Source: an uncultured Paracoccaceae bacterium (GTDB taxonomy: Bacteria > Pseudomonadota > Alphaproteobacteria > Rhodobacterales > Rhodobacteraceae). Taken from it: 64,000 nt of DNA. Positions 1-64,000 of this stretch are shown here, piece by piece; position 1 is the first letter of the stretch, and each line of letters begins with the position of its first letter. Below the pieces are notes generated by a model, which was given only the letters and a program-made list of their open reading frames with translations, was not told the DNA's origin and did not search any database. The position numbers were made by a program, and so were the translations under genes. The DNA is taken from positions 1-64,000 of the forward strand of contig CANMPL010000007.1 of the NCBI GenBank assembly GCA_947499715.1, written 5' to 3'.

Positions 1-34
1 TGGCCAGATCAACGCCGATTGTGGTAACTTGCAT
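1..34 (-). CDS. IS110-family transposase, first 11 codons only
   Basis: The minus strand from 34 reads MQVTTIGVDLA and runs off the window. This matches the usual opening of IS110-family DEDD transposases, in which the aspartate of the IGVDLA stretch is the first residue of the RuvC-like active site. A GAGGAG ribosome site lies at a normal distance upstream. Only the extreme N-terminus can be seen, so whether the rest is intact is unknown. The gene points in the same direction as the aminotransferase fragment that it interrupts. Confidence 0.75.
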   Translation of the reverse strand, partial: MQVTTIGVDLA

Positions 35-119
35 AGGGTGGCTCCTCTCATAAGCAGATTTTGACACCTGCACTATGGCGCATTGCGACGCCGGTTGAAG
101 CAGGAGCCATCCACCCCAT
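1..119 (-). mobile_element. Left end of an IS110-family insertion sequence
   Basis: The aminotransferase homology on the minus strand stops abruptly near position 119. From there to the window edge the minus strand carries a short leader of about 85 bp, a good ribosome site (GAGGAG) and the first codons of an IS110-type transposase. The junction is inferred from where the host protein loses its expected sequence, so it is good to a few bases only. No inverted repeat can be tested because the other end lies outside the window. IS110 elements use a bridge RNA made from one non-coding end. This left leader looks too short to hold one, so the RNA is more likely at the far end, as in the IS1111 group. 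Confidence 0.75.
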
Positions 120-374
120 CAGCTCTTCGGTGGCGACGCCCAGCATCGCTGCAAGCCGCATCCGCGCCTCGTCCATCTCGGCCCCTGCGAGTTCAGAGGC
201 CGCATAGGGCGCATAGGGCTGCACCTTGCGCTGGGTATAGAAGCGATGCAGCCGGTCAATCACTTGACGGCAGGTATAGGACCCGCCTGCGTTTTCAAAG
301 AAAGCCTGACCTTGCAGTGAAGGTTCGGCAAATGCGGGGAATTGGGCGCGCACCCATGCGGTATCCAGTGTCAT
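48..374 (-). pseudogene. Cysteine-desulfurase-like aminotransferase (class V), truncated by the IS110 element
   Basis: The first 85 residues (374 down to about 120) match the N-terminus of cysteine-desulfurase-like PLP enzymes of the aminotransferase class V fold, including the FFENAGGS stretch and the YAPYAASELAG region. These enzymes are normally about 400 residues. After ATEEL the frame enters the IS end and stops at 48, giving a 108-residue chimera without the PLP lysine or most of the fold. The start at 374 lies just upstream of the conserved part. The fragment is almost certainly inactive. The remainder of the gene would be expected on the far side of the element, outside the window. 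Confidence 0.8.
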
Positions 375-390
375 GGATGGACCTTACGAC

Positions 391-422
391 AAAGGCCCCG
401 ATGCGCAAGCACCGGGGCCTTT
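391..422. terminator. Hairpin between the truncated aminotransferase and the BCCT gene
   Basis: The arms AAAGGCCCCG (391-400) and CGGGGCCTTT (413-422) pair perfectly around a 12-base loop. The hairpin follows the minus-strand BCCT stop at 443 and can serve as its intrinsic terminator, with the paired A/T ends giving a short U tract. It also insulates the interrupted gene. Confidence 0.75.
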
Positions 423-442
423 GAATTGTATATGTGCCTGTT

Positions 443-2119
443 TTATTCGGCAGGTGTGCCGACCGGGTCAACTGTGACGGCGTCAATGCCCGCCGCCTCG
501 CGGCGACCGTCGTTCCAGATCGCCTTGATCAGTGCCAGACACATCAGCGCCATCACGATCGAGAATGGCAGCGCGCCAATCACCATCGCGGTCTGAATGG
601 CACCCGTACCGCCCGAGATCAGCAATCCGCCAACCACAAGCGCAAGCGCGCCCCCCCAGAACAGGATGTGAGGACGTGCCTTTGGGCCTTCGTCACCCGC
701 CGCATTGATCGTGTTCACAATCAGCACCGCAGAGTCAGCAGATGTGACAAGGAAGGTCATCAAAAGCACAACGATCAGGACCGCCATGGCCCACACCAGG
801 ATGTCAGCAATCGGCGCCAGCATGTACTCTGTCACAGCAAAGATCTTGTCGCTGTTGCCGACACCAAAGATCGCACCGTCAGCACCGCCATTCAGTTCCA
901 GATCAATGGCTGTGCCACCGGCCCATGAGAACCAGACAAAGCACATCAATGCGGGCACAATCATCGCACCCAGCACGAATTCGCGGATTGTCCGACCACG
1001 TGAAATACGTGCAAGGAACAGACCAACGAATGGTGCAAACGCGATCCACCAAGCCCAGTAGAACACCGGCCACCAGCCCTGCCACTGCGCCAGCAGGAAG
1101 GCTTCGGATCCTTCAACACCATCAGACTTGAAGACGTTAAAGCTCATGCTTGGTAAGGCGATGATGTAATCCCAAATGCCAAGCAAGAACGCCGAGGCAC
1201 CAAAGAACGTGGCCCCAAAGATGATGAAAAAGCTGAGCAGGAAGATCGACAGGACCATGTTGATATTGGAAAGCCACTTGATGCCCTTACCGACACCAGA
1301 CAGCGCTGACAGGGTTGATGCACCCATGATGACCATAAGTGCCACGATAATGCCAACGGTTGACGCGCCGCCTTCACCATCTGTCAGACCACCAATTCCA
1401 ATCCGCGTCAGGCCGGCAACAAATTGCTCAACCCCGAAACCAAGCGTCTGTGCGACACCCAGAATGGTGGCAACCACGGCAACAATGTCGATCAGGTGAC
1501 CCAAGGGGCCCGAAAGTGCCTTGCCGAAGAGCGGTGTCAAACCAGACCTGATCGTCAGCGGCAGGCCGCGACGGTAGCTAAAGAACGCCAGCGACAGCCC
1601 GCAAATCGCGTAGCAGGCCCAGGCGCCAAGACCCCAATGCAGGAACGACCACTTATAGGCCATCCGCACATTATCGGCATCACCCCCGGTCGTGATACCC
1701 TGAATGGTTTCGGGGTTTGATCCGAAATGCGCCACAGGTTCCGCCACCGCAAAGGTCAACATGCCGACACCGATGCCGGCACCGAACATCATCGAAAACC
1801 ACGAAAAGTTTGAAAACTCTGGCTTTTCACCGTCCGCGCCAAGGTTCATCCGCCCGGCCGTTGGCCAGATCGCAAGGCCGATGCAGACGATCACAAAGGC
1901 AGCAACAACCCAGATGTACCAGGCTGCAAAGTTTGCCAGAATGATTGAATTCCAGGACCCAAGCACATTGCCCGCCTGTGTCGGCCAGAAAATACACCAC
2001 ACCACCAGCAAGCTGATGATGATCTTACTCACAACCGTCACATCGACGCTGAAGCCACGGTAGAACCCCGTCTCCGCCGTCTTGATCGGAAGATCCGATA
2101 ATGGAGGCTTAATTGACAT
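443..2119 (-). CDS. BCCT-family (betaine/carnitine/choline) transporter
   Basis: This 558-residue membrane protein carries the family hallmark, a Trp-rich segment (FYWAWWIAFAPFVGLFLA) followed by the RISRGRTIREF loop around residues 350-385, and has the length and hydrophobic pattern of a 12-helix BCCT carrier. BCCT proteins import quaternary ammonium or sulfonium osmolytes such as glycine betaine, choline, carnitine or DMSP using sodium or proton gradients. The start at 2119 is chosen for the AGGGGA ribosome site; an in-frame ATG lies 7 codons upstream. It sits next to acuI-dmdA but is separated by a strong hairpin, so it is probably its own transcription unit. DMSP uptake is an inference from position; substrate cannot be read from sequence. 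Confidence 0.9.
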   Translation of the reverse strand: MSIKPPLSDLPIKTAETGFYRGFSVDVTVVSKIIISLLVVWCIFWPTQAGNVLGSWNSIILANFAAWYIWVVAAFVIVCIGLAIWPTAGRMNLGADGEKPEFSNFSWFSMMFGAGIGVGMLTFAVAEPVAHFGSNPETIQGITTGGDADNVRMAYKWSFLHWGLGAWACYAICGLSLAFFSYRRGLPLTIRSGLTPLFGKALSGPLGHLIDIVAVVATILGVAQTLGFGVEQFVAGLTRIGIGGLTDGEGGASTVGIIVALMVIMGASTLSALSGVGKGIKWLSNINMVLSIFLLSFFIIFGATFFGASAFLLGIWDYIIALPSMSFNVFKSDGVEGSEAFLLAQWQGWWPVFYWAWWIAFAPFVGLFLARISRGRTIREFVLGAMIVPALMCFVWFSWAGGTAIDLELNGGADGAIFGVGNSDKIFAVTEYMLAPIADILVWAMAVLIVVLLMTFLVTSADSAVLIVNTINAAGDEGPKARPHILFWGGALALVVGGLLISGGTGAIQTAMVIGALPFSIVMALMCLALIKAIWNDGRREAAGIDAVTVDPVGTPAE

Positions 2120-2246
2120 TTCTTGTCCCCTTGTTGGCAATTATTGCGCTGATGCTACGCCGGGCCGGACAGCGGACAAAGCACTAAAACGCCGCAAATG
2201 TGGCCCAAAAAGACAAAAAGACACAGGATTTGGGGGGCGAAAACAC

Positions 2247-2284
2247 AAAAGGTCAGGCCCGGAAAAACCGGCCTGACCTTTTGC
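2247..2284. terminator. Bidirectional-type terminator after acuI
   Basis: A 13-bp stem with arms AAAAGGTCAGGCC (2247-2259) and GGCCTGACCTTTT (2270-2282) lies directly after the acuI stop (2304, minus strand) and ends in a T run on either strand. It should end the dmdA-acuI transcript before the BCCT promoter region. Confidence 0.85.
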
Positions 2285-2303
2285 TTCAAAACCCTAGTCT
2301 GGT

Positions 2304-3287
2304 TTAGCTATTCACGTCAACGACGACACGTCCCTGCACCTGACCTTTCAGGATATCGCGTCCCAGCCCCGGCAGATCCGACAGCGTCGCAGGCTTCACC
2401 ATCGCCTCAAGCTTGTCCATTGGCAGGTCCTTGGCGATCCGGTCCCACGCGCGCAGACGGTTGTCATAAGGCTGCATGACGCTGTCGATACCCAAAAGGT
2501 TCACACCGCGCAGCAAGAACGGGATCACCGTCGCAGGCAGCCCGGCACCCCCGGCCAGACCGACAGCTGCGACACTGGCGCCATATTGCATTTGCCCCAG
2601 CACGCGGGCCAGCATCTCGCCACCTACCGCATCCACGCAGCCGCCCCAGGTTTCGGCTTCAAGCGGGCGCTTGGTTGTCTCGTTAAGCTCTTCGCGGGCG
2701 ACGATCTGGGTGGCGCCCAAGCCCTTAAGGTACTCTGCCGTCTCGGGCCGCCCGGTCACTGCAGCGACCTGATGCCCCAGATTGGCAAGGATCGCGGTGG
2801 CCACGGACCCCACGCCGCCTGCCGCCCCTGTGACCAAAACCGGACCATCCTTGATGCCGTGATCCTCAAGCGCCATCACCGCAAGCATGGCGGTGAACCC
2901 AGCGGTGCCAACAGCCATCGCCTGCCGCGTGGTGATCCCTTTGGGCAGCGGCACCAGCCAATCGGCCTTGACCCGCGCCTTTTGCGCGTAACCGCCCCAA
3001 TGCGCCTCTCCGACGCGCCAGCCGGTCAGCACAACCTTGTCCCCGGGGGCATAGCGGGCGTCATCCGACGCCTCGACGGTGCCTGCGAAATCGATCCCGG
3101 GCACATGTGGATAGTTGCGCACCAAACCGCCCCCCGGCCCGATGCAAAGCCCGTCCTTGTAGTTCACCGTGGAAAAGTCCACGGCCACGGTCACATCCCC
3201 CGCAGGCAGCTGATCCACCCCGATTTCCTGCACCGCCGCTGCGGTTTTGCCTTCATCGTCCTTGGTCACGACCAGCGCGTTAAACAT
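2304..3287 (-). CDS. acuI: Acryloyl-CoA reductase, MDR superfamily (AcuI)
   Basis: This 327-residue zinc-free alcohol-dehydrogenase-like protein of the AcuI/YhdH type has NYKDGLCI near residue 42 and the NADPH-binding stretch VTGAAGGVGSVA at 152-163. AcuI reduces acryloyl-CoA to propionyl-CoA with NADPH, removing a toxic intermediate of DMSP breakdown. The start at 3287 follows a GAAGGGAAAG ribosome site; the frame is open further upstream but that part is unlike the family. It lies 86 bp after dmdA on the same strand, the arrangement known from many roseobacters. The gap between them holds a copy of a dispersed repeat (3337-3354). Confidence 0.93.
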   Translation of the reverse strand: MFNALVVTKDDEGKTAAAVQEIGVDQLPAGDVTVAVDFSTVNYKDGLCIGPGGGLVRNYPHVPGIDFAGTVEASDDARYAPGDKVVLTGWRVGEAHWGGYAQKARVKADWLVPLPKGITTRQAMAVGTAGFTAMLAVMALEDHGIKDGPVLVTGAAGGVGSVATAILANLGHQVAAVTGRPETAEYLKGLGATQIVAREELNETTKRPLEAETWGGCVDAVGGEMLARVLGQMQYGASVAAVGLAGGAGLPATVIPFLLRGVNLLGIDSVMQPYDNRLRAWDRIAKDLPMDKLEAMVKPATLSDLPGLGRDILKGQVQGRVVVDVNS

Positions 3288-3336
3288 CTTCTTTCCCTTC
3301 TTGCTGCGGGGTCTTCCCGCCTTCTTCTGGCCCAAA

Positions 3337-3354
3337 ATATCCCCGCCGGAGGCT
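3337..3354. repeat. Dispersed intergenic repeat, copy 1
   Basis: The core ATATCCCCGCCGGAGGCT, preceded by a run of A, is found here between dmdA and acuI and again, identical and in the same orientation, at 62917-62934. From memory, GC-rich sequences of this kind are common between genes in Rhodobacteraceae; I know of no established function. Confidence 0.6.
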
Positions 3355-3373
3355 CCGACAGGATCAGCCAGCG

Positions 3374-4474
3374 CTAAATCCAAAAGTTCTCTTTGACGAC
3401 CGCGTCACGCGGACCATCAGGCGTCATCACGTCAAACGCCGTGCCCGGATCCCAATGGGTCATCCGCACCATGCCAATCGCCACACCTGTCTTGAAATCC
3501 GGCGAGGACGCGGCAGAGGTCACCTGCCCCACCCGCTTGCCCGCCGCCATCAGCGGCCACGCGTCCGTGCAGGACGGAATATCGCCGAGGATCTCAATCG
3601 CGCGAACCTGTTGGATCGGCCCTTCCTTGGCGACCCGCAGCAAAGCATCGCGCCCGACGCAGCCAATTGCGGTTTGGGTCGAACAGAACTTGCCCAAACC
3701 CGCCTCGTGCGGAGTGTTGTGCCGGGTCATGTCATTGCCATAGGACAAGAGCCCGCCCTCGATCCGCTCGATGGCATTGGGGCAACCGGCGTGGACGTCC
3801 AGATCCTTGCCCGCCTCGAACAGCGCGTTCCACAGCGGCATCCCGTTTTCGGTGCCGTCGCAGTAAATTTCAAACCCGCCCTGCTTGGAATAGCCTGACC
3901 GTGCAATCGCCATCGACGTGCCTTGGAAATCAAACCAGCCAAAGCGGAAGAATTTGATACTGCGTACCGCTTCGCCAAAGACCCGCGCCATCAGATCATC
4001 TGCCAGTGGCCCTTGCACCGCCAAAGGTGAGATGTCGGGTTCATCCACCAGCACGTCCAACCGGAAACCGTAAGCCAAACCCTTGACCCATAACAGCAAA
4101 TCGCTGTCGGCGATGGATATCCACCAGCGGTCTTCGGCCAGTTTCAAGGCCACCGGATCGTTTAGCATCCCGCCCGTTTCATCCACAATCGGCACGTAAT
4201 AACACTGCCCCGGCAGCATCCCGCGCAGATCACGCGGGGTCAGCATCTGCATCAGTTTCGCCGCATCCGGGCCGCGCAGCTCAATCTGGCGTTCAACCGC
4301 CACATCCCAGACCTGTACCGCGGACTTCAGATGGTGATAATCCTCGACCAAGCTGCGAAAAACCGTGGGCAATCGCATCCGGTTGTAAACGGTATAGCCC
4401 TTGACACCTGCGGCCTCGACGCCGGGTGTGAAGGGGGTCGCACGGACGCGCCGCGAGTAAAGAAGCTCTGCCAT
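3374..4474 (-). CDS. dmdA: DMSP demethylase (tetrahydrofolate-dependent)
   Basis: This 366-residue protein has the GcvT/aminomethyltransferase fold and matches DmdA in length and along its whole sequence, including the N-terminal RRVRATPFTPGVEAAGV stretch and the GYSKQGGFEIYC and HNTPHEAGLGKFC blocks. DmdA moves a methyl group from DMSP to tetrahydrofolate, giving methylmercaptopropionate and 5-methyl-THF in the cytosol. Linkage to acuI supports DmdA over other GcvT paralogues such as glycine-cleavage T protein or sarcosine oxidase. It begins 3 bp after the DinB stop, so the two are very likely co-transcribed. Clade assignment within DmdA would need a phylogeny. Confidence 0.92.
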   Translation of the reverse strand: MAELLYSRRVRATPFTPGVEAAGVKGYTVYNRMRLPTVFRSLVEDYHHLKSAVQVWDVAVERQIELRGPDAAKLMQMLTPRDLRGMLPGQCYYVPIVDETGGMLNDPVALKLAEDRWWISIADSDLLLWVKGLAYGFRLDVLVDEPDISPLAVQGPLADDLMARVFGEAVRSIKFFRFGWFDFQGTSMAIARSGYSKQGGFEIYCDGTENGMPLWNALFEAGKDLDVHAGCPNAIERIEGGLLSYGNDMTRHNTPHEAGLGKFCSTQTAIGCVGRDALLRVAKEGPIQQVRAIEILGDIPSCTDAWPLMAAGKRVGQVTSAASSPDFKTGVAIGMVRMTHWDPGTAFDVMTPDGPRDAVVKENFWI

Positions 4475-4477
4475 AAT

Positions 4478-4981
4478 CTAATCCACCGGCATAAGAACAA
4501 GATCAGTATCGTCGGTGCTTACGCCTGCCGCCGTCAGCATGGCATGAACCTGGCCCCGATGATGGGTTTGATGGTTAAAAAAGTGGGTCACGCATTGCCC
4601 CACGGGTTTGTGGATCTCGCGGTTCGCCGTCACAGCAAACCACGACAATTCTCCGACCAGATCAATCGCCGAGACGTCGGCCGCCCATGCCTTGATCCGG
4701 CCGTCCGTGCGAAACCGGGCCGCCCACCAATCGCTGATGTTCGCGGTCAGGTTCACGTGGTCCTTGGCGTCACATGTTGGGCCCTGACCGCCATCAAAGC
4801 GGCTGATCCAAAGCTGATCGCCCCAAAGCAGATGGTTCAGCGTGGCCCGGATGGACCCAAAGAACGCACCGCGATCCCGATCCAACTCCGCCGGATCCAT
4901 CGCATCAACGACTTGCCATATCGCATTGTTTTGCCACGCATTATAGCGCGACATCACGCGACAATACTCGGGTGTGATCAT
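4478..4981 (-). CDS. DinB-family putative metal-dependent protein
   Basis: This 167-residue four-helix DinB/YfiT-like protein has the expected metal-ligand histidines: His50 in the LNHLLWGD motif, and His137 and His141 in the HFFNHQTHHRGQ motif. Members of this superfamily bind a divalent metal, and several are thiol transferases or isomerases; the exact reaction is not predictable here. The start at 4981 overlaps the DUF1326 stop by 4 bp (ATGA), showing translational coupling. It lies between DUF1326 and dmdA on one strand, which places it in the putative DMSP operon. An upstream in-frame start at 5002 is less likely because it lies inside DUF1326. Confidence 0.85.
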   Translation of the reverse strand: MITPEYCRVMSRYNAWQNNAIWQVVDAMDPAELDRDRGAFFGSIRATLNHLLWGDQLWISRFDGGQGPTCDAKDHVNLTANISDWWAARFRTDGRIKAWAADVSAIDLVGELSWFAVTANREIHKPVGQCVTHFFNHQTHHRGQVHAMLTAAGVSTDDTDLVLMPVD

Positions 4982-5688
4982 ATCCGTCCGGGCCCGCCCC
5001 AATGCACGGGGATGATATCCCCGGATTTCCCTTCAAAGTCCCAGACGCGGCCATAATCGCGCACCTTGGATTTCAAACCAATGGCGGGATAAATCGTTGG
5101 CCCCATCCAGTATTGCGTGTTTTGCATCGACACCGGCGTGTCGGGGTCTTTGCCTTGGATCATCTCGATCTCACCCTGGATCTTGCGCCCCACGATGATC
5201 CGGCGGCGGCGCCCATCCTTTTCGATGATGACCTTTTCACGCTCCGCGCCCAAAATCTCGGACACCAGAAAGTTGAAGACGCCGGTGTTACCACCGGCCT
5301 GCCCGGACAGGATCTGCAACAGCCCGTTATAGGCCTTGCCAGAGGCTTTCTCATCAACGTAAGCCGCGACTTTCCAGTTGCCTTCGGCCATCCGTCCGGG
5401 GATGTCGATCAGCAGTGCGACGTTCAGACCGCCAAGGTTCTCGCCCTCGAAATGGCCCTCGTCGATCTGCATCGCAAACCATGTCTGGCAATAGCCATAG
5501 GTGGGCGGATGCTGGCCCAAAGAGATCCCGCAGGGGCACACAACCTCACAAGAGCAGTTCATGAAAAGCTCGCCCTTCAACTCCCACTCGGTCGGGCGCA
5601 TCTTGCGGCGCTTGGGATTGTCCATCCGCTGGTCGATCCGCTGCGAAATCGGCAAGCGGTCACTCGGTGCGCGTTTCTTATCAGCCAT
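4978..5688 (-). CDS. DUF1326 domain protein with a Cys-rich motif
   Basis: This 236-residue protein has the DUF1326 signature NCSCEVVCPC at residues 44-53 (Cys45, 47, 51 and 53) with another Cys at 67. The clustered cysteines suggest metal or thiol chemistry, but no activity is established. The first 30 residues are basic and unlike the family core. An AAAGG ribosome site supports the start at 5688, although Met22 or Met30 remain possible. It lies 13 bp after the DUF2182 gene. DUF1326 and DUF2182 genes are often neighbours and probably work as a pair. Confidence 0.85.
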   Translation of the reverse strand: MADKKRAPSDRLPISQRIDQRMDNPKRRKMRPTEWELKGELFMNCSCEVVCPCGISLGQHPPTYGYCQTWFAMQIDEGHFEGENLGGLNVALLIDIPGRMAEGNWKVAAYVDEKASGKAYNGLLQILSGQAGGNTGVFNFLVSEILGAEREKVIIEKDGRRRRIIVGRKIQGEIEMIQGKDPDTPVSMQNTQYWMGPTIYPAIGLKSKVRDYGRVWDFEGKSGDIIPVHWGGPGRI

Positions 5689-5701
5689 TTAAGAGCCTTT
5701 C

Positions 5702-6478
5702 CTAAAGTGAGGTGACGGCCAGCGCCACACCAGATGCAATCAATAGATATCCCATGGGCCGCGTCACGCGGTGGCCAATCTGGGGCAGTTTTTCCAGAAC
5801 CATGAACAATGTCGCCAGCCCCATCCACGCAAGGTTCATCACCCCACCGACAAAGCCAAGCGCCATGAACCCCCAGCAGCAGGCAAAACAGAACAACCCA
5901 AGCCCCAGCCCCATGCGCGCGCCCCCCAGAAAGCCGGTGCGCCAATGACCAAGGAAATACGAAATCGGCGCGTGGCAGACGCCGTGGCAGACTTCTTTGG
6001 TCCGCGTGAACTGGAACGCGCCCACTACGACCAACAACCCGGCTTGCAACCAGACGGATGTGGCCCGGCCCAGCATGTCGATCACGCCACCAAACAGCAG
6101 CAGGATTTGCGCGCTTGCCAACAGTGCCGCGGCACCGATCCAGACAAGGAAATAGCCCAACAAGACGCCCAGCCACCCTGCCCGGCTGCCGTTCGCGCTG
6201 CCCATCAGCCCTTCGTATGTTGTCAGCGTTGGCACCATCGTCGGCAACATCATCGCCGCCATCATGATCGCCCACATCGTGAACACCGGACCAAACCGCG
6301 CCATAGGCATGTCCATCGGCATCCGCGGGTCCATCGCCGCCATCGCCTGACCCATCGCACCGGGACGGCCCAGCAGATCAAGGTCCATGTCGATCGCCAT
6401 CACATACATCATCCACCACGCCACAAGGATCACGCCAAAGAAGGCGAGCCAGAGCGTTGATCGAACCATGTGATGCAT
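5702..6478 (-). CDS. DUF2182 membrane protein, Met/Cys-rich, putative metal-binding
   Basis: This 258-residue multi-helix membrane protein is of the DUF2182 type (described as a predicted metal-binding integral membrane protein). It is strikingly rich in Met between residues 42 and 85, with PRMPMDMPMARFG and IMMAAMMLPTM. It also has a CHGVCH motif at 164-169 and a CFACC motif at 197-201. Such residues would suit copper or another soft metal; that is inference. The start at 6478 follows GGGAGGAG. It is the first gene of the minus-strand run DUF2182-DUF1326-DinB-dmdA-acuI and faces a GntR regulator across 67 bp. Confidence 0.85.
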   Translation of the reverse strand: MHHMVRSTLWLAFFGVILVAWWMMYVMAIDMDLDLLGRPGAMGQAMAAMDPRMPMDMPMARFGPVFTMWAIMMAAMMLPTMVPTLTTYEGLMGSANGSRAGWLGVLLGYFLVWIGAAALLASAQILLLFGGVIDMLGRATSVWLQAGLLVVVGAFQFTRTKEVCHGVCHAPISYFLGHWRTGFLGGARMGLGLGLFCFACCWGFMALGFVGGVMNLAWMGLATLFMVLEKLPQIGHRVTRPMGYLLIASGVALAVTSL

Positions 6479-6520
6479 CGCACGCTCCTCCCAAAGCGAC
6501 TCAGTGCTTGCCAAAACAAA

Positions 6521-6544
6521 TGTCAGACTTTTAAATGTCAGACA
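6521..6544. promoter_or_regulatory. Candidate GntR/FadR operator: paired TGTCAGAC boxes
   Basis: TGTCAGACT (6521-6529) and TGTCAGACA (6536-6544) are repeated 15 bp apart in the 67-bp space between the divergent DUF2182 and GntR genes. Each is a near-palindrome and fits the GTNNNAC core of FadR-subfamily operators. The second box touches the regulator's start codon. A role in autoregulation and in control of the DUF2182-to-acuI run is inferred from position. Confidence 0.5.
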
Positions 6545-6545
6545 A

Positions 6546-7274
6546 ATGAAAATTGATCCTGACAGCCCCGCAGACCTTTCTGCCCAGATCGCCAAGTCCA
6601 TCCGAGACGCAATCGTCTCGGGCGATCTTCGCGTAGATGAACGGCTTCCGTCTGAAACAGAGCTGTCGGAACAGTTTGATGTCAGCCGCTCGACCGTGCG
6701 CGAGGCGCTCAAGCGGTTGGGGGCGCAAAGCCTGATCCGCACGCAGCGCGGTGCCACCGGCGGGGCCTTTGTCAACAAGCTGACCTATCCAGAGGCTTAT
6801 GGTCAGCAGATCACCACCTCAACGCTCTTGCTGTCGATGAACGCCGTCAGCTTCGCCACTGCCTGCGAAGCGCGTTATGCGCTTGAACGGGCCTGTGCGC
6901 CGCTATCGGCGGAACGCCGCACTGCCGACCACCTTGCCACCATGCGGGCAGAGGCGCACAGGCAGGCCCAGCCCGGCCTGACGGACGAGGCGTTTTGCGC
7001 CAGCGACGTGGCCTTTCACCGCGCCCTTGTGGATGCGGCTGACAACCCGGTGTTGTCCTATCAATTGGCCGGCGCGGTTGAGGCGATTGAGCCTTTGATG
7101 AACATGATTACCTTTTCCGCCCGGTCGCGCGAAACCATTGTTTCACTGCATTCCACAATCGCCGATGCGCTTGAGGCGCGTGACGCCCAAATGGTTGAAA
7201 CAACGCTGTCGGAACTTGCCAGCTATACCAACGAACTGGCCCAAAGCGTCTTTGCCGCACGGCAAAAAAGCTAG
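6546..7274 (+). CDS. GntR-family regulator, FadR subfamily (FCD domain)
   Basis: This 242-residue protein has a winged helix-turn-helix at about residues 10-75 (RLPSETELSEQFDVSRSTVR) and an all-helical FCD ligand domain after about residue 90, with EARYALERACA, DVAFHRAL and LHSTIADALEARD. FCD proteins sense small acids, often through a metal site. The ATG at 6546 is preferred, but no clear ribosome site is visible and a GTG at 6504 is possible. It is divergent from the DUF2182-dmdA-acuI run, with two GntR-like boxes between them, so it may regulate that run. The effector is unknown. Confidence 0.88.
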   Translation: MKIDPDSPADLSAQIAKSIRDAIVSGDLRVDERLPSETELSEQFDVSRSTVREALKRLGAQSLIRTQRGATGGAFVNKLTYPEAYGQQITTSTLLLSMNAVSFATACEARYALERACAPLSAERRTADHLATMRAEAHRQAQPGLTDEAFCASDVAFHRALVDAADNPVLSYQLAGAVEAIEPLMNMITFSARSRETIVSLHSTIADALEARDAQMVETTLSELASYTNELAQSVFAARQKS

Positions 7275-7347
7275 GGTGCGAAAATGACTTGCGGGGTCTG
7301 GGTTGCGGCCATAGCATCCGCCGGAATTGTCTAACGGGAGAACAGAC

Positions 7348-8391
7348 ATGACGATCAAAACTCTGCTCGGTGCGGGCAGCCTTATTGCACTGGCGACAGC
7401 CGTTTCTGCACAAGATGCCGACCTTTTGGTGTTCGATTATCCGGGCTTTGAAGATCCGGCCTATCATGCGGGCTATGTTGAAATGCACGGCGACAGCCCG
7501 ACCTTTTCGTTCTTTGGCGACGAAGACGAAGCCTTCCAGAAAATCCGGTCCGGCTTTCAGGCCGACGTCGCACATATCTGTGCGGGCTCTGTCACCAAAT
7601 GGGCGGAAAGCGGGATTCTGGATGAATGGGACGTCAGCAAAATCAGCGCCTATGGCGATGTTGATGCCAACCTGAAAGGCACCGATGTCGGCTCTGACGG
7701 GCCGGTCTACTGGATCCCAACCGATTTCGGATCAACCGCCATTGCCTATAACCCAGAAGAGGTTCCAGCAGAGGATGTCGCATCGCTGAACGTCTTCAAG
7801 GACCCAAAATATGCAGGCCGTTTGACCCTGCCCGACAACGTCGATGACGCCTATGCGCTGGCCTATCTGGCCACCGGTGTTGATGACTGGTCAAACGCCA
7901 CCGATGAACAGTTTGAGGCCGCCAGCAACTGGCTGCGCGAGGTTCACCCCAACCTGCGGACCTATTGGGTTGATCCTGCAGAACTGGCGCAATTGCTGTC
8001 CTCGGGCGAGGTTCTGGTGAGCTGGGCGTGGAACGAAACCTATCCCACCATGCTGGATGAAGGCCGCCCCATCGCGTTCCAACGTGCCGCGACCGAGGGG
8101 TCGTCACTTTGGCTGTGTGGCTATGTGAATTTGGCGGATGGTCAGGGCGTCGAAGACAAGGCCTATGACTATATCAACGCGATGCTGGCCCCCTCTTCGG
8201 TCCTGCCGTTGCTGGATGCCGGATATGGATCTGCCAATGCCGTGGCACTGAACGATCAGGTCGGTCTGGACGATCTGGCCGTCGCAGGGCTGGAGCCTGT
8301 GGACGTGCCGTTGCTGGCGCAAATGCCGATGAGCAATGCCGCGCGAGAGCGTCAGGCAGAGACGTTTGAGCTGATCAAATCCGGCTTCTGA
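7348..8391 (+). CDS. Periplasmic polyamine-type ABC substrate-binding protein (PotD-like), orphan
   Basis: This 347-residue protein begins with a Sec signal peptide (about residues 1-22, cleaved after AVSAQ or nearby) and continues as a bacterial extracellular solute-binding protein of the spermidine/putrescine type, with YWIPTDFGSTAIAYNP, AGRLTLPDN and the VLVSWAWNE region. Such proteins deliver polyamines or related amines to a membrane permease. The start at 7348 follows CGGGAG. No permease or ATPase gene is adjacent, and a strong terminator follows, so it must share a transporter encoded elsewhere or act alone. It lies 73 bp after the GntR gene. Confidence 0.85.
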   Translation: MTIKTLLGAGSLIALATAVSAQDADLLVFDYPGFEDPAYHAGYVEMHGDSPTFSFFGDEDEAFQKIRSGFQADVAHICAGSVTKWAESGILDEWDVSKISAYGDVDANLKGTDVGSDGPVYWIPTDFGSTAIAYNPEEVPAEDVASLNVFKDPKYAGRLTLPDNVDDAYALAYLATGVDDWSNATDEQFEAASNWLREVHPNLRTYWVDPAELAQLLSSGEVLVSWAWNETYPTMLDEGRPIAFQRAATEGSSLWLCGYVNLADGQGVEDKAYDYINAMLAPSSVLPLLDAGYGSANAVALNDQVGLDDLAVAGLEPVDVPLLAQMPMSNAARERQAETFELIKSGF

Positions 8392-8413
8392 TCCGGGTCT
8401 GAAAACCATCACA

Positions 8414-8440
8414 GGGCGGTGCTGCGGCGCCGCCCTTTTT
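8414..8440 (+). terminator. Rho-independent terminator after the PotD-like gene
   Basis: GGGCGGTGC and GCGCCGCCC pair (with one G-T wobble) around a short loop and are followed by TTTTT at 8436-8440, 22 bp past the stop codon. Confidence 0.85.
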
Positions 8441-8451
8441 CGTGCAAACCA

Positions 8452-8506
8452 CCATGCACAAAGTACATGAAAACCATGCACAAACCATACACATACCATG
8501 CGCATG
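8452..8506. repeat. 11-bp tandem repeat array, copy A (five units)
   Basis: Five units of exactly 11 bp start at 8452, 8463, 8474, 8485 and 8496: CCATGCACAAA, a diverged GTACATGAAAA, CCATGCACAAA, CCATACACATA and CCATGCGCATG. On the minus strand the consensus is TTTGTGCATGG. The same 11-bp repeat in the other orientation is found at 60730-60773. The period is close to one helical turn, as expected for co-operative protein binding on one DNA face. The array lies after a terminator and about 100 bp before the next gene. The surrounding gap 8392-8605 holds no other gene; a small inverted repeat (ACGCGC, GTTAA, GCGCGT) lies at 8516-8532. Confidence 0.8.
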
Positions 8507-8605
8507 AAAGTCCTAACGCGCGTTAAGCGCGTACGGTGGTCGGCGCACTGGTCAATCCCAGTCAATCGCCCTACCTGAGGGGCTGAACAGACAAGGATGC
8601 ACCCG

Positions 8606-8950
8606 ATGGACCTTTTGAACTACGTTTTCGCAGCCCTCAGCATCGGGTTGGGTTGTTTTGGCTGGCTGGCCCCCGCCTATACGATGGGCGCGCTGGACCT
8701 GACGCCGGGCCAGAGCAGCATGGGCGCGTCGGAGGTCCGCGCCAGCGTGGGTGCCCTGTTTGTGGGACTGGGTGTTGGGGTCCTGATAATCGGCACACCA
8801 GAGGCTTATGCGATGCTGGGATTTGCATGGGCCGGGGCCGCCATGGGGCGCGGCACATCGCTGATTTTGGACGGGCAAAGCCAAAAGAAATGGATCTATT
8901 TCGGGGTCGAGGCGGCGGTTGCCATTGGCGCGTTGTGGGTCAACCTTTGA
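8606..8950 (+). CDS. Small membrane protein, DUF4345-like
   Basis: This protein of 114 residues is predicted to have about four hydrophobic helices. The SEVRASVGALFVGLGVGVL segment resembles the conserved helix of DUF4345-type proteins. No function is known. The ATG at 8606 is chosen because AAGG lies at a suitable distance upstream; an ATG at 8597 is directly against that AAGG and therefore less likely. It is followed 42 bp later by the acylase gene on the same strand and may share its transcript. Confidence 0.65.
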   Translation: MDLLNYVFAALSIGLGCFGWLAPAYTMGALDLTPGQSSMGASEVRASVGALFVGLGVGVLIIGTPEAYAMLGFAWAGAAMGRGTSLILDGQSQKKWIYFGVEAAVAIGALWVNL

Positions 8951-8992
8951 GCCGCTAAAAGACCCCTCAAGAGTTTGGTTACGGGGGCCGCA

Positions 8993-11458
8993 ATGGCGTT
9001 CATTTTTCGGTGGCTTTTGCGGATCACCTCTGCGCTGATTTTTTTGGGCATTGGGGCCGTGTTGCTGGGCTGGTATTTCGCCAGCCGGTCGCTGCCGGAT
9101 TATGACGGCACATTTGCGGTCGCCGACATCGCCGCCCCGGTCGAGATTGTGCGCGACAACGCCAATGTCCCCCATATCTTTGGCAGCAGCGATGCGGACG
9201 TGTTCTATGCGCTTGGTTATGCCCACGCGCAGGACCGGTTATGGCAGATGACCATGCTGCGGCGTACAGCACAGGGCCGTCTGTCAGAGCTTTTTGGGCA
9301 GCGCACCCTTGCCATTGATAGCGTGATCCGGCGGTTTGACATTTACGGCACGGCCGTCAAATCGGTCCCGGCACAGGACGCTGCCACCGCGCAAGCGCTT
9401 GAGGCTTATGCCGCAGGCGTCAATGGCTGGCTGGCAGAGGTCAACAAAGGTGCATTGGGCCGTGGTGCACCAGAGATGTGGGTGTTCAACCACCCCGTCG
9501 CCCCATGGCAGCCCGCCGACAGCATTGCGATCCTCAAGCTGATGGCGTTGCAATTGTCGAACCATCTGGAACAAGAGGTGTTGCGGGCCAGAACTTCTTT
9601 GATGTTGTCGCCGGAACGGTTGGCCGATCTGCTGCCCGATGATCCGGGCACGGGGATCGCGGCATTGCCCGAATATGCGAACCTGATTGACGGCGTGCCA
9701 CGTTATGCTGGCAACAGCCGCGCGCCCTTTGATCCGCTGTCACCGATCAAGCCACGCGAATTGGCGGGCGCGTCGAATGCCTGGACCGCTGGCGTCACAC
9801 GCTCTGCCGCCGGATCCACCTTGCTGGCCAACGATCCGCATCTGGGGCTGACGGCCCCGACCATCTGGTATCTGGCGCGGTTAGAGTTGCAATCAGGCGG
9901 CGTGATTGGCGGCACCATTCCCGGTATGCCCGTGGTGCTGACCGGGCGTAGCGCTGATCTGGGCTGGGGGATCACGTCAAGCTATCTGGATGATCAAGAC
10001 GTCTATATCGAGGAAGTGAACCCCGACAACCCGGACGAATACCGCACGCCGACAGGGTGGAAACCGTTTGAAAGCCGCGACAGCATCATTGTGGTCAAGG
10101 ATGGCGCTGCCGTCACGCTGCGCCTGCGCTGGACCGACAATGGACCGGTGCTACCGGGCAGCCAATATGACCTGAGCGCGGTGACCCCGCCCGGTCATGT
10201 CGCCAGTGTCGCTTGGACGGCCCTGTCGCCGCGCGATACCTCAATGTCGGCAGCGCTTGCCATCACCAAGGCCCGCACTGTCGAAGACGCCAGAGAGGCC
10301 GCGCGCGGCTATGTGGCACCCGGCCAGAACCTGACGATGGCGGACCGCAACAGCATCGCCATGGTGACCATGGGCGCGATCCCAAAGCGCGACGCCAACC
10401 ACCAAAGTCGGGGCCGCCTGCCCGCTTATGGCTATCTGCGCGAAAACCGCTGGCAGGGGTTCTTGCCGTTCGACAGCAACCCCAGCTTTGTTGACCCCAC
10501 GGGCGGGATTTTGGGCAATACCAATAACAAGACCGTCGACCGCCCCTTTCCTGACCATGTCTCGTTCAAATGGGGCGACACGCAAAGGATCAACCGCTGG
10601 CGGCGTCTGATGCAGGCGCGCGAGGTGCATACCCGCGAAAGCTTTATCGAGGCGCAGTTGGACACGGTCAGCTTTACCGCACGCGCGCTGTTGCCGCTGA
10701 TTGGGGCCGATCTGTGGTTCACCGGTGAGGCGGCCCCAGATGGGACGCCAGAGCGGCGGCGCCAGATCGCGCTGGAATTGCTGGCCGCCTGGAACGGCGA
10801 GATGAACGAGCATCTGCCAGAGCCGCTGATCTATGCGGCATGGGTGCGGCAATTGCAGGCCCGTCTGATCCGCGATGAGTTGGGGCCACTGGCGGCAGAG
10901 TTCACCCATATTGAGCCGATCTTTCTTGAACGCGTGTTCCGCGATGTTGATGGGGCCGGGATCTGGTGCGACGTGTTGCAATCGGCGCCGCAAGAGACCT
11001 GCACCGACATTGCCCGGCTGGCGCTGGATGACGCGCTGGTCTGGATTGATGAAACCTATGGCGGCACGGTCGAGGCGCTGCGCTGGGGTCAGGCGCATCA
11101 GGCTGTCCAGGACCACCCCACCTTGGGCGAAGTGCCGGTGCTGAACTGGTTTGTGAACATACGCCAGTCGACCAGCGGCGGCGATAACACCCTGCAACGG
11201 GGCCGCACATCAGGTGTCGGGCCAGAGCCGTTTCAGAACGTCCATGCCGCGGGCTATCGCGGGGTTTACGACTTTGCCGATCCCGACAGCAGCGTCTTTG
11301 TCACCGCCACCGGGCAATCGGGGCATTTCCTGTCGCGCTATTACGACAACCTTGGGGAACTGTGGCGCAGGGGTGAGTATATTCCGATGTCGCTTGACCC
11401 CGAACTGGCCCGCGCCGCGGCCTTGGGCGTGACCGTGCTGATGCCGCAAGGTCAGTAA
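8993..11458 (+). CDS. Penicillin-acylase-family Ntn hydrolase, membrane-anchored precursor
   Basis: This 821-residue precursor has an N-terminal hydrophobic anchor or signal (about residues 12-30), an alpha-subunit region with the conserved RDNANVPHIFG and GYAHAQDRLWQM blocks, and a beta-subunit that should begin at Ser261 in the GASNAW motif, the autocatalytic cleavage site and nucleophile. LLANDPHL follows as expected. Family members cleave amide bonds in beta-lactams, N-acyl homoserine lactones or other acyl amides in the periplasm; the substrate cannot be assigned. A quorum-quenching role is only one possibility. The start at 8993 follows GGGGG; a TTG at 8975 is less likely. Confidence 0.88.
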   Translation: MAFIFRWLLRITSALIFLGIGAVLLGWYFASRSLPDYDGTFAVADIAAPVEIVRDNANVPHIFGSSDADVFYALGYAHAQDRLWQMTMLRRTAQGRLSELFGQRTLAIDSVIRRFDIYGTAVKSVPAQDAATAQALEAYAAGVNGWLAEVNKGALGRGAPEMWVFNHPVAPWQPADSIAILKLMALQLSNHLEQEVLRARTSLMLSPERLADLLPDDPGTGIAALPEYANLIDGVPRYAGNSRAPFDPLSPIKPRELAGASNAWTAGVTRSAAGSTLLANDPHLGLTAPTIWYLARLELQSGGVIGGTIPGMPVVLTGRSADLGWGITSSYLDDQDVYIEEVNPDNPDEYRTPTGWKPFESRDSIIVVKDGAAVTLRLRWTDNGPVLPGSQYDLSAVTPPGHVASVAWTALSPRDTSMSAALAITKARTVEDAREAARGYVAPGQNLTMADRNSIAMVTMGAIPKRDANHQSRGRLPAYGYLRENRWQGFLPFDSNPSFVDPTGGILGNTNNKTVDRPFPDHVSFKWGDTQRINRWRRLMQAREVHTRESFIEAQLDTVSFTARALLPLIGADLWFTGEAAPDGTPERRRQIALELLAAWNGEMNEHLPEPLIYAAWVRQLQARLIRDELGPLAAEFTHIEPIFLERVFRDVDGAGIWCDVLQSAPQETCTDIARLALDDALVWIDETYGGTVEALRWGQAHQAVQDHPTLGEVPVLNWFVNIRQSTSGGDNTLQRGRTSGVGPEPFQNVHAAGYRGVYDFADPDSSVFVTATGQSGHFLSRYYDNLGELWRRGEYIPMSLDPELARAAALGVTVLMPQGQ

Positions 11459-11520
11459 GGCGCATTCACCAAAACTCGTTAAAATTTGAGGCGGGTTTGA
11501 CGCGTTTGCCCGGCGGGTCG

Positions 11521-11535
11521 TTAAGGTTTTGGTAA
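11521..11535 (+). promoter_or_regulatory. CtrA-like box before the first diguanylate cyclase
   Basis: TTAA, 7 bases, GTAA lies 23 bp before the start at 11559. It differs by one base from the CtrA consensus TTAA-N7-TTAA. A single near match can arise by chance, so this is tentative. Confidence 0.25.
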
Positions 11536-11558
11536 GATCGCGACTTCTATCAGGGGTC

Positions 11559-12311
11559 ATGTTCAAGCGTTTCGTGTTTTTTAATCTTTTGGCTCTGCTG
11601 GCGATCCGCAAGCCAAGCCATCTGATCTATAAGCCGGCCATGGTCTTTGCGATCATTCTGTGCGTCGATGTGGCCGTTCGGACGGTGGTGACAGGCATGG
11701 AGCCGGCGCAGATCCTGCCCGAGATGTTTGTCATCGGAATTGTCGCGGCACCCTTGGTGGCGATTTGCATGGCGATGGTCACCCACATGGAAAAACTGCA
11801 ACGGCAGATGGCGCGGATTGCGGGCACTGATATGCTGACCAATCTGCCGAACCGGCGCACATTTATGGGGCATGTTGAGGCGGCGATCAGCGCCGGACAG
11901 GCCGATGTGCTGATGATTGTGGATGCCGATCATTTCAAACGGGTGAATGATACCTTTGGTCATGCAGCGGGCGATCTTGCGCTTGTTTGCGTGGCGGAAC
12001 ATTTGCGCCATGTCATTGGTCCAAAGGACAAAATCGCGCGGCTGGGCGGTGAAGAGTTCGGGCTTTTGATCCGGGCCCAACCCAAAGCATCAGCACATCT
12101 ATTGGGTGCGAAAATTGCGGCAGGCGTCGCGTTTCACCTGCCAGAGCACGCAGCCGATGTGACATTGACGTTATCAATCGGCGCGACCGAATTGCAGCCA
12201 CATGACACATCACAAAACGCCTTTGAGCGGGCCGATAACGCGCTTTACGATGCCAAGTCCGCCGGGCGTGCGCGGATGGTTTATTATGCCCCGCCTGCAG
12301 ATGCGGCGTAG
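11559..12311 (+). CDS. Membrane-bound diguanylate cyclase (GGDEF), copy 1
   Basis: This 250-residue protein has two hydrophobic segments (about 28-45 and 56-75) and then a GGDEF domain with TDMLTNLPNRR at 90-100, VDADHFKRVNDTFGH and an intact GGEEF at 163-167. It should make cyclic di-GMP from two GTP. The position of the inhibitory RxxD site, five residues before GGEEF, reads GPKD, so product inhibition through that site is probably lost. It is followed 41 bp later by a close paralogue. The start at 11559 follows AGGGG. Confidence 0.88.
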   Translation: MFKRFVFFNLLALLAIRKPSHLIYKPAMVFAIILCVDVAVRTVVTGMEPAQILPEMFVIGIVAAPLVAICMAMVTHMEKLQRQMARIAGTDMLTNLPNRRTFMGHVEAAISAGQADVLMIVDADHFKRVNDTFGHAAGDLALVCVAEHLRHVIGPKDKIARLGGEEFGLLIRAQPKASAHLLGAKIAAGVAFHLPEHAADVTLTLSIGATELQPHDTSQNAFERADNALYDAKSAGRARMVYYAPPADAA

Positions 12312-12352
12312 CGGTTAACACAATCGCAGTATCGTTGCGCTACTGCAGGTGC

Positions 12353-13111
12353 ATGATCTACCGAATGGTGTTTAACGCCCTGCTGGCACTTCTTGCGATC
12401 CGCAGGCAGCGCGACTTGTATTACAAGCCGGTCGTCGTCTTTTGTGTTGTCTATGCGATCCGTTTCACCACCGAATGGCTGGTGTCGGGGATCGATACAG
12501 CGCGATTGAGAGACGAGATTATCATCACGGCAATTGTTGCATCCCCATTTCTGGTCATCGGCATGGCGATCGTGACGCATATGGAACAACTGCATGCCCA
12601 ATTGGCGAATTTGGCGGCGACTGATGTGTTGACGGATCTGCCGAACCGGCGCGCGTTTATTGCGGCATTTCAATCGGCAATCGAAACGCACGAAACGTGG
12701 CATTTGCTGGTCATTGACGTCGATCACTTCAAACGCGTGAACGACAATTTTGGTCATGCGGTGGGGGATCAGGCCCTAATCCGCGTCGCGGCACATTTGC
12801 GCCAACATGCCCGCATGGACGACCAGATTGGGCGTTTGGGTGGGGAAGAGTTCGGTATGCTTGTCTGCAACCGCGCGGGCGCTGACATCGCAGCGCTGGG
12901 CCGCAGGATGACAAAACCATTCAGCTTTGACGTCCCGGACAACAACAACAGCCTCTCGCTTTCCGTCTCTGTGGGGGCGACGCCTTTGCAGGTCTCTGAC
13001 ACTGTCGAAACCGCCTTTGTTCGCGCAGATCGTGCCCTTTATGATGCCAAGTCCGCCGGTCGCGCGCGGATGGTGATCTGTGAAAAGCTGCCCGAGAAAG
13101 CGGTCGCATAA
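12353..13111 (+). CDS. Membrane-bound diguanylate cyclase (GGDEF), copy 2
   Basis: This 252-residue protein aligns with its upstream neighbour from end to end: same N-terminus (LLALLAIRR...YYKP), two hydrophobic segments, TDVLTDLPNRR, VIDVDHFKRVNDNFGH and GGEEF, and an identical LYDAKSAGRARMV ending. It is therefore a tandem duplicate. Unlike copy 1 it keeps an RMDD inhibitory site five residues before GGEEF, so it should be product-inhibited. The start at 12353 matches the start of copy 1 in the alignment. It converges on hflX. Confidence 0.87.
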   Translation: MIYRMVFNALLALLAIRRQRDLYYKPVVVFCVVYAIRFTTEWLVSGIDTARLRDEIIITAIVASPFLVIGMAIVTHMEQLHAQLANLAATDVLTDLPNRRAFIAAFQSAIETHETWHLLVIDVDHFKRVNDNFGHAVGDQALIRVAAHLRQHARMDDQIGRLGGEEFGMLVCNRAGADIAALGRRMTKPFSFDVPDNNNSLSLSVSVGATPLQVSDTVETAFVRADRALYDAKSAGRARMVICEKLPEKAVA

Positions 13112-13194
13112 GGGCCGTCCGCGCGTGACGGTATAGCGGCGCAAGTCCGGCAGCATGGCATCAAAGGTTGATCACGGGGCCGGATACCTGACGT

Positions 13195-14469
13195 TCAAAG
13201 TTGACCAAAACGTCCCTCTTGCGTGACAGACCATTCCACGTCGAGGTCATAGCCAGTGTCAGAGGCGCGTTCTTCGATCACGACACCCTGATCAAACAGC
13301 CACGCCCGTTCGCGCCCCTGATCAAAACCTAAGTGCAGAGTGGTCTTGTTGGTCAATGCGCGGGTCGCATCGGCAATCGCGGCGACAAGCCTGGCCTGCC
13401 CTTCGCCGGTGATCGCAGAGAGGGCAAAAAGGTTCTCGCGCCGTTCGGCTGTTTCGATGACCCCAGCGCGGTCTTCGTCCGAAAGCTGATCAATCTTGTT
13501 CCAGACCTCAAAGATGGTGGCGCCTTCGGCGACGCCCAAAGTGGTCAGGATGGTTTGCACATCTTCGGCCTGTTCGTCTGACTGGGGGTGGCTGATGTCA
13601 CGGACGTGCACGATCAGGTCGGCGTCCAGCACTTCTTCCAGCGTGGCGCGGAAGGCGGCGACCAATTCGGTGGGCAGGTCAGAGATAAAGCCGACCGTGT
13701 CGGACATGATGACCTCGTCCCCCGTTTCAAGCAGGATCTTGCGCATCGTGGGGTCAAGCGTGGCAAAGAGCATGTCCTTGGCAAAGACATCCGCACCGGT
13801 CAGCCGGTTAAAGAGCGTGGATTTGCCCGCGTTGGTATAGCCCACAAGCGCCACAATCGGGAACGGCACCTTGGCCCGGCCCGCGCGGTGCAGGGTGCGT
13901 GTCTTGACCACCTTGGCCAGCTGCTTTTTCAGCGCATTCAGCTGCATGTCGATGGCGCGGCGGTCCGCCTCGATCTGGGTTTCACCGGGGCCGCCCACAA
14001 AACCAAGCCCACCGCGTTGGCGTTCGAGGTGGGTCCATGCGCGCACAAGGCGGGTGCGTTGATAGGTCAGCGCCGCCATTTCAACCTGCAACACGCCCTC
14101 AGCGGTGCGGGCGCGATCCGAGAAGATTTCCAAGATCAGCGAGGTCCGGTCAAGGATCTTGAGATCCCATTCCTTTTCCAGATTGCGCTGCTGCACCGGG
14201 CTGACGGGGCCGTCGATCAGCACCAGTTCAACCTCTGCCGCTCTGAAACGCTGTCCCAGTTCTTCGATCTTACCCTTGCCGAACAGTTTGCCGGGATGAA
14301 TGCGCGGCAGGCGCACAACGTCTTGCCCCAGAACCTCTAGATCTGGCAATGCAGCCGCCAGCGACACGCCTTCGGCGAGTGCGGCGTCGGGATCACGCGC
14401 AGCTTTGTCGGATTTGATGGTCGGGTGCAGCACCCAAGCCCGCGTGACGGGCTTGTCGTGTTCAAGCAA
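13195..14469 (-). CDS. hflX: Ribosome-associated GTPase HflX
   Basis: This 424-residue protein has the HflX N-terminal domain, the glycine-rich GFVGGPGETQIEADRR motif at about 157-171 and the GTPase G1 loop GYTNAGKST at 210-218, followed by DTVGF and NKID. HflX rescues or splits stalled ribosomes. It starts with TTG at 14469, 2 bp after the hfq stop, and the purine-rich end of hfq serves as its ribosome site. The hfq-hflX order is widely conserved. The unusual start is supported by the family N-terminus (EHDKPVTRAWVLHP) beginning right there. Confidence 0.93.
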   Translation of the reverse strand: MLEHDKPVTRAWVLHPTIKSDKAARDPDAALAEGVSLAAALPDLEVLGQDVVRLPRIHPGKLFGKGKIEELGQRFRAAEVELVLIDGPVSPVQQRNLEKEWDLKILDRTSLILEIFSDRARTAEGVLQVEMAALTYQRTRLVRAWTHLERQRGGLGFVGGPGETQIEADRRAIDMQLNALKKQLAKVVKTRTLHRAGRAKVPFPIVALVGYTNAGKSTLFNRLTGADVFAKDMLFATLDPTMRKILLETGDEVIMSDTVGFISDLPTELVAAFRATLEEVLDADLIVHVRDISHPQSDEQAEDVQTILTTLGVAEGATIFEVWNKIDQLSDEDRAGVIETAERRENLFALSAITGEGQARLVAAIADATRALTNKTTLHLGFDQGRERAWLFDQGVVIEERASDTGYDLDVEWSVTQEGRFGQL

Positions 14470-14471
14470 TG

Positions 14472-14705
14472 CTATTCTTCGCCTTCATAAAGACTGATGG
14501 GCTGGCTTGGCATGATCGTTGAAATGGCCGACTTGTAGACCAATTGAGACTGGCCATCGCGGCGCAACAACACGCAAAAGCTGTCAAACCATGTGATCAC
14601 GCCCTGAAGCTTGACCCCGTTGACCAGAAATATGGTCACCGGCACCTTGGTCTTGCGTACGTGATTGAGAAATGCGTCCTGCAGATTGGCTTTGTCGGAT
14701 GCCAT
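14472..14705 (-). CDS. hfq: RNA chaperone Hfq
   Basis: This 77-residue Sm-like protein has the [19 protein letters not shown] and [16 protein letters not shown] blocks and the IS-(T)-IMPSQPI Sm2 motif region. It forms a hexamer that pairs small RNAs with mRNAs. It is directly followed by hflX. The 139 bp upstream, to the trkH stop, hold a small hairpin (GGGCAG, CTGCCC near 14798-14815) and otherwise nothing that I recognise. Confidence 0.96.
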
Positions 14706-14844
14706 ATCAAATGTCCTTTTCTTGTTCTTGCGCCCCTTTTGAGCGGCTTTTTATTCTTGCGGCTGACACTCAACCGAACGCCACGCGTGTTGGCGGGCAG
14801 TATGTCCTGCCCGATCAGGATGTGAAAGCCCAAATATGCGGCGC

Positions 14845-16368
14845 TTATTTGCGCCAGATATCGGGGTTGAAAAGTGCAATGATGGCAAGTGTTTCCAGCC
14901 GCCCAAGGACCATGGCCGCGGCCAGAATGGCCTTTGCCAGATCGGGAATGCCGGAATAGGAGATCGGGTTTTCGGCAGCGATTGACGCAAGTGGCCCGGT
15001 TGTCGAAAGCGCCGCGACCGCAAGAACCATCGCGGTTTCAAACTGCACACCGGTCAGTGACAAAAGCAGCATGACCGCGGCGATGCTGATGGCAAAGAGC
15101 ATAAAGAAGATCCAGGAGATATTCGCCCCCTGCCGCCTGATCCGCCGCGCTTCGCCACCGCCACCGCCAACGGATGAGGGGTGCAAGAGCCGCTCAAGCT
15201 CTCGTTCGGAATGGCGGTAAAGCGCGTAGACGCGCAGCAGTTTGACCCCGCCCGCCGTGGTCGCCACGCCGCCGCCGATCAGCGCCAGTCCCACAAGGAA
15301 CAGCCCCGGCGTGTCCAGCCCCGACCAGTCAGCGGCGCTGACCCAATAGCGCGATTCAAACCCGGTGGTGGTCAAAAACGAGGTCACCGTAAAGATCGTG
15401 CCCCAAAGCGCCTCTAACCCACCGGCTTGGGCGATGGCGGTTTCTTCGTCGATGGAGCCCAGAAAGTGACGCCCGTAAAGCAAGGCCGTGGATCCAAGGA
15501 CAAGGGCGATGGCGACCTGCACCTCTGGGTCGCGGAACATGCTGCTTTTGCGGTCCAGAATGTTGCCGCCCGAGAAGGTCAGCCGCGAGATCGCAAAGAC
15601 GAAGAAGGCGAAGATCAGGACCTCGCCCCAGACCCCGGATGCGGCAAAGTAAAAGCCGCCAATTGGGGAAATGCCGGATGACGACATCACCGCCATGGCA
15701 TGGCACAGGGCGATATAGGGCACCTCGCCCAGAACCACGAGTCCAAGCCACAACAGGCAAGTCAGCCCGGTATAGATCGGGGTCAATTGCAAGGCATAGC
15801 GCGTCAGGCGGCGCGAAGGATCGACGGCAAAGCCGACCTGGCTGAATGTGGCCGCAGCACCGCGCCCGACACCGCCCCTGGCGCGCACTTCGAACCCACC
15901 CAGGTTCAGCGGCGCAAAGATCGCAACAGCCGTGACCCAGACCATCAGCCCGCCCATCCAGCCCACCATCGCCCGCCAAAGGTGGAGCGAGGGCGTCAAC
16001 CGACCAGAGCCATCATAGACCGTCGCCCCGGTTGTCGTGAAGCTGGACACCATTTCAAACCAGGCGTTCAGGAAACTGGTGTTGCCCACCGCTTCGTGGA
16101 ATGGAACGGCAAAGAGGATCGGCAGCGCTGCAAAGGACGCGATAAGCGTGATGAGCTGGCTGCGCGCGACAGAGCGCGGCGCGTATCCGGCGGTTGCAAG
16201 GGCAAACACCAGCGTCAGGAAGCCAAACAGGATCGTGCCGTAAAAGAACACGCGCATGGTCACATGATCGTCCATGATCGCGCCATGGGCGGCCGGCACC
16301 AGCATCGCGAGCGATGCCAGCCCCATCAAAAGCACAAAAAACGGCAGGGCTGTCAGGCGCGCCATCAT
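14845..16368 (-). CDS. trkH: Potassium uptake protein TrkH
   Basis: This 507-residue integral membrane protein has the repeated pore-loop segments of the Trk/Ktr superfamily (for example SFTTTGATVYDGSG, SSSGISPIGGF and TTTGFESRYW). It is the potassium-translocating subunit partnered by TrkA. Its ATG shares one base with the trkA stop (TGATG), so translation is coupled. A second ATG follows at once. Length and order are typical for alphaproteobacteria. Confidence 0.92.
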   Translation of the reverse strand: MMARLTALPFFVLLMGLASLAMLVPAAHGAIMDDHVTMRVFFYGTILFGFLTLVFALATAGYAPRSVARSQLITLIASFAALPILFAVPFHEAVGNTSFLNAWFEMVSSFTTTGATVYDGSGRLTPSLHLWRAMVGWMGGLMVWVTAVAIFAPLNLGGFEVRARGGVGRGAAATFSQVGFAVDPSRRLTRYALQLTPIYTGLTCLLWLGLVVLGEVPYIALCHAMAVMSSSGISPIGGFYFAASGVWGEVLIFAFFVFAISRLTFSGGNILDRKSSMFRDPEVQVAIALVLGSTALLYGRHFLGSIDEETAIAQAGGLEALWGTIFTVTSFLTTTGFESRYWVSAADWSGLDTPGLFLVGLALIGGGVATTAGGVKLLRVYALYRHSERELERLLHPSSVGGGGGEARRIRRQGANISWIFFMLFAISIAAVMLLLSLTGVQFETAMVLAVAALSTTGPLASIAAENPISYSGIPDLAKAILAAAMVLGRLETLAIIALFNPDIWRK

Positions 16369-17744
16369 CAGAAGAAGTCGATGCTGACCTGCAAGAGCCG
16401 CTCAACCTCTGGCACGTCGTCGGCCATCACGAAGATGGCGATCACATCGCCTTCGTTAATGCGGGTGTCGCCCTTGGGCTTGACCAGACCGGTTGGTTTC
16501 ATGATGCCACCCACAAGGGTGCCTTCGGGAAAGCTGATATCGCGGATTTTCTGGCCAGAGATGGGCGACGTGCCAAGGACCTGTGCCTCGATCAGTTCGG
16601 CCTCGGCGTCGCCGATGGAATAGACGCCGCGCACACGGCCATGGCGCACGTGGCGCAAGATCGACGACACGGTTGTTGCGCGCGGGTTGATATAGGCGTC
16701 GATGTCCAAGGGGCCCATCAGCGGCACCAGCGTGGGGTCGTTGATCAGGGTAATAGCCATCGGGCAGCCCATGCCCTTGGCCCGGACAGAGGCCAAAAGG
16801 TTGGTTTTGTCGTCATTGGTCAGCGCAAGAACCGCGTCGGCGTTGGCCACGCCTGCCTCGTCCAGAAGCGCGCTATCAAGGCCGTCACCGTTCAGCACGA
16901 TGGTTCGGTCGAGCGCATCAGCGGCATCTTCGGCGCATTGCCGGTCTTTTTCGATGACGCGGACGCGCAGGCGATCTGTCCGCGCTTCAAGCGCCTGCGC
17001 CACGGCAAGGCCGACGTTGCCGCCGCCGATGATGACGATGCGTTCTTGTTTGCGCTGGGTCTTGCCGAAAATCTCAAGACTGCGGTTCATGTCTTCGGTT
17101 TCGGTGAAAAGGTAGACCTCATCCCCCGCAAAGATCTGATCACCGGCGGCGGGCACGAACAAGGCGCCCTCGCGGCGGATGCCGACGACCAAGGCGCGCA
17201 GCGTCGAAAAGAGGTCCGTCAGCTGCCGCAGAGGCGTGTTGATGACCGGGCAATCGTCTTCGATGGTGATGCCCAAAAGCTGGGCTTTGCCTTCAAGAAA
17301 ACTTTCGGTGTCAAAGGCAGCAGGGGCGGCAAGGCGTTGCAGCGCGGCCTCTGCCACTTCTTTTTCGGGGCTGATCACGACGTCAATCGGCAGGTGGTCG
17401 CGGCGATACAGATCGGAATAGATCGCATCGAGATAGCTTTGCGCCCGCAGACGCGCGATCTTGCGCCGCACGGCAAAGATCGAGTGGGCCACCTGACATG
17501 TGACCATGTTGACTTCGTCCGAGTGGGTGGCGGCGATAATCATATCGGCGTCCCGCGCCCCTGCCCGTTCAAGGATATCGGGGTAACTGGCGTGACCCGC
17601 GATGCCCTGAACATCAAGGCTATCGGTGGCGCGGCGCACCAGTTCGGGGTTGTTGTCAACGACGGTGACATCGTTTTTCTCGCCCGACAGATGCCGCGCG
17701 ATTTGCCAACCGACCTGACCTGCGCCGCAGATAATGACCTTCAT
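16368..17744 (-). CDS. trkA: Trk system NAD-binding regulatory subunit TrkA
   Basis: This 458-residue cytosolic protein has two RCK halves: a first nucleotide-binding GAGQVG at residues 7-12 and a second IIGGGNVGLA at about 235-245, each followed by a TrkA-C domain (ILGTSPISGQKIRD in the last). It gates TrkH in response to nucleotides. It lies between trkH and ntrX on the same strand; the trk genes commonly follow ntrYX in this group of bacteria. Confidence 0.94.
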   Translation of the reverse strand: MKVIICGAGQVGWQIARHLSGEKNDVTVVDNNPELVRRATDSLDVQGIAGHASYPDILERAGARDADMIIAATHSDEVNMVTCQVAHSIFAVRRKIARLRAQSYLDAIYSDLYRRDHLPIDVVISPEKEVAEAALQRLAAPAAFDTESFLEGKAQLLGITIEDDCPVINTPLRQLTDLFSTLRALVVGIRREGALFVPAAGDQIFAGDEVYLFTETEDMNRSLEIFGKTQRKQERIVIIGGGNVGLAVAQALEARTDRLRVRVIEKDRQCAEDAADALDRTIVLNGDGLDSALLDEAGVANADAVLALTNDDKTNLLASVRAKGMGCPMAITLINDPTLVPLMGPLDIDAYINPRATTVSSILRHVRHGRVRGVYSIGDAEAELIEAQVLGTSPISGQKIRDISFPEGTLVGGIMKPTGLVKPKGDTRINEGDVIAIFVMADDVPEVERLLQVSIDFF

Positions 17745-17795
17745 CGCAAAACTCCCGTTGCGGTTCTGTTGTCAAACCCCCGCAGCGCGCTGGTG

Positions 17796-19190
17796 TCAAT
17801 CACCTTCCACATAGGCGACGCGCGCGCCCGCTTTGTTAGTGGTGGCCACGCCCAGTGATTTCAGCTTGCGGTGTAACGCACTGCGTTCCATGCCGACAAA
17901 GGACGCGGTGCGGCTGATATTGCCGCCAAAGCGGTTGATCTGGGTGAGCAGGTATTCCCGTTCAAAAAGCTCGCGCGCCTCGCGCAGGGGCAGCGTGGCA
18001 AGGCCACCGGACAGCACGATGCGGCCTTCTTCGGCTGTGGCCTCATCGCTCGCTGGCAATTCTTTGGCTGCGATGTCACCGGTATTTTCACCAAGGATAA
18101 GAACACGTTCGACGACGTTCTTTAACTGACGCACATTGCCGGGCCAGAGCATGGTTTGCAGCAATGCGCGGGCGTCTTCGGCCAAGGCACGCAGCGGCAG
18201 GCCTTGTGCCTTGTTGAACATCCCGATGAAATGTTCGGCCAAAAGCGGGATATCTTCGCGCCGCTCTTCCAGGCTTGGCACGTGGATCGGCACGACGTTC
18301 AGGCGGTGATAAAGCTCTTCCCGGAAGGTCCCGCCCGCAATTTCGCTGGGCAAATCGCGGTTTGTTGACGAAATCACCCGCAGATCGACCTGCACTTTGT
18401 CGCTGCCCCCGACCCGGTTGAAGGTCTGATCGACCAACACGCGCAGGATTTTTGACTGCGTGCCCAAGGGCATATCAGCGATTTCGTCAAAATAGATGAC
18501 GCCGCCATTGGCCTGTTCCAACAGGCCCTTTTCGATGCCACCGGCGGACTGGCGGCCAAACAGCACCTCTTCCATGCGATCGGGTTCGATACTGGCCGAA
18601 GAGACGGTGACAAAGGGCGCACCGGAGCGGTTGGATTGCGCGTGGATGTAACGCGCGGCGATTTCCTTACCGGCACCCGCAGGACCGGTCAGCATGACCC
18701 GGCCATTGGATTTGGTGACCTTATCAAGCTGCGCTTTCAACGCACGGAATGCGGCACTGTCGCCCAGCATCTCGGCTGTTGCTGTCTCTCCGCGTTTAAG
18801 CTCGACATTTTCGCGGCGCAGACGAGAAGTTTCCATCGCGCGGCGGATGACGACCATTAACTGGTCAATATTAAAGGGCTTTTCAATAAAGTCGTAAGCG
18901 CCCTGTTTGATCGCGGCGACGGCAATTTCAATATTGCCGTGACCCGAGATGATGACAATCGGGATATCGGGGTGGTCGCGTTTCACGGATTTGAGGATGT
19001 CGATCCCATCCATGCCACTATCCTTGAGCCAGATATCAAGGATCATCAGCGCCGGTGGTTCGTTCGCGATTTCCTTCATGCATTGGTCGGAATTCGCGGC
19101 CAGTCTGGTGGTATAGCCTTCATCCTTGAGAATATCGGAAATCAACTCTCGGATATCGCGTTCGTCGTCGGTGATCAGAATATCGCCCAT
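17796..19190 (-). CDS. ntrX: Response regulator NtrX
   Basis: This 464-residue protein has a receiver domain with Asp52 as the likely phosphorylation site, an AAA+ domain (GPAGAGKE Walker A, then GGVIYFDEIADMP) and a Fis-type helix-turn-helix at the C-terminus (NISRTASFVGMERSALHRKLKSLG). The GAFTGA loop needed to contact sigma-54 is missing, as is usual in NtrX. With NtrY it governs nitrogen, redox and envelope responses. The start at 19190 has AGGA upstream; an earlier ATG at 19202 overlaps the ntrY stop. Confidence 0.93.
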   Translation of the reverse strand: MGDILITDDERDIRELISDILKDEGYTTRLAANSDQCMKEIANEPPALMILDIWLKDSGMDGIDILKSVKRDHPDIPIVIISGHGNIEIAVAAIKQGAYDFIEKPFNIDQLMVVIRRAMETSRLRRENVELKRGETATAEMLGDSAAFRALKAQLDKVTKSNGRVMLTGPAGAGKEIAARYIHAQSNRSGAPFVTVSSASIEPDRMEEVLFGRQSAGGIEKGLLEQANGGVIYFDEIADMPLGTQSKILRVLVDQTFNRVGGSDKVQVDLRVISSTNRDLPSEIAGGTFREELYHRLNVVPIHVPSLEERREDIPLLAEHFIGMFNKAQGLPLRALAEDARALLQTMLWPGNVRQLKNVVERVLILGENTGDIAAKELPASDEATAEEGRIVLSGGLATLPLREARELFEREYLLTQINRFGGNISRTASFVGMERSALHRKLKSLGVATTNKAGARVAYVEGD

Positions 19191-19198
19191 GTTGGTCC

Positions 19199-21454
19199 TC
19201 ATGCTGGTATTTTCTTGGCCGCGGCCCCGGCGGGGCTGATCGGCAGGTCAATGACGGCGCGGGCCCCCACACGGGCCCCGTCACCGAAAGGTTCGGCATC
19301 GGTCAGCGTCAGGGTGCCGCCGTGCTCTTCGATAATTTTCTTCACGATGGGCAGGCCGAGCCCGGTGCCCTTGTCGCGGGTCGTCACATAGGGTTCGAAC
19401 AGGCGTGTCCGATCCTCTGGCAGGCCAATGCCGTTGTCTTGGATCGAGATCAGGGCAGCGTCGTCCAGCACTGTCACGGCAACGCGGATCTCTGGCTTTA
19501 CCGACACCTCGGGGTGCTTTTCCTGCAAGGTTTCAATGGCTTCACCCGCGTTCTTAATCAAGTTCGTAAGCGCCTGTGAGATCATTGTGCTGTCAAGTTC
19601 TGCCATCGCAGCCGTCGCGGGCAGATCGGCCACGATTTTGACATCCGGCTGCCCGGCCTTTTGCAGCGTGACAGCGTCGCGGACGATGGCGACCAGATCG
19701 GTTGACTTCAGTTCTGGCTCTGGCATCCGGGCGAATTTTGAAAACTCATCAACAATGCGTCGTAAGTCATTGGTTTGGCGCACAATCACGTCAGTCATTT
19801 GTTCCAGCGCGTCGCTGTCTGCGACCTCTGACCGGAATTTGCGTTTGATGCGTTCGGCCGAGAGCTGGATCGGGGTCAGCGGGTTTTTGATTTCATGCGC
19901 GATGCGGCGGGCGACGTCACCCCAAGCAGCCATGCGCTGTGCGCTGACCAGATCGGTGACGTCATCAAAAGCCACAACATAGCCTTCCAACGCGCCTTCG
20001 GTGTTCAGGCGCGGGGCCATGCGGACCAGCAGGCTTTCTTGTTGGCCCTTACGGATCAGGTTGATCTGCTCTTGCGCGACATTGCGCTGCGCGCCGCGCA
20101 GATCGTCAAACAAGGGCGAGAATTCGGGGATCGCCACGGCGAGCGCGACGTCGGCCTGCCCCTCATCAACCGACAACAACCGTTTGGCCGATGGATTCAG
20201 AAAGGTGATATGACCGTCCGCATCAAGCCCGACCACGCCAGAGGTGACAGACGACAAGACAGAATCAAACAACCGCCTGCGCCGTTCAGAGCGGCGGTTG
20301 GCATCCAAAAGCTCTTCCCGCTGACCTTTCAACTGCTTGGTCATCTGGTTGAAATAATTGCCTAATTGGCTGATTTCGTCGTCGCCGTCGTCTTCGATGA
20401 CCTGCACATCAAGATCGCCTTTGCCGACGCGTTGGGACGCGCTGACCAAGCGGCCAACGGGGGCAGAAAGCCGTTCGGCGAAAGACAGGCCAAGCCATGT
20501 GGCGGCCAGGATCATGATCACCGCAAAGCCGAGGTAGAGAAAGCCAAACCCGAACAAGAGTCGTCCGCGATCGCGTTCCAATTGTTCGTAAAGCGCAAAG
20601 GTTTCCTGGGTCTCGTCCAAAAGCGCCAGGATCTCGCCATCGACGGCGCGGGTGACGTAGATGTAGCGATCAAGGAAGGTTTCCAGCGGGATCAGCGCGC
20701 GGAATTCATTGTTGTCGGCATCCTCGATGATCGCAAATCCGTTCAGGTCGGCCTGTGCGAATTGATCTTGGGTGGGCTGTTCATAGTTGAATTCGTAGGA
20801 CCGCGCACCGCGGGTCCGAATGGTGCCGGCGCTGTCGAGAAAGAACACCTCTGTCAGGCCGCGGTCGATCTGGTTTTGAACGCGGGCGATCGCTTGGCGG
20901 ACGTCGCCGTCTTCCATGAAGAAATTGGTCTGGCGTTCGGTGTTCAGAAACGCCGCAAGCGCGTTTCCATCGCGCAAAAGTTCGTTTCTTTCTTCGTTTT
21001 CATAGGCTTCTGCGGTGGAAAGCGACGTGCCAAGCACGGTCTGGACCCGTTCGGAGAACCAGCCTTCGAAGCCCAAATTGATCGACAAAAGCGCGAAAAC
21101 CGCGACGAGGATTGTGGGGATCAGCGCCAAAAGCGCAAAGACCCCGGTCAGGCGCAAGTGCAGACGAGAGCCTGCGGATTTGTTGCGCCGGGCGACGATC
21201 ATGCGCATCACTCGCAGCATCACGAGCGCCGCCACGACGATGATATAGATCAGGTCGGCCAGCAGAATCAGCCGCAGCCACAGATCATTGGTTGACGATT
21301 CCAACGGCTGCCCCAGCACCACGAAGGTCAACGCGGTCAGCACAGGACCAAGCACGATGATGCAAAGCGTCAGTGCATTCTGCACCTCGCGCCGTCGCCG
21401 CCAGCGGGAAAACCGCCTGATATCAATGCCCAAAAGGGAACGCTGCACGCGCAT
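19199..21454 (-). CDS. ntrY: Membrane sensor histidine kinase NtrY
   Basis: This 751-residue kinase has N-terminal membrane helices with a long periplasmic stretch, a HAMP segment (about 320-380), a PAS domain and a HisKA H-box [12 protein letters not shown] (His near residue 520), then an ATPase domain with DNGIGLPE and TGLGLPIVKK. It is the partner of NtrX, whose start codon lies 9 bp past this gene's stop. A hairpin upstream (21510-21528) separates it from ntrC. Confidence 0.93.
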   Translation of the reverse strand: MRVQRSLLGIDIRRFSRWRRRREVQNALTLCIIVLGPVLTALTFVVLGQPLESSTNDLWLRLILLADLIYIIVVAALVMLRVMRMIVARRNKSAGSRLHLRLTGVFALLALIPTILVAVFALLSINLGFEGWFSERVQTVLGTSLSTAEAYENEERNELLRDGNALAAFLNTERQTNFFMEDGDVRQAIARVQNQIDRGLTEVFFLDSAGTIRTRGARSYEFNYEQPTQDQFAQADLNGFAIIEDADNNEFRALIPLETFLDRYIYVTRAVDGEILALLDETQETFALYEQLERDRGRLLFGFGFLYLGFAVIMILAATWLGLSFAERLSAPVGRLVSASQRVGKGDLDVQVIEDDGDDEISQLGNYFNQMTKQLKGQREELLDANRRSERRRRLFDSVLSSVTSGVVGLDADGHITFLNPSAKRLLSVDEGQADVALAVAIPEFSPLFDDLRGAQRNVAQEQINLIRKGQQESLLVRMAPRLNTEGALEGYVVAFDDVTDLVSAQRMAAWGDVARRIAHEIKNPLTPIQLSAERIKRKFRSEVADSDALEQMTDVIVRQTNDLRRIVDEFSKFARMPEPELKSTDLVAIVRDAVTLQKAGQPDVKIVADLPATAAMAELDSTMISQALTNLIKNAGEAIETLQEKHPEVSVKPEIRVAVTVLDDAALISIQDNGIGLPEDRTRLFEPYVTTRDKGTGLGLPIVKKIIEEHGGTLTLTDAEPFGDGARVGARAVIDLPISPAGAAAKKIPA

Positions 21455-21509
21455 TCACCTGTTTTTCCACGCGGGTCACCCCGCCATACCGCCGTTATAT
21501 GTGGTCCTT

Positions 21510-21528
21510 CCGAAGGTTGTCCCTTCGG
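21510..21528. terminator. Hairpin between ntrC and ntrY
   Basis: CCGAAGG (21510-21516) and CCTTCGG (21522-21528) form a 7-bp stem in the 95-bp gap after ntrC. There is no T run, so it may be a weak attenuator or an mRNA-processing site rather than a full terminator. Confidence 0.4.
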
Positions 21529-21549
21529 GGCCACGGTTATGTTGCGGTT

Positions 21550-22914
21550 TTACATCAGCTTGCGGCGGCGTGTCACGCGAATATCGAGGTCTGTAATCTT
21601 TTTACGCAAGGTATTGCGGTTGATCCCAAGCAAATCGGCACATTTGGCCTGATTTCCGCCTGTCGCGTCGAGCGCAATCTCGATCAAGGGGGCCTCGACC
21701 TCTTTGAGGATCCGGTTGTAAAGCCCCGGTGGCGGAAGAACCCCACCATGCAGGTCAAAATAGCGCTGCAGGTGTTTGCCGACAGAGGATGACAGCTTTT
21801 CACCCTCACCACCGGCGCGCAGGGGTTCCATCGCGGGCTGATTTCCCAAGACCAGCTCTACTTCGGCGCGGCTGATGTCTTCTTCGGCGGCGGTAAAGAC
21901 CAGACGGCGCACGGCGTTTTCAAGCTGGCGCACGTTCCCCGGCCAGCTGTAGGCCCGCACCAGTTCAAGGGCACTGCCGCCCAAGCGGCGCAGTGGCGCG
22001 CCTTCGCGTTCCGCACGAGCCAGAAAGTGATCGGCCAGCAGCGGGATATCATCGACCCGTTCACGCAAAGACGGCACGGTGACCGTGACGCCGCCAAGGC
22101 GATAAAACAGATCCTCGCGGAACGTGCCCTGTTCCATCAGGCCATTGAGGTTGGCCTGCGACGTGGCCATGATCCGGGGCGCATTGTCGCCAAGGCTGTC
22201 GAGCATCCGCACGATCCGGGCCTGGGCCTGATCGTCCAAGTCGCCGACTTCATCAAAGAGAATCGAGCCGCCCTTTGCCCGCGACAACACCGCATTGGGG
22301 CCATCAATGCTTTCCAGATCAACACCGGTCACCGTCACAAACGGCAGGCTGCGCCGGTCGGAAAAGTCGTGAATGGCACGCCCGATCAGTGATTTACCAG
22401 TGCCGCTTTCACCGACGATCAAAACCGGAAGTGCGGTGTTCATCACCCGCGCGACAAGGCGGTAGAGCGCCTGCATCGCCACGGTGCGCCCCACCAGCGG
22501 CAGGTCGCTGGCGTCATCCGTCACTGCATCACGTTTGGGAGTCACGCGGCGCTTGACCTCGAGCGCGCGGGCCGCACGTTTCATCAGATCAGGCAGGTCA
22601 AAGGGCTTGGGCAGGTAGTCGTAGGCGTCCGCCTCTGCCGCTTGAATGGCCGTCATGATCGTATTCTGCGCAGAGATTACGATGACCGGCAGGCCGGGCC
22701 GGGCTTCTGCGATTTTGGGCAGTTGTTCCAAACCGTTGCCATCGGGCATGACCACGTCAGAGATCACCAGATCACCTTTGCCCTCTTCGACCCAGCGCAT
22801 CAGGGTCACCAGCGAAGAGGTTGCATGCACCTTACACCCTGCCCGCGTCAGCGCCTGCGTCAGCACCGTGCGGATGGTGCGGTCGTCGTCTGCAACAAGG
22901 ATCGTTCCGTCCAT
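21550..22914 (-). CDS. ntrC: Nitrogen regulator NtrC, lacking the sigma-54 contact loop
   Basis: This 454-residue response regulator has Asp53 in the receiver, Walker A GESGTGKS near residue 173, [11 protein letters not shown] and a C-terminal Fis-type HTH ([20 protein letters not shown]). Where other NtrC proteins have GAFTGA it runs [22 protein letters not shown], so the loop is deleted. The same loss is known in Rhodobacter capsulatus NtrC, which activates with the housekeeping sigma factor. Its start overlaps the ntrB stop (TAATG). Confidence 0.94.
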
Positions 22915-23990
22915 TATTCTTCTCCGTCGTTGTCAGAATGGGGGGCCAGTGGCAGGCTGACCCGAAACACGGTTTTGCCCGGCACGCTATCGACGCTGAT
23001 CCAGCCACCGCCGTCGTGCACCAGCTTGCTCACAAGGGCGAGGCCAAGCCCGGTGCCGTTCTCGCGCCCTGATACAAAGGGTTCAAAGATGTCCTGCGCG
23101 ATGTCGGGCGGCAGGCCGGGGCCATCGTCGATAATCTCAACCTGCAAGGGCAGTCGCGCCTGTGTCCCATCGTGTTGGCGCACGCGCAGGGCCGCATCAT
23201 AGAAGGTATGCAGCCGGATGGTGCCGCCTTCCTTGCCTGCCTCAGATGCATTCTTGAGCAGGTTCAGAAAGACCTGCTGCAACTGGTCGCTGTCGGCCAA
23301 AGCGCGGGGCAAGGATGGGTCATAGTCGACGATAAAATACATATGCGCGCCAAATCCAACCGATGCCGACTGGCGCGCGCGGTCCAGCACATCGTGTATA
23401 TTAACGGCCTTGCGCAGTGGAGGCCTCAGATTGCCAAATTGTTCGACCTGTTCCAAAAGCTTCACGATCCGGCGCGATTCCACCACAATCAGGTCAGTCA
23501 GTTCCTGATCCTCGGACGACAGGCCCATCGACAAAAGCTGCGCCGCGCCGGTGATACCCGCAAGCGGGTTCTTGATTTCATGCGCCAGCATTTCGGCCAT
23601 GCCAATCGCAGAGCGTGCGGCCTTGTGGGTTTGTCCGTTTTGCACGATCCGGCTGGCCATTTCGCGTGGGGTGATCATCAGGATCATCGTATCGTCGACA
23701 TTGCCGAGCGGTGAAAACAGCACGTTGCAATGGCTGGGCGCGCGCATGCCCGACCCTACGAAGACATCATTAAGGAAGATCGACCGCCGTTCGAGGTGGG
23801 CCGCAGCAAAGGGCCCCTCGATATCGGCGTCAATCATCACCTTGTCCCAAAGCTTTGCCCCTTCCAACGACTTGGCAGAGAGGTTCAGAAAGCTTTCGGC
23901 CGCTGGATTGGATTGCAGGATCGTGTCATCGGGGCCGACCAGAATGGCGGGCACCGGGAGCGAGGACCACAGGATTTCGCCTTCGATCAT
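22914..23990 (-). CDS. ntrB: Nitrogen sensor histidine kinase NtrB
   Basis: This 358-residue cytosolic kinase has an N-terminal PAS domain, the H-box [19 protein letters not shown] (His near residue 138) and an ATPase domain with DDGPGLPPD and [12 protein letters not shown]. NtrB phosphorylates or dephosphorylates NtrC under PII control. It overlaps dusB upstream by 4 bp and ntrC downstream by 1 bp, so the three are translationally coupled. Confidence 0.95.
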
Positions 23991-24973
23991 GCCGCCACCT
24001 GCGATTGGTCCAGCGCGTCCGGGATCAGCTTTGCAACGGCGCGTGGGTTATCGGCGGTCAGGACCTCTTTGCGCAATGACGGCGGCGTGCCAGCGTCATC
24101 CATATACCAGCCAAGGTGCTTTCGCGCGACGCGGCGGCCAAGGTTTTCACCGTAGAAAGACAGCATCGCATCATAGTGTTCCGCCACCAGCGCGATCAAA
24201 TCAGAGCCTTGCGGAATAACAGGTGCAGTTGTGCCATGCAGCGCGCTTGCGATCTGCGCCAGACGCCAAGGCCGCCCTTGCGCGCCCCGCCCGATCATCA
24301 CGCCATCCGCACCTGATTGCGCCCGCGCCGTCCTTGCCGTTACGGCGTCGACGATGTCACCATTGGCGATCACCGGGATATTGACCGCGTCTTTGACAGC
24401 GCGGATGGCGGCCCAATCCGCCGACCCTTTGTAGAATTGGCAGCGGGTGCGGCCATGGATCGTCACCAACCGCACCCCTGCCTGCTCTGCCCGGGCGCAA
24501 ACCCCAGCAGCATTCAATGATCTGTCATCCCAGCCCAAACGGGTCTTGAGGGTCACTGGCACGTCAACGGCATTCACCACAGCCTCGATCAGCGAAAGCG
24601 CATGATCGGGGGTGCGCAGCAGGGCGGAACCGGAATAGCCACCGACGACCTTTTTGGCAGGACAGCCCATGTTGATGTCGATAATGGCCGCGCCATTGTC
24701 GGCCGCGAGTTTTGCCGCCTCTGCCATCCAATAGGCCTCTCGCCCCGCGATTTGCACGGCGGTGCCTTGCTGGTTATAGCCCAGTTCCGTCCGTGCCCGC
24801 GCGTCGGGCTTGGCGTTGACCATGTCCTTGGAGGCAATCATTTCGGACACCACCCAGCCAGCGCCAAAGCGCGCCACCAATTGCCGAAATGGCAGATCTG
24901 TAATGCCCGCAAGCGGCGCGAGGGCCACGGGCGGGGCCAAAGAGACGAAGCCAATGTCGATCTGATCTGCCAA
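23987..24973 (-). CDS. dusB: tRNA-dihydrouridine synthase DusB (NifR3)
   Basis: This 328-residue flavoenzyme has the TIM-barrel Dus motifs: LAPLAGITDLPFR at the N-terminus, NMGCPAKKV with the catalytic Cys, and GRGAQGRPW. It reduces uridines in the tRNA D-loop. In Rhodobacter it was named nifR3 because it heads the ntrBC operon, and the same order is seen here with a 4-bp overlap to ntrB. It is divergent from ispDF across about 190 bp that must hold both promoters. Confidence 0.94.
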   Translation of the reverse strand: MADQIDIGFVSLAPPVALAPLAGITDLPFRQLVARFGAGWVVSEMIASKDMVNAKPDARARTELGYNQQGTAVQIAGREAYWMAEAAKLAADNGAAIIDINMGCPAKKVVGGYSGSALLRTPDHALSLIEAVVNAVDVPVTLKTRLGWDDRSLNAAGVCARAEQAGVRLVTIHGRTRCQFYKGSADWAAIRAVKDAVNIPVIANGDIVDAVTARTARAQSGADGVMIGRGAQGRPWRLAQIASALHGTTAPVIPQGSDLIALVAEHYDAMLSFYGENLGRRVARKHLGWYMDDAGTPPSLRKEVLTADNPRAVAKLIPDALDQSQVAA

Positions 24974-25167
24974 GAAAGTGACCGTTTGCCTAATTACTGT
25001 GCGTTGGCGCTTTGGTAACCCGCCGAGGCGGCAAGAACAACGGGGCTTGCGTGTGTTTTAGGCACGTTGCAATTTTTGCCTATTTTTTGTGCAATTCAAC
25101 CGCCATCCCTTGCCGATTGCACGACAAAGCGTCACCAATGAAAGCCAGTCAAAGGATCAGATTATCC

Positions 25168-26298
25168 ATGCAAATCGCAGCCCTTATTGTTGCCGCCGGG
25201 CGTGGCACCCGCGCTGGCGGCGCGTTGCCCAAGCAATGGCAAGACCTGCGCGGCCAAACAGTTCTTGCCCGATCCGTTGCGGCCTTTGCCGAACATACGC
25301 AGATAACGGCAGTGGTGCTGCACCCCGACGATCACGACCTGTGGGACGCGGCAGGGATTGCGGCTGACCTTGTTGTGGATGGCGGTGCTACGCGAGATGC
25401 CTCTGTCCGCGCGGGGCTAGAGGCGCTGGCGGGGCGCGGGGTTGATCTGGTGTTGATCCATGACGCCGCCCGCCCCTTGGTATCTGCATCTGTGATCCGT
25501 GACGTGATCGCAGCGCTGGAGGATCACCAAGGTGCGGCCCCCGCGCTTGCGGTCACTGATGCGTTGTGGACCGGGGTCGCTGGCACAGTCACCGGCACGC
25601 AAAGCCGGGACGGGTTGTTCCGGGCACAGACCCCGCAAGGGTTCCATTTTGACGCGATACTGGCCGCACACCAAAGCGCCACAGGCCCCTTTGCCGACGA
25701 TGTGGCGGCGGCCCGTGCGGCGGGATTGGATGTTGCAATCGTGCCGGGCGCAGAGGAAAACCTCAAGATCACCGGGCCAGACGATCTGGCACGGGCGGGG
25801 CAATTGATGGGGCATGGCATGGATATCAGGCTTGGCAATGGATATGACGTGCACCGGTTTGGACCGGGCGATCATGTCTGGCTATGCGGGGTGCAAGTCC
25901 CCCATGATCGCAGCCTGCAAGGGCATTCGGATGCTGATGTCGGAATGCACGCGGTGACGGATGCGATCTATGGCGCACTGGGGATGGGCGATATCGGCCA
26001 GCATTTCCCCCCGTCGGACCCGCAGTGGAAAGGGGCCGCCAGCCACATCTTTCTGGAACATGCGGTGGCACTGGCGACAGAGCGGGGATTTAGCATCAGC
26101 AATGTGGATTGCACGCTGATCTGTGAATTTCCCAAGATTGGGCCACATCAATCTGCAATGAAGGCGGCAATTGCGCAGATCATGGGGTTGGAGGCCGACC
26201 GGATCAGCGTCAAGGCGACCACCTCTGAACGGCTCGGATTTACCGGGCGCGGCGAAGGGATCGCCAGCATCGCAACAGCCACCTTGGTGAAGTCATGA
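25168..26298 (+). CDS. ispDF: Bifunctional IspD/IspF isoprenoid enzyme
   Basis: This 376-residue fusion begins with the IspD cytidylyltransferase signature ([13 protein letters not shown] and PKQW) and continues from about residue 218 as IspF, with GYDVHRF, HSDADV and [14 protein letters not shown]. It catalyses two steps of the methylerythritol-phosphate pathway; dxr is at 49595-50764. The fused form is common in alphaproteobacteria. The start at 25168 has AAGGA upstream and matches the conserved IspD start; the open frame further upstream is not conserved-looking. Confidence 0.95.
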
Positions 26299-26783
26299 GC
26301 AAACTGATCGCGACGTTCTTTTATGTGGGCCACATGCGCCCGGCACCCGGCACATGGGGCTCGCTGGCCGCCCTGCCCGTCGGCTACGTGCTGATCAAAC
26401 TGGGCGGCTGGCCGCTGCTGTTGATCGGGGCCGCGCTTGCCTATTTCGCGGGGCTTTGGGCCACCAAGGTGGAAACGGCCGGCAAGGATAATCACGACCC
26501 GTCAGAGATTGTGATAGATGAGGTGGTGGGCCAATGGATTGCTTTGTTACCCGTGGCTTACGGCGCACAGATGATGGGGGTGCCGGTTGTGGCCCTTTGG
26601 CCCGGCTGGATCGCGGCGTTCGTGCTGTTTCGGGCGTTTGACATCACCAAACCATGGCTGGTGGGCTGGGCCGACCGGCGCGACGACGCGGTGGGCGTGA
26701 TGCTGGACGATGTGATTGCGGGGATCTTTGCGGCCATTGGCGTGATCATCCTGGCCGCATTGTTCCATCAGGTCTTGATGTAA
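26295..26783 (+). CDS. pgpA: Phosphatidylglycerophosphatase A
   Basis: This 162-residue membrane enzyme has the PgpA pattern: [15 protein letters not shown] near residue 17, and [15 protein letters not shown] with the acidic metal-binding residues. It dephosphorylates phosphatidylglycerophosphate to phosphatidylglycerol. Its ATG overlaps the ispDF stop by 4 bp and its own stop overlaps the cinA start, so the three genes form a tight operon. Confidence 0.92.
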
Positions 26784-27265
26784 TGCAGGCCGCGTCGCTT
26801 TTGATCCGCGCCAAGGCGCGCGGCGTGATGGTGGCCACCGCCGAAAGCTGCACCGGCGGGCTGATCTCTGCCGCGATCACGGAGGTGCCTGGCAGCTCTG
26901 CCATTTTTGACCGTGGTTTTGTGACCTACACCAACGCGGCCAAGGTGCAGATGCTGGGCGTCAAACAGGCAACGCTGGACGCCCATGGCGCGGTTTCGCA
27001 GGAAACCGCCGCAGAGATGGCCGCAGGCGCGCTGGCCGCGTCAACCGCGCAGGTGGCAGTCGCGGTTACTGGCATCGCAGGCCCCGGCGGGTCAGATCAC
27101 AAGCCCGAAGGATTGGTGTGTTTTGGTCTGGCCACCGCAGACCGCACCCGCACACAAGCCTATGAATTCGGCGCAATCGGCCGACACAATGTGCGCATGG
27201 CGACGGTTGCCCATGCGCTTGACCTGCTGCTTTTGGCGCTCGATCAGTTTCCGGTCAAGAATTAG
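26783..27265 (+). CDS. pncC: CinA C-terminal-type nicotinamide-nucleotide amidohydrolase (PncC)
   Basis: This 160-residue protein is a stand-alone CinA C-terminal domain with AESCTGGLISA at about 20-30, GFVTYTNAAK and VTGIAGPGGS. This domain deamidates nicotinamide mononucleotide in NAD recycling. The longer CinA N-terminal domain is absent, as in PncC. Its start at 26783 shares a base with the pgpA stop (TAATG). Confidence 0.9.
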   Translation: MQAASLLIRAKARGVMVATAESCTGGLISAAITEVPGSSAIFDRGFVTYTNAAKVQMLGVKQATLDAHGAVSQETAAEMAAGALAASTAQVAVAVTGIAGPGGSDHKPEGLVCFGLATADRTRTQAYEFGAIGRHNVRMATVAHALDLLLLALDQFPVKN

Positions 27266-27315
27266 GCGCGCCCCATATTTTTCGCTCAAAACTTGGGCAG
27301 TTTGTTAATCGCCCA

Positions 27316-27390
27316 ATGAAACGGCAGGCTGCACTGGTCTTGCTCCTTTTCGCGGCGGCGCGAATCCGCTCTGAGCGCCCCAAGGATTAA
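27316..27390 (+). other. Leader-like 24-codon open frame before amtB
   Basis: ATG at 27316 opens a frame for MKRQAALVLLLFAAARIRS and a few more residues, ending 19 bp before the amtB start. It looks like a signal peptide with a basic start and a hydrophobic core. There is no clear ribosome site. Some AmtB proteins carry a cleaved signal peptide, so this may be a relic, or coincidence. Confidence 0.25.
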
Positions 27391-27409
27391 GACCAAGGGG
27401 GACTTCCAG

Positions 27410-28588
27410 ATGAATGGAGCCGATACCGCGTGGATCATGGTGGCCACTGCGCTTGTACTTTTCATGACATTGCCGGGGCTTGCGCTGTTTTATGGCGGGC
27501 TGGTGCGCGCGCGTAACGTCCTGAGCGTCTTTATGCATTGTTATGCCATCGCCTGTTTGATGAGCATTCTGTGGTATGCCTTTGGCTATTCGATCGCCTT
27601 CGGCGGTGGCACATCAGGGTTCTGGGGCGGCTTGGACAAGATGTTCCTTGCGGGCATTACATCCGACAGCCTGTCAGGCACCCTGCCCGAGATCCTGTTT
27701 TTCGCCTTTCAGATGACTTTCGCCATCATCACGCCCGCGCTGATCGTTGGCGCCTATGTGGAACGGATCGGATTTGGATTTGTGTTGCTGTTTTCATCGC
27801 TATGGATGCTGCTGTGCTATGCGCCTGTGGTCCATTGGGTCTGGGGCGGCGGGATGCTGGCCAACGGGATGTTCTTTGAAGCGGCCGTAATGGATTTTGC
27901 AGGCGGCATCGTGGTGCACGAAACCGCCGGGATCGCGGCGCTATTGCTGGCCATTTTCCTGGGGCCACGCAAAGACCCTGCCAAGCCGCCGCATAACCCC
28001 GGCATGGTGATGATCGGTGCCGCGATGCTGTGGATCGGTTGGTTTGGGTTTAACGGTGGATCGCAATTGGCCGCTGATGGTGGGGCTGCGATGGCAATCA
28101 CGGTCACGCATCTATCGGCAGCGGCAGCCTCGCTGACATGGGCGCTGTGGGAAAAGATCAAGTTCGGCAAAGCATCTTTGGTCGGTCTGGTGACAGGCAC
28201 GATTGCAGGCCTTGCCTCTGTCACGCCAGCGTCCGGGTTCATTGAGCCGTGGCACGCGATTGTCATCGGCGCGGTTGCCGGTGTGCTGTGCCAAGAGGCC
28301 GTCGTGCTGATCCGCAATGTGTTCAAGATCGACGACACGCTGGACGTCTTCGCGGTCCACGGTGTCGGCGGCATCTTTGGCACGATCATGATCGCAGCCT
28401 TCGGGATCGGATCCTGGGCGGCACAGCTGGGTAGCCTTGTGATTGTGGGCGTCTTCACCACCGTGGTGACCGTGGTTCTGATCGTGCTCTGCAAGGCCAT
28501 CACGACCCTGCGGGTCGATCCAGAGACCGAGACCAACGGTCTTGACCTCGCGGTGCATGGCGAACGCGCCTACGACATCACCAGCTGA
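27410..28588 (+). CDS. amtB: Ammonium transporter AmtB
   Basis: This 392-residue Amt/Rh channel has the family core ALVLFMTLPGLALFYGGLVR at the N-terminus, FAGGIVVHETAGIAALLLA and DDTLDVFAVHGVGGIFG containing pore histidines. It moves ammonium across the inner membrane. The start at 27410 follows AAGGGGGAC. The usual partner glnK (PII) is not adjacent; cinA lies upstream. A strong terminator follows. Nitrogen control through NtrBC is expected from the family, but no clear sigma-54 promoter is present. Confidence 0.95.
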   Translation: MNGADTAWIMVATALVLFMTLPGLALFYGGLVRARNVLSVFMHCYAIACLMSILWYAFGYSIAFGGGTSGFWGGLDKMFLAGITSDSLSGTLPEILFFAFQMTFAIITPALIVGAYVERIGFGFVLLFSSLWMLLCYAPVVHWVWGGGMLANGMFFEAAVMDFAGGIVVHETAGIAALLLAIFLGPRKDPAKPPHNPGMVMIGAAMLWIGWFGFNGGSQLAADGGAAMAITVTHLSAAAASLTWALWEKIKFGKASLVGLVTGTIAGLASVTPASGFIEPWHAIVIGAVAGVLCQEAVVLIRNVFKIDDTLDVFAVHGVGGIFGTIMIAAFGIGSWAAQLGSLVIVGVFTTVVTVVLIVLCKAITTLRVDPETETNGLDLAVHGERAYDITS

Positions 28589-28612
28589 TTTCGAAAGTTC
28601 TCCCTGAGACTT

Positions 28613-28638
28613 GGGGCGCCTTAGGGCGCCCCTTTTTT
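28613..28638 (+). terminator. Rho-independent terminator after amtB
   Basis: GGGGCGCC (28613-28620) and GGCGCCCC (28625-28632) pair around a 4-base loop followed by TTTTTT. It starts 25 bp after the amtB stop and abuts the convergent MmgE/PrpD gene. Confidence 0.92.
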
Positions 28639-29881
28639 ATTCGCGCATGATATCGGTCAGGGCCGCAACGTCATCGCCCTGACAGGCGGCCCAAAGCGGC
28701 TCTGCCGCGGCGCCCAAAAGTGCGACGGCCTTGTTTTGCAGACGTCTTTCGCGGGTCGCCATATCAAGCGGCGTGTTCAGGTCATGCGCCAGCGTGGTGG
28801 TGGTGCCGTCCGCATAGGTAACATCCAGACGGGTCTGCATTTCGGTCAGCGTCTCATCTGACTGGACCGTAACCTTGTCACGCAAGGCGAGTAATTGAGG
28901 GGCTTTGGCGTTGGCATCGGTGTAACTCGTGATTGCCCCGGTATCGACGCCCGCAAGCGCCATCGCGGCGGTCATGGCGTAGGAAAACTTCATCTCTAGC
29001 CCGGTCTTTGGTGCGGGCTTGTCACAGACGCCAATCCAGCGGGGATGGGTGTGCACGGTCAGCGCATCAACGGTGCCGTCCACCTCACGCAGGGCTTCTA
29101 GCATGGCGTGAAGGCCGTGGCAGCAAGCGTGGAATTTGTGGCTGACGCGCGCGATTTTCCACGGCTCATCATCCCATGCGGTCGCGTCCGCGACCCCATG
29201 ATGCGTTGCGCCAAATTGGGTCACACCATGAGGATCACCCGTCAGGCCGGATTGCGCCCAGATCACTGATTCCACCCCGCAACGCGCCGCGAGGCCAGCA
29301 TTCAGCGGCTTGCCCATCGTCCCAAACTGCCCCTTGAGGCCGGATGCACCGGTCGCGGCCAGCCCGATGGCGTGGCGGGTCTGTGCCTTGGAGAGCGTGC
29401 AAAGCCGCGCACCCGCAACCGCCGCCCCAATGGCGCCGGCAGTGGCGGTCTGGTGAAAACCCACCTGATAATGGTCCCTGCCCAGCCAAAGCCCGACGCG
29501 AACTGCCGCCTCAGATCCGATCAGGGCGGCTTTTGCCACCTGCCCCAGATCTTCGATCATCTGATCCTCTGCCAGTGCAAGAAGTGCGGGCATGATCACC
29601 GCAGACGTATGGCCGATATGGTCAAAATGCGTGTCGTCATAGTCCAGCGCGTGCCCCGTCGCGCCGTTGATGAGCGCGGCATCAGGGGCAGAGGTCTCTC
29701 CGCCACCGATCACAGATGCATCGCCTTCGATCCCAGCTTGCATGGCGAGAATCTGCGCGACCGGTTCGTTCTGCCCAGCCAGCGCCACCGCGGCCCAGTC
29801 GAACAGGCAAAGACGCATCAGATCAGTCGGGCCATCTGCGGGCGCATGGGTCAGGCGGATCAGGTAGTCTTCGACGGTCAT
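28637..29881 (-). CDS. MmgE/PrpD-family protein
   Basis: This 414-residue protein has the MmgE/PrpD fold signature in its first half (INGATGHALDYDDTHFDHIGHTSAVIMPALLAL) and the KFHACCHGLHAMLEAL motif later. The family includes 2-methylcitrate dehydratase and cis-aconitate decarboxylase, but many members have other or unknown substrates. No methylcitrate synthase or lyase gene is nearby, so a PrpD role is not supported. It overlaps the Coq10-type gene upstream by 4 bp, suggesting co-transcription. Confidence 0.85.
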   Translation of the reverse strand: MTVEDYLIRLTHAPADGPTDLMRLCLFDWAAVALAGQNEPVAQILAMQAGIEGDASVIGGGETSAPDAALINGATGHALDYDDTHFDHIGHTSAVIMPALLALAEDQMIEDLGQVAKAALIGSEAAVRVGLWLGRDHYQVGFHQTATAGAIGAAVAGARLCTLSKAQTRHAIGLAATGASGLKGQFGTMGKPLNAGLAARCGVESVIWAQSGLTGDPHGVTQFGATHHGVADATAWDDEPWKIARVSHKFHACCHGLHAMLEALREVDGTVDALTVHTHPRWIGVCDKPAPKTGLEMKFSYAMTAAMALAGVDTGAITSYTDANAKAPQLLALRDKVTVQSDETLTEMQTRLDVTYADGTTTTLAHDLNTPLDMATRERRLQNKAVALLGAAAEPLWAACQGDDVAALTDIMRE

Positions 29882-30321
29882 CCGTAAAGGTCCTTTGCGC
29901 GGCTTTCAAAGGCGCGGACGATTGTCTGCATTGCTTGGTTGAAAAACATCCCCGCCGCCCCCTGCAAAAGCTTGTTCTTGAATTCAAAATCGACCTCGAA
30001 CGCAACCTCGCAGCCGCCGTCGACATCGCGGAACTGCCAGACCGAATCGAGGTGTTTGAACGGCCCGTCGATATAGCTGGTGTCGATCTGGCGTTTTTCG
30101 GGCCAAAGCGTCACGCGGCTGCCAAAGGTTTCGCGAAAGACCTTAAAGCTGACGACCAAATCGGCCAACATCACCTGATGATCACCTTGATCGGTGGTGG
30201 ATCTGATCCGCGCAGCGGCGGTCCATGGCAGAAACTTTGGGTAGTTGGTGACGTCAGCCACCAGCGCATACATCTGATCGGCGGTATAGGGCAGCACCCG
30301 GGTCTCTGAATGGGCAGGCAT
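29878..30321 (-). CDS. Coenzyme Q-binding protein, COQ10/START type (RatA-like)
   Basis: This 147-residue protein has the START-like fold of the Coq10/RatA family ([24 protein letters not shown] and the [14 protein letters not shown] region). Bacterial members bind ubiquinone or related lipids; the RatA toxin label in databases is based on E. coli and may not apply. The start at 30321 matches the family start. It is divergent from hpt and overlaps the MmgE/PrpD gene by 4 bp. Confidence 0.85.
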
Positions 30322-30393
30322 AAAGGGTCTTTCACGGGTGACTTCACCTCTCCATGTCGTAAAGTGCCGGTGAAAATCAACCCCGGAGCCGCC

Positions 30394-30933
30394 ATGTCGC
30401 ATCCTCGTTACGTCATTGATCAGATGATCAGCGCCAAATCCATCGCCGCAAGGATCGAGGCGCTCTCGGATGAGATCGAAGCCGAATTTGATCAGACTGA
30501 CAAACTGGTGGTTGTTGGCCTATTGCGCGGATCCTTTGTGTTTATCGCCGATTTGGTGCGTGAATTGGACTTGCCGGTTGAGGTCGATTTTCTGGAAGCG
30601 TCGAGCTACGGGGACGGTATGGAAAGCAGTCGTGAGGTGCGGATCTTGAAAGATCTCCGGTCTGGGATTGAGGGGCGCGACGTTTTGGTGGTCGAAGATA
30701 TCGTGGATACCGGCCACACGATGAAGCACGTGCTGGGGCTGTTGGGCGCGCGTAAGCCGCACAAATTACGCTCCATTGCCCTGCTGAACAAACAAACCCG
30801 GCGCGAAGTGGATGTGCAGGCCGATTGGAACGGCTTTGATATCCCTGACGAATTTGTCGTGGGTTACGGCATTGATTATGCACAGCGGGACCGGAACTTG
30901 CCCTATATCGGCAAGGTGCGGTTTATCGACTGA
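30394..30933 (+). CDS. hpt: Hypoxanthine phosphoribosyltransferase
   Basis: This 179-residue protein has the PRPP-binding motif [13 protein letters not shown] at 97-109, the GLLRGSFVF loop and the C-terminal [20 protein letters not shown] stretch of purine phosphoribosyltransferases. It salvages hypoxanthine or guanine to the nucleotide. The start at 30394 follows CGGAG. The stop overlaps the next small gene by 1 bp. Confidence 0.92.
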
Positions 30934-31115
30934 TGGATTTGCGCTGGCTTATGCGGGCCAAGCGGCTGGCGCAAAACCCGCCCTCTTGGGGGCGGGTCAA
31001 ATTGTTCGCAGCAATTTTGGTGGTCTGCCTGATCCTGTTCGGGATCGAACAGGTCTATGGTTGGCCAGAGGCGCTGACGCCAAACGGCAATGGCCGCGCC
31101 CGGTTCAAGTTCTAG
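30933..31115 (+). CDS. Small single-helix membrane protein
   Basis: This 60-residue protein starts on the last base of the hpt stop (TGATG), has a basic N-terminus, one hydrophobic helix at about 24-40 ([15 protein letters not shown]) and a short polar tail. No family is recognised. Tight coupling to hpt argues that it is real. It overlaps the end of convergent lipA by 4 bp. Confidence 0.65.
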
Positions 31116-32071
31116 GCCTGCCCCATCTTTTTCAGCCGCGCCGCGCGCAACCGGGCAAAGTCATCACCTGCATGGTAGGACGAGCGGGTCAGCGGCGTGG
31201 CTGACACCATCAGGAACCCCTTGCCGTAAGCTGCCTTTTCGTAGGCTGCGAATTCCTCGGGGGTGACAAAGCGGTCGACCGCGTGGTGTTTCGGGGTCGG
31301 TTGCAGGTATTGGCCAATGGTCAGGAAATCGATGTCAGCAGCGCGCATGTCTTCCATGACCTGCACGACGGCCTGACGATCCTCGCCCAAGCCCACCATG
31401 ATGCCGGATTTGGTGAACATCGTGGGGTCCAGCTCTTTGACCCGTTGAAGCAGACGCAATGAATGGAAATAGCGCGCACCGGGGCGGACCTCTGGGTAAA
31501 GGCCCGGCACGGTTTCAAGGTTGTGGTTGAAGACATCTGGCTTTGCCTCAACCACGATGCGCAGGACATCGGGATCGCAGCGGATAAAGTCGGGCGTCAG
31601 AATTTCAATTGTTGTGCCGGGCGATTGCTTGCGCACGGCGCGGATCGTTTGGGCAAAATGCTCTGCCCCGCCGTCTTCGACATCGTCGCGGTCCACAGAC
31701 GTGATGACCACGTGGTTCAGGCCCAGCTTTTTCACTGCATCGGCAACGCGGCCCGGTTCAAACACATCCAATGCCTCGGGCGGTTTGCCGGTTGCGATGT
31801 TGCAGAAAGTGCAGGCCCGCGTGCAGACCTCTCCCATGATCATCATCGTGGCGTGGCCTTGGGACCAGCATTCACCAACATTGGGGCAGCCCGCCTCTTC
31901 GCAGACCGTGACCAGCTTGTGTTCGCGCATGATGTTGCGGGTTTGCTTATAGCCTTCGGAGGTCGGCGCCTTGACCCGGATCCAATCCGGTTTCTTGGGC
32001 TGCGCATTGTCAGGGCGCTTTTGCTTTTCGGGGTGTCGCTGAGCGGGAATTTTAAGATCGCGCGTGGCCAT
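31112..32071 (-). CDS. lipA: Lipoyl synthase
   Basis: This 319-residue radical-SAM enzyme has the auxiliary cluster motif [12 protein letters not shown] (Cys57, 62, 68) and the radical-SAM motif CTRACTFC (Cys83, 87, 90). It inserts two sulfurs into octanoyl groups to make lipoate. It starts near a DUF6456 gene that is read in the same direction, with 130 bp between them. Confidence 0.96.
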
Positions 32072-32201
32072 GATGCCTCCGGGTGACGTTTCACCCTACT
32101 TAACGGCTCATGGCCCCGCTGTCCAACACCGCAGCACCGCCACATGCCGGGAATGCAGCAAATGCATAGATGATGCGAAATGCAATCATTGCGTGTGCGG
32201 C

Positions 32202-33302
32202 TTATCCGATCATGGGACGGAATTTGCCCTGATCTTCGTAGTGGCGCACAAGGCGCTGCAAGGCGATCCGCAGAACAATCTTGCCGGAACGCGCCGACCA
32301 CCCCATGCTTTTCTCGGTCACTTCCAGACCTTCCAAAAAGCAACAACACCGCAAGGCAATATCAGCAAGACCTGGGCCGAGTTCTGTCAGTGCATTGCTG
32401 ACGCGTTGGCGTGCATCAATGGTCGCCTGGGCGGTGTTTGGCTTTGGTTCAGCCTGCAGGACATCCTGCCAATTTTCCGCAATGCACGGGCCGACATAGC
32501 AAAGTTCATAGTCTTCGCGCAGACGTTCGCCCGCTTGCACAAGCTCCGACGACAAAAAGTGCTTACCATCTTTGCCGCGCCGCCGTGCCAAACCAACCAG
32601 GGGGCTTTCCGTCACCATATAACGGCTGCTGATGCTGTCGGATTCATTCAGGTCCCAGACGTTACTGCCATCCCGGCGACGGGGGCTCGCCTCTCTAAAG
32701 CCTTGGGCGCGATTTTCAGATTCCGCGGTCAGGCCCCGCAGCGCAGCGCGTCCTGCAGCGGTGATGAAATAGCGCACGATCCGCAGCGACGGATCTGCGG
32801 TGTTAATCCATGATTTCAAGGCCATAGCCTGCGCAATTTGACGATCTGCAACGGCTGTCCGAAAGGAATCGCCGTTGTCGTCCTCGCGCACGATCACAGC
32901 CATTTCCATGTCGCGCGCGACCGCCAGCAAGGCACCCGGCTCACACAGGCGCCGCAAGATCGGCAAGGCCTCAGTATCAATCTTGTCCTGCGTTAATGCG
33001 TCCGACGCATCGGCCTTCTTAGAGCTGTTTTCATTCGGCATCGTTTGGATGTCCCTCTCTGGCGCAACAGGCCCTGCATCATTTGCAACCAGCCCACGCA
33101 GTGCATCATCAACAAGTGGATCGTCACGCCGTGTCTCAAATCTGCGGACCTGCCGCAGAACCGTCGAAGGATGCAAATCACTGTCCCGCGCAAGCGCCCG
33201 AATGGACAAGCCCGCAACAGTATGTGCCAGATAGAGATGCACTGATTTGGGCACCCAGTCTGGCAATTGCAGCTTCACCGCTGACTTTAACTTTTCGGAC
33301 AT
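32202..33302 (-). CDS. DUF6456 domain protein with N-terminal HTH
   Basis: This 366-residue protein has a helix-turn-helix at about 28-55 (GLSIRALARDSDLHPSTVLRQVRRFE), a variable middle, and a C-terminal DUF6456 region (ESPLVGLARRRGKDGKHFLSSELVQAGERLREDYE). It is probably a DNA-binding regulator restricted to alphaproteobacteria, function unknown. The start at 33302 is preferred over 33365, but the ribosome site is weak. It is divergent from the DUF6477 gene, with a CtrA-like site between. Confidence 0.75.
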   Translation of the reverse strand: MSEKLKSAVKLQLPDWVPKSVHLYLAHTVAGLSIRALARDSDLHPSTVLRQVRRFETRRDDPLVDDALRGLVANDAGPVAPERDIQTMPNENSSKKADASDALTQDKIDTEALPILRRLCEPGALLAVARDMEMAVIVREDDNGDSFRTAVADRQIAQAMALKSWINTADPSLRIVRYFITAAGRAALRGLTAESENRAQGFREASPRRRDGSNVWDLNESDSISSRYMVTESPLVGLARRRGKDGKHFLSSELVQAGERLREDYELCYVGPCIAENWQDVLQAEPKPNTAQATIDARQRVSNALTELGPGLADIALRCCCFLEGLEVTEKSMGWSARSGKIVLRIALQRLVRHYEDQGKFRPMIG

Positions 33303-33380
33303 TAAACGTGTTCCGATCCAAAATTGACCAAGAAAACCGCTTCCAAACTTGCACTTGTCATACAACTTATGGGTGTATTG

Positions 33381-33396
33381 TTAACTGTTGGTTAAC
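33381..33396 (+). promoter_or_regulatory. CtrA-like binding site between the DUF6456 and DUF6477 genes
   Basis: TTAA (33381-33384), 7 bases, then TTAAC (33392-33396) is an exact match to the CtrA consensus. A further TTAACC half site lies at 33434-33439. The 245-bp divergent gap 33303-33547 has no gene. It is more AT-rich than its surroundings, as expected of a control region. Confidence 0.5.
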
Positions 33397-33547
33397 GGTA
33401 ATTGATCAACGCAACCTGTATGTCAAAAAACAGTTAACCGTTTCTGGGGGGGTCCGAACGGTTACCGGAAAGAATGCGCAACACACGCTTAGGGTGTGTA
33501 TCTTTCACCGTACTAACATTTGCTGGAATACCTAAAGGGGAAAATTC

Positions 33548-33850
33548 ATGCTTGATCTCAACAGCATGGTTCGGACGCTCAAGCGTCCTAGTTTATTGGT
33601 GCGTGCGGCTCGTTTTGGCCTTGATGACTATCGTCGGGATCGCGCATTGCGTCGTATCCTGAAAACAGAAGACCTGCCGTCGACCGGTGTCGCGCTCTTG
33701 GAGTTGATGGAGCTTGAAGCCTGCATAAACGACAGGCGCAAGAGCAACGCGGCCGACTATAGTCCGGCCACGCATATCGCCCTGTTGACCGCGATCATGG
33801 GTGAAGCGCGGCTTCTCCAGGCGGCCTACCGACCGCAGCTGGTTACATAA
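33548..33850 (+). CDS. DUF6477 family small protein
   Basis: This basic 100-residue protein has the pattern VRTLKRPSLLVRAARFGLDDYRR seen in the DUF6477 family of Rhodobacteraceae. Function is unknown. AAAGGGGAAAA precedes the ATG at 33548. The gene is divergent from DUF6456 and overlaps the end of the convergent MttB-like gene by 8 bp. The two DUFs being neighbours in this group suggests a shared role. Confidence 0.75.
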   Translation: MLDLNSMVRTLKRPSLLVRAARFGLDDYRRDRALRRILKTEDLPSTGVALLELMELEACINDRRKSNAADYSPATHIALLTAIMGEARLLQAAYRPQLVT

Positions 33851-35390
33851 AGCTGTCAGGCATCGAGGCCTTCTTTTCAGCCACATAAGCGCGTAGGCGC
33901 GCTTCGATCTCGGGATCTAAGTGTGGCTGTTGATAGGTGTCGATCATCTTCTTAACGCGTGCGGACGCCAGGGCTTGGGTGTCCCGCGCGCCTTCCTCGT
34001 CCCAAGTCTCGAACGGTTTGTAGTCAAACAGATCGGACCGCCAGAATGCTGACTTGAAGTTGGCCTGCGTATGTTCGCAGCCCAGATAATGCCCGCCGGG
34101 GCCAACCTCGGCGATGGCCCCCATGGCTTGGCCGTTTTCGGATAGATCAACGCCGCGGGCAAAGTGATGCAGCGTGCCCAGTTGGTCCGCGTCCATCACG
34201 AATTTCTCAAAACTCGCGACCAATCCGCCTTCGAGCCAGCCACAGCTGTGCAGCATAAAGTTCACGCCAGACAGCAGCCCCATCTGAAGCGAATTGGCAG
34301 TTTCATACGCCGCTTGCGCATCCGGTAGCTTGGACCCGCAAAAGGACCCAGCAGACCGGTAAGGGACGCCCAGACGACGCGCCAATTGCCCTGCCCCGTA
34401 TGTGATGTGCGATGCCTCCGGCGTGCCAAAGGTTGGCGCGCCGGAATTCATGTCGATTGATGTCACAAACGTGCCCATGATCACGGGCGATCCGGGGCGG
34501 ATGATCTGACTGTAGGCGATGCCGGCGAGCACCTCTGCCAACACCTGCGTCAAGGTCCCCGCGACCGAAACCGGCGCCATCGCACCGCCCACGATAAAGG
34601 GGCTGACGATGCTGGCTTGATTGTTTTTGGCAAAGACCTCTAACGCGCCCATCATGATGGAATCAAACGTCAGGGGCGAGTTGATGTTGATCAGCGAGGT
34701 CATGACCGTGTTGTTCTGCACAAAGTCTTCGCCGAACAGGATGTTGCACATATCGACCGAGTCCTGCGCGCGGCTTGGTTCGGTCACGGCCCCCATGAAC
34801 GGCTTGTCTGACAGGGTCATATGGGCCAGCAGCATATCAAGATGCCGCTTGTTCACTGGTATATCCGTAGGCTCACAGACAGTGCCGCCAGAATGGTGCA
34901 GCCATTTGGACATATAGCCCAGCTTCACGAACTTTTCGAAATCCGCCATCGTGGCATAACGACGGCCACCTTCGGCATCGCGCACAAATGGCGGGCCATA
35001 GACCGGGGCAAGCACGAGGTTCTTGCCACCGATTTCCACATTGCGTTCAGGATTGCGCGCACATTGGGTGAATTGCGCGGGCGCTGTGCTGCATAGCTTG
35101 CGGGCAAGTCCGCGCGGGATGCGCACACGCTCGCCCTCAACCTCGGCACCGGCGGCCTTCCAGCGTTCCAGCGCTTGCGGGTTTTCGACGAAATTCACGC
35201 CAATCTCAGCCAGCACCGTTTCGGCATTCGCCTCGATCACGGCTAGTGCTTCCTCGGTCAGCACTTCGTAATTTGGCACGTTCCGCTCAATATACTTGGC
35301 GGTTTCAACGCTGACGGCTGTGCGCTCTGCCCGGCGGGCGGCACCACCACCGCCGCGTGAACGGCGGCCTCTTGCGACGGCTTCTGACAT
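33843..35390 (-). CDS. Trimethylamine methyltransferase (MttB) family protein, non-pyrrolysine
   Basis: This 515-residue protein is a full-length MttB-family TIM-barrel methyltransferase with no in-frame amber codon, hence of the non-pyrrolysine type. Relatives demethylate glycine betaine, carnitine or proline betaine by passing a methyl group to a corrinoid protein. No corrinoid protein or second methyltransferase gene is adjacent, so substrate and partner are unknown. The N-terminal 25 residues are Gly/Arg-rich. It is divergent from guaA. Confidence 0.85.
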
Positions 35391-35519
35391 GGGATTCCCC
35401 TCTCATGCGATGTTGAGGGAGTGATACGCCGCCCAAGCACCGCCTTGTGCGCAACAAACGCCATCTGCGACGGAAAAGCGACATCTTGCGAAGCCTTTGG
35501 TTCCGACATACGAAGCGGC

Positions 35520-37094
35520 ATGGAAAACATCACGCATCAACGCCTCTTAATCATCGACTTCGGTTCGCAGGTAACCCAACTGATTGCCCGCCGTTTGCGC
35601 GAACTGAATGTCTATTGCGAAATCCATCCCTATCAGAACGTCACCGATGCGTTTTTGGCCGAATTTGCGCCCAAGGCGATCATCTTTTCAGGTGGCCCCG
35701 ACAGTGTAACGCGCGCAGGATCCCCGCGTCCGCCGCAATCAGCCTATGAGCTTGGTGTGCCGATCCTGGGCATCTGTTATGGCCAGCAGGTGATGATGCA
35801 GGATCTTGGCGGCGACGTGCATGGCGGCAAGATTTCCGGCGGCGGCGGCACGGCGGAATTTGGCCGCGCATTTGTAACGCCCGAGGGTGAGCTTTCCCTT
35901 CTAAGCGGCTGGTTTGCTGACGAAAAAGAACAAGTCTGGATGAGCCACGGCGACCATGTCGCAAAACTGGCGCCGGGCTTTTCGGTCTTTGGCACCTCGC
36001 CCAATGCGCCCTATGCGATCACGGCGGATGTGGCACGCAATTTCTACGCCGTGCAGTTCCATCCAGAGGTTCACCACACGCCCAACGGCGCGAAACTTTA
36101 TGAAAACTTCGTGCGGCTGGCCGGGTTCACCGGCGATTGGACGATGGGTGCCTATCGCGAACAGGCGATTGCCGCGATCCGCGCGCAGGTGGGCGATAAG
36201 AAGGTGATCTGCGGCCTTTCTGGCGGTGTTGATTCGTCCGTGGCCGCTGTGCTGATTCACGAGGCCATCGGCGACCAGCTGACTTGTGTCTTTGTTGACC
36301 ACGGCCTGCTGCGTCAGGGCGAAGCCGAAGAAGTCGTGACCATGTTCCGCGACAATTACAACATGCCGCTGATCCACGCAGACGAGCAGGCGTTGTTCTT
36401 GGGCGAACTTGACGGCCAGTCCGACCCCGAGACGAAGCGCAAGATCATTGGCAAGTTGTTCATCGACGTCTTCCAGAAATACGCCAACCAGATTGAAGGC
36501 GCAGAGTTTCTGGCCCAAGGCACGCTTTATCCTGACGTCATCGAATCTGTATCGTTCAGCGGTGGCCCATCCGTGACGATCAAAAGCCACCACAACGTCG
36601 GCGGCTTGCCCGAAAAGATGGGTCTGAAACTGGTTGAACCGTTGCGCGAACTTTTCAAGGATGAAGTGCGCGCCCTGGGCACCGAACTTGGCCTGCCTGC
36701 CAGCTTCATCGGCCGTCACCCCTTCCCCGGCCCCGGCCTTGCGATCCGCTGCCCCGGAGAAATCACACGCGAAAAGCTGGAGATTCTGCGCAAGGCGGAT
36801 GCCGTCTACATCGACCAGATCCGCAAACATGGCCTCTATGACGAGATCTGGCAGGCCTTTGTCGCAATCCTGCCAGTGCGCACTGTTGGCGTCATGGGCG
36901 ACGGGCGCACCTACGACTTTGCCTGCGCCTTGCGCGCGGTCACCTCTGTTGATGGGATGACGGCGGACTATTATCCGTTCAGCCACGATTTCCTTGGCGA
37001 AACCGCTACCCGGATCATCAATGAGGTCCCCGGCATCAACCGCGTCACCTATGACATCACCAGCAAACCACCGGGCACCATTGAATGGGAATGA
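35520..37094 (+). CDS. guaA: GMP synthase (glutamine-hydrolysing)
   Basis: This 524-residue enzyme has an N-terminal class I glutamine amidotransferase domain (GICYGQQ, nucleophile Cys86), the ATP-pyrophosphatase loop [10 protein letters not shown] at about 231-240 and the dimer domain with [12 protein letters not shown]. It converts XMP to GMP. The start at 35520 gives the family N-terminus; the frame is open upstream to 35421 but unlike GuaA. Confidence 0.96.
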
Positions 37095-37202
37095 GCGCCC
37101 CGATGGCGCCTTGGGGTCAAATGGCGCAGACCATGAATAGATCTTATCAAATTCTCACCAATCGGCCATAACACCATTAGTTAACAAAAATGGTGGGTTT
37201 CT

Positions 37203-38174
37203 ATGAGCCGAATTCTGGAAAAGATTAAGGAAAAAGGGATCGCTGGTTCTTTGAAAGCGGCCCCTCGCAAGATCTACTGGGACGCCAAACTGTTACGACA
37301 TCGTCAGCAACGCGTTCGTGCACTCGCAGATATCAATAATCGCGTCGAATTTTTGCACGAAGGGCACATCTCTATCGAGCTTCCGAAATTTACAAATCGT
37401 GACATCCTTTTTGGCGACGTTGGTATCATCGAAAAGCTCCATGACTTTTCAGTACGTCCCAACAAAGAAGTTCTATTGCGCAAACTGGTCTTTGATCTGT
37501 TTGAACAAGGCTATTTGGATCGGTCCAAATCCATCATCGACATTGGCTGTTGGATTGCTGACAACGCTTTGGTCTGGTCAAAAATGTTGAAGGACGGCGG
37601 CGTCGTTCACGCGATCGACCCATCACCGAATAATCTGGCGTTTGGGCGAAAAATCGCATCCTTGAACAATATCAACAACGTCAACTGGGTCGAGGGCGTC
37701 TGCGCCGAAGAGCCGGGTATCGTGCTCGATTTTCAAGGCGGCATTGATCACACGTCGTTCCAAGAGGCCCAAACGCCGTCGCAAAGCGCTATTGTGTCCA
37801 CAACATTGGACGAAATAGTTTCATCCTCCTCCGCAAATTCGATTTCCTTGATTCACGTCGATGTCGAAGGGTTCGAAGAAAAGGTGTTGCGTGGCGCAAA
37901 TGAGATTATTGCCCGCGACAAGCCCGTCATTCTGTTTGAACAGCATATCGGCGAAGACAACACCATGTCGCTGGTCCGCCATCTACAGTCATTGGATTAT
38001 CAGGTTTTCATGATCAACGAGGCTTTGCCAGGCTGCCAATTGGACTGTCGTAACCTTATTGCCTTTGACAACGCCCGCGACTTACCAAAGCCGCTGGACG
38101 TAAATCACACCACCGCGCGTGCCGATGGGATATGGTTTGCAACACTTTCAGAGGCACTCATCCCGATCACGTAA
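37203..38174 (+). CDS. FkbM-family SAM-dependent methyltransferase
   Basis: This 323-residue protein has a SAM-binding core (IIDIGCWIADNALVW at about 111-125 and VVHAIDPSPNNL) and the FkbM signature IHVDVEGFEEKVLRGA near 220. FkbM enzymes O-methylate sugars or other polar products. The codons are visibly richer in A and T than in the housekeeping neighbours (about 40 percent GC in a stretch counted around 37441-37500), which suggests horizontal transfer. No glycan-synthesis genes are adjacent, so its substrate is unknown. Confidence 0.85.
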   Translation: MSRILEKIKEKGIAGSLKAAPRKIYWDAKLLRHRQQRVRALADINNRVEFLHEGHISIELPKFTNRDILFGDVGIIEKLHDFSVRPNKEVLLRKLVFDLFEQGYLDRSKSIIDIGCWIADNALVWSKMLKDGGVVHAIDPSPNNLAFGRKIASLNNINNVNWVEGVCAEEPGIVLDFQGGIDHTSFQEAQTPSQSAIVSTTLDEIVSSSSANSISLIHVDVEGFEEKVLRGANEIIARDKPVILFEQHIGEDNTMSLVRHLQSLDYQVFMINEALPGCQLDCRNLIAFDNARDLPKPLDVNHTTARADGIWFATLSEALIPIT

Positions 38175-38222
38175 AGAAGCGGACGGTTGACCTTTCCGGC
38201 AAAACGGCATTGCTTGCGCTTT

Positions 38223-38567
38223 ATGCATAGGCATTTCCTCATCTTGAGCATGGCATTAGGGTCGCAGGCCATTGCGGCAGACTTGCCGACCTTGATGTGC
38301 ACCGATACGTCGCAAAGTTGGACCCTTAGCATAACGCAAGATACGACCACGTTCGCCTACCTTGATAGAAAATCCGATATGGAGATCATGCAGCGCAGTA
38401 TCGCTGAAGATCAGGACTGGCCAATTGCCATGACGGTTGTTGGTCCACGGGACAGCGGTATTGTAATTGTCGAAAGCCCAAACGACGGCATCTATGATGT
38501 CCGCATCCTCACCCAGCGTGGAGAGACACCCATATTGCTTGCTGGCACCTGCCAAGAGGGCGCATGA
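38223..38567 (+). CDS. Small secreted protein of unknown function
   Basis: This 114-residue protein has a signal peptide (about residues 1-18, SMALGSQAIA then the mature ADLPT) and two cysteines in the mature part. No family is recognised. Its stop overlaps the start of the following transporter gene (ATGA), so it is probably translated with it. The gene sits 48 bp after the FkbM gene and may be part of the same acquired segment. Confidence 0.6.
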   Translation: MHRHFLILSMALGSQAIAADLPTLMCTDTSQSWTLSITQDTTTFAYLDRKSDMEIMQRSIAEDQDWPIAMTVVGPRDSGIVIVESPNDGIYDVRILTQRGETPILLAGTCQEGA

Positions 38568-39427
38568 CCGCCACCGTTCGCGCCGCACTTTGGATGATTG
38601 GCGCGATTTGTGCGTTCACTTTGATGGCGATTGCCGGGCGTGCGGTCAGTTTCGAACTTGATACCTTTGAAATCATGCTGTTTCGGAGCCTGCTGGGTAT
38701 CGTGATCGTCGTGGCCATTGCCAAATATGCAGGCACCCTGCAACAGATCAACCGGCAAAGGCTTGGTCTGCACGCGATCCGCAATCTGTCACACTTTGCC
38801 GGGCAAAACCTTTGGTTCTATGCCATCACTGTGCTGCCGTTAGCGCAGGTGTTCGCGCTTGAATTCACAACGCCGATCTGGGCGATCTTTCTGGCGCCTT
38901 TGGTGCTGGGCGAACGGATTACCAAGATCGGTATTCTGGGGGCGCTGATCGCCTTTTTGGGGATCCTTGTGGTGACCCGCCCGGGCGCTGTGCCGCTGTC
39001 GCCAGGGATCTTTGCCGCCGCAGGGGCCGCAATTGGCTTTGCGCTAAGCGCGCTCTTTACCCGGCGTTTGACCCGAACCGCAACGATCACCTGCATCCTG
39101 TTCTACCTGACAACGATGCAAGCCGCTTTTGGCCTGATCGCTGCAGGTTATGACGGCGATATTGCGCTGCCGTCCTCTGCGACACTGCCCTGGCTGTTTG
39201 TGATCGGCTGTGCGGGGCTTTTTGCGCATTTCTGCCTGACCAAGGCACTGTCATTGGCCCCTGCCAGCGTGGTCATGCCAATCGACTTTGTGCGTCTTCC
39301 GGTGATCGCGGCCGTTGGCGTGCTTCTTTATGCCGAGCCGCTTGATCCGCTGTTGCTGCTTGGTGCGGCTTTGATTTTTGCTGGCAATTACCTGAACTTG
39401 ACGTTGGGACAACGCGTAAATCGTTAA
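38564..39427 (+). CDS. DMT-superfamily (EamA) transporter, copy 1
   Basis: This 287-residue protein has about ten hydrophobic helices as two EamA repeats; ALEFTTPIWAIFLAPLVLGERI is the typical end of the first repeat. EamA proteins export amino acids or other metabolites; the substrate cannot be read. It starts 4 bp inside the small secreted protein gene. A second, distinct EamA protein is encoded at 40863-41789, and the two flank the FadL-type porin. Confidence 0.85.
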   Translation: MTATVRAALWMIGAICAFTLMAIAGRAVSFELDTFEIMLFRSLLGIVIVVAIAKYAGTLQQINRQRLGLHAIRNLSHFAGQNLWFYAITVLPLAQVFALEFTTPIWAIFLAPLVLGERITKIGILGALIAFLGILVVTRPGAVPLSPGIFAAAGAAIGFALSALFTRRLTRTATITCILFYLTTMQAAFGLIAAGYDGDIALPSSATLPWLFVIGCAGLFAHFCLTKALSLAPASVVMPIDFVRLPVIAAVGVLLYAEPLDPLLLLGAALIFAGNYLNLTLGQRVNR

Positions 39428-39551
39428 TTTTGACGGGTTTTCCCGCCACATTGCCAAAGGTTTCCATTCTGACGCGGCGTTACGATTTGACGGAATCACT
39501 TCCTGGTCCATAGGGTCCAACCAGCACAAGATTCATGACAGGGATGGAGAC

Positions 39552-40760
39552 ATGAAGAAATTTCTTTCAACGGGTGCAGCGCTTCTGCTGACCACAACGG
39601 TTGCAAATGCCGGCGGGCTCGACCGGACGGGCAATCCTTACGCGGTGATGTTCGAAGATGGCAACTACGTCGAACTGTCCTTTTCCTCGGTGAAGCCTGA
39701 GGTCTCTGGCGACTATCCGACTGAAGCGGGTGGCGGCAGCACAGGCGACATGGCCGAAGACTATAGCAGCGCCGGGCTGGCGTTGAAATTTGCGTTGACC
39801 GAACAGATGGATGTGGGCGTATTCCTCAACCAGCCTTTCGGCGCAAATGCAAATTACACGGGTGGCTTTTATGATGGGCTGTCTGCCGATTGGGACAGCA
39901 AGCAAATCGCTGTCGTCCTGAAATACCAAGCGACACCAAACATTTCTGTCTATGGCGGTGTGCGGAGTGTGGAATCCGAAGCGGTCATCGCAATTCCGGG
40001 TCAACTGATTCAGGCCAGTGCAGCGCAGGCGCTTGGTGACGCGGCGGCAGCAGCCGCTGCTGCGGGCGATTTGGCAACAGCGGGCGCACTGGCAGGGCAA
40101 GCAGGCACCGTGTTGGCGACGCCGACAGCCGCCTTCGCTTATGACGCATCGACAGATGCAGATCGCCAGACAAGCTATGTTCTTGGTGCAGCATATGAAC
40201 GTCCAGACATCGCCTTGCGCGTCGCTTTGACATTCGAAACTGGCTTTACCCATAGCTTTGTTGCGACCGAGACCTTGGCCGCTCAGGGACTTGCAGCCAC
40301 GCAAAGCGAGTTCGAGATTGAAATGCCCAAGTCCATCACACTGGATTTCCAGTCCGGCGTTGCAGCTGACACGCTGGTCTTTGGTTCGGTCAAATGGTCG
40401 GAATGGTCTGTGTGGGAAGTGCGCCCTGCGGGCTATGAGGCGTTCACCGGTGATAGGGTGACGGGTCTCGACAATGACGTGACAACTCTGCGTCTGGGTG
40501 TTGGCCGCAAGATCAACGACAACCTGTCGGTCTTTGGTCGTGCGACCTATGAAAAGGCAAATGGCGGCGTTGCGTCACGTCTTTCTCCATCCGATGGCAG
40601 CCGCGCATTTGGTTTCGGCGGCACATACACCATGGATGACATCAAGATCACTGGCGGTATCGAATTCGTCAAAGTCGGCGATGCAACAGATGGCACACCG
40701 GTTGAATTTGCTGACAACAAAGCCGTCGGTTTCGGCCTTTCGGTCGGCTACAGCTTCTAA
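39552..40760 (+). CDS. FadL/OMPP1-family outer-membrane porin
   Basis: This 402-residue protein has a signal peptide (residues 1-20, VANA then GGLDR) and the beta-barrel pattern ending in a C-terminal Phe (VGYSF). The N-terminal GLDRTGNPYAVMFEDGNYVELSFSSV is typical of the roseobacter members. It should carry hydrophobic compounds across the outer membrane. An Ala-rich, low-complexity stretch at about 156-190 is probably an extracellular loop or an expansion. A strong terminator follows. Confidence 0.85.
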   Translation: MKKFLSTGAALLLTTTVANAGGLDRTGNPYAVMFEDGNYVELSFSSVKPEVSGDYPTEAGGGSTGDMAEDYSSAGLALKFALTEQMDVGVFLNQPFGANANYTGGFYDGLSADWDSKQIAVVLKYQATPNISVYGGVRSVESEAVIAIPGQLIQASAAQALGDAAAAAAAAGDLATAGALAGQAGTVLATPTAAFAYDASTDADRQTSYVLGAAYERPDIALRVALTFETGFTHSFVATETLAAQGLAATQSEFEIEMPKSITLDFQSGVAADTLVFGSVKWSEWSVWEVRPAGYEAFTGDRVTGLDNDVTTLRLGVGRKINDNLSVFGRATYEKANGGVASRLSPSDGSRAFGFGGTYTMDDIKITGGIEFVKVGDATDGTPVEFADNKAVGFGLSVGYSF

Positions 40761-40781
40761 GCACCACGGTCATACTTCCGC

Positions 40782-40816
40782 AAAAGGCCCCGGTGACAAA
40801 CACCGGGGCCTTTTCG
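40782..40816 (+). terminator. Terminator after the FadL-type gene
   Basis: A perfect 14-bp stem, AAAAGGCCCCGGTG (40782-40795) and CACCGGGGCCTTTT (40801-40814) with a 5-base loop, lies 22 bp past the stop. Its GGCCCCGG core resembles the hairpin at 391-422. Confidence 0.9.
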
Positions 40817-40862
40817 CATTTTCCGGGTTGCGTGTTTAGCGGTCCAGGGATCAAGTGCCGAC

Positions 40863-41789
40863 ATGAGCACCGTCCAAAAATCCATATCACCACGCGCTTG
40901 GATCGAACTGGCGATTTTGTCCTTCCTTTGGGGCGGGTCATTCCTGTCCGTGCGGATCGCCTTGGATGAGATCGGTTTTCTTACCGCCGTGGCGCACCGT
41001 GTTGGTTGGGCGACGTTGATCCTCTGGGGCTATGTTCTGTTGCGCCGATTGCCTATTCCGCGCGATCCCAAGGTCTGGGGCGCGTTTTTCGTGATGGGCA
41101 TGTTGGCGAATGCGGTGCCGTTCTGCCTGATGGCCTGGGGACAGCTGCATATCGAAACCGGGCTGACATCAATCCTGAACGCAGCAACCGCGATCTTTGG
41201 TGTGCTGGCAGCCGCGATCTTTTTCGCAGATGAGCGTCTGACGCCGCGCCGGATCATTGGTGTCTTGCTGGGCTTCTTTGGTGTGGCAACCGCGATTGGC
41301 CTGTCGTCGCTGACGCAGCTAGACCTCCGCTCGCTGGGACAACTGGCGGTCATCGGCGGCACAATGTCCTATGCCCTTGCAGGCGTCTGGGCACGCAAAC
41401 GTCTGACCGGGCTTACCCCGCAAGTTGCGGCGGCAGGCATGTTGACCGGATCCAGCCTTGTGATGATCCCGGTCGCGTGGGTGATCGAAGGGCCGATCAG
41501 TTTGAACCTCAGCCTGACCACGTGGGCCGCCATCGGCTATTACGCCATCTTCGCCACCGCCATCGCCTATCTGATGTATTACCGCGTGCTTGAGATGGCA
41601 GGCGTGGGAAATGTCGCCCTTTGCACCCTGACCATCGCGCCGGTTGCCATTGTGCTTGGCGCGCTCTTTCGCGGCGAAGACCTGCACTGGCAGGCCTATG
41701 TCGGCTTTGCCCTTTTGGCGCTGGGGCTGTTGATCCTACAGGGTTGGTTCGGTCGCAAGCCCGTCCAAGACCGCGCGCGCCGCGCGTAG
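40863..41789 (+). CDS. DMT-superfamily (EamA) transporter, copy 2
   Basis: This 308-residue protein has about ten helices in two EamA repeats (ELAILSFLWGGSFLSVRIAL at the start; INAATAIFGVLAAAIFFADERL-type end of the first repeat). The substrate is unknown. Its last 54 bases overlap the end of convergent lpxB, an unusually long tail-to-tail overlap, so the last part of each protein is encoded by both strands. Confidence 0.85.
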   Translation: MSTVQKSISPRAWIELAILSFLWGGSFLSVRIALDEIGFLTAVAHRVGWATLILWGYVLLRRLPIPRDPKVWGAFFVMGMLANAVPFCLMAWGQLHIETGLTSILNAATAIFGVLAAAIFFADERLTPRRIIGVLLGFFGVATAIGLSSLTQLDLRSLGQLAVIGGTMSYALAGVWARKRLTGLTPQVAAAGMLTGSSLVMIPVAWVIEGPISLNLSLTTWAAIGYYAIFATAIAYLMYYRVLEMAGVGNVALCTLTIAPVAIVLGALFRGEDLHWQAYVGFALLALGLLILQGWFGRKPVQDRARRA

Positions 41790-42878
41790 GCCCGGCGGTT
41801 CTTGACCCTGACCCAACCGTTGCATGGTCACCGCCATCGCGTCGCGCTGTTGATCAGGGGCGGCCAGAACCGCCGCCAGAGCATCAGCGATGGGCGCGGG
41901 CTGACAATCCTTGCCAATAAATTCCGGCACCACACGGGTATCGCTGACCAGATTGACCAGTGTGACAGTATCAACCAATAGCATCCGGCTGATGATCACC
42001 CGGCTTAACCACGCCATATCATAGGCGATCACCATCGGTGTCTGGTTTGCCGCCAGCTCAAGCGACACCGTGCCAGAGGCTGCAAGTGCCACATCCGCCG
42101 CCTTAAAGGCCGCCGCCTTGTCAGCCGCGTTGTCAGGCGGAATGATGATGACCTCTGGCCAATCCGCCGTCACCTGCCGCACCAAAGGTTCAACCGATGG
42201 GGCGACGGGCAACACGATCTGCGCCATGGGCACCTGATCCTTGAGTGCCCTGAGTGCAGCGCCAAAGGTGTCGGCCAGGCGCGACACCTCTCCTTTACGC
42301 GAGCCCGGCAGCGCCAGCACCATTGGCCCGGTGATCCCATGAGCTTTGCGAAACGCCAGAGCCTGCGCATCGGTCGCAATGTCATCTGTCACCACCGGAT
42401 GCCCAACGAAATCGCAGCGCATGCCTGCGGCCTCCATCAAGGGAGGTTCAAACGGAAACAGCGCCAAGACCTGATCAATATGCCGGGCCATCTTTGCAGC
42501 CCGCCCTGCCCGCCACGCCCAGACCGTGGGGGCCACATAATGCACACAGCGGATATCGCTGCCAGCCTTCACCAGCTTGGCGACACGCAATCCGAAATCA
42601 GGACTGTCGATGGTGATCAAAACGTCCGGCTTGGTTTCAAGCACCGCCTGCGCCATCTGGTTCACCCGTGCCTTGAGCTGGCGGTATTTGGGCAGGATCT
42701 CTGCCAGCCCCATCACGCTTAACTCTTCCATGGGGAAACGGCTGCGAAGCCCTTCGGCCTGCATCAATCCGCCGCCGACGCCATCAAAAGAGACGTCAGT
42801 CAATGACGTCAGCCCCTTCATCAACGCCGCACCCAGCTTTTCGCCAGATGCCTCGCCCGCGATAACAAATACCTTCAT
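41736..42878 (-). CDS. lpxB: Lipid-A-disaccharide synthase
   Basis: This 380-residue GT-B glycosyltransferase begins with FVIAGEASGEKLGAALM and has the LPGSRKGEVSRL motif near 190. It joins two acylated glucosamines to form the lipid A disaccharide. The start at 42878 overlaps the lpxI stop by 4 bp. It is the last gene of the envelope cluster on this strand. Confidence 0.95.
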   Translation of the reverse strand: MKVFVIAGEASGEKLGAALMKGLTSLTDVSFDGVGGGLMQAEGLRSRFPMEELSVMGLAEILPKYRQLKARVNQMAQAVLETKPDVLITIDSPDFGLRVAKLVKAGSDIRCVHYVAPTVWAWRAGRAAKMARHIDQVLALFPFEPPLMEAAGMRCDFVGHPVVTDDIATDAQALAFRKAHGITGPMVLALPGSRKGEVSRLADTFGAALRALKDQVPMAQIVLPVAPSVEPLVRQVTADWPEVIIIPPDNAADKAAAFKAADVALAASGTVSLELAANQTPMVIAYDMAWLSRVIISRMLLVDTVTLVNLVSDTRVVPEFIGKDCQPAPIADALAAVLAAPDQQRDAMAVTMQRLGQGQEPPGLRAARAVLDGLATEPTL

Positions 42879-43783
42879 CCGCCCCCCTTGGGCCGCACCC
42901 AAAGGAACATCTTCTGCGCATCCAAAATTTGCACCACGCCCGGCAGGTCCAGCACCATCACGCCACCGGCCTCGATCACGATACCGGCCAGTCCCGCCTC
43001 TGCGGCCTGCATCGCGGTATCGGGGCCGATGACGGGCAGGTCTGCGCGACGATCCTGATCGGGTTTGGGCGCCTTAAAAAGGATGCCATCGTCAGCCAAG
43101 ACCGGCTGCGGCCCGTCATTGCCGGACAGCCAATCGGCCGCAGCAGTGACCGCATCAGACGCCATTTCAATTGGAAACAGCAGCGGATCATAGGGCGTGG
43201 ATTGAGCCGACGGGGTGTCATCATGAAACCGATCAAGCATCGCCGCCGTGCCATCGGCATCCTCGGTGGCGCAGACCTGCCCCATGCGCACGATACAGGC
43301 CTGCCCGATGTCGGCGGCGCCAAGGGCGGCAATTGCGGCCTCGCCCGCTTGTGCGTCGCCGTGGTGCCGCGCGGCAGGGGCTTGGGTTGTGGCGACACCT
43401 TCAGGTGGCAAAAGGTCCGGTGCGATCTCATGCGCGGCCTGAACCGTCAGGCCCTGCCCTTCAAATATCGCAATGACTGCTCGCAGCGCACCATCATCCC
43501 CGGCCCCCAGTGCCTGCGCAATTTGCGGCACCAAGGGTTGGGTTTTGGCGGTGATTTTCGACAGGTCAATTTCGGGACGGTTGATCGCACCCGCCATGCA
43601 GATATGGGTCACGCCGCGATGCGACAACACGTCAAGAAAGTCGCCCAGCCCCTCGATGCGGAACCAGATATCAGGGTTATGCTGCGGGCGGTTGCCTTCC
43701 AACGCGCAGATCAAAGGTGGCGTTTCAAGCCGCGTCAAAAGTGCGCTTGGCAGATCACCGGTGCCTGCAATCAGCGCCAGCAT
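42875..43783 (-). CDS. lpxI: UDP-2,3-diacylglucosamine pyrophosphatase LpxI
   Basis: This 302-residue protein has the LpxI (former DUF1009) features: LALIAGTGDLP at the N-terminus, a central region with MAGAINRPEIDLS and the C-terminal LPVIGPDTAMQAAEAGLAGIVIEAGG. It replaces LpxH in alphaproteobacteria, cleaving UDP-diacylglucosamine. It is coupled to lpxA (TAATG) and lpxB (ATGA). An Ala-rich central part makes it slightly longer than many homologues. Confidence 0.93.
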   Translation of the reverse strand: MLALIAGTGDLPSALLTRLETPPLICALEGNRPQHNPDIWFRIEGLGDFLDVLSHRGVTHICMAGAINRPEIDLSKITAKTQPLVPQIAQALGAGDDGALRAVIAIFEGQGLTVQAAHEIAPDLLPPEGVATTQAPAARHHGDAQAGEAAIAALGAADIGQACIVRMGQVCATEDADGTAAMLDRFHDDTPSAQSTPYDPLLFPIEMASDAVTAAADWLSGNDGPQPVLADDGILFKAPKPDQDRRADLPVIGPDTAMQAAEAGLAGIVIEAGGVMVLDLPGVVQILDAQKMFLWVRPKGGG

Positions 43784-44562
43784 TAGCGCGGCGACAACAG
43801 GCCACGGTCGCTTTCACCAAGTATGAAACTGACCATCTGGCGCACATAATCGCTATCGGTCTCAGCCGACAACCGTTCTGCCCTGTCGTGGATCGTGCCG
43901 TCCCCTTCCTTGAGGGTCATGAACGCGGCACGCAGCGCGGTGATGTCTGTGCGCGGCACGCCGCGACGTTTCAACCCGACAAGGTTCAGGCCCTCAAGTT
44001 CGCCGCGTTGGCCCATGACAAGGCCATGCGGCACCACATCGCTTGTCACCATCGACAAGGCCCCAATGATCGCGCCCTGCCCGATCCGCACGAACTGGTG
44101 AATGCCGCACAGCCCGCCGATGATCACGTCATCCTCGATCACGCAATGCCCAGCCACAGCCGAGCTATTGACCACGATCACCCGGTTCCCCACTTGCGCG
44201 TCATGCGCCACGTGGCAGCCTGCCATCAGCAGGCAATCATCGCCGATCACCGTCACACCGCCGCCCGCGGCTGTGCCAGTGTTCACAGTGACATGTTCAC
44301 GGATCCGGTTGCGTGCGCCGATGCGCAGCGATGTTTTTTCGCCACCGAACTTCAGATCCTGCGGGATCTCTCCCAGCACGGCGAATGAAAAAACGGTTGT
44401 GCCCTCACCGATCACCGTATCCCCGGTCACCACGACATGGGATTTCAGCGTGACATCGGCACCCAGCACAACATCCGCACCAACGATGCAAAACGGACCG
44501 ATTGTGCAACCGTCACCAATGACGGCCCCCTCTTCGATCACGGCAGAGGGATGGACCCCCAT
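43783..44562 (-). CDS. lpxA: UDP-N-acetylglucosamine acyltransferase
   Basis: This 259-residue protein consists of a left-handed beta-helix of hexapeptide repeats starting at residue 3 (VHPSAVIEEGAVIGDGCTIGPF) and a helical C-terminal domain. It performs the first acylation in lipid A synthesis. It starts on the last base of the fabZ stop and ends on the first base of lpxI. Confidence 0.95.
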   Translation of the reverse strand: MGVHPSAVIEEGAVIGDGCTIGPFCIVGADVVLGADVTLKSHVVVTGDTVIGEGTTVFSFAVLGEIPQDLKFGGEKTSLRIGARNRIREHVTVNTGTAAGGGVTVIGDDCLLMAGCHVAHDAQVGNRVIVVNSSAVAGHCVIEDDVIIGGLCGIHQFVRIGQGAIIGALSMVTSDVVPHGLVMGQRGELEGLNLVGLKRRGVPRTDITALRAAFMTLKEGDGTIHDRAERLSAETDSDYVRQMVSFILGESDRGLLSPR

Positions 44563-45026
44563 CAGCCCTGCATATCCATCATGGCCATGAACTCGGCTTC
44601 TGCCGCCATTTCGCCATCAACCTCGGCCAATCCTTTGAACTTCCAGACCTTGCCGCCGGGCTTGCCGCGCAAGGTTTCGACCTTCAGCGTCAGCACGTCA
44701 CCGGGCACTACTTTGCGGCGGAATTTGCAGCCATCAATCGACATGAAATAGATCAGCAAATTGCCCTCTGTCAGCCCCATCGTTGCTCCGACCATGACGG
44801 CCGCGGTCTGGGCCAAAGCCTCTACGATGGTGACACCGGGCATGATCGGTGTGCCGGGGAAATGGCCCTGAAAGTGCGGCTCGTTCATGGTGACGTTCTT
44901 GATGCCCGTTGCCGATGCCGTCCCATTGATGTCTTTGACACGGTCCACCAACAGGAACGGATAGCGATGCGGCAAGATCGCCTGAATAAGCTGGATGTCA
45001 GCTTCGGTCACTGGGGTGGTCATCAT
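44562..45026 (-). CDS. fabZ: 3-hydroxyacyl-ACP dehydratase FabZ
   Basis: This 154-residue hot-dog-fold enzyme has [14 protein letters not shown] and [19 protein letters not shown], with the catalytic His55 and Glu69. It dehydrates hydroxyacyl-ACP in fatty acid synthesis. Two adjacent ATG codons compete; AAGGAG is better spaced for the second (45023). The lpxD gene, often found just before fabZ, is not here. Confidence 0.95.
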
Positions 45027-45083
45027 CGTCTCCTTTAAGTGCCTGAACGGGTTAACAATCTACGCGCCCCACGACAAGCGTCG

Positions 45084-45617
45084 TCATTCCTGCGCCGCTT
45101 GGTCCAGCAGCTCTGCGTCAATCCGCGCGATCGCCTCGACCGTGATATCCGTGATCCGCACCACCACGACGACGGACCGGCTATCAATGACCGCGACAGC
45201 ACCCTTTTCGACCATGATCGCGCCAATTAGCGGGCGCACGTCCTCCAGAAACCGGGTCCGCACTTCGGCGAGGGCTTGGTTGATCTCGGCCTCTTTGATG
45301 TCGCGCGCGCGGCGGATATCATTGACCTTGGTGTCAAATTCCGCCGCCTCTTGCCTGAAGGCGGTCACGTCCATCGACGGACGCCGTTCAGTCAGGCTGC
45401 GTTCTTCCTCTGTCAGGTCTGCAACGATGCGCTCGTTCTCGGCGGCCAAAGCCTCGGCCTCGACCTCAATGGCGGCGCGCAGGCTGTCCGCATAGGCAGA
45501 GGTCGCATAAAGCCGCTCGATATCCAGAACCAGCACCGGGGCCGCGACGGTGTCCTGCGCTGCGACAGGCGGTGCCAACATCAGACCCAGCGCCAGAAAC
45601 AGCCCCCGCAAACGCAT
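45084..45617 (-). CDS. OmpH/Skp-family periplasmic chaperone
   Basis: This 177-residue protein has a signal peptide (about residues 1-21, PPVAAQ), then a coiled-coil rich in Glu, Ala and Arg, as in Skp, which holds unfolded outer-membrane proteins for BamA. It starts right after bamA (TGATG type overlap at 45617). Position between bamA and fabZ supports the call. Confidence 0.85.
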   Translation of the reverse strand: MRLRGLFLALGLMLAPPVAAQDTVAAPVLVLDIERLYATSAYADSLRAAIEVEAEALAAENERIVADLTEEERSLTERRPSMDVTAFRQEAAEFDTKVNDIRRARDIKEAEINQALAEVRTRFLEDVRPLIGAIMVEKGAVAVIDSRSVVVVVRITDITVEAIARIDAELLDQAAQE

Positions 45618-47947
45618 CAGAACGAGGTCGAGATGGTCACGTCAAAGTTCTTGGTCCTATCGCCATCCTGCACATCCAGCGGCTCTGTAAAGTTAAAGCG
45701 CAGCGGACCAATCGGCGTGGCCCAGAAGATCGACAAACCAGCCACTGTGCGCGGGGTGAAGTCATTGTAAAGCACATCAGATTCGCCAAGCCCGCGCAGA
45801 TTTCCGACATCCCACACCGACCCGTGGTCAATGAAGGCACCGCCCGTGATCCCAAATTCTTCCGGCACACCAATCGGGAACTCTGCCTCAAGCCGGGCCA
45901 CCGCAAAGGCATTGCCGCCCAAGGCGTCATCGGTCGCGGCATCGCGCGGTCCAATCCCGCCAGCCTCAAACCCGCGCATTGTCCGGCTGCCAAGGAAATA
46001 ACGATCCGTCACCCGGCTATCGCCTTCGCTATACTTGAGGTAGCCGCCTTCAATCGTCGCACGCAGGGTCAGTTCCTCGTTCAAGATCTTGGTCTCGGCC
46101 GCGACCAAGGCAGAGGTCTTGATGAACTGCGTATCGCCGATGCCGAATTCCTGACCAAACCGGAATACGACGCCCGCATTCGGGTTCAGACCGCCACGGC
46201 GGCTATCATAGTTGTAGTTATATCCGACCGACTGCGTTGTGATATCGCCCAAAGCGACCTCTTCGCGGATGACCTGACTGACCGTGGTGTCTGTCGGATC
46301 AATACCTGACAGATTGGTATAATCGACAGCATAGAACACCCCCAGCCGACCATTTTCACTGACCGGAAAGGTCAGCGATGGGCTGAACCGGAAAACGTCT
46401 GTGTCATAGACAGCGTTTTCGGCTTCGGTGCTCCGATAGTTCAGCGACAGACCAAAGCGCAGATCCCGGCCCAGAAACTGCGGCTCTGCAAAGGTTAAGT
46501 TAAGACCGCGGTTCGTTTCGGCCGTCGAAAGCTCAAAGTTCAGCAACTGCCCTCGGCCCAGAAAGTTCTGCTCACGGAAACTGGCAACCAGGCTGACGCC
46601 CGTGTCGGTGTTGTAGTTTGCACCAAAGGACAGGGACCCGGTTGGCTGTTCCACGACGTCAACATCAACCACAACCTGTTCGGGTGTGCTGCCCTCGCGG
46701 GCCTCGACGTTGGCGTTGGCAAAGAACCCAAGCGCGCGGATCCGTTCGGCGGCTTGTCGGACCTCACGCGGGTTAAAGGGGTCGCCCTCAACCGTGCGGA
46801 ACTGGTTGCGCACAACCCGATCCAACGTGGTGTTGTTGCCTTCGATATCAATCCGCTCAACAAAAATACGCGGCCCGCGCGTCAGCGCATAGGTCACGTC
46901 CAGCGTCAAGCTCCGGTCATTGCGGCTGATCCGCGGTTCGACCGCCAGAAAGTTCAAACCCTTCAGGATCGCCAACCGCTCTAGCCGGGCGATGTCATTC
47001 TCAACCCGCGCGGGGCTGTAGATTGTGCCGGGTCGCGTCGCAATGGCCGCCTGAAATTCAGCCACTACCGGTTCCGGGATCTCTGAGACAACCGTCAATT
47101 CGCCAAAGCGGAACTGCTGCCCTTCCTGCACATTGAACGTCACCAGATAGGCATCCCGCTCGCGGGTCAGCGCCACGTCGACGTTCAGCACCTGAAAATC
47201 TGCATATCCGCGCGACTGATAGAAATCGGTCAGCACCTGCCGGTCAAAACCGATCCGTTCCTGCGAGAACGTGTCGCGTGTAATGACAGACCGCAGCAGG
47301 CCCGCTTGCTTGGTTTCCAGAACCCCACGCAAGCGCCGTTCAGAATAGCTGCGGTTGCCGATAAAGCTGATCCGCTCAATTTCTGTCACCGCCGTCTCGC
47401 TGACCACAAAGACAAGGTTTACCCGATTGTCATCCAGCCGGATGATCTGCGGCACAACACTTGCGTTGATCCGGCCTTTTTGGGCGTAAATCGCGGCGAT
47501 TGCGGCGACGTCACGCTCTGCCTGCGCAGGCGAATAGACCCGGCGCGGCGCGCTTGAAATCACAGGGAGCAGTTCGTCATCACGAATGCGGCTGTTGCCT
47601 TCGATGTTGATCAGGTTGATCGTTGGGAATTCCACAACATCAATACGCAACGTGCCGCCCTGTGGGGCAATATTGACCGCCTCAAACAGGCCGCTATCGC
47701 GAATCCGCTGGCCCGCGGCATTCAATTCGGCGGCTGAAACGCTTTCGCCGCGGCTGATTCCCGCGAAAGTCAGGATCGCCTGATCCGAAACCCGGTTGTT
47801 TCCTTCGATGACGACGTTGTTAAAGGCAAAGTTCTGGGCGCTGGCAGGACCGCTTAGAAAGGCTGCAAGTGTCAGAAATAGAATGACAAAACCGCGCGTC
47901 ATGGCGCGAGATCCCCGCGCCGTTGCGTCTTTGATAATCGGTGTCAT
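45617..47947 (-). CDS. bamA: Outer-membrane protein assembly factor BamA
   Basis: This 776-residue protein has a signal peptide that most naturally begins at Met16 (MTRGFVILFLTLAAF), five POTRA repeats up to about residue 430 and a 16-stranded barrel ending in Phe (DVTISTSF), with the VRGF-like loop as MRGFEAGGIGPR. It folds beta-barrel proteins into the outer membrane. The start could be 47902 instead, which has GGGGA upstream. Confidence 0.94.
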   Translation of the reverse strand: MTPIIKDATARGSRAMTRGFVILFLTLAAFLSGPASAQNFAFNNVVIEGNNRVSDQAILTFAGISRGESVSAAELNAAGQRIRDSGLFEAVNIAPQGGTLRIDVVEFPTINLINIEGNSRIRDDELLPVISSAPRRVYSPAQAERDVAAIAAIYAQKGRINASVVPQIIRLDDNRVNLVFVVSETAVTEIERISFIGNRSYSERRLRGVLETKQAGLLRSVITRDTFSQERIGFDRQVLTDFYQSRGYADFQVLNVDVALTRERDAYLVTFNVQEGQQFRFGELTVVSEIPEPVVAEFQAAIATRPGTIYSPARVENDIARLERLAILKGLNFLAVEPRISRNDRSLTLDVTYALTRGPRIFVERIDIEGNNTTLDRVVRNQFRTVEGDPFNPREVRQAAERIRALGFFANANVEAREGSTPEQVVVDVDVVEQPTGSLSFGANYNTDTGVSLVASFREQNFLGRGQLLNFELSTAETNRGLNLTFAEPQFLGRDLRFGLSLNYRSTEAENAVYDTDVFRFSPSLTFPVSENGRLGVFYAVDYTNLSGIDPTDTTVSQVIREEVALGDITTQSVGYNYNYDSRRGGLNPNAGVVFRFGQEFGIGDTQFIKTSALVAAETKILNEELTLRATIEGGYLKYSEGDSRVTDRYFLGSRTMRGFEAGGIGPRDAATDDALGGNAFAVARLEAEFPIGVPEEFGITGGAFIDHGSVWDVGNLRGLGESDVLYNDFTPRTVAGLSIFWATPIGPLRFNFTEPLDVQDGDRTKNFDVTISTSF

Positions 47948-48014
47948 ATGCAGCGCCTGTTATTATTGATCCCCGTTGCTTCTGAATTACCGGGTCTCAG
48001 GCGGGTTGTCAAAA

Positions 48015-48042
48015 CGAAGAAACGCGCCCGGCGGGGGCGCGC
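48015..48042 (-). terminator. Terminator after the 41-residue gene
   Basis: CGCGCCC (48023-48029) and GGGCGCG (48035-48041) form a 7-bp stem; on the minus strand it is followed by TTTCTTCGTTTT. It lies about 30 bp past the small gene's stop and upstream of bamA. Confidence 0.65.
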
Positions 48043-48069
48043 TGAAGCCTTTTGCAGTGTGGGCCGACC

Positions 48070-48195
48070 TTACATCATGCCGACATAAGCACCTGCATAT
48101 AGTGCCCCGACCAATGCGCCGGTATAGATGATGCGGTCCCAGTTCAGGGTCAGCAAGACGCTTACACCGCGATAACCTTGTGCCAAAGTCTGCAT
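48070..48195 (-). CDS. 41-residue small membrane protein between rseP and bamA
   Basis: On the minus strand an ATG at 48195 with a strong GAGGAGAG ribosome site opens a 41-codon frame: MQTLAQGYRGVSVLLTLNWD, then RIIYTGALVGALYAGAYVGM and a final Met. The second half is one hydrophobic helix. The ribosome site, the clean helix and a terminator after the stop argue that it is translated. It resembles short proteins that I recall from other Rhodobacteraceae, but I cannot name a family. Confidence 0.7.
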   Translation of the reverse strand: MQTLAQGYRGVSVLLTLNWDRIIYTGALVGALYAGAYVGMM

Positions 48196-48264
48196 GATCT
48201 CTCTCCTCAGTTGACACCAATCTAGGTGTCAAATGGGGCGCAAATGTGTCCGTAATGGGCTGGT

Positions 48265-49584
48265 TCAGGGGCAAAGCACCAGATCGTTGAGCAGCGCAAA
48301 GGTCATCAACCCGGCAATAATCGCCAGACCGCCGACCATCAGGAACTGCAAGGCGCGGTCACTGGGCTTGCGGCGCGTCACAGCCTCGTAGGCGTGAAAC
48401 ACCAGATGCCCGCCGTCCAGGATCGGGATCGGGAACAGGTTCAAAAGCCCAACCGCCGCCGACAACATCCCCAAAAACAACACGTAACTTTGTGCGCCTT
48501 GTGCCGCCATTGATCCGCTCGCCTGCGCGATTCCCACAGGCCCCGACAGGTTGCAGGTCGAAATGCCCCCAGTGATGATCTGCCAAAGCCCGGTCAGCGA
48601 CGTAGTGATCGAAAACCAAAGCCGGTCTACCCCCAGCTTGATCGCTTCCCAAGGACCAATCGGATCGGTCGCGGGGTCAAAGAAGAACGTGCCGCCAATG
48701 CCAATCCGCCAGAACTGCGCATAGCTGCCGTCGGCCTGCGGCTCATCCTGGTAGCGCGCGGCCAGTTCCACATCAAAAATCTCGCCCGCGCGCCAGACTT
48801 CCAGCGTCAGCGGTGTGCCTTCTGCAGCCCCCACAGCGGCCACGATATCGCGAAACGCATTGATCGGTTCGCCATCAATCGCCGTGATAAAATCACCGAC
48901 CCGCAGCTTTGCATCATCAGCCGCAGACCGCGGCGTCAGGCTATCAACCCGGCTGATAATCGGGTGCGGTCCTTTGACGACCATCTCTGCGCCGTCGCGC
49001 AGGATCGTGTAGTCCTGCAAAAGCGTATCTGGCAGCGCGTCGATATTTGCGCCCTCTTCACCAAAGACCACATCGCCCACGGCCAAGATCCGGTCCCCCG
49101 GCAACAACTCTGACTGGAACGCCGCTGGCACTTCATAGGCGCTTTCCAGCACCAATTCCTCGCTCGGCTTGCCTTCGTACATCATGTAGCCCGCAAAGAT
49201 CAGTGCCGCGAGGATGAAGTTCGCCACCGGTCCGGCCAGCACGGTCAGGGCCCTCGCCCACAAAGGTGCGCCCATCATCGTGGTGCGTGGATCGTGGCCG
49301 ACAACCTCTTGCTCGCCGCCCACACTGGCGGCATTCGCGTCGCCCCTGAACTTGACGTAGCCGCCCGCCGGGATCGCCGCCAATTGCCAGACCGTCCCGT
49401 GTTTGTCGGTGCGGCTGACCAGGACCTTCCCCATGCCAACACTGAACACATCCGCATGAATGCCGGTCCAGCGCCCAACGATGTAGTGCCCGTATTCGTG
49501 CACGGCGACGATCACCAAAAGCGCGACGATAAACGCCACAATTGTGAAAACCGGTCCGCCCAGCGACGGGATCAGCGATGTCAT
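48265..49584 (-). CDS. rseP: Site-2 intramembrane metalloprotease RseP
   Basis: This 439-residue M50 protease has the zinc motif HEYGH at residues 29-33, a central PDZ domain and the second motif NLFPIPILDGGH near 385. It cleaves anti-sigma factors within the membrane in envelope stress. The start at 49584 lies just after dxr. Position between dxr and bamA is conserved in proteobacteria. Confidence 0.95.
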   Translation of the reverse strand: MTSLIPSLGGPVFTIVAFIVALLVIVAVHEYGHYIVGRWTGIHADVFSVGMGKVLVSRTDKHGTVWQLAAIPAGGYVKFRGDANAASVGGEQEVVGHDPRTTMMGAPLWARALTVLAGPVANFILAALIFAGYMMYEGKPSEELVLESAYEVPAAFQSELLPGDRILAVGDVVFGEEGANIDALPDTLLQDYTILRDGAEMVVKGPHPIISRVDSLTPRSAADDAKLRVGDFITAIDGEPINAFRDIVAAVGAAEGTPLTLEVWRAGEIFDVELAARYQDEPQADGSYAQFWRIGIGGTFFFDPATDPIGPWEAIKLGVDRLWFSITTSLTGLWQIITGGISTCNLSGPVGIAQASGSMAAQGAQSYVLFLGMLSAAVGLLNLFPIPILDGGHLVFHAYEAVTRRKPSDRALQFLMVGGLAIIAGLMTFALLNDLVLCP

Positions 49585-49594
49585 GTCCAAAGGT

Positions 49595-50764
49595 TCAACC
49601 CATTTCCTGCATGAAGTCTGATGCCAACCTGCGTGCGGCGGCATCCGTTCTTGCCACGTTATCTAACGTAATTTGGGCATTTTGCAGCCCATCATCTGCT
49701 GACATTTTGGCGAGCACCCGCTCCACCACCTCTGCCATGTCGAGAAAGCCGATCTGGCCTACGATAAACCCATCCAGCGCCTGTTCCTTTGCCGCATTGA
49801 AAGCAGCCCCTGACAGCCCGCCCATTTCCATCACCTCTGCCGCAAGGCGAAGCGCGGGATAGCGGGCCAGATCCGGGTCGCGGAACGTGAATTGGCCGAT
49901 CCTGGCCAGATCCAAGCGTTCAACCGGCAATGTCTTCCGCGTGGGCCAATGCAGGGCAAAACCAATCGCATGGCGCATATCGGGTGGTCCAACGTGCGCC
50001 ATCAGCGCGCCGTCGTTGAACCCGACCAGCGCGTGGATCATGCTTTCGGGGTGGATAATCGCCTCGATCTGGCTTGGCTTGACGCCGAAAAACTCTTTTG
50101 TTTCAATCAGCTCCAACGCCTTGTTAAACATAGAGGCGGAATCGATCGTGATCCTTTGGCCCATATCCCAATTGGGATGGCTTGACGCCTGCGCCAGGGT
50201 CGCGGTCTTGAGCTTTTCCATCGGCCAATCACGGAACGCGCCACCGCTGGCGGTAATAATGATCCGCTCGACCGACCGGATGTCTTCGCCAATCAGCCCC
50301 TGAAACACGGCAGAATGTTCGCTATCCACCGGTAAGATCATCGCGTCATGGGCCTTGGCGGTGTCCAGCAACAAGGGACCCGCCGTCACCAATGATTCCT
50401 TATTGGCCAGCGCCAGCGTCGTCCCTTGCCGCAGTGCCGCCAATCCCGGTGCCAGCCCGGCCGCGCCGACAATCGCAGACATGATCCAATCCGCAGGACG
50501 TGCGGCCGCTTCGCAGATGGCCGCATCGCCTGCCGCTGCCTCAACCGCGGATCCTGCAAGTGCATTGCGTAGATCCGTTAGCAACTCAGGGTGACAGGTC
50601 ACTGCAATGTCGGCGTCTAAGTCTTTGGCATCATGCGCCAATTGTGTGATGTTGCGACCGCCCGTCAGTGCAACAACGTCATAGGCATCCCGGTCGCGCC
50701 GGATCAGATCAATGGTGTTTTGACCGATGGATCCGGTGGCCCCCAGAATGCTGATCCGCCTCAA
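49595..50764 (-). CDS. dxr: 1-deoxy-D-xylulose 5-phosphate reductoisomerase
   Basis: This 389-residue enzyme has the NADPH-binding GATGSIGQNT at 8-17, ANKESLVTAG and the SEHSAVFQGL motif. It makes methylerythritol phosphate, upstream of IspDF in the same pathway. It overlaps the cdsA stop by 4 bp. Confidence 0.96.
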   Translation of the reverse strand: MRRISILGATGSIGQNTIDLIRRDRDAYDVVALTGGRNITQLAHDAKDLDADIAVTCHPELLTDLRNALAGSAVEAAAGDAAICEAAARPADWIMSAIVGAAGLAPGLAALRQGTTLALANKESLVTAGPLLLDTAKAHDAMILPVDSEHSAVFQGLIGEDIRSVERIIITASGGAFRDWPMEKLKTATLAQASSHPNWDMGQRITIDSASMFNKALELIETKEFFGVKPSQIEAIIHPESMIHALVGFNDGALMAHVGPPDMRHAIGFALHWPTRKTLPVERLDLARIGQFTFRDPDLARYPALRLAAEVMEMGGLSGAAFNAAKEQALDGFIVGQIGFLDMAEVVERVLAKMSADDGLQNAQITLDNVARTDAAARRLASDFMQEMG

Positions 50765-51594
50765 AAGGCGACTCCGGGGACGTCAAAGACATAGGCCACC
50801 AGCAACATGAACAGCGACGCACCCAAAAGCGCATCAAACCGATCAAACAGCCCGCCGTGACCGGGGATCAGGGCAGAGCTGTCCTTGACCCCCATCCGCC
50901 GTTTCAGCGCGCTTTCAGCGATATCGCCCATCTGGCTGGCAAAGCTGACAATCATCGAAATCAGCACGATGGCCCAACCCGCATTGGTGAAAAACGTAAA
51001 GCATAGCCCGACAACACCCGCTGCGATCCAGCCTGCGCCAGTCCCGCTCCAGGTTTTCTTGGGGCTGACCTTGGGCCAGAACTTGGGCCCGCCAAAGGTG
51101 CGACCCGCCAGATAGCCAAAGACATCGGTGGCCACGACCACCAGCATCAGCCACAAAATCCACGTAAACCCATAGTCTTCGCGGAACTGCACAAGACCCC
51201 AGCCGGCAATTTGAATGCCAAGCGCGAAGATGAAAAACGTGATCCGCTCATGCTTGACCCGCCATGCCCCCAGAATAGGCACAAGGAAAATCAGCAAAAG
51301 ACCCAGCGGCGTGCCAAGCAACAAGCCCGATTGCACCGACGCCACACCCGCCGCCAGCACCGCACCCTGATTGGGCTTGTCGGCGGCAATCATCATCCAC
51401 AATTCCCAGACCATCACAGCCGTCACAAAGACCACCAGCATCTGGAACCAGACCCCACCCAAGATGACGCCGATGGCGCCAACTGCGATCATCGCGATGG
51501 ATGAAATCACACGGGTCTTCAGGTCTTCCCATTTCGCGGGGTTCTGCGGCAGCACCGGTTCAGGTGCGATTGATGATGTCGTGTCGTCCGCCAT
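50761..51594 (-). CDS. cdsA: Phosphatidate cytidylyltransferase
   Basis: This 277-residue membrane enzyme has the CdsA C-terminal signature around KRRMGVKDSSALIPGHGGLFDRFD. It makes CDP-diacylglycerol. A soluble N-terminal tail of about 25 residues precedes the first helix. It lies 2 bp after the uppS stop and overlaps dxr by 4 bp. Confidence 0.94.
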   Translation of the reverse strand: MADDTTSSIAPEPVLPQNPAKWEDLKTRVISSIAMIAVGAIGVILGGVWFQMLVVFVTAVMVWELWMMIAADKPNQGAVLAAGVASVQSGLLLGTPLGLLLIFLVPILGAWRVKHERITFFIFALGIQIAGWGLVQFREDYGFTWILWLMLVVVATDVFGYLAGRTFGGPKFWPKVSPKKTWSGTGAGWIAAGVVGLCFTFFTNAGWAIVLISMIVSFASQMGDIAESALKRRMGVKDSSALIPGHGGLFDRFDALLGASLFMLLVAYVFDVPGVAF

Positions 51595-51596
51595 CG

Positions 51597-52322
51597 TCAG
51601 GCCAATACGGCCCCAAAGCGCCGTTCGCGTCCGCCATAGTTTGACAGCACACTGGCAAACTCTGCGGCGCTGAAATCAGGCCAAAGCGTATCCACAAATT
51701 CATACTCTGCATAAGCCGACTGCCACAACAGAAAGTTGGAAATCCGCGCTTCACCGCTGGTGCGGATCACCAGATCCGGGTCGGGCAAAACATGGGTATC
51801 AAGGAATTTTGACAGCGTCTCTGCGTCCACATCCTTGTGGGTCAACGTGCCTTTTTCGACCTCAAAGGCCAGCCTTTGGGCGGCCCGCGTCACTTCATCC
51901 CGACCGCCATAGTTCAAGGCAATGGTCAGATGCACCTTGTCGTTGCCGCTGGTATAAAGTTCAAGATTATCCATCAGGCTGACAAGCTTGTCGTCCAGCT
52001 TCATGCGATCCCCGATAAACCGCACCCGCACACCTTCATCAAACAACGCCTTGGCCTCGCGTTCGATATAGCGCCGGAACAGCGCCATCAGGCCTGCCAC
52101 TTCCGTCTGTGTGCGTTTCCAATTTTCGGTCGAGAATGCAAAGATCGTGAGATATTTCACGCCTTCGTCGGGACAGGCCCGCACGATTTCGCGCACCCGG
52201 CGCGCACCAGCATGGTGCCCAAACAGCCGCGGCCGCCCGCGCTGCGTGGCCCACCGCCCATTCCCGTCCATAATAATGGCGACGTGATTTGGGCCGGTCT
52301 TGTCGTTTGCATCCTTGGGCAT
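51597..52322 (-). CDS. uppS: Undecaprenyl diphosphate synthase (UppS)
   Basis: This 241-residue cis-prenyltransferase has HVAIIMDGNGRWA with the catalytic Asp19, FAFSTENWKR, and the C-terminal DLVIRTSGEARISNFLLWQ. It makes the lipid carrier for peptidoglycan. The start at 52322 has AAGGGG upstream; the frame is open to 52355. The next gene, cdsA, begins 2 bp after its stop. Confidence 0.95.
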   Translation of the reverse strand: MPKDANDKTGPNHVAIIMDGNGRWATQRGRPRLFGHHAGARRVREIVRACPDEGVKYLTIFAFSTENWKRTQTEVAGLMALFRRYIEREAKALFDEGVRVRFIGDRMKLDDKLVSLMDNLELYTSGNDKVHLTIALNYGGRDEVTRAAQRLAFEVEKGTLTHKDVDAETLSKFLDTHVLPDPDLVIRTSGEARISNFLLWQSAYAEYEFVDTLWPDFSAAEFASVLSNYGGRERRFGAVLA

Positions 52323-52390
52323 CAATGGCCCCTTTCCTGTTCGGTTGCGCGACATTGCCGGTCAGACCGGCCCGCCGCCCCTGAAACGAC

Positions 52391-52413
52391 GAAACGGTCG
52401 CAAGGACCGTTTC
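52391..52413. terminator. Hairpin between frr and uppS
   Basis: GAAACGGTC (52391-52399) and GACCGTTTC (52405-52413) form a 9-bp stem after the frr stop. On the minus strand it is followed by a mixed GT-rich stretch, so termination may be partial. Confidence 0.55.
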
Positions 52414-52424
52414 AGCGTGTCGTC

Positions 52425-52988
52425 TCAAACCTGCATAATCTCTGCTTGTTTGGTCTCTAATGTGTCGTCGACAGTCTTGATGAACGTATCGGTCAGTTCC
52501 TGCACAGCGCCTTCCCAGAACTTCTGATCGTCCTCGGACATGCCGTCGGCCTTCGCCTTTTTGATCTGGTCCATGCCATCACGGCGCAGATTGCGGATCG
52601 AAACGCGTGCGCTTTCGGCATAGCCACCAGCCACCTTTGTCAGGTCGCGGCGGCGTTCTTCATTCAATTCAGGGATCGGCAACATGATGATCGTGCCATT
52701 CAGCTGCGGATTGATCCCCAGCCCGCTTTCGCGGATCGCTTTTTCGACCTTGCCGACCAAACCCTTATCCCAGACGTTGATTGTGACCATACGGGGTTCT
52801 GGCACATTCACCGTTCCCACCTGGTTAATCGGCGTCATGGATCCGTATGCATCCACCATAATCGGCTCAAGCATAGAGCCAGAGGCGCGCCCGGTCCGCA
52901 AAGACGCCAGTTCGGTCCGCAGGTTTGCGATTGCGCCGTCCATCCGACGCTCAAGATCGTCGGTATCAAGAATAAATTCGTCTGCCAT
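52425..52988 (-). CDS. frr: Ribosome recycling factor
   Basis: This 187-residue protein has the RRF pattern [20 protein letters not shown] and the [17 protein letters not shown] block. It splits post-termination ribosomes together with EF-G. It is usually next to pyrH; here a 101-codon gene of unknown function lies between. Confidence 0.96.
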
Positions 52989-53110
52989 GTTGTCTGCTCA
53001 CTTCTTCGGGCATTCGCCCTGCTTTTGCAGGTTCTAGTTGAAATTCCGTGACTTGTATAGGTCAGGAAAACCACAGAAGTTCGGCAGTTTTTCGTCAGAG
53101 ACGGGCAAAA

Positions 53111-53416
53111 TCACGCCGCTTTTGCGGCATCTTCGTCCGCGGTGACCTCTGGCTCTGTCGTCTCGGCCATTGGCGCGGGATCCTTGGGCGTCAGGTCGTC
53201 ACTGCTGGGGGCTGGCAGGGCCATCGCCTCGTCGGGCATCTGTTCTGGCCAATCAATGGTGATGATGGCGGCACCGGGTGCAATCGCGATGCGCGGCTGG
53301 GTGGACAGGCCCGACAGCACCGCGTTCAGTTCGGCCAAGGCGCGTTCCGCTGTCTGCCGCTGCGTTTCCTTGACGGCCTCAACCTGACCTTTTTTGCCGA
53401 ATAGAAATTTGAACAT
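53111..53416 (-). CDS. Hypothetical protein between pyrH and frr
   Basis: This 101-residue protein starts MFKFLFGKKG, has a basic amphipathic N-terminus, a central region that could be a short beta-strand (IAIAPGAAIITIDWPEQMP) and an acidic Pro/Glu-rich tail. No family is recognised. The start at 53416 is best spaced from AGGGG; an ATG at 53422 is too close. It splits the classical pyrH-frr pair. Confidence 0.6.
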   Translation of the reverse strand: MFKFLFGKKGQVEAVKETQRQTAERALAELNAVLSGLSTQPRIAIAPGAAIITIDWPEQMPDEAMALPAPSSDDLTPKDPAPMAETTEPEVTADEDAAKAA

Positions 53417-53517
53417 GATCATCCCCTGCGAAAATTGCGTTGGGATTAATCTGTGCCGCAGCGCAGCATCGCACAAGGGGAATTGCGCGTAAATTGCCCC
53501 CTAACGCCGCAATCCGC

Positions 53518-54243
53518 CTAGTCGCTGACGATCGTATAGGTGCCCTCTCCGGCCAGAATACCGCGAAAGCCGCCGGGCTCATCCAGGCTAAAGACAATGA
53601 TCGGCAAATGGTTGTCGCGGGCCAACGCAATCGCACTGGCGTCCATCACGCCAAGATGCTTTGCCAACACCTCGTCATAGGTCACCTGATCGAACCGCAC
53701 CGCATCGTCGTGCTTTGCGGGATCCTTGTCATAGACACCGTCAACCTTTGTGCCTTTCAGGATCGCTTCGCAGGCCATTTCATTGGCCCGCAACGTCGCG
53801 GCGGTATCGGTGGTGAAATAGGGGTTGCCGGTGCCTGCGGCGAAAATACAAACCCGCTTTTTCTCAAGGTGGCGCACGGCGCGGCGGCGGATATAGGGTT
53901 CTGCCACCTCGTTCATGGTGATCGCCGAAATCACGCGGGTATGGATGTTCAGCTCTTCCAAGGCGGACTGCATCGCCAGCGCGTTCATCACTGTGGCCAG
54001 CATCCCCATGTAGTCAGCTGTCGTGCGTTCCATCCCCTGCGCGCTGCCTTGCAGCCCGCGAAAGATATTGCCGCCGCCGATCACCATGCAGATCTCGACG
54101 CCCATGTCGTGAACGATCTTCACCTCTTGCGCGATGCGTTGCACCGTGGGCGGGTGCAGGCCGAAACCGGTATCGCCCATCAGCGCCTCGCCCGAGATTT
54201 TCAACATGACCCGCTTGTAGGTTGTCGTTGCTGCGTCGGTCAT
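53518..54243 (-). CDS. pyrH: Uridylate kinase
   Basis: This 241-residue amino-acid-kinase-fold protein has [23 protein letters not shown] and [13 protein letters not shown]. It phosphorylates UMP. It is the first gene of the envelope cluster on this strand. The start at 54243 follows GGGGG; the frame is open upstream to 54294. It is divergent from miaA. Confidence 0.96.
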
Positions 54244-54307
54244 ATCGGCCCCCGGTCTTTGGCATTTGCGATCCCGCGCAAAATGTCGCAACAAGAGCGC
54301 AAGTTCA

Positions 54308-55264
54308 ATGGCACATCACACCCCAGCGCAATTTCCCGCGCCCACCACATCAACCTCACCGGATAACGCCTTGCCTACGCTCGATATTCACCCATCAAGA
54401 CCTGTGCTGATTGCCGGCCCCACGGCCTCTGGCAAGTCGGCATTGGCATTGCATATCGCGCAGATGCAAGGTGGGGTTGTGGTGAACGCGGATGCCTTGC
54501 AGGTTTTTGACGGCTGGCGTGTGCTGACCGCGCGCCCCGATGACGCCGATCTGGCCGCAGCACCGCACGCGCTTTATGGCCATGTGCCCTTTGATCAGGA
54601 CTATTCTGTTGGCGACTGGTTGCGCGACCTTGCCCCGCTTCTGAACGGTGCCCGCCCGATCATCGTCGGCGGCACCGGGCTGTACTTTTCCGCGCTGACC
54701 GATGGGCTGGCTGAAATCCCCCCGATTGATGCGCAGACCCGCATGATGGGCGACGCCCGCAGCCGCGAAGACATGCTGGCCGATCTGGATGACGCAACCC
54801 GCGCCCGGATCGACACGCAAAACCCCATGCGGGTGCAGCGCGCGTGGGAGGTGTTGTTTCAAACCGGTCGCGGTCTGGCCGTATGGCAAGACGATACGCC
54901 CCCGCCACTGCTGCCTCTACCCGACTGCACGCCCATTGTGCTTGATGCGCCCAAAGACTGGCTGACCCCGCGCATCGCCCAACGGTTTGATCTGATGCTG
55001 AACGGCGGTGCGCTGGACGAAGCCCGTGCCATGCTGCCCCATTGGCAACACGCCTATCAGTCCTTCAAGGCCATTGGTGCGCCGGAGCTTATCGCCCATT
55101 TGCAGGGGCAAAAGACCTTGGATGACGCCCGCGAAGCCGCCGTGATCGCATCGCGCCAATACGCCAAACGTCAGCGGACATGGTTCAATAAACGGATGGC
55201 CAACTGGCACAGGATTCACATGCCGTCCACAGAGTTATCCACATCAATACGGTTTGTTTCCTGA
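54308..55264 (+). CDS. miaA: tRNA dimethylallyltransferase MiaA
   Basis: This 318-residue enzyme has the P-loop [11 protein letters not shown] near residue 37, NADALQVF and [14 protein letters not shown]. It adds dimethylallyl groups to A37 of tRNAs. The first 20 residues are not conserved-looking, and a TTG near 54371 would give the family-like start, so the start is uncertain. A perfect DnaA box (55235-55243) falls inside its last codons, probably by chance. Confidence 0.92.
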
Positions 55265-55327
55265 ATTCGTGATTGTTTTTCGGGGCCACTCAGGTCAAAT
55301 TTGCCCAAATCCGACCTGTGGGGGCAG

Positions 55328-56158
55328 ATGCAACATCCAACTGAAAAGACGGCAACTGTGCTCGCACTTTCGCCAATTGCACAAAACCCGCAAGCCGGTC
55401 GTTGGCGGACCGAGGCCATGCGCAGCCACGCCTCACCGCGCCTTCTTTACGTTGGCAAAGGCCATGGCCGCATCACCGTGGCTGGCCTGACAAGCGGCTA
55501 TGGTCCCAACAATCTGATCTTTATTCCGGCCCATACGATGTATGGTTTTGACGTTGGCCCCACGGTCTTTGGCCAGATGGTCACGATCCCGGGCGCCATG
55601 GCCTCTGAATGGCCGGACGAACATATCCACCTGCGTCTGCGCGATGTGACTGCGCAAAAGGAACTGCTTGGCCTGCTGGACGCGCTGGAAAAAGAACTGT
55701 CATCGGACCGCAGCGCCCATAGCCGGGCCGCGCATTATCATCTTGGCCTTTTGGCGGTGTTCTATGAACGCCAGCTGGATGCCCGTGCTGATGACGGACA
55801 AGAAGCGCGCAGCGAAACAAGCGCCGCCCGCCTTGTTGCGGCCTATACCGACCTGATCGAACGGGACTACCGATCAGACCGGCGCGTGGGTGATTATGCG
55901 ACCGAACTGGGCGTCACCCCCACTCACCTGACCCGCTGCTGCAAACAGACCTGCGGCAAATCGGCCTTGGCGCTGCTGACAGACCGCGTGCACTACGAGG
56001 CCTGTATGCTTTTGCGTGAAACCCGCACGCCGGTGCAACAGATCGCGACCGAGCTTGGGTTCCATTCGCCTGCCTATTTCAGCCGCGCGTTTCTGGCCCG
56101 CTCTGGCCGCACCCCATCCGACTTCCGCAAGCACGGTGCTGCGGCGCAGCGACGCTAA
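55328..56158 (+). CDS. AraC-family regulator
   Basis: This 276-residue protein has a cupin-like sensing half and a C-terminal AraC DNA-binding domain with two helix-turn-helix motifs (VGDYATELGVTPTHLTRCCK and VQQIATELGFHSPAYFSRAF) near residues 185-265. It is read towards the ABC importer operon, 234 bp upstream of its binding-protein gene, where three TGTCGTTTTTG-like boxes lie. It is a good candidate for the operon's regulator. GGGGGCAG precedes the ATG at 55328. Confidence 0.88.
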   Translation: MQHPTEKTATVLALSPIAQNPQAGRWRTEAMRSHASPRLLYVGKGHGRITVAGLTSGYGPNNLIFIPAHTMYGFDVGPTVFGQMVTIPGAMASEWPDEHIHLRLRDVTAQKELLGLLDALEKELSSDRSAHSRAAHYHLGLLAVFYERQLDARADDGQEARSETSAARLVAAYTDLIERDYRSDRRVGDYATELGVTPTHLTRCCKQTCGKSALALLTDRVHYEACMLLRETRTPVQQIATELGFHSPAYFSRAFLARSGRTPSDFRKHGAAAQRR

Positions 56159-56170
56159 GCTGCGCTGCAG

Positions 56171-56316
56171 TGTCGTTTTTGACCATCCGGCAAAATGTCG
56201 CTTTTGGGTGATTGATCCGTCGCAATTGTGAACTGAAATGCCTATTCCGTGCATTGACGCGGGCCGCAAAACATTGCCCAATCGCCATATTGGGAAAAGA
56301 CCGTTTGTCGTTTTGC
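56171..56316 (+). promoter_or_regulatory. Three TGTCGYTTTTG boxes in the promoter of the ABC importer operon
   Basis: TGTCGTTTTTG (56171-56181), TGTCGCTTTTG (56196-56206) and TGTCGTTTTGC (56306-56316) are direct repeats in the 234-bp gap between the AraC gene and the binding-protein gene. The first two start 25 bp apart; the third also forms an inverted repeat (TGTCG, TTTTG, CGACA). AraC proteins typically bind such direct repeats. The assignment is by position only. No gene is seen in this gap. Confidence 0.45.
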
Positions 56317-56392
56317 GACATGCGCGAAACCTTTTGGGCGGAATGCACCAAAACGTCTCAAACAAAAAAGACTGTGTCACAGGGAGAAAATA

Positions 56393-58054
56393 ATGACGCA
56401 CCACTCGAAAATTTCGGTCCACCCGGCCGCTTTGCAGTACGCAAAGGATGAAAAGGCAGGCAAGCTTAGCCGCCGTGAATTCCTCAGCCGTACGACTGCG
56501 CTCGGACTGACCTCTGCGGCCGCTTATGGCTTGCTGGGCCTCAATGCGCCTGCTCAGGCCGCGGCTCACGCCAAACAAGGCGGCACTTTGCGGATGCAAA
56601 TGGAAGTCCGCGCACTCAAGGATCCACGTGCATTTGACTGGACGCAGATGGCCTTTGTCACTGCTGGCTGGCTGGAATACCTCGTGGAATACAATTCCGA
56701 CGGTTCATTCTCGCCCATGCTGCTTGAAAGCTGGGAAGTGAACGATGACGCCACCGAATACACGCTGAACGTCCGCAAGGGTGTCAAGTGGAACGACGGC
56801 TCTGACTTTACGGCTGACGACGTTGTCCGCAACATCATCGGTTGGTGTGACAAGGCCTTTGAAGGTAACTCCATGGCTGGCCGTTTCGCGATCCTCATCG
56901 ATCCAGAGACTGAAAAAGCCATCGACGGCGCCATCGTCGCCACTGACAGCCACACCGTAAAGCTGATGCTGCCTGGCTCTGACATCACGCTGATCGCTGG
57001 CATGGCCGACTATCCTGCCGCCATCGTGCCTGAAAGCTTTGATGCCGAAAACATCGTCGGCAACCCAGTTGGCACCGGCCCATATCTGCCCGAAAGCAAC
57101 GAAGTTGCGGTAAAGGCCGTTCTGGTCCGCAACGAAGGCCACGACTGGTGGGGTTATGCTGCTGGCAAGGGCGCATACCTCGACCGGGTCGAGTTCATCG
57201 ACTACGGCACAGATCCATCCGCTTGGGTTGCTGCTGCGGCCGCTGACGAAGTCGACATGACCTATGAAACCGTTGGCGACTTTGTCGACGTGTTCAACGG
57301 CATCGGCTGGGAAGAAAGCGGCATCGCATCCGCTGCAACAATCGTGATCCGTCCCAACCAGCTGGCCGAAGTTGACGGCATGCAGCCCTACGCGGACAAG
57401 CGTGTCCGTCAGGCGATTGCCATGGCTGTAGACAACAACGTCTGCCTCGAACTTGGTTATGCCAACCGTGGCGCCGTGGCCCGCAACCAGCACGTGGGTC
57501 CCATGCACCCCGCTTGGGCAGATGTCCCCGGCCTGCCATACGATCCAGAGGGCGCACTTGCCTTGCTGACCGAAGCTGGCATGCAGGACTTCGAGATGGA
57601 AATCTTCTCCATCGACGATGACTGGCGCAAGAACACCACCGACGCCGTGGCCGCTCAGCTGCGCGACGCTGGTTTCAAGGTCAAGCGGACAATCATCCCC
57701 GGCACCACGTTCTGGAACGACTGGACCAAGTATTCGTTCAGCTCCACCAACTGGAACCACCGTCCCCTTGATACCCAGATCCTTGGTCTGGCTTATCGTT
57801 CGGGCGAGGCATGGAACGAAGCGGGCTTTGCCAATGCAGAGTTTGACGCCCTTCTGGCCGAAGCCAACAGCCTTGCCGATGCCGATGCGCGTCGCGAGGT
57901 GATGGCCAAGCTGCAAGGCATCATGTCTGACGAAGGTGTCACGATCCAGCCATACTGGCGTACCGTGTACCGTCACGCCAAGCCGGGCTTTGTCGGCTGG
58001 GATATGCACATCGCATACCTGCCGCAGGTCTATAAGATCGGCTTTGCCGCCTAA
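56393..58054 (+). CDS. Peptide-type ABC substrate-binding protein (SBP_bac_5), Tat-exported
   Basis: This 553-residue protein has a twin-arginine signal ([13 protein letters not shown] with Arg27-Arg28 and a hydrophobic run to about residue 58) and the family-5 solute-binding fold: [27 protein letters not shown] and the RQAIAMAVD region. Family 5 includes dipeptide, oligopeptide, nickel and opine-type binders; the ligand cannot be stated. It is the first gene of an importer operon and is followed by a strong terminator. Confidence 0.9.
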
Positions 58055-58064
58055 CCAACAATCA

Positions 58065-58093
58065 GGGCCGCACCGTCTGGTGCGGCCCTTTTT
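58065..58093 (+). terminator. Terminator between the binding-protein gene and its permeases
   Basis: A perfect 10-bp stem, GGGCCGCACC (58065-58074) and GGTGCGGCCC (58079-58088), followed by TTTTT, lies 11 bp past the stop. Inside an operon, such partial terminators often give more binding protein than permease. Confidence 0.92.
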
Positions 58094-58179
58094 GACTGTA
58101 GCCAACGTCACACCGGATCTACCGGTGGACGACCGCCAAGGCAGGGTAACGCCTCTGCCGCAGACCAACAGGGGTCTTT

Positions 58180-59214
58180 ATGGGACTGTTTATTCTTCGC
58201 CGTGTCGGGGTCATGATCCTGACGGCGCTTTGCCTGACGTTTATCGTCTTCTGGCTGACCAATCTGTATCCGAACCTCGAAAAGCTGGCCAAGACACAAG
58301 GTAACTTCCGCATGTCGGACGAGGCCGTGACCAGCTATCTGACCAACCGTGGCTATACCCAATCCTTGCCGGTGAAATACGGCCAATGGCTTGGTGTCCT
58401 GCCCGGTTACGTGATCGAAGGCTCGGATGGCGAAACCAGAAGCCGCTGTGAAGAAGGCAAGACCTTCTGCGGCATCATTCAAGGGGACTGGGGCTATTCC
58501 ACGGTCTTTCAGGACGAGGTCAGCACAATCGTTGCCAAACGGCTGGGCGTGACCGGGTTCCTGATGCTTTGGGTGATGATCGTCATGGTCCCGGGGGCCT
58601 TGATCATCGGCGTGCTGGCGGGCATGCGCGAAGGATCCGGCACCGACCGAAGTCTCTCGACCGTTTCAATCCTCTCCACCGCGACGCCTGAATACGTCTC
58701 TGGTGTGATCCTGATCGCGCTCTTGGGCACCAAGGCCGTGATCGACTGGGACACGGTGCCATTCAAAGGCTCTGCCACGTCGGCAATTGATGACCCCAAC
58801 TTCTGGAACATGTTCCTGCCGGTCATCACCATCGCGCTTTATGGCATGGGCTATATCGCCCGGATGACCCGGGCGTCGATGACCGAGGTGATGACAGCCC
58901 AATACATCCGCACCGCGCGGCTGAAGGGTGTCAGCTTTCCCAAGATCGTCATGCGCCACGCCTTGCGCAACGCATTGATCGCACCCTTCACCGTGATCAT
59001 GCTGCAATTCCCGTGGCTGCTGAACGGCGTCGTGATCGTCGAGACCTTGTTCCAATACAAGGGTTTTGGCTTTGCGCTGGTGAATGCCGCATCAAACAAC
59101 GACATCGAACTGCTACTTGGTGTCTCAATCGTTTCCGTCTTCGTGGTGCTCATCACCCAGCTGATATCCGACATCGGCTATGTGTTCCTGAACCCACGCA
59201 TCCGCATTTCATAA
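58180..59214 (+). CDS. Peptide-type ABC permease, DppB-like
   Basis: This 344-residue inner-membrane protein has an N-terminal helix, a periplasmic insert and the C-terminal permease core with the EAA-like loop RTARLKGVSFPKIVMRHALRN near 245-265. It pairs with the second permease, encoded 6 to 12 bp downstream. The periplasmic part includes two cysteines (RCEEGKTFCG). Confidence 0.9.
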   Translation: MGLFILRRVGVMILTALCLTFIVFWLTNLYPNLEKLAKTQGNFRMSDEAVTSYLTNRGYTQSLPVKYGQWLGVLPGYVIEGSDGETRSRCEEGKTFCGIIQGDWGYSTVFQDEVSTIVAKRLGVTGFLMLWVMIVMVPGALIIGVLAGMREGSGTDRSLSTVSILSTATPEYVSGVILIALLGTKAVIDWDTVPFKGSATSAIDDPNFWNMFLPVITIALYGMGYIARMTRASMTEVMTAQYIRTARLKGVSFPKIVMRHALRNALIAPFTVIMLQFPWLLNGVVIVETLFQYKGFGFALVNAASNNDIELLLGVSIVSVFVVLITQLISDIGYVFLNPRIRIS

Positions 59215-59226
59215 GGGAGAATGACA

Positions 59227-60678
59227 ATGGAAGCCCTTACCTGGACCGGATCGCTCGGCACCATCTTGAACCCAATCCTGTCAATTGCCGTGTTGCTCTT
59301 GGCAATCTCTGTCGTCGTGCAAATTGTGCTCAGCTTCTTTGCACCGGCGATAACCCTGCAATCCAACGCCGATGGCACCCTGATGAAACGGGGCGGCGCA
59401 CTTGGGATGTTTGAACAGGCCACAAAACTGTTCTTCTTTGCCGCCCTCGCCATTGTGGTGGTCTATATCGTCGGCGGGATCATCCTGCCTTACGGTATGC
59501 TTGGCATCGTGGGTGCCATGTCGAAACAGTTTGCGCCGGTCTGGATCGCTCTGTTCCTGACCTTCCTTGCCTCGATCATGTTCAAGCGTCGCTTGGGGCT
59601 TTATGGCAAGCTTTTTGACAGCGTCATCGGCATGATCGGCTTTGGCCTTGTGATGTTCTGGGTCTTCACCGCGATCTTCGCGGGCCTGTTTGACCTGATC
59701 GCAACGCATGATCCTCTGTCGCAAATCTCGGGCCTGAAGAACAAACTCCCCGGCGTGGCCCTGCCCGAAGGATCCGAAGGCAAGGCACCGCACTACCTGC
59801 TGGGCGGCGACAACCTTGCGCGCGATATCTTTAGCCGCATGGTCTATGGATCAACCATCGTGATCGCGATTGCGCCGATGGCCACAATCTTTGCCTTTAT
59901 GGTCGGCATCACGCTGGGCCTGCCTGCGGGTTATTACGGCGGGCGCCTGGACACGATCCTGTCGTTCCTTGCCAACCTGATCTTGGCCTTCCCAGTGATC
60001 CTGCTGTTCTACCTGCTGGTCACACCGGAAATCGTCGCCACCGGGATTCCGTCCTTTATGGCCGCCTTCCTGTTTGTGTTCCCGATCGTGTTCTTCGGCG
60101 TCTTGCTGAACTCGCGATACTACACACAACCGACAAAGCGGACGCCAATGCTGATCTTGGTGCTGGGCGCTTTGGGATGGCTTTACCTCTCGATGATCTC
60201 GCAGACGGGCACGGTGCTGGACTTCCTGCCGCCCGCCGTTGACCTTTTCGATATCGCACCGGGCATTCTGGTGGTCTTCGTCTCGGTGGTCTTCGTGAAC
60301 TCGCCTACGGTGTTCCGCATCGTGCGCGGCCTCGCCCTTGATCTGCGCACACGCGATTATGTCGCCGCCGCCCAGACCCGTGGTGAAGGGGCTTGGTATG
60401 TGATGCTTTGGGAAATCCTGCCCAACGCACGCGGGCCGCTGATCGTCGATTTCTGCCTGCGCATTGGCTACACCACGATCCTTCTGGGAACCTTGGGCTT
60501 CTTTGGCCTTGGCCTGCCGCCCGAAAGCCCTGATTGGGGCTCGACCATCAACGAGGGCCGCAAGCTCCTCTTGGTCTTTGTCCACCCGCCACTGCCGCCT
60601 GCGATTGCACTGTTGTCGCTTGTGTTGGGCTTGAACCTGTTGGCCGACGGCCTGCGTGAAGAAAGCCTGAAAGATTAA
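59227..60678 (+). CDS. Peptide-type ABC permease, DppC-like, with extended N-terminus
   Basis: This 483-residue protein has the DppC core at its C-terminal end, including GGDNLARDIFSRMVYGSTI, the EAA-like loop (RTRDYVAAAQTRGEGAWYVM) and GTLGFFGLGLPPESPDWG. Ordinary DppC proteins are about 280-300 residues; here about 190 extra residues with several added helices precede the core, and there is another insert in the middle (about 290-340). The ATG at 59227 is better spaced from AGGGAG than the one at 59221. Confidence 0.88.
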   Translation: MEALTWTGSLGTILNPILSIAVLLLAISVVVQIVLSFFAPAITLQSNADGTLMKRGGALGMFEQATKLFFFAALAIVVVYIVGGIILPYGMLGIVGAMSKQFAPVWIALFLTFLASIMFKRRLGLYGKLFDSVIGMIGFGLVMFWVFTAIFAGLFDLIATHDPLSQISGLKNKLPGVALPEGSEGKAPHYLLGGDNLARDIFSRMVYGSTIVIAIAPMATIFAFMVGITLGLPAGYYGGRLDTILSFLANLILAFPVILLFYLLVTPEIVATGIPSFMAAFLFVFPIVFFGVLLNSRYYTQPTKRTPMLILVLGALGWLYLSMISQTGTVLDFLPPAVDLFDIAPGILVVFVSVVFVNSPTVFRIVRGLALDLRTRDYVAAAQTRGEGAWYVMLWEILPNARGPLIVDFCLRIGYTTILLGTLGFFGLGLPPESPDWGSTINEGRKLLLVFVHPPLPPAIALLSLVLGLNLLADGLREESLKD

Positions 60679-60683
60679 CCCAT

Positions 60684-60708
60684 CGCGCGGCAAAATGGTT
60701 GCCGCGCG
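60684..60708. terminator. Hairpin between permease and ATPase genes
   Basis: CGCGCGGCAA (60684-60693) and TTGCCGCGCG (60699-60708) pair perfectly. Only TT follows, so it is more likely an mRNA-stabilising or weakly attenuating hairpin than a full terminator. Confidence 0.5.
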
Positions 60709-60729
60709 TTAAGGAACACATACGCCCAC

Positions 60730-60773
60730 TTTGTGCATGGTTTGTGCATAGGATGTGTATGGGTTGTGCATCA
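60730..60773. repeat. 11-bp tandem repeat array, copy B (four units)
   Basis: TTTGTGCATGG, TTTGTGCATAG, GATGTGTATGG and GTTGTGCATCA start at 60730, 60741, 60752 and 60763, exactly 11 bp apart. The reverse complement of the first unit equals units 1 and 3 of the array at 8452-8506. It lies in the 123-bp gap before the ATPase gene, ending 28 bp before its start codon, which suits a regulatory role. Confidence 0.8.
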
Positions 60774-60801
60774 TAGATTTCGACCGTTCGGAGGACCCGA
60801 A

Positions 60802-62892
60802 ATGACAACAGAAAATAAATACGATGGCCCGATCCTGGAGATCGACAAACTGTCGATTTCCTTCTTTACCCGGCTGCGCGAAATCCCCGCCGTGATGGAC
60901 TTTTCCGCCAAGATCATGCCGGGCGAAGCCCTTGGTGTTGTTGGTGAATCCGGCTGCGGCAAGTCGACTGTGGCCTTGGGCGTCATGCAGGATCTGGGCG
61001 TGAACGGCCGCATCGTTGGCGGCTCGATCAAATTCAAGGGCGAAGAGATGAACACGATGACGCCAGAGCGTCTGCGTGACATCCGTGGCAGCCAAATTGC
61101 CATGATTTATCAAGAGCCTATGGCATCTCTCAACCCCGCCATGCGGATCGGAAAACAGCTCGCAGAAGTGCCGATGATCCACGAAGGCATCTCTGAATCA
61201 GAGGCGATGAAGCGCGCATTGGAAGTCGTCACAGACGTCAAACTCCCCGACCCTGCCCGGATTTTGAAATCCTTCCCGCACCAGCTTTCAGGCGGTCAAC
61301 AACAGCGCATCGTGATCGCTATGGCCTTGATGTCAAAGCCTTCTTTGCTGATCTTGGATGAACCCACCACCGCACTTGATGTGACGGTCGAGGCCGCCGT
61401 CGTCGAACTGGTCAAGGATCTGGGCAAGAAATACGGCACCTCGATGCTGTTTATCAGCCACAACCTTGGTCTGGTGCTCGAAACCTGCGACCGGATCTGC
61501 GTGATGTATTCCGGCGAAGCGGTTGAACGCGGGTCCATCGACGATGTCTTCGACGAGATGCAACACCCTTATACACAAGCACTTTTCCGCTCTATTCCGT
61601 TGCCGGGCGCCGACAAAAACGCACGCCCCCTGATCGCCATTCCGGGCAATTTCCCCCTGCCGCATGAACGCCCCGAAGGCTGCAACTTTGGCCCGCGCTG
61701 CGATTACTTCGAAGAGGGCCGCTGCGACAGTCAAGTGATTACGATGGAGAAGGTCTCGGGCAATGACCGCCACGAATCCCGGTGTTTGAAATTCAAGGAA
61801 ATCGACTGGGACGCCCCGCCGCAAGTCGCTGAAACAAAAGAAAAAGCACCCCCCGGACAGGTTGTCCTCAAGATGGACAACCTCAAGAAGTATTATGAGG
61901 TCGCGGCCAACGCCCTCTTTGGCAGCGGCGGCGAACGGAAGGTCGTCAAAGCCAATGAAACCCTATCGTTCGAGGCCCGCGAAAGCGAAACCCTTGCAAT
62001 CGTTGGTGAATCGGGCTGCGGCAAATCCACTTTCGCCAAAGTGCTGATGGGGCTTGAAACCGCAACAGAGGGCGAGATCCTTTTGGACAACAAGTCCATC
62101 GGCAATATCCCAATTGAACAACGCGACACAAAAACCATCGCAGACGTGCAAATGGTGTTCCAGAACCCCTTTGACACGCTGAATCCTTCAATGACCGTCG
62201 GGCGCCAAATCATGCGCGCGCTCGAGATTTTCAAGGTCGGCAACAACGACGCCGAACGCCGCACCCGCATGCTGGAACTGCTGGATCTGGTGAAACTGCC
62301 GCGTGCCTTTGCCGACCGGATGCCGCGTCAGCTTTCGGGTGGTCAGAAGCAACGCGTTGGTATTGCACGCGCTTTTGCCGGTGACGCCCGCATCGTTGTC
62401 GCTGATGAGCCGGTCTCGGCGCTGGACGTCTCTGTGCAGGCGGCTGTGACGGATCTGCTGATGGAAATTCAACGTGAACACAAAACCACGCTGCTCTTTA
62501 TCAGCCACGACCTGTCCATCGTTCGCTACCTGTCTGACCGCGTTATGGTCATGTATCTGGGCCATGTGGTCGAGCTTGGCACCACCGATCAGGTCTTCGC
62601 CCCGCCCTATCACCCCTACACAGAGGCGCTCTTGTCCGCCGTGCCCATCGCCGACACCAGCGTCAAGAAAAAGCATATCGTGCTTGAAGGCGACATCCCA
62701 TCAGCGATGAACCCGCCCACCGGCTGCCCATTCCAAACCCGCTGTCGCTGGAAGGACAAGGTCGCAGGTGGCCTTTGCGAAAAAGAGGTGCCCGTCACCC
62801 GCACATTGGCCGAGGGGCATCAGGTCAAATGCCATCTGACCGACGAACAGATGACTGAAATGGAACCGGTGATCGAGGTGGCGGCAGAATAA
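60802..62892 (+). CDS. Fused two-domain peptide-type ABC ATPase (DppD-DppF)
   Basis: This 696-residue protein holds two complete ATPase domains: Walker A GESGCGKST at 48-56 and again at about 401-409, LSGGQQQR and LSGGQKQR signatures, and two oligopeptide-type C-terminal extensions with Cys clusters (GCNFGPRCDYFEEGRC and GCPFQTRCRW). It powers the importer whose permeases lie upstream. The start at 60802 follows GGAGG; the open frame further up runs through the tandem repeat and is unlikely to be coding. Confidence 0.93.
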   Translation: MTTENKYDGPILEIDKLSISFFTRLREIPAVMDFSAKIMPGEALGVVGESGCGKSTVALGVMQDLGVNGRIVGGSIKFKGEEMNTMTPERLRDIRGSQIAMIYQEPMASLNPAMRIGKQLAEVPMIHEGISESEAMKRALEVVTDVKLPDPARILKSFPHQLSGGQQQRIVIAMALMSKPSLLILDEPTTALDVTVEAAVVELVKDLGKKYGTSMLFISHNLGLVLETCDRICVMYSGEAVERGSIDDVFDEMQHPYTQALFRSIPLPGADKNARPLIAIPGNFPLPHERPEGCNFGPRCDYFEEGRCDSQVITMEKVSGNDRHESRCLKFKEIDWDAPPQVAETKEKAPPGQVVLKMDNLKKYYEVAANALFGSGGERKVVKANETLSFEARESETLAIVGESGCGKSTFAKVLMGLETATEGEILLDNKSIGNIPIEQRDTKTIADVQMVFQNPFDTLNPSMTVGRQIMRALEIFKVGNNDAERRTRMLELLDLVKLPRAFADRMPRQLSGGQKQRVGIARAFAGDARIVVADEPVSALDVSVQAAVTDLLMEIQREHKTTLLFISHDLSIVRYLSDRVMVMYLGHVVELGTTDQVFAPPYHPYTEALLSAVPIADTSVKKKHIVLEGDIPSAMNPPTGCPFQTRCRWKDKVAGGLCEKEVPVTRTLAEGHQVKCHLTDEQMTEMEPVIEVAAE

Positions 62893-62916
62893 CCTGCGGC
62901 TTTCTTTGGTTCAAAA

Positions 62917-62934
62917 ATATCCCCGCCGGAGGCT
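62917..62934. repeat. Dispersed intergenic repeat, copy 2
   Basis: Identical core ATATCCCCGCCGGAGGCT to the copy at 3337-3354, same orientation, again preceded by a run of A and again just after a gene end. Confidence 0.6.
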
Positions 62935-62958
62935 TGGTTTCCCCTTTTGGGGAAGCCA
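62935..62958. terminator. Hairpin between convergent ATPase and transglycosylase genes
   Basis: TGGTTTCCCC (62935-62944) and GGGGAAGCCA (62949-62958) pair with one wobble around TTTT. It lies between the two convergent stops and could serve both strands, though no long T run follows. Confidence 0.5.
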
Positions 62959-62959
62959 A

Positions 62960-63550
62960 TCAGCCGCCCCAGATGATGCGCACGTAGTTCTGCGTTTCTT
63001 TGTAGGGCGGGATGCCACCGTATTTTTCAACCGCGCCGGGGCCTGCATTATAGGCCGCCAACGCATGGGGCCAATTGCCGAATTTGCGGAACTGCGTCGC
63101 AAGGTAGCGCGCGCCGCCTTCGAGGTTTTGCTGCACATCGTAAGGGTCAACACCCAAGGCTCGCGCCGTTTGCGGCATCAATTGCGCCAGCCCCAGGGCC
63201 CCCTTGTGCGACCGTGCGTTGGCGTTCCAGCCACTTTCCTGCTGCACAAGCCGCAGGAACAAATCCTCTGGCACCCCGTGCTGCCGCGCCGCTGATCGCG
63301 CCATGTTCAAATAGGGGCCGGAATATCGGCCGGTAAAGGCAGGCGTCGACCCCGGTGCGCCGGGGACCACGACGCGCGGCGGCTGAAGCCGGACAGAATT
63401 GTTGTATTGCTGGGCCGCGCGGTTATCCAAAACGGCCGTCTGGCTTGAAAACAGCGCCGTGCGTGACCGTGTCGAGGTCCGTTCCTGCGCCTGTGCAATT
63501 CCCGTCGTGACCAGCACCGCACATAGCGTCAGACTACTCAAACGTCGCAT
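62960..63550 (-). CDS. Lytic transglycosylase (SLT domain)
   Basis: This 196-residue protein has a signal peptide (about residues 1-22), a low-complexity linker and an SLT goose-lysozyme-like domain with [21 protein letters not shown], catalytic Glu105 and [10 protein letters not shown]. It cuts peptidoglycan glycan chains in the periplasm. The start at 63550 fits the signal peptide. It is divergent from ssb. Confidence 0.9.
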
Positions 63551-63691
63551 AAACTCTTCCCCACCAAGGTCGCTTGCGCGCAATCTAACGCATTTTTGCC
63601 AAGAAACCAGTGCCGGGGGCCGTTAGCCCCCTGTTAACTACGACACGGCAAACGTAGGTTAGCCAAAAGACAGAATCGAAGGGGGTACCGG

Positions 63692-64000
63692 ATGGCCGGA
63701 TCAGTTAACAAAGTCATTCTTATCGGCAACCTGGGCGCGGACCCAGAGGTGCGCACGTTCCAGAACGGCGGCAAGGTCTGCAACTTGCGGATCGCCACAT
63801 CCGAGACCTGGAAAGACCGCAACACCGGCGAGCGTAAAGAGCGGACAGAGTGGCATTCCGTGGCCATCTTCCAAGAAGGTCTGGTCAGTGTCGCCGAACG
63901 GTTCCTGAAAAAGGGATCAAAGGTTTATATCGAAGGCAAATTGCAAACCCGCAAATGGCAGGACCAATCCGGTCAGGATCGCTATTCTACCGAAGTTGTG
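63692..64000 (+). CDS. ssb: Single-stranded DNA-binding protein, 5' part
   Basis: The first 103 codons are present and the frame is open at the window edge. The OB-fold starts [20 protein letters not shown], with [22 protein letters not shown] and [16 protein letters not shown] as in bacterial SSB. It coats single-stranded DNA in replication and repair. GGGGG lies upstream of the ATG. The C-terminal tail is outside the window. Confidence 0.95.

Follow-up and report, generated by a model that had tools for sequence, protein, structure and literature searches.

Two tandem arrays of an 11-bp unit lie in the window, by which we mean the whole 64-kb stretch of DNA analysed here, and they raise the question of what such a phased repeat does on a bacterial chromosome. 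The initial annotation had placed the two arrays on opposite strands and had assigned them an exact 11-bp period. Both statements were confirmed, and the fourth unit of the five-unit array proved to be degenerate. A literature search at title level returned no paper on these arrays and no relevant work on skew tied to repeats.

Results

Two oppositely oriented arrays in the window

The five-unit array (positions 8450–8504, minus strand) reads TGTGCATG, and its minus-strand units are TGCGCATGGTA, TGTGTATGGTT, TGTGCATGGTT, TTCATGTACTT, and TGTGCATGGTG. The degenerate unit is also present in other arrays of the same genome, designated G000. The array lies between the genes for an extracellular solute-binding protein (SBP_bac_6; 7348–8391, plus strand) and a DUF4345 protein (8606–8950, plus strand). 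Its unit 1 is adjoined by the 5′ flank motif TTAACGCGCGTTAGGACTTTCA (8505–8526, minus strand), which was defined at the genus level from a 62-row alignment and a three-species consensus. The second array (60732–60775, plus strand) consists of four units and ends 26 bp ahead of the start codon of a fused oligopeptide-type ABC ATPase gene (60802–62892, plus strand). Because it is located between this gene and that of an ABC permease (BPD_transp_1; 59221–60678, plus strand), the array resides inside a transporter operon. A diverged copy of the 5′ flank motif, GCGCGTTAAGGAACACA (60699–60720, plus strand), was assigned by eye against the consensus.

With up to three mismatches allowed, the three-unit pattern TGTGYATGNNN ×3 was matched three times in the window and never in 100 shuffles. 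Single 11-mers gave 19 matches at up to two mismatches, with 29.8 expected. Thus, single units are not enriched, and only the tandem arrangement is meaningful.

Distribution and anatomy of the arrays

The three-unit pattern matches the window's genome (4.02 Mb) at 115 places, and its reversed control nowhere. At least 61–62 separate arrays were collected from it, and the array lists for G000, G371, and G253 are lower bounds. A match was present in 40 of 394 genomes of the family, which represent about one per genus, and the reversed control yielded four matches in total over the same 394 genomes (in G266, G277, and G282, by our own table count). More than 20 matches were found in eleven genomes (G000, G004, G053, G084, G105, G167, G253, G282, G319, G321, and G371); array-rich genomes are therefore a minority of the family. 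Within the window's genus, arrays occur in G001, G002, G004, and G005, and G003 has only one or two matches. The two-unit pattern had no match in 16 genomes from other families of the class. This search of the genome and its relatives, which the initial annotation had proposed, revealed neither hundreds of randomly placed copies nor a unique, unconserved pair.

An exact scan of a wider contig collection returned 56 stretches. Judged by title, 29 of them come from genera that we take to be members of the Rhodobacteraceae and 16 from Prevotella or Prevotellaceae; 11 were other repeats, as assessed by eye. Fifteen of the 16 carry one different element, and the Prevotella matches were rejected as instances of the same array. 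The Prevotella element combines conserved flanks with a variable number of 11-bp TGTGTATGGYA units and is dispersed in the genomes (loci L082, L087, L092, L096–L098, L105, L110, L111, L113, L118, L121, L122, L129, and L130). Eight stretches from viral contigs, checked by eye, held only simple or unrelated repeats.

The common unit is TGTGYATGNNN, usually present as four tandem copies one helical turn apart. The first unit is often a variant (TATGCAT or TGCGCAT), and the last one is often followed by a short GC step and a T-run. In the window's genus, the motif TTAACGCGnCTTARGACTTTS stands ahead of the array. The array motif drifts between genomes (TGTGCATG, TGTGTATG, TGTGCACG, and TGTGCATC), and both flanks and units are species-specific. 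A partial terminal inverted repeat was seen in the G000 copies; a terminal repeat or palindrome common to all copies was not encountered. Rfam searches at 12 loci placed only a tRNA above the gathering score and no family above it at an array; one chance-level match overlaps an array (EBv-sisRNA-1, E 0.36). With no Rfam family above its gathering score at the arrays of these 12 loci and no constant orientation to transcription in G000 (19 versus 15, P 0.61, see below), a structured RNA element is not supported.

Conservation of array positions

A G005 array was found at the same place for 37 of the 61 G000 arrays (corresponding to 36 of the 50 collected G005 arrays), and a G002 array for 27 of the 61 (26 of the 34 G002 arrays). 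Some positions are common even to different genera while the core stays at consensus. Core identity between G000 and G005 was 0.76 for orthologous and 0.76 for unrelated arrays. Compared with random pairs, orthologous cores reached 0.79 versus 0.75 for G000–G002 and 0.74 versus 0.73 for G005–G002. A trace of orthology was retained between G000 and G005 in the spacers (0.52 versus 0.43 for random pairs) and in the flanks (0.41–0.43 versus 0.27–0.32). We infer that the cores turn over within a maintained consensus, which would reflect selection more probably than homogenisation between copies.

The exact one-turn period, the core at consensus, and the more variable spacers also bear on the earlier proposal that a protein binds side by side on one face of the DNA. 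The geometry fits that proposal, and from it we infer that a protein probably binds.

Remnants of a mobile element (MITE or REP-like) that inserted with strand bias, or copies homogenised among themselves, would likewise be multi-copy, intergenic, and strand-biased, with species-specific flanks and units, and the partial terminal inverted repeat of G000 would suit them. The many positions common to species, and some to genera, while the core stays at consensus are, however, not what such remnants would leave, and the flank repeats were not seen in other genera when these were inspected by eye. We regard this origin as very unlikely.

Gene context

In G000, 56 of 62 arrays lie outside the genes called with our own script, an overlap of up to 15 bp being allowed. 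The 62 contexts comprise 19 of type >>, 15 of type <<, 14 convergent, 5 divergent, and 9 other sites. Accordingly, G000 shows no orientation of the arrays to transcription (19 >> versus 15 <<, P 0.61), and divergent sites are fewer than convergent ones (P 0.064). Many arrays lie inside operons, between co-transcribed genes. Neighbours named by protein models include MalF–MalG, the glutamate synthase small subunit, and acyl-CoA carboxylase-type subunits. A BchY–BchZ pair flanks one array, with a partial BchZ match below cut-off, and the best models for LivG-like and LivH-like neighbours were also below their cut-offs. Together with further neighbours named by eye, these genes are mixed and form no coherent regulon. 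A special link to importers, as suggested in the initial annotation, was not borne out, since the neighbours are of many kinds, with several ABC operons among them, and G000 shows no promoter preference.

These data also bear on the possibility that the arrays are operators of an OmpR/PhoB-like regulator that recognises 11-bp direct repeats. The period equals that of SARP/OmpR-type sites, as described in PMC10936776, and some arrays end about 30 bp ahead of a start codon. Against such a role, only 5 of the 62 G000 sites are divergent and 14 are convergent, the rest being mostly codirectional in either array direction; the neighbours are mixed, and the long skew zones described below would be left unexplained. 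An operator function is thus most improbable. Mobile remnants and importer operators alike fit the data poorly.

One junction was surveyed across genera. Thirty genomes were searched for livG, eight of which had no scorable junction, and three loci were added from elsewhere. Scored by eye, an array follows the livG stop codon in 11 of 25 genomes; these 11 come from seven genera, and Vannielia is an eighth. It was not seen in the other 14, which include G003 and the array-rich G084 and G319; the long gaps of G006 and G084 were scored without their middle. As two array-rich genomes show no array at livG, individual sites seem to be gained or lost. In livG–livH junctions without an array, the slot holds AAAATTC/GAATTTT palindromes in L373 (G014) and L382 (G010), and other hairpin-like sequence, by eye, in G015 and G020. 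The slot seems to attract lineage-specific intergenic elements.

Strand asymmetry around the arrays

The unexpected result, which the initial annotation had not foreseen, is the polarity of the arrays relative to zones of strand asymmetry. In the window, the patch 5′ of the minus-strand array (8001–32000) has a plus-strand GC skew close to zero or above it, ranging from −0.025 to 0.071 per 2 kb, compared with −0.07 to −0.15 in 1–8 kb and −0.05 to −0.13 in 42–54 kb. A switch in gene direction near 6.5 kb contributes in the first 5 kb. Over six genomes, the TGTGCATG strand is locally C-rich (GC skew below zero when read in array orientation) for 177 of the 197 arrays; G000, G005, and G002 belong to one genus and share positions, so their arrays are not independent in this count. 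With the element itself left out, the ±1.5-kb flanks were negative for 50/61 arrays in G000, 46/50 in G005, 30/34 in G002, 15/15 in G371, 14/14 in G253, and 22/23 in G321, the sample covering 15 of the 26 G371 arrays, 23 of the 56 G321 arrays, and 14 arrays of G253.

In G005, the array agrees with the local skew in 34 of 36 cases, and 12 of the 14 arrays that run against the replichore still do so. Profiles to ±10 kb revealed a third-position skew of about −0.2 just 5′ of the G005 array, where the effect is largest. The effect extended over 10 kb or more on this side, being still about −0.11 at 9 kb, and 3′ of the array it was gone beyond about 2.5 kb. In G321, which belongs to another genus, third-position skew 3′ of the array stays negative (−0.17 to −0.12), so the evidence for a short 3′ tail comes from G005. 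The skew step was negative at 16 of 20 G005 arrays, including 9 of 10 in the discordant half of that set, and at 17 of 20 G321 arrays (Wilcoxon P 0.0027 for either genome, computed at array positions only). These 20-kb windows covered 20 of the 37 listed C1 arrays of G005 (10/14 discordant and 10/23 concordant) and 20 of the 56 G321 arrays, for which isolated ones were chosen. AT skew showed a weak 5′ shift with the sign expected of C-to-T changes on the CATGCACA strand, and third-position AT skew showed no clear pattern around the arrays. Gene direction was rejected as the cause, since the array effect persists in third-position skew sorted by gene strand.

A regression model with a polar, decaying array effect was fitted to windows sampled from the genomes. 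Many of these were centred on arrays, namely half of the stretches in G005 and 15 of 35 in G371. In these windows, the array model alone reached an R2 of 0.40–0.42 in G005, versus 0.24 for the replichore alone, and 0.58–0.59 versus 0.39 in G371; for G321, where all windows were array-centred, R2 was 0.65–0.70. Strand permutations attained the observed fit in 0 of 300 cases in G005 and G371, and in 0 of 200 in each of G005, G371, and G321. When the effect was placed on the wrong side and the replichore term was included, R2 amounted to 0.29–0.33 in G005 and 0.46–0.47 in G371, which is below the right side and above the replichore alone. The best-fitting decay lengths were 50–200 kb, of the order of the array spacing. 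In G005 and G371, a step within 50–100 kb did almost as well as a decay. A ramp that ends at the array fitted worse than a decay away from it in all three genomes.

Other polar guiding oligomers were considered in a scan of 6- to 8-mers. Among the best nine words per length, the strongest 7-mer in both genomes was ATGCACA, an array word, and the other words had only modest excesses. Such oligomers were rejected on this basis.

Array spacing and orientation to replication

Gaps between arrays are more even than uniform random positions, which served as the null in place of intergenic ones, in G371 (26 arrays, coefficient of variation 0.52, P 0.0001), G321 (56 arrays, P 0.031, located with a pattern that does not match units carrying C at position 8), and G005 C1 (37 arrays, P 0.026); combined over the three, P was 1.2e-5. 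Among the gaps listed, the one spanning the terminus ranks first in size in G005 C1 (1292–1588 kb) and second in G371 C1 (1654–1876 kb), a hint of array depletion at the terminus.

In G371, 22 of 26 arrays follow the replichore, with CATGCACA reading from ori to ter (P 0.0005). In G005, 22 of 36 arrays agree with the direction of replication (P 0.24). The GGGNAGGG words of G005 agree with the replichores in 122 cases against 9, and are divided 84 to 47 with respect to the arrays. Inversions carrying the arrays are disfavoured as the cause of the zones, because these words mostly keep replichore polarity in the reversed patches and because the skew steps at the array.

The same observations bear on a Chi-like signal, at which an enzyme that processes DNA ends would halt after approaching from 5′ of TGTGCATG, leave a 1- to 2-kb tail, and be followed by error-prone re-synthesis of the lost DNA from that point. 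The polarity in G371 has what we take to be the same sense as E. coli Chi, the short far-side effect in G005 would match the tail, and the fitted decay lengths are of the order of the array spacing. In each of the three genomes, however, a plain termination ramp fitted less well than a decay away from the array, and the polarity in G005 is not significant (22/36). Moreover, known Chi sequences are, as we understand them, single short words that give no reason for an 11-bp phase, and about 26–60 collected sites per genome are few. We consider a Chi-like stop rather unlikely.

An array-poor member of the genus

G003, with almost no arrays, has a weak, replichore-like skew. Its residual skew SD was 0.032, compared with 0.057 for evenly sampled G005 (F 3.16, P 9e-6) and 0.063 for G371. 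With the replichore boundary set by eye at 1.06 Mb, its replichore coefficient was 0.026, close to the array-corrected value of G005 (0.028–0.031 at the best decay lengths). In five orthologous stretches, G003 was nearer its own replichore value in three (L405/L486, L408/L485, and L409/L474) and G005-like in two.

The near-equality of the replichore coefficient with arrays (after correction) and without them speaks against auxiliary replication origins, in which DnaA-box-like units would fire unidirectional forks. The reverse complement of the unit, CCATRCACA, resembles the DnaA box, the consensus of which we take to be TTATNCACA. The units share one orientation and are 9-mers spaced by 2 bp, often with a GC-rich step and a T-run after the last one, and the sign of the skew is the one expected of a fork that departs towards the 5′ side. 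The units nevertheless have other bases, mostly CC or GA, where the box has TT, and of 37 genomes, with or without arrays, 35 have one copy of the DnaA domain PF08299. Such origins are distinctly unlikely. A second DnaA C-terminal domain was observed in two of the 37 genomes (G319:C11:15791–15994 and G019:C37:31320–31520), one of which is array-rich.

Gene transfer agent genes and arrays

A gene transfer agent (GTA) or conjugation-like system that begins at the arrays and moves DNA one way would produce a one-way gradient of tens of kb, and GTA_TIM was detected in 29 of 32 genomes tested. For D. shibae, discrete packaging peaks of unresolved cause are reported in the review PMC11841831. GTA_TIM is, however, also present in G003 and in 11 of 12 genomes selected as array-poor, and it is absent from G363 and G394, which do have a few arrays. 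The putative TerS upstream of TerL, picked by an ORF rule at 22 loci, looks alike in array-bearing and array-poor groups. Pfam searches with 6 of the 22 proteins gave nothing above cut-off, the G005 protein having a sub-threshold match to MerR-DNA-bind (E 0.013), and no consistent array lies beside the GTA cluster in five genomes compared by position. A packaging or transfer start is therefore unlikely. The putative TerS sequences (22 loci among L491–L514) are very variable and always short. The search for a cognate protein, which covered an extra DnaA domain in 37 genomes and the GTA TerS at 22 loci, found none.

Discussion

The reading that we favour, with roughly even confidence, is that the arrays are polar, chromosome-wide sites of a putative DNA-binding protein and mark the starts of a one-directional DNA transaction. 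The protein would occupy some four units, each a helical turn from the next. The transaction would leave the array on the 5′ side of TGTGCATG, which is 3′-ward along the CATGCACA strand, and cover tens of kb or more, with a tail of 1–2 kb on the other side. The CATGCACA strand, left exposed, would lose C and become G-rich. Most likely, the transaction would be replication restart or recombination-dependent synthesis from at or near the array. A one-way, site-anchored process that exposes one strand would explain the sign, the edge, and the gradient of the zones, their additivity to replication, and their loss. It is a more tentative proposition, and one we would sooner doubt than affirm, that tens of dedicated, protein-read polar start sites for one-directional synthesis or strand transfer outweigh origin and terminus in their effect on composition. 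Composition could also have shaped array placement rather than the reverse. The main weaknesses of the case are that G003 represents one loss event, that the direction of causation may be the opposite one, and that the search described above found no reader protein.

Origins and termini are commonly located from GC skew. In the sampled windows, the site-anchored strand asymmetry is stronger than the asymmetry that follows the direction of replication. The DNA signal to which it is tied is simple and open to deletion, relocation, or inversion, which makes a possible hidden chromosome-wide transaction directly testable in marine bacteria that are harmless.

Several known systems resemble the arrays in part. 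REP/BIME elements are likewise dispersed in intergenic copies at 3′ ends and within operons, but no shared palindromic stem was seen in the arrays, which have shared positions and zones of strand asymmetry instead. DnaA-box clusters, according to the consensus given above, are likewise directly repeated 9-mers resembling the box; the arrays differ in that they do not have the TT and occur beyond an origin, and 35 of the 37 genomes lack an additional DnaA domain. KOPS and Chi are polar chromosomal signals consisting of a single octamer, and they, too, are dispersed, oriented, and act at a distance in one direction. The arrays, in contrast, are about 44 bp long rather than one octamer, number tens per genome, and are oriented in accordance with local skew patches. 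A KOPS-like orientation is not seen in G005 (22/36 with the replichores, versus 122 to 9 for the GGGNAGGG words), whereas the G371 arrays do follow the replichores (22/26). SARP/OmpR-type operators, as PMC10936776 describes them, are promoter elements made of the same kind of 11-bp direct repeats one turn apart; the arrays show no promoter preference in G000. The stbDR sites of the stbDR/StbA system of plasmid R388 consist, according to PMC3098194, of directly repeated 9-bp units (TTGCATCAT) with 2 bp between them. This unit is close to the TGTGCATCA of some genera. In R388, two groups of five such repeats lie at a promoter beside oriT (PMC3098194), whereas the arrays analysed here are single and chromosome-wide. 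Bounded at one edge by arrays, the long, one-sided zones of strand asymmetry suggest a hitherto undescribed one-way DNA process linked to the arrays.
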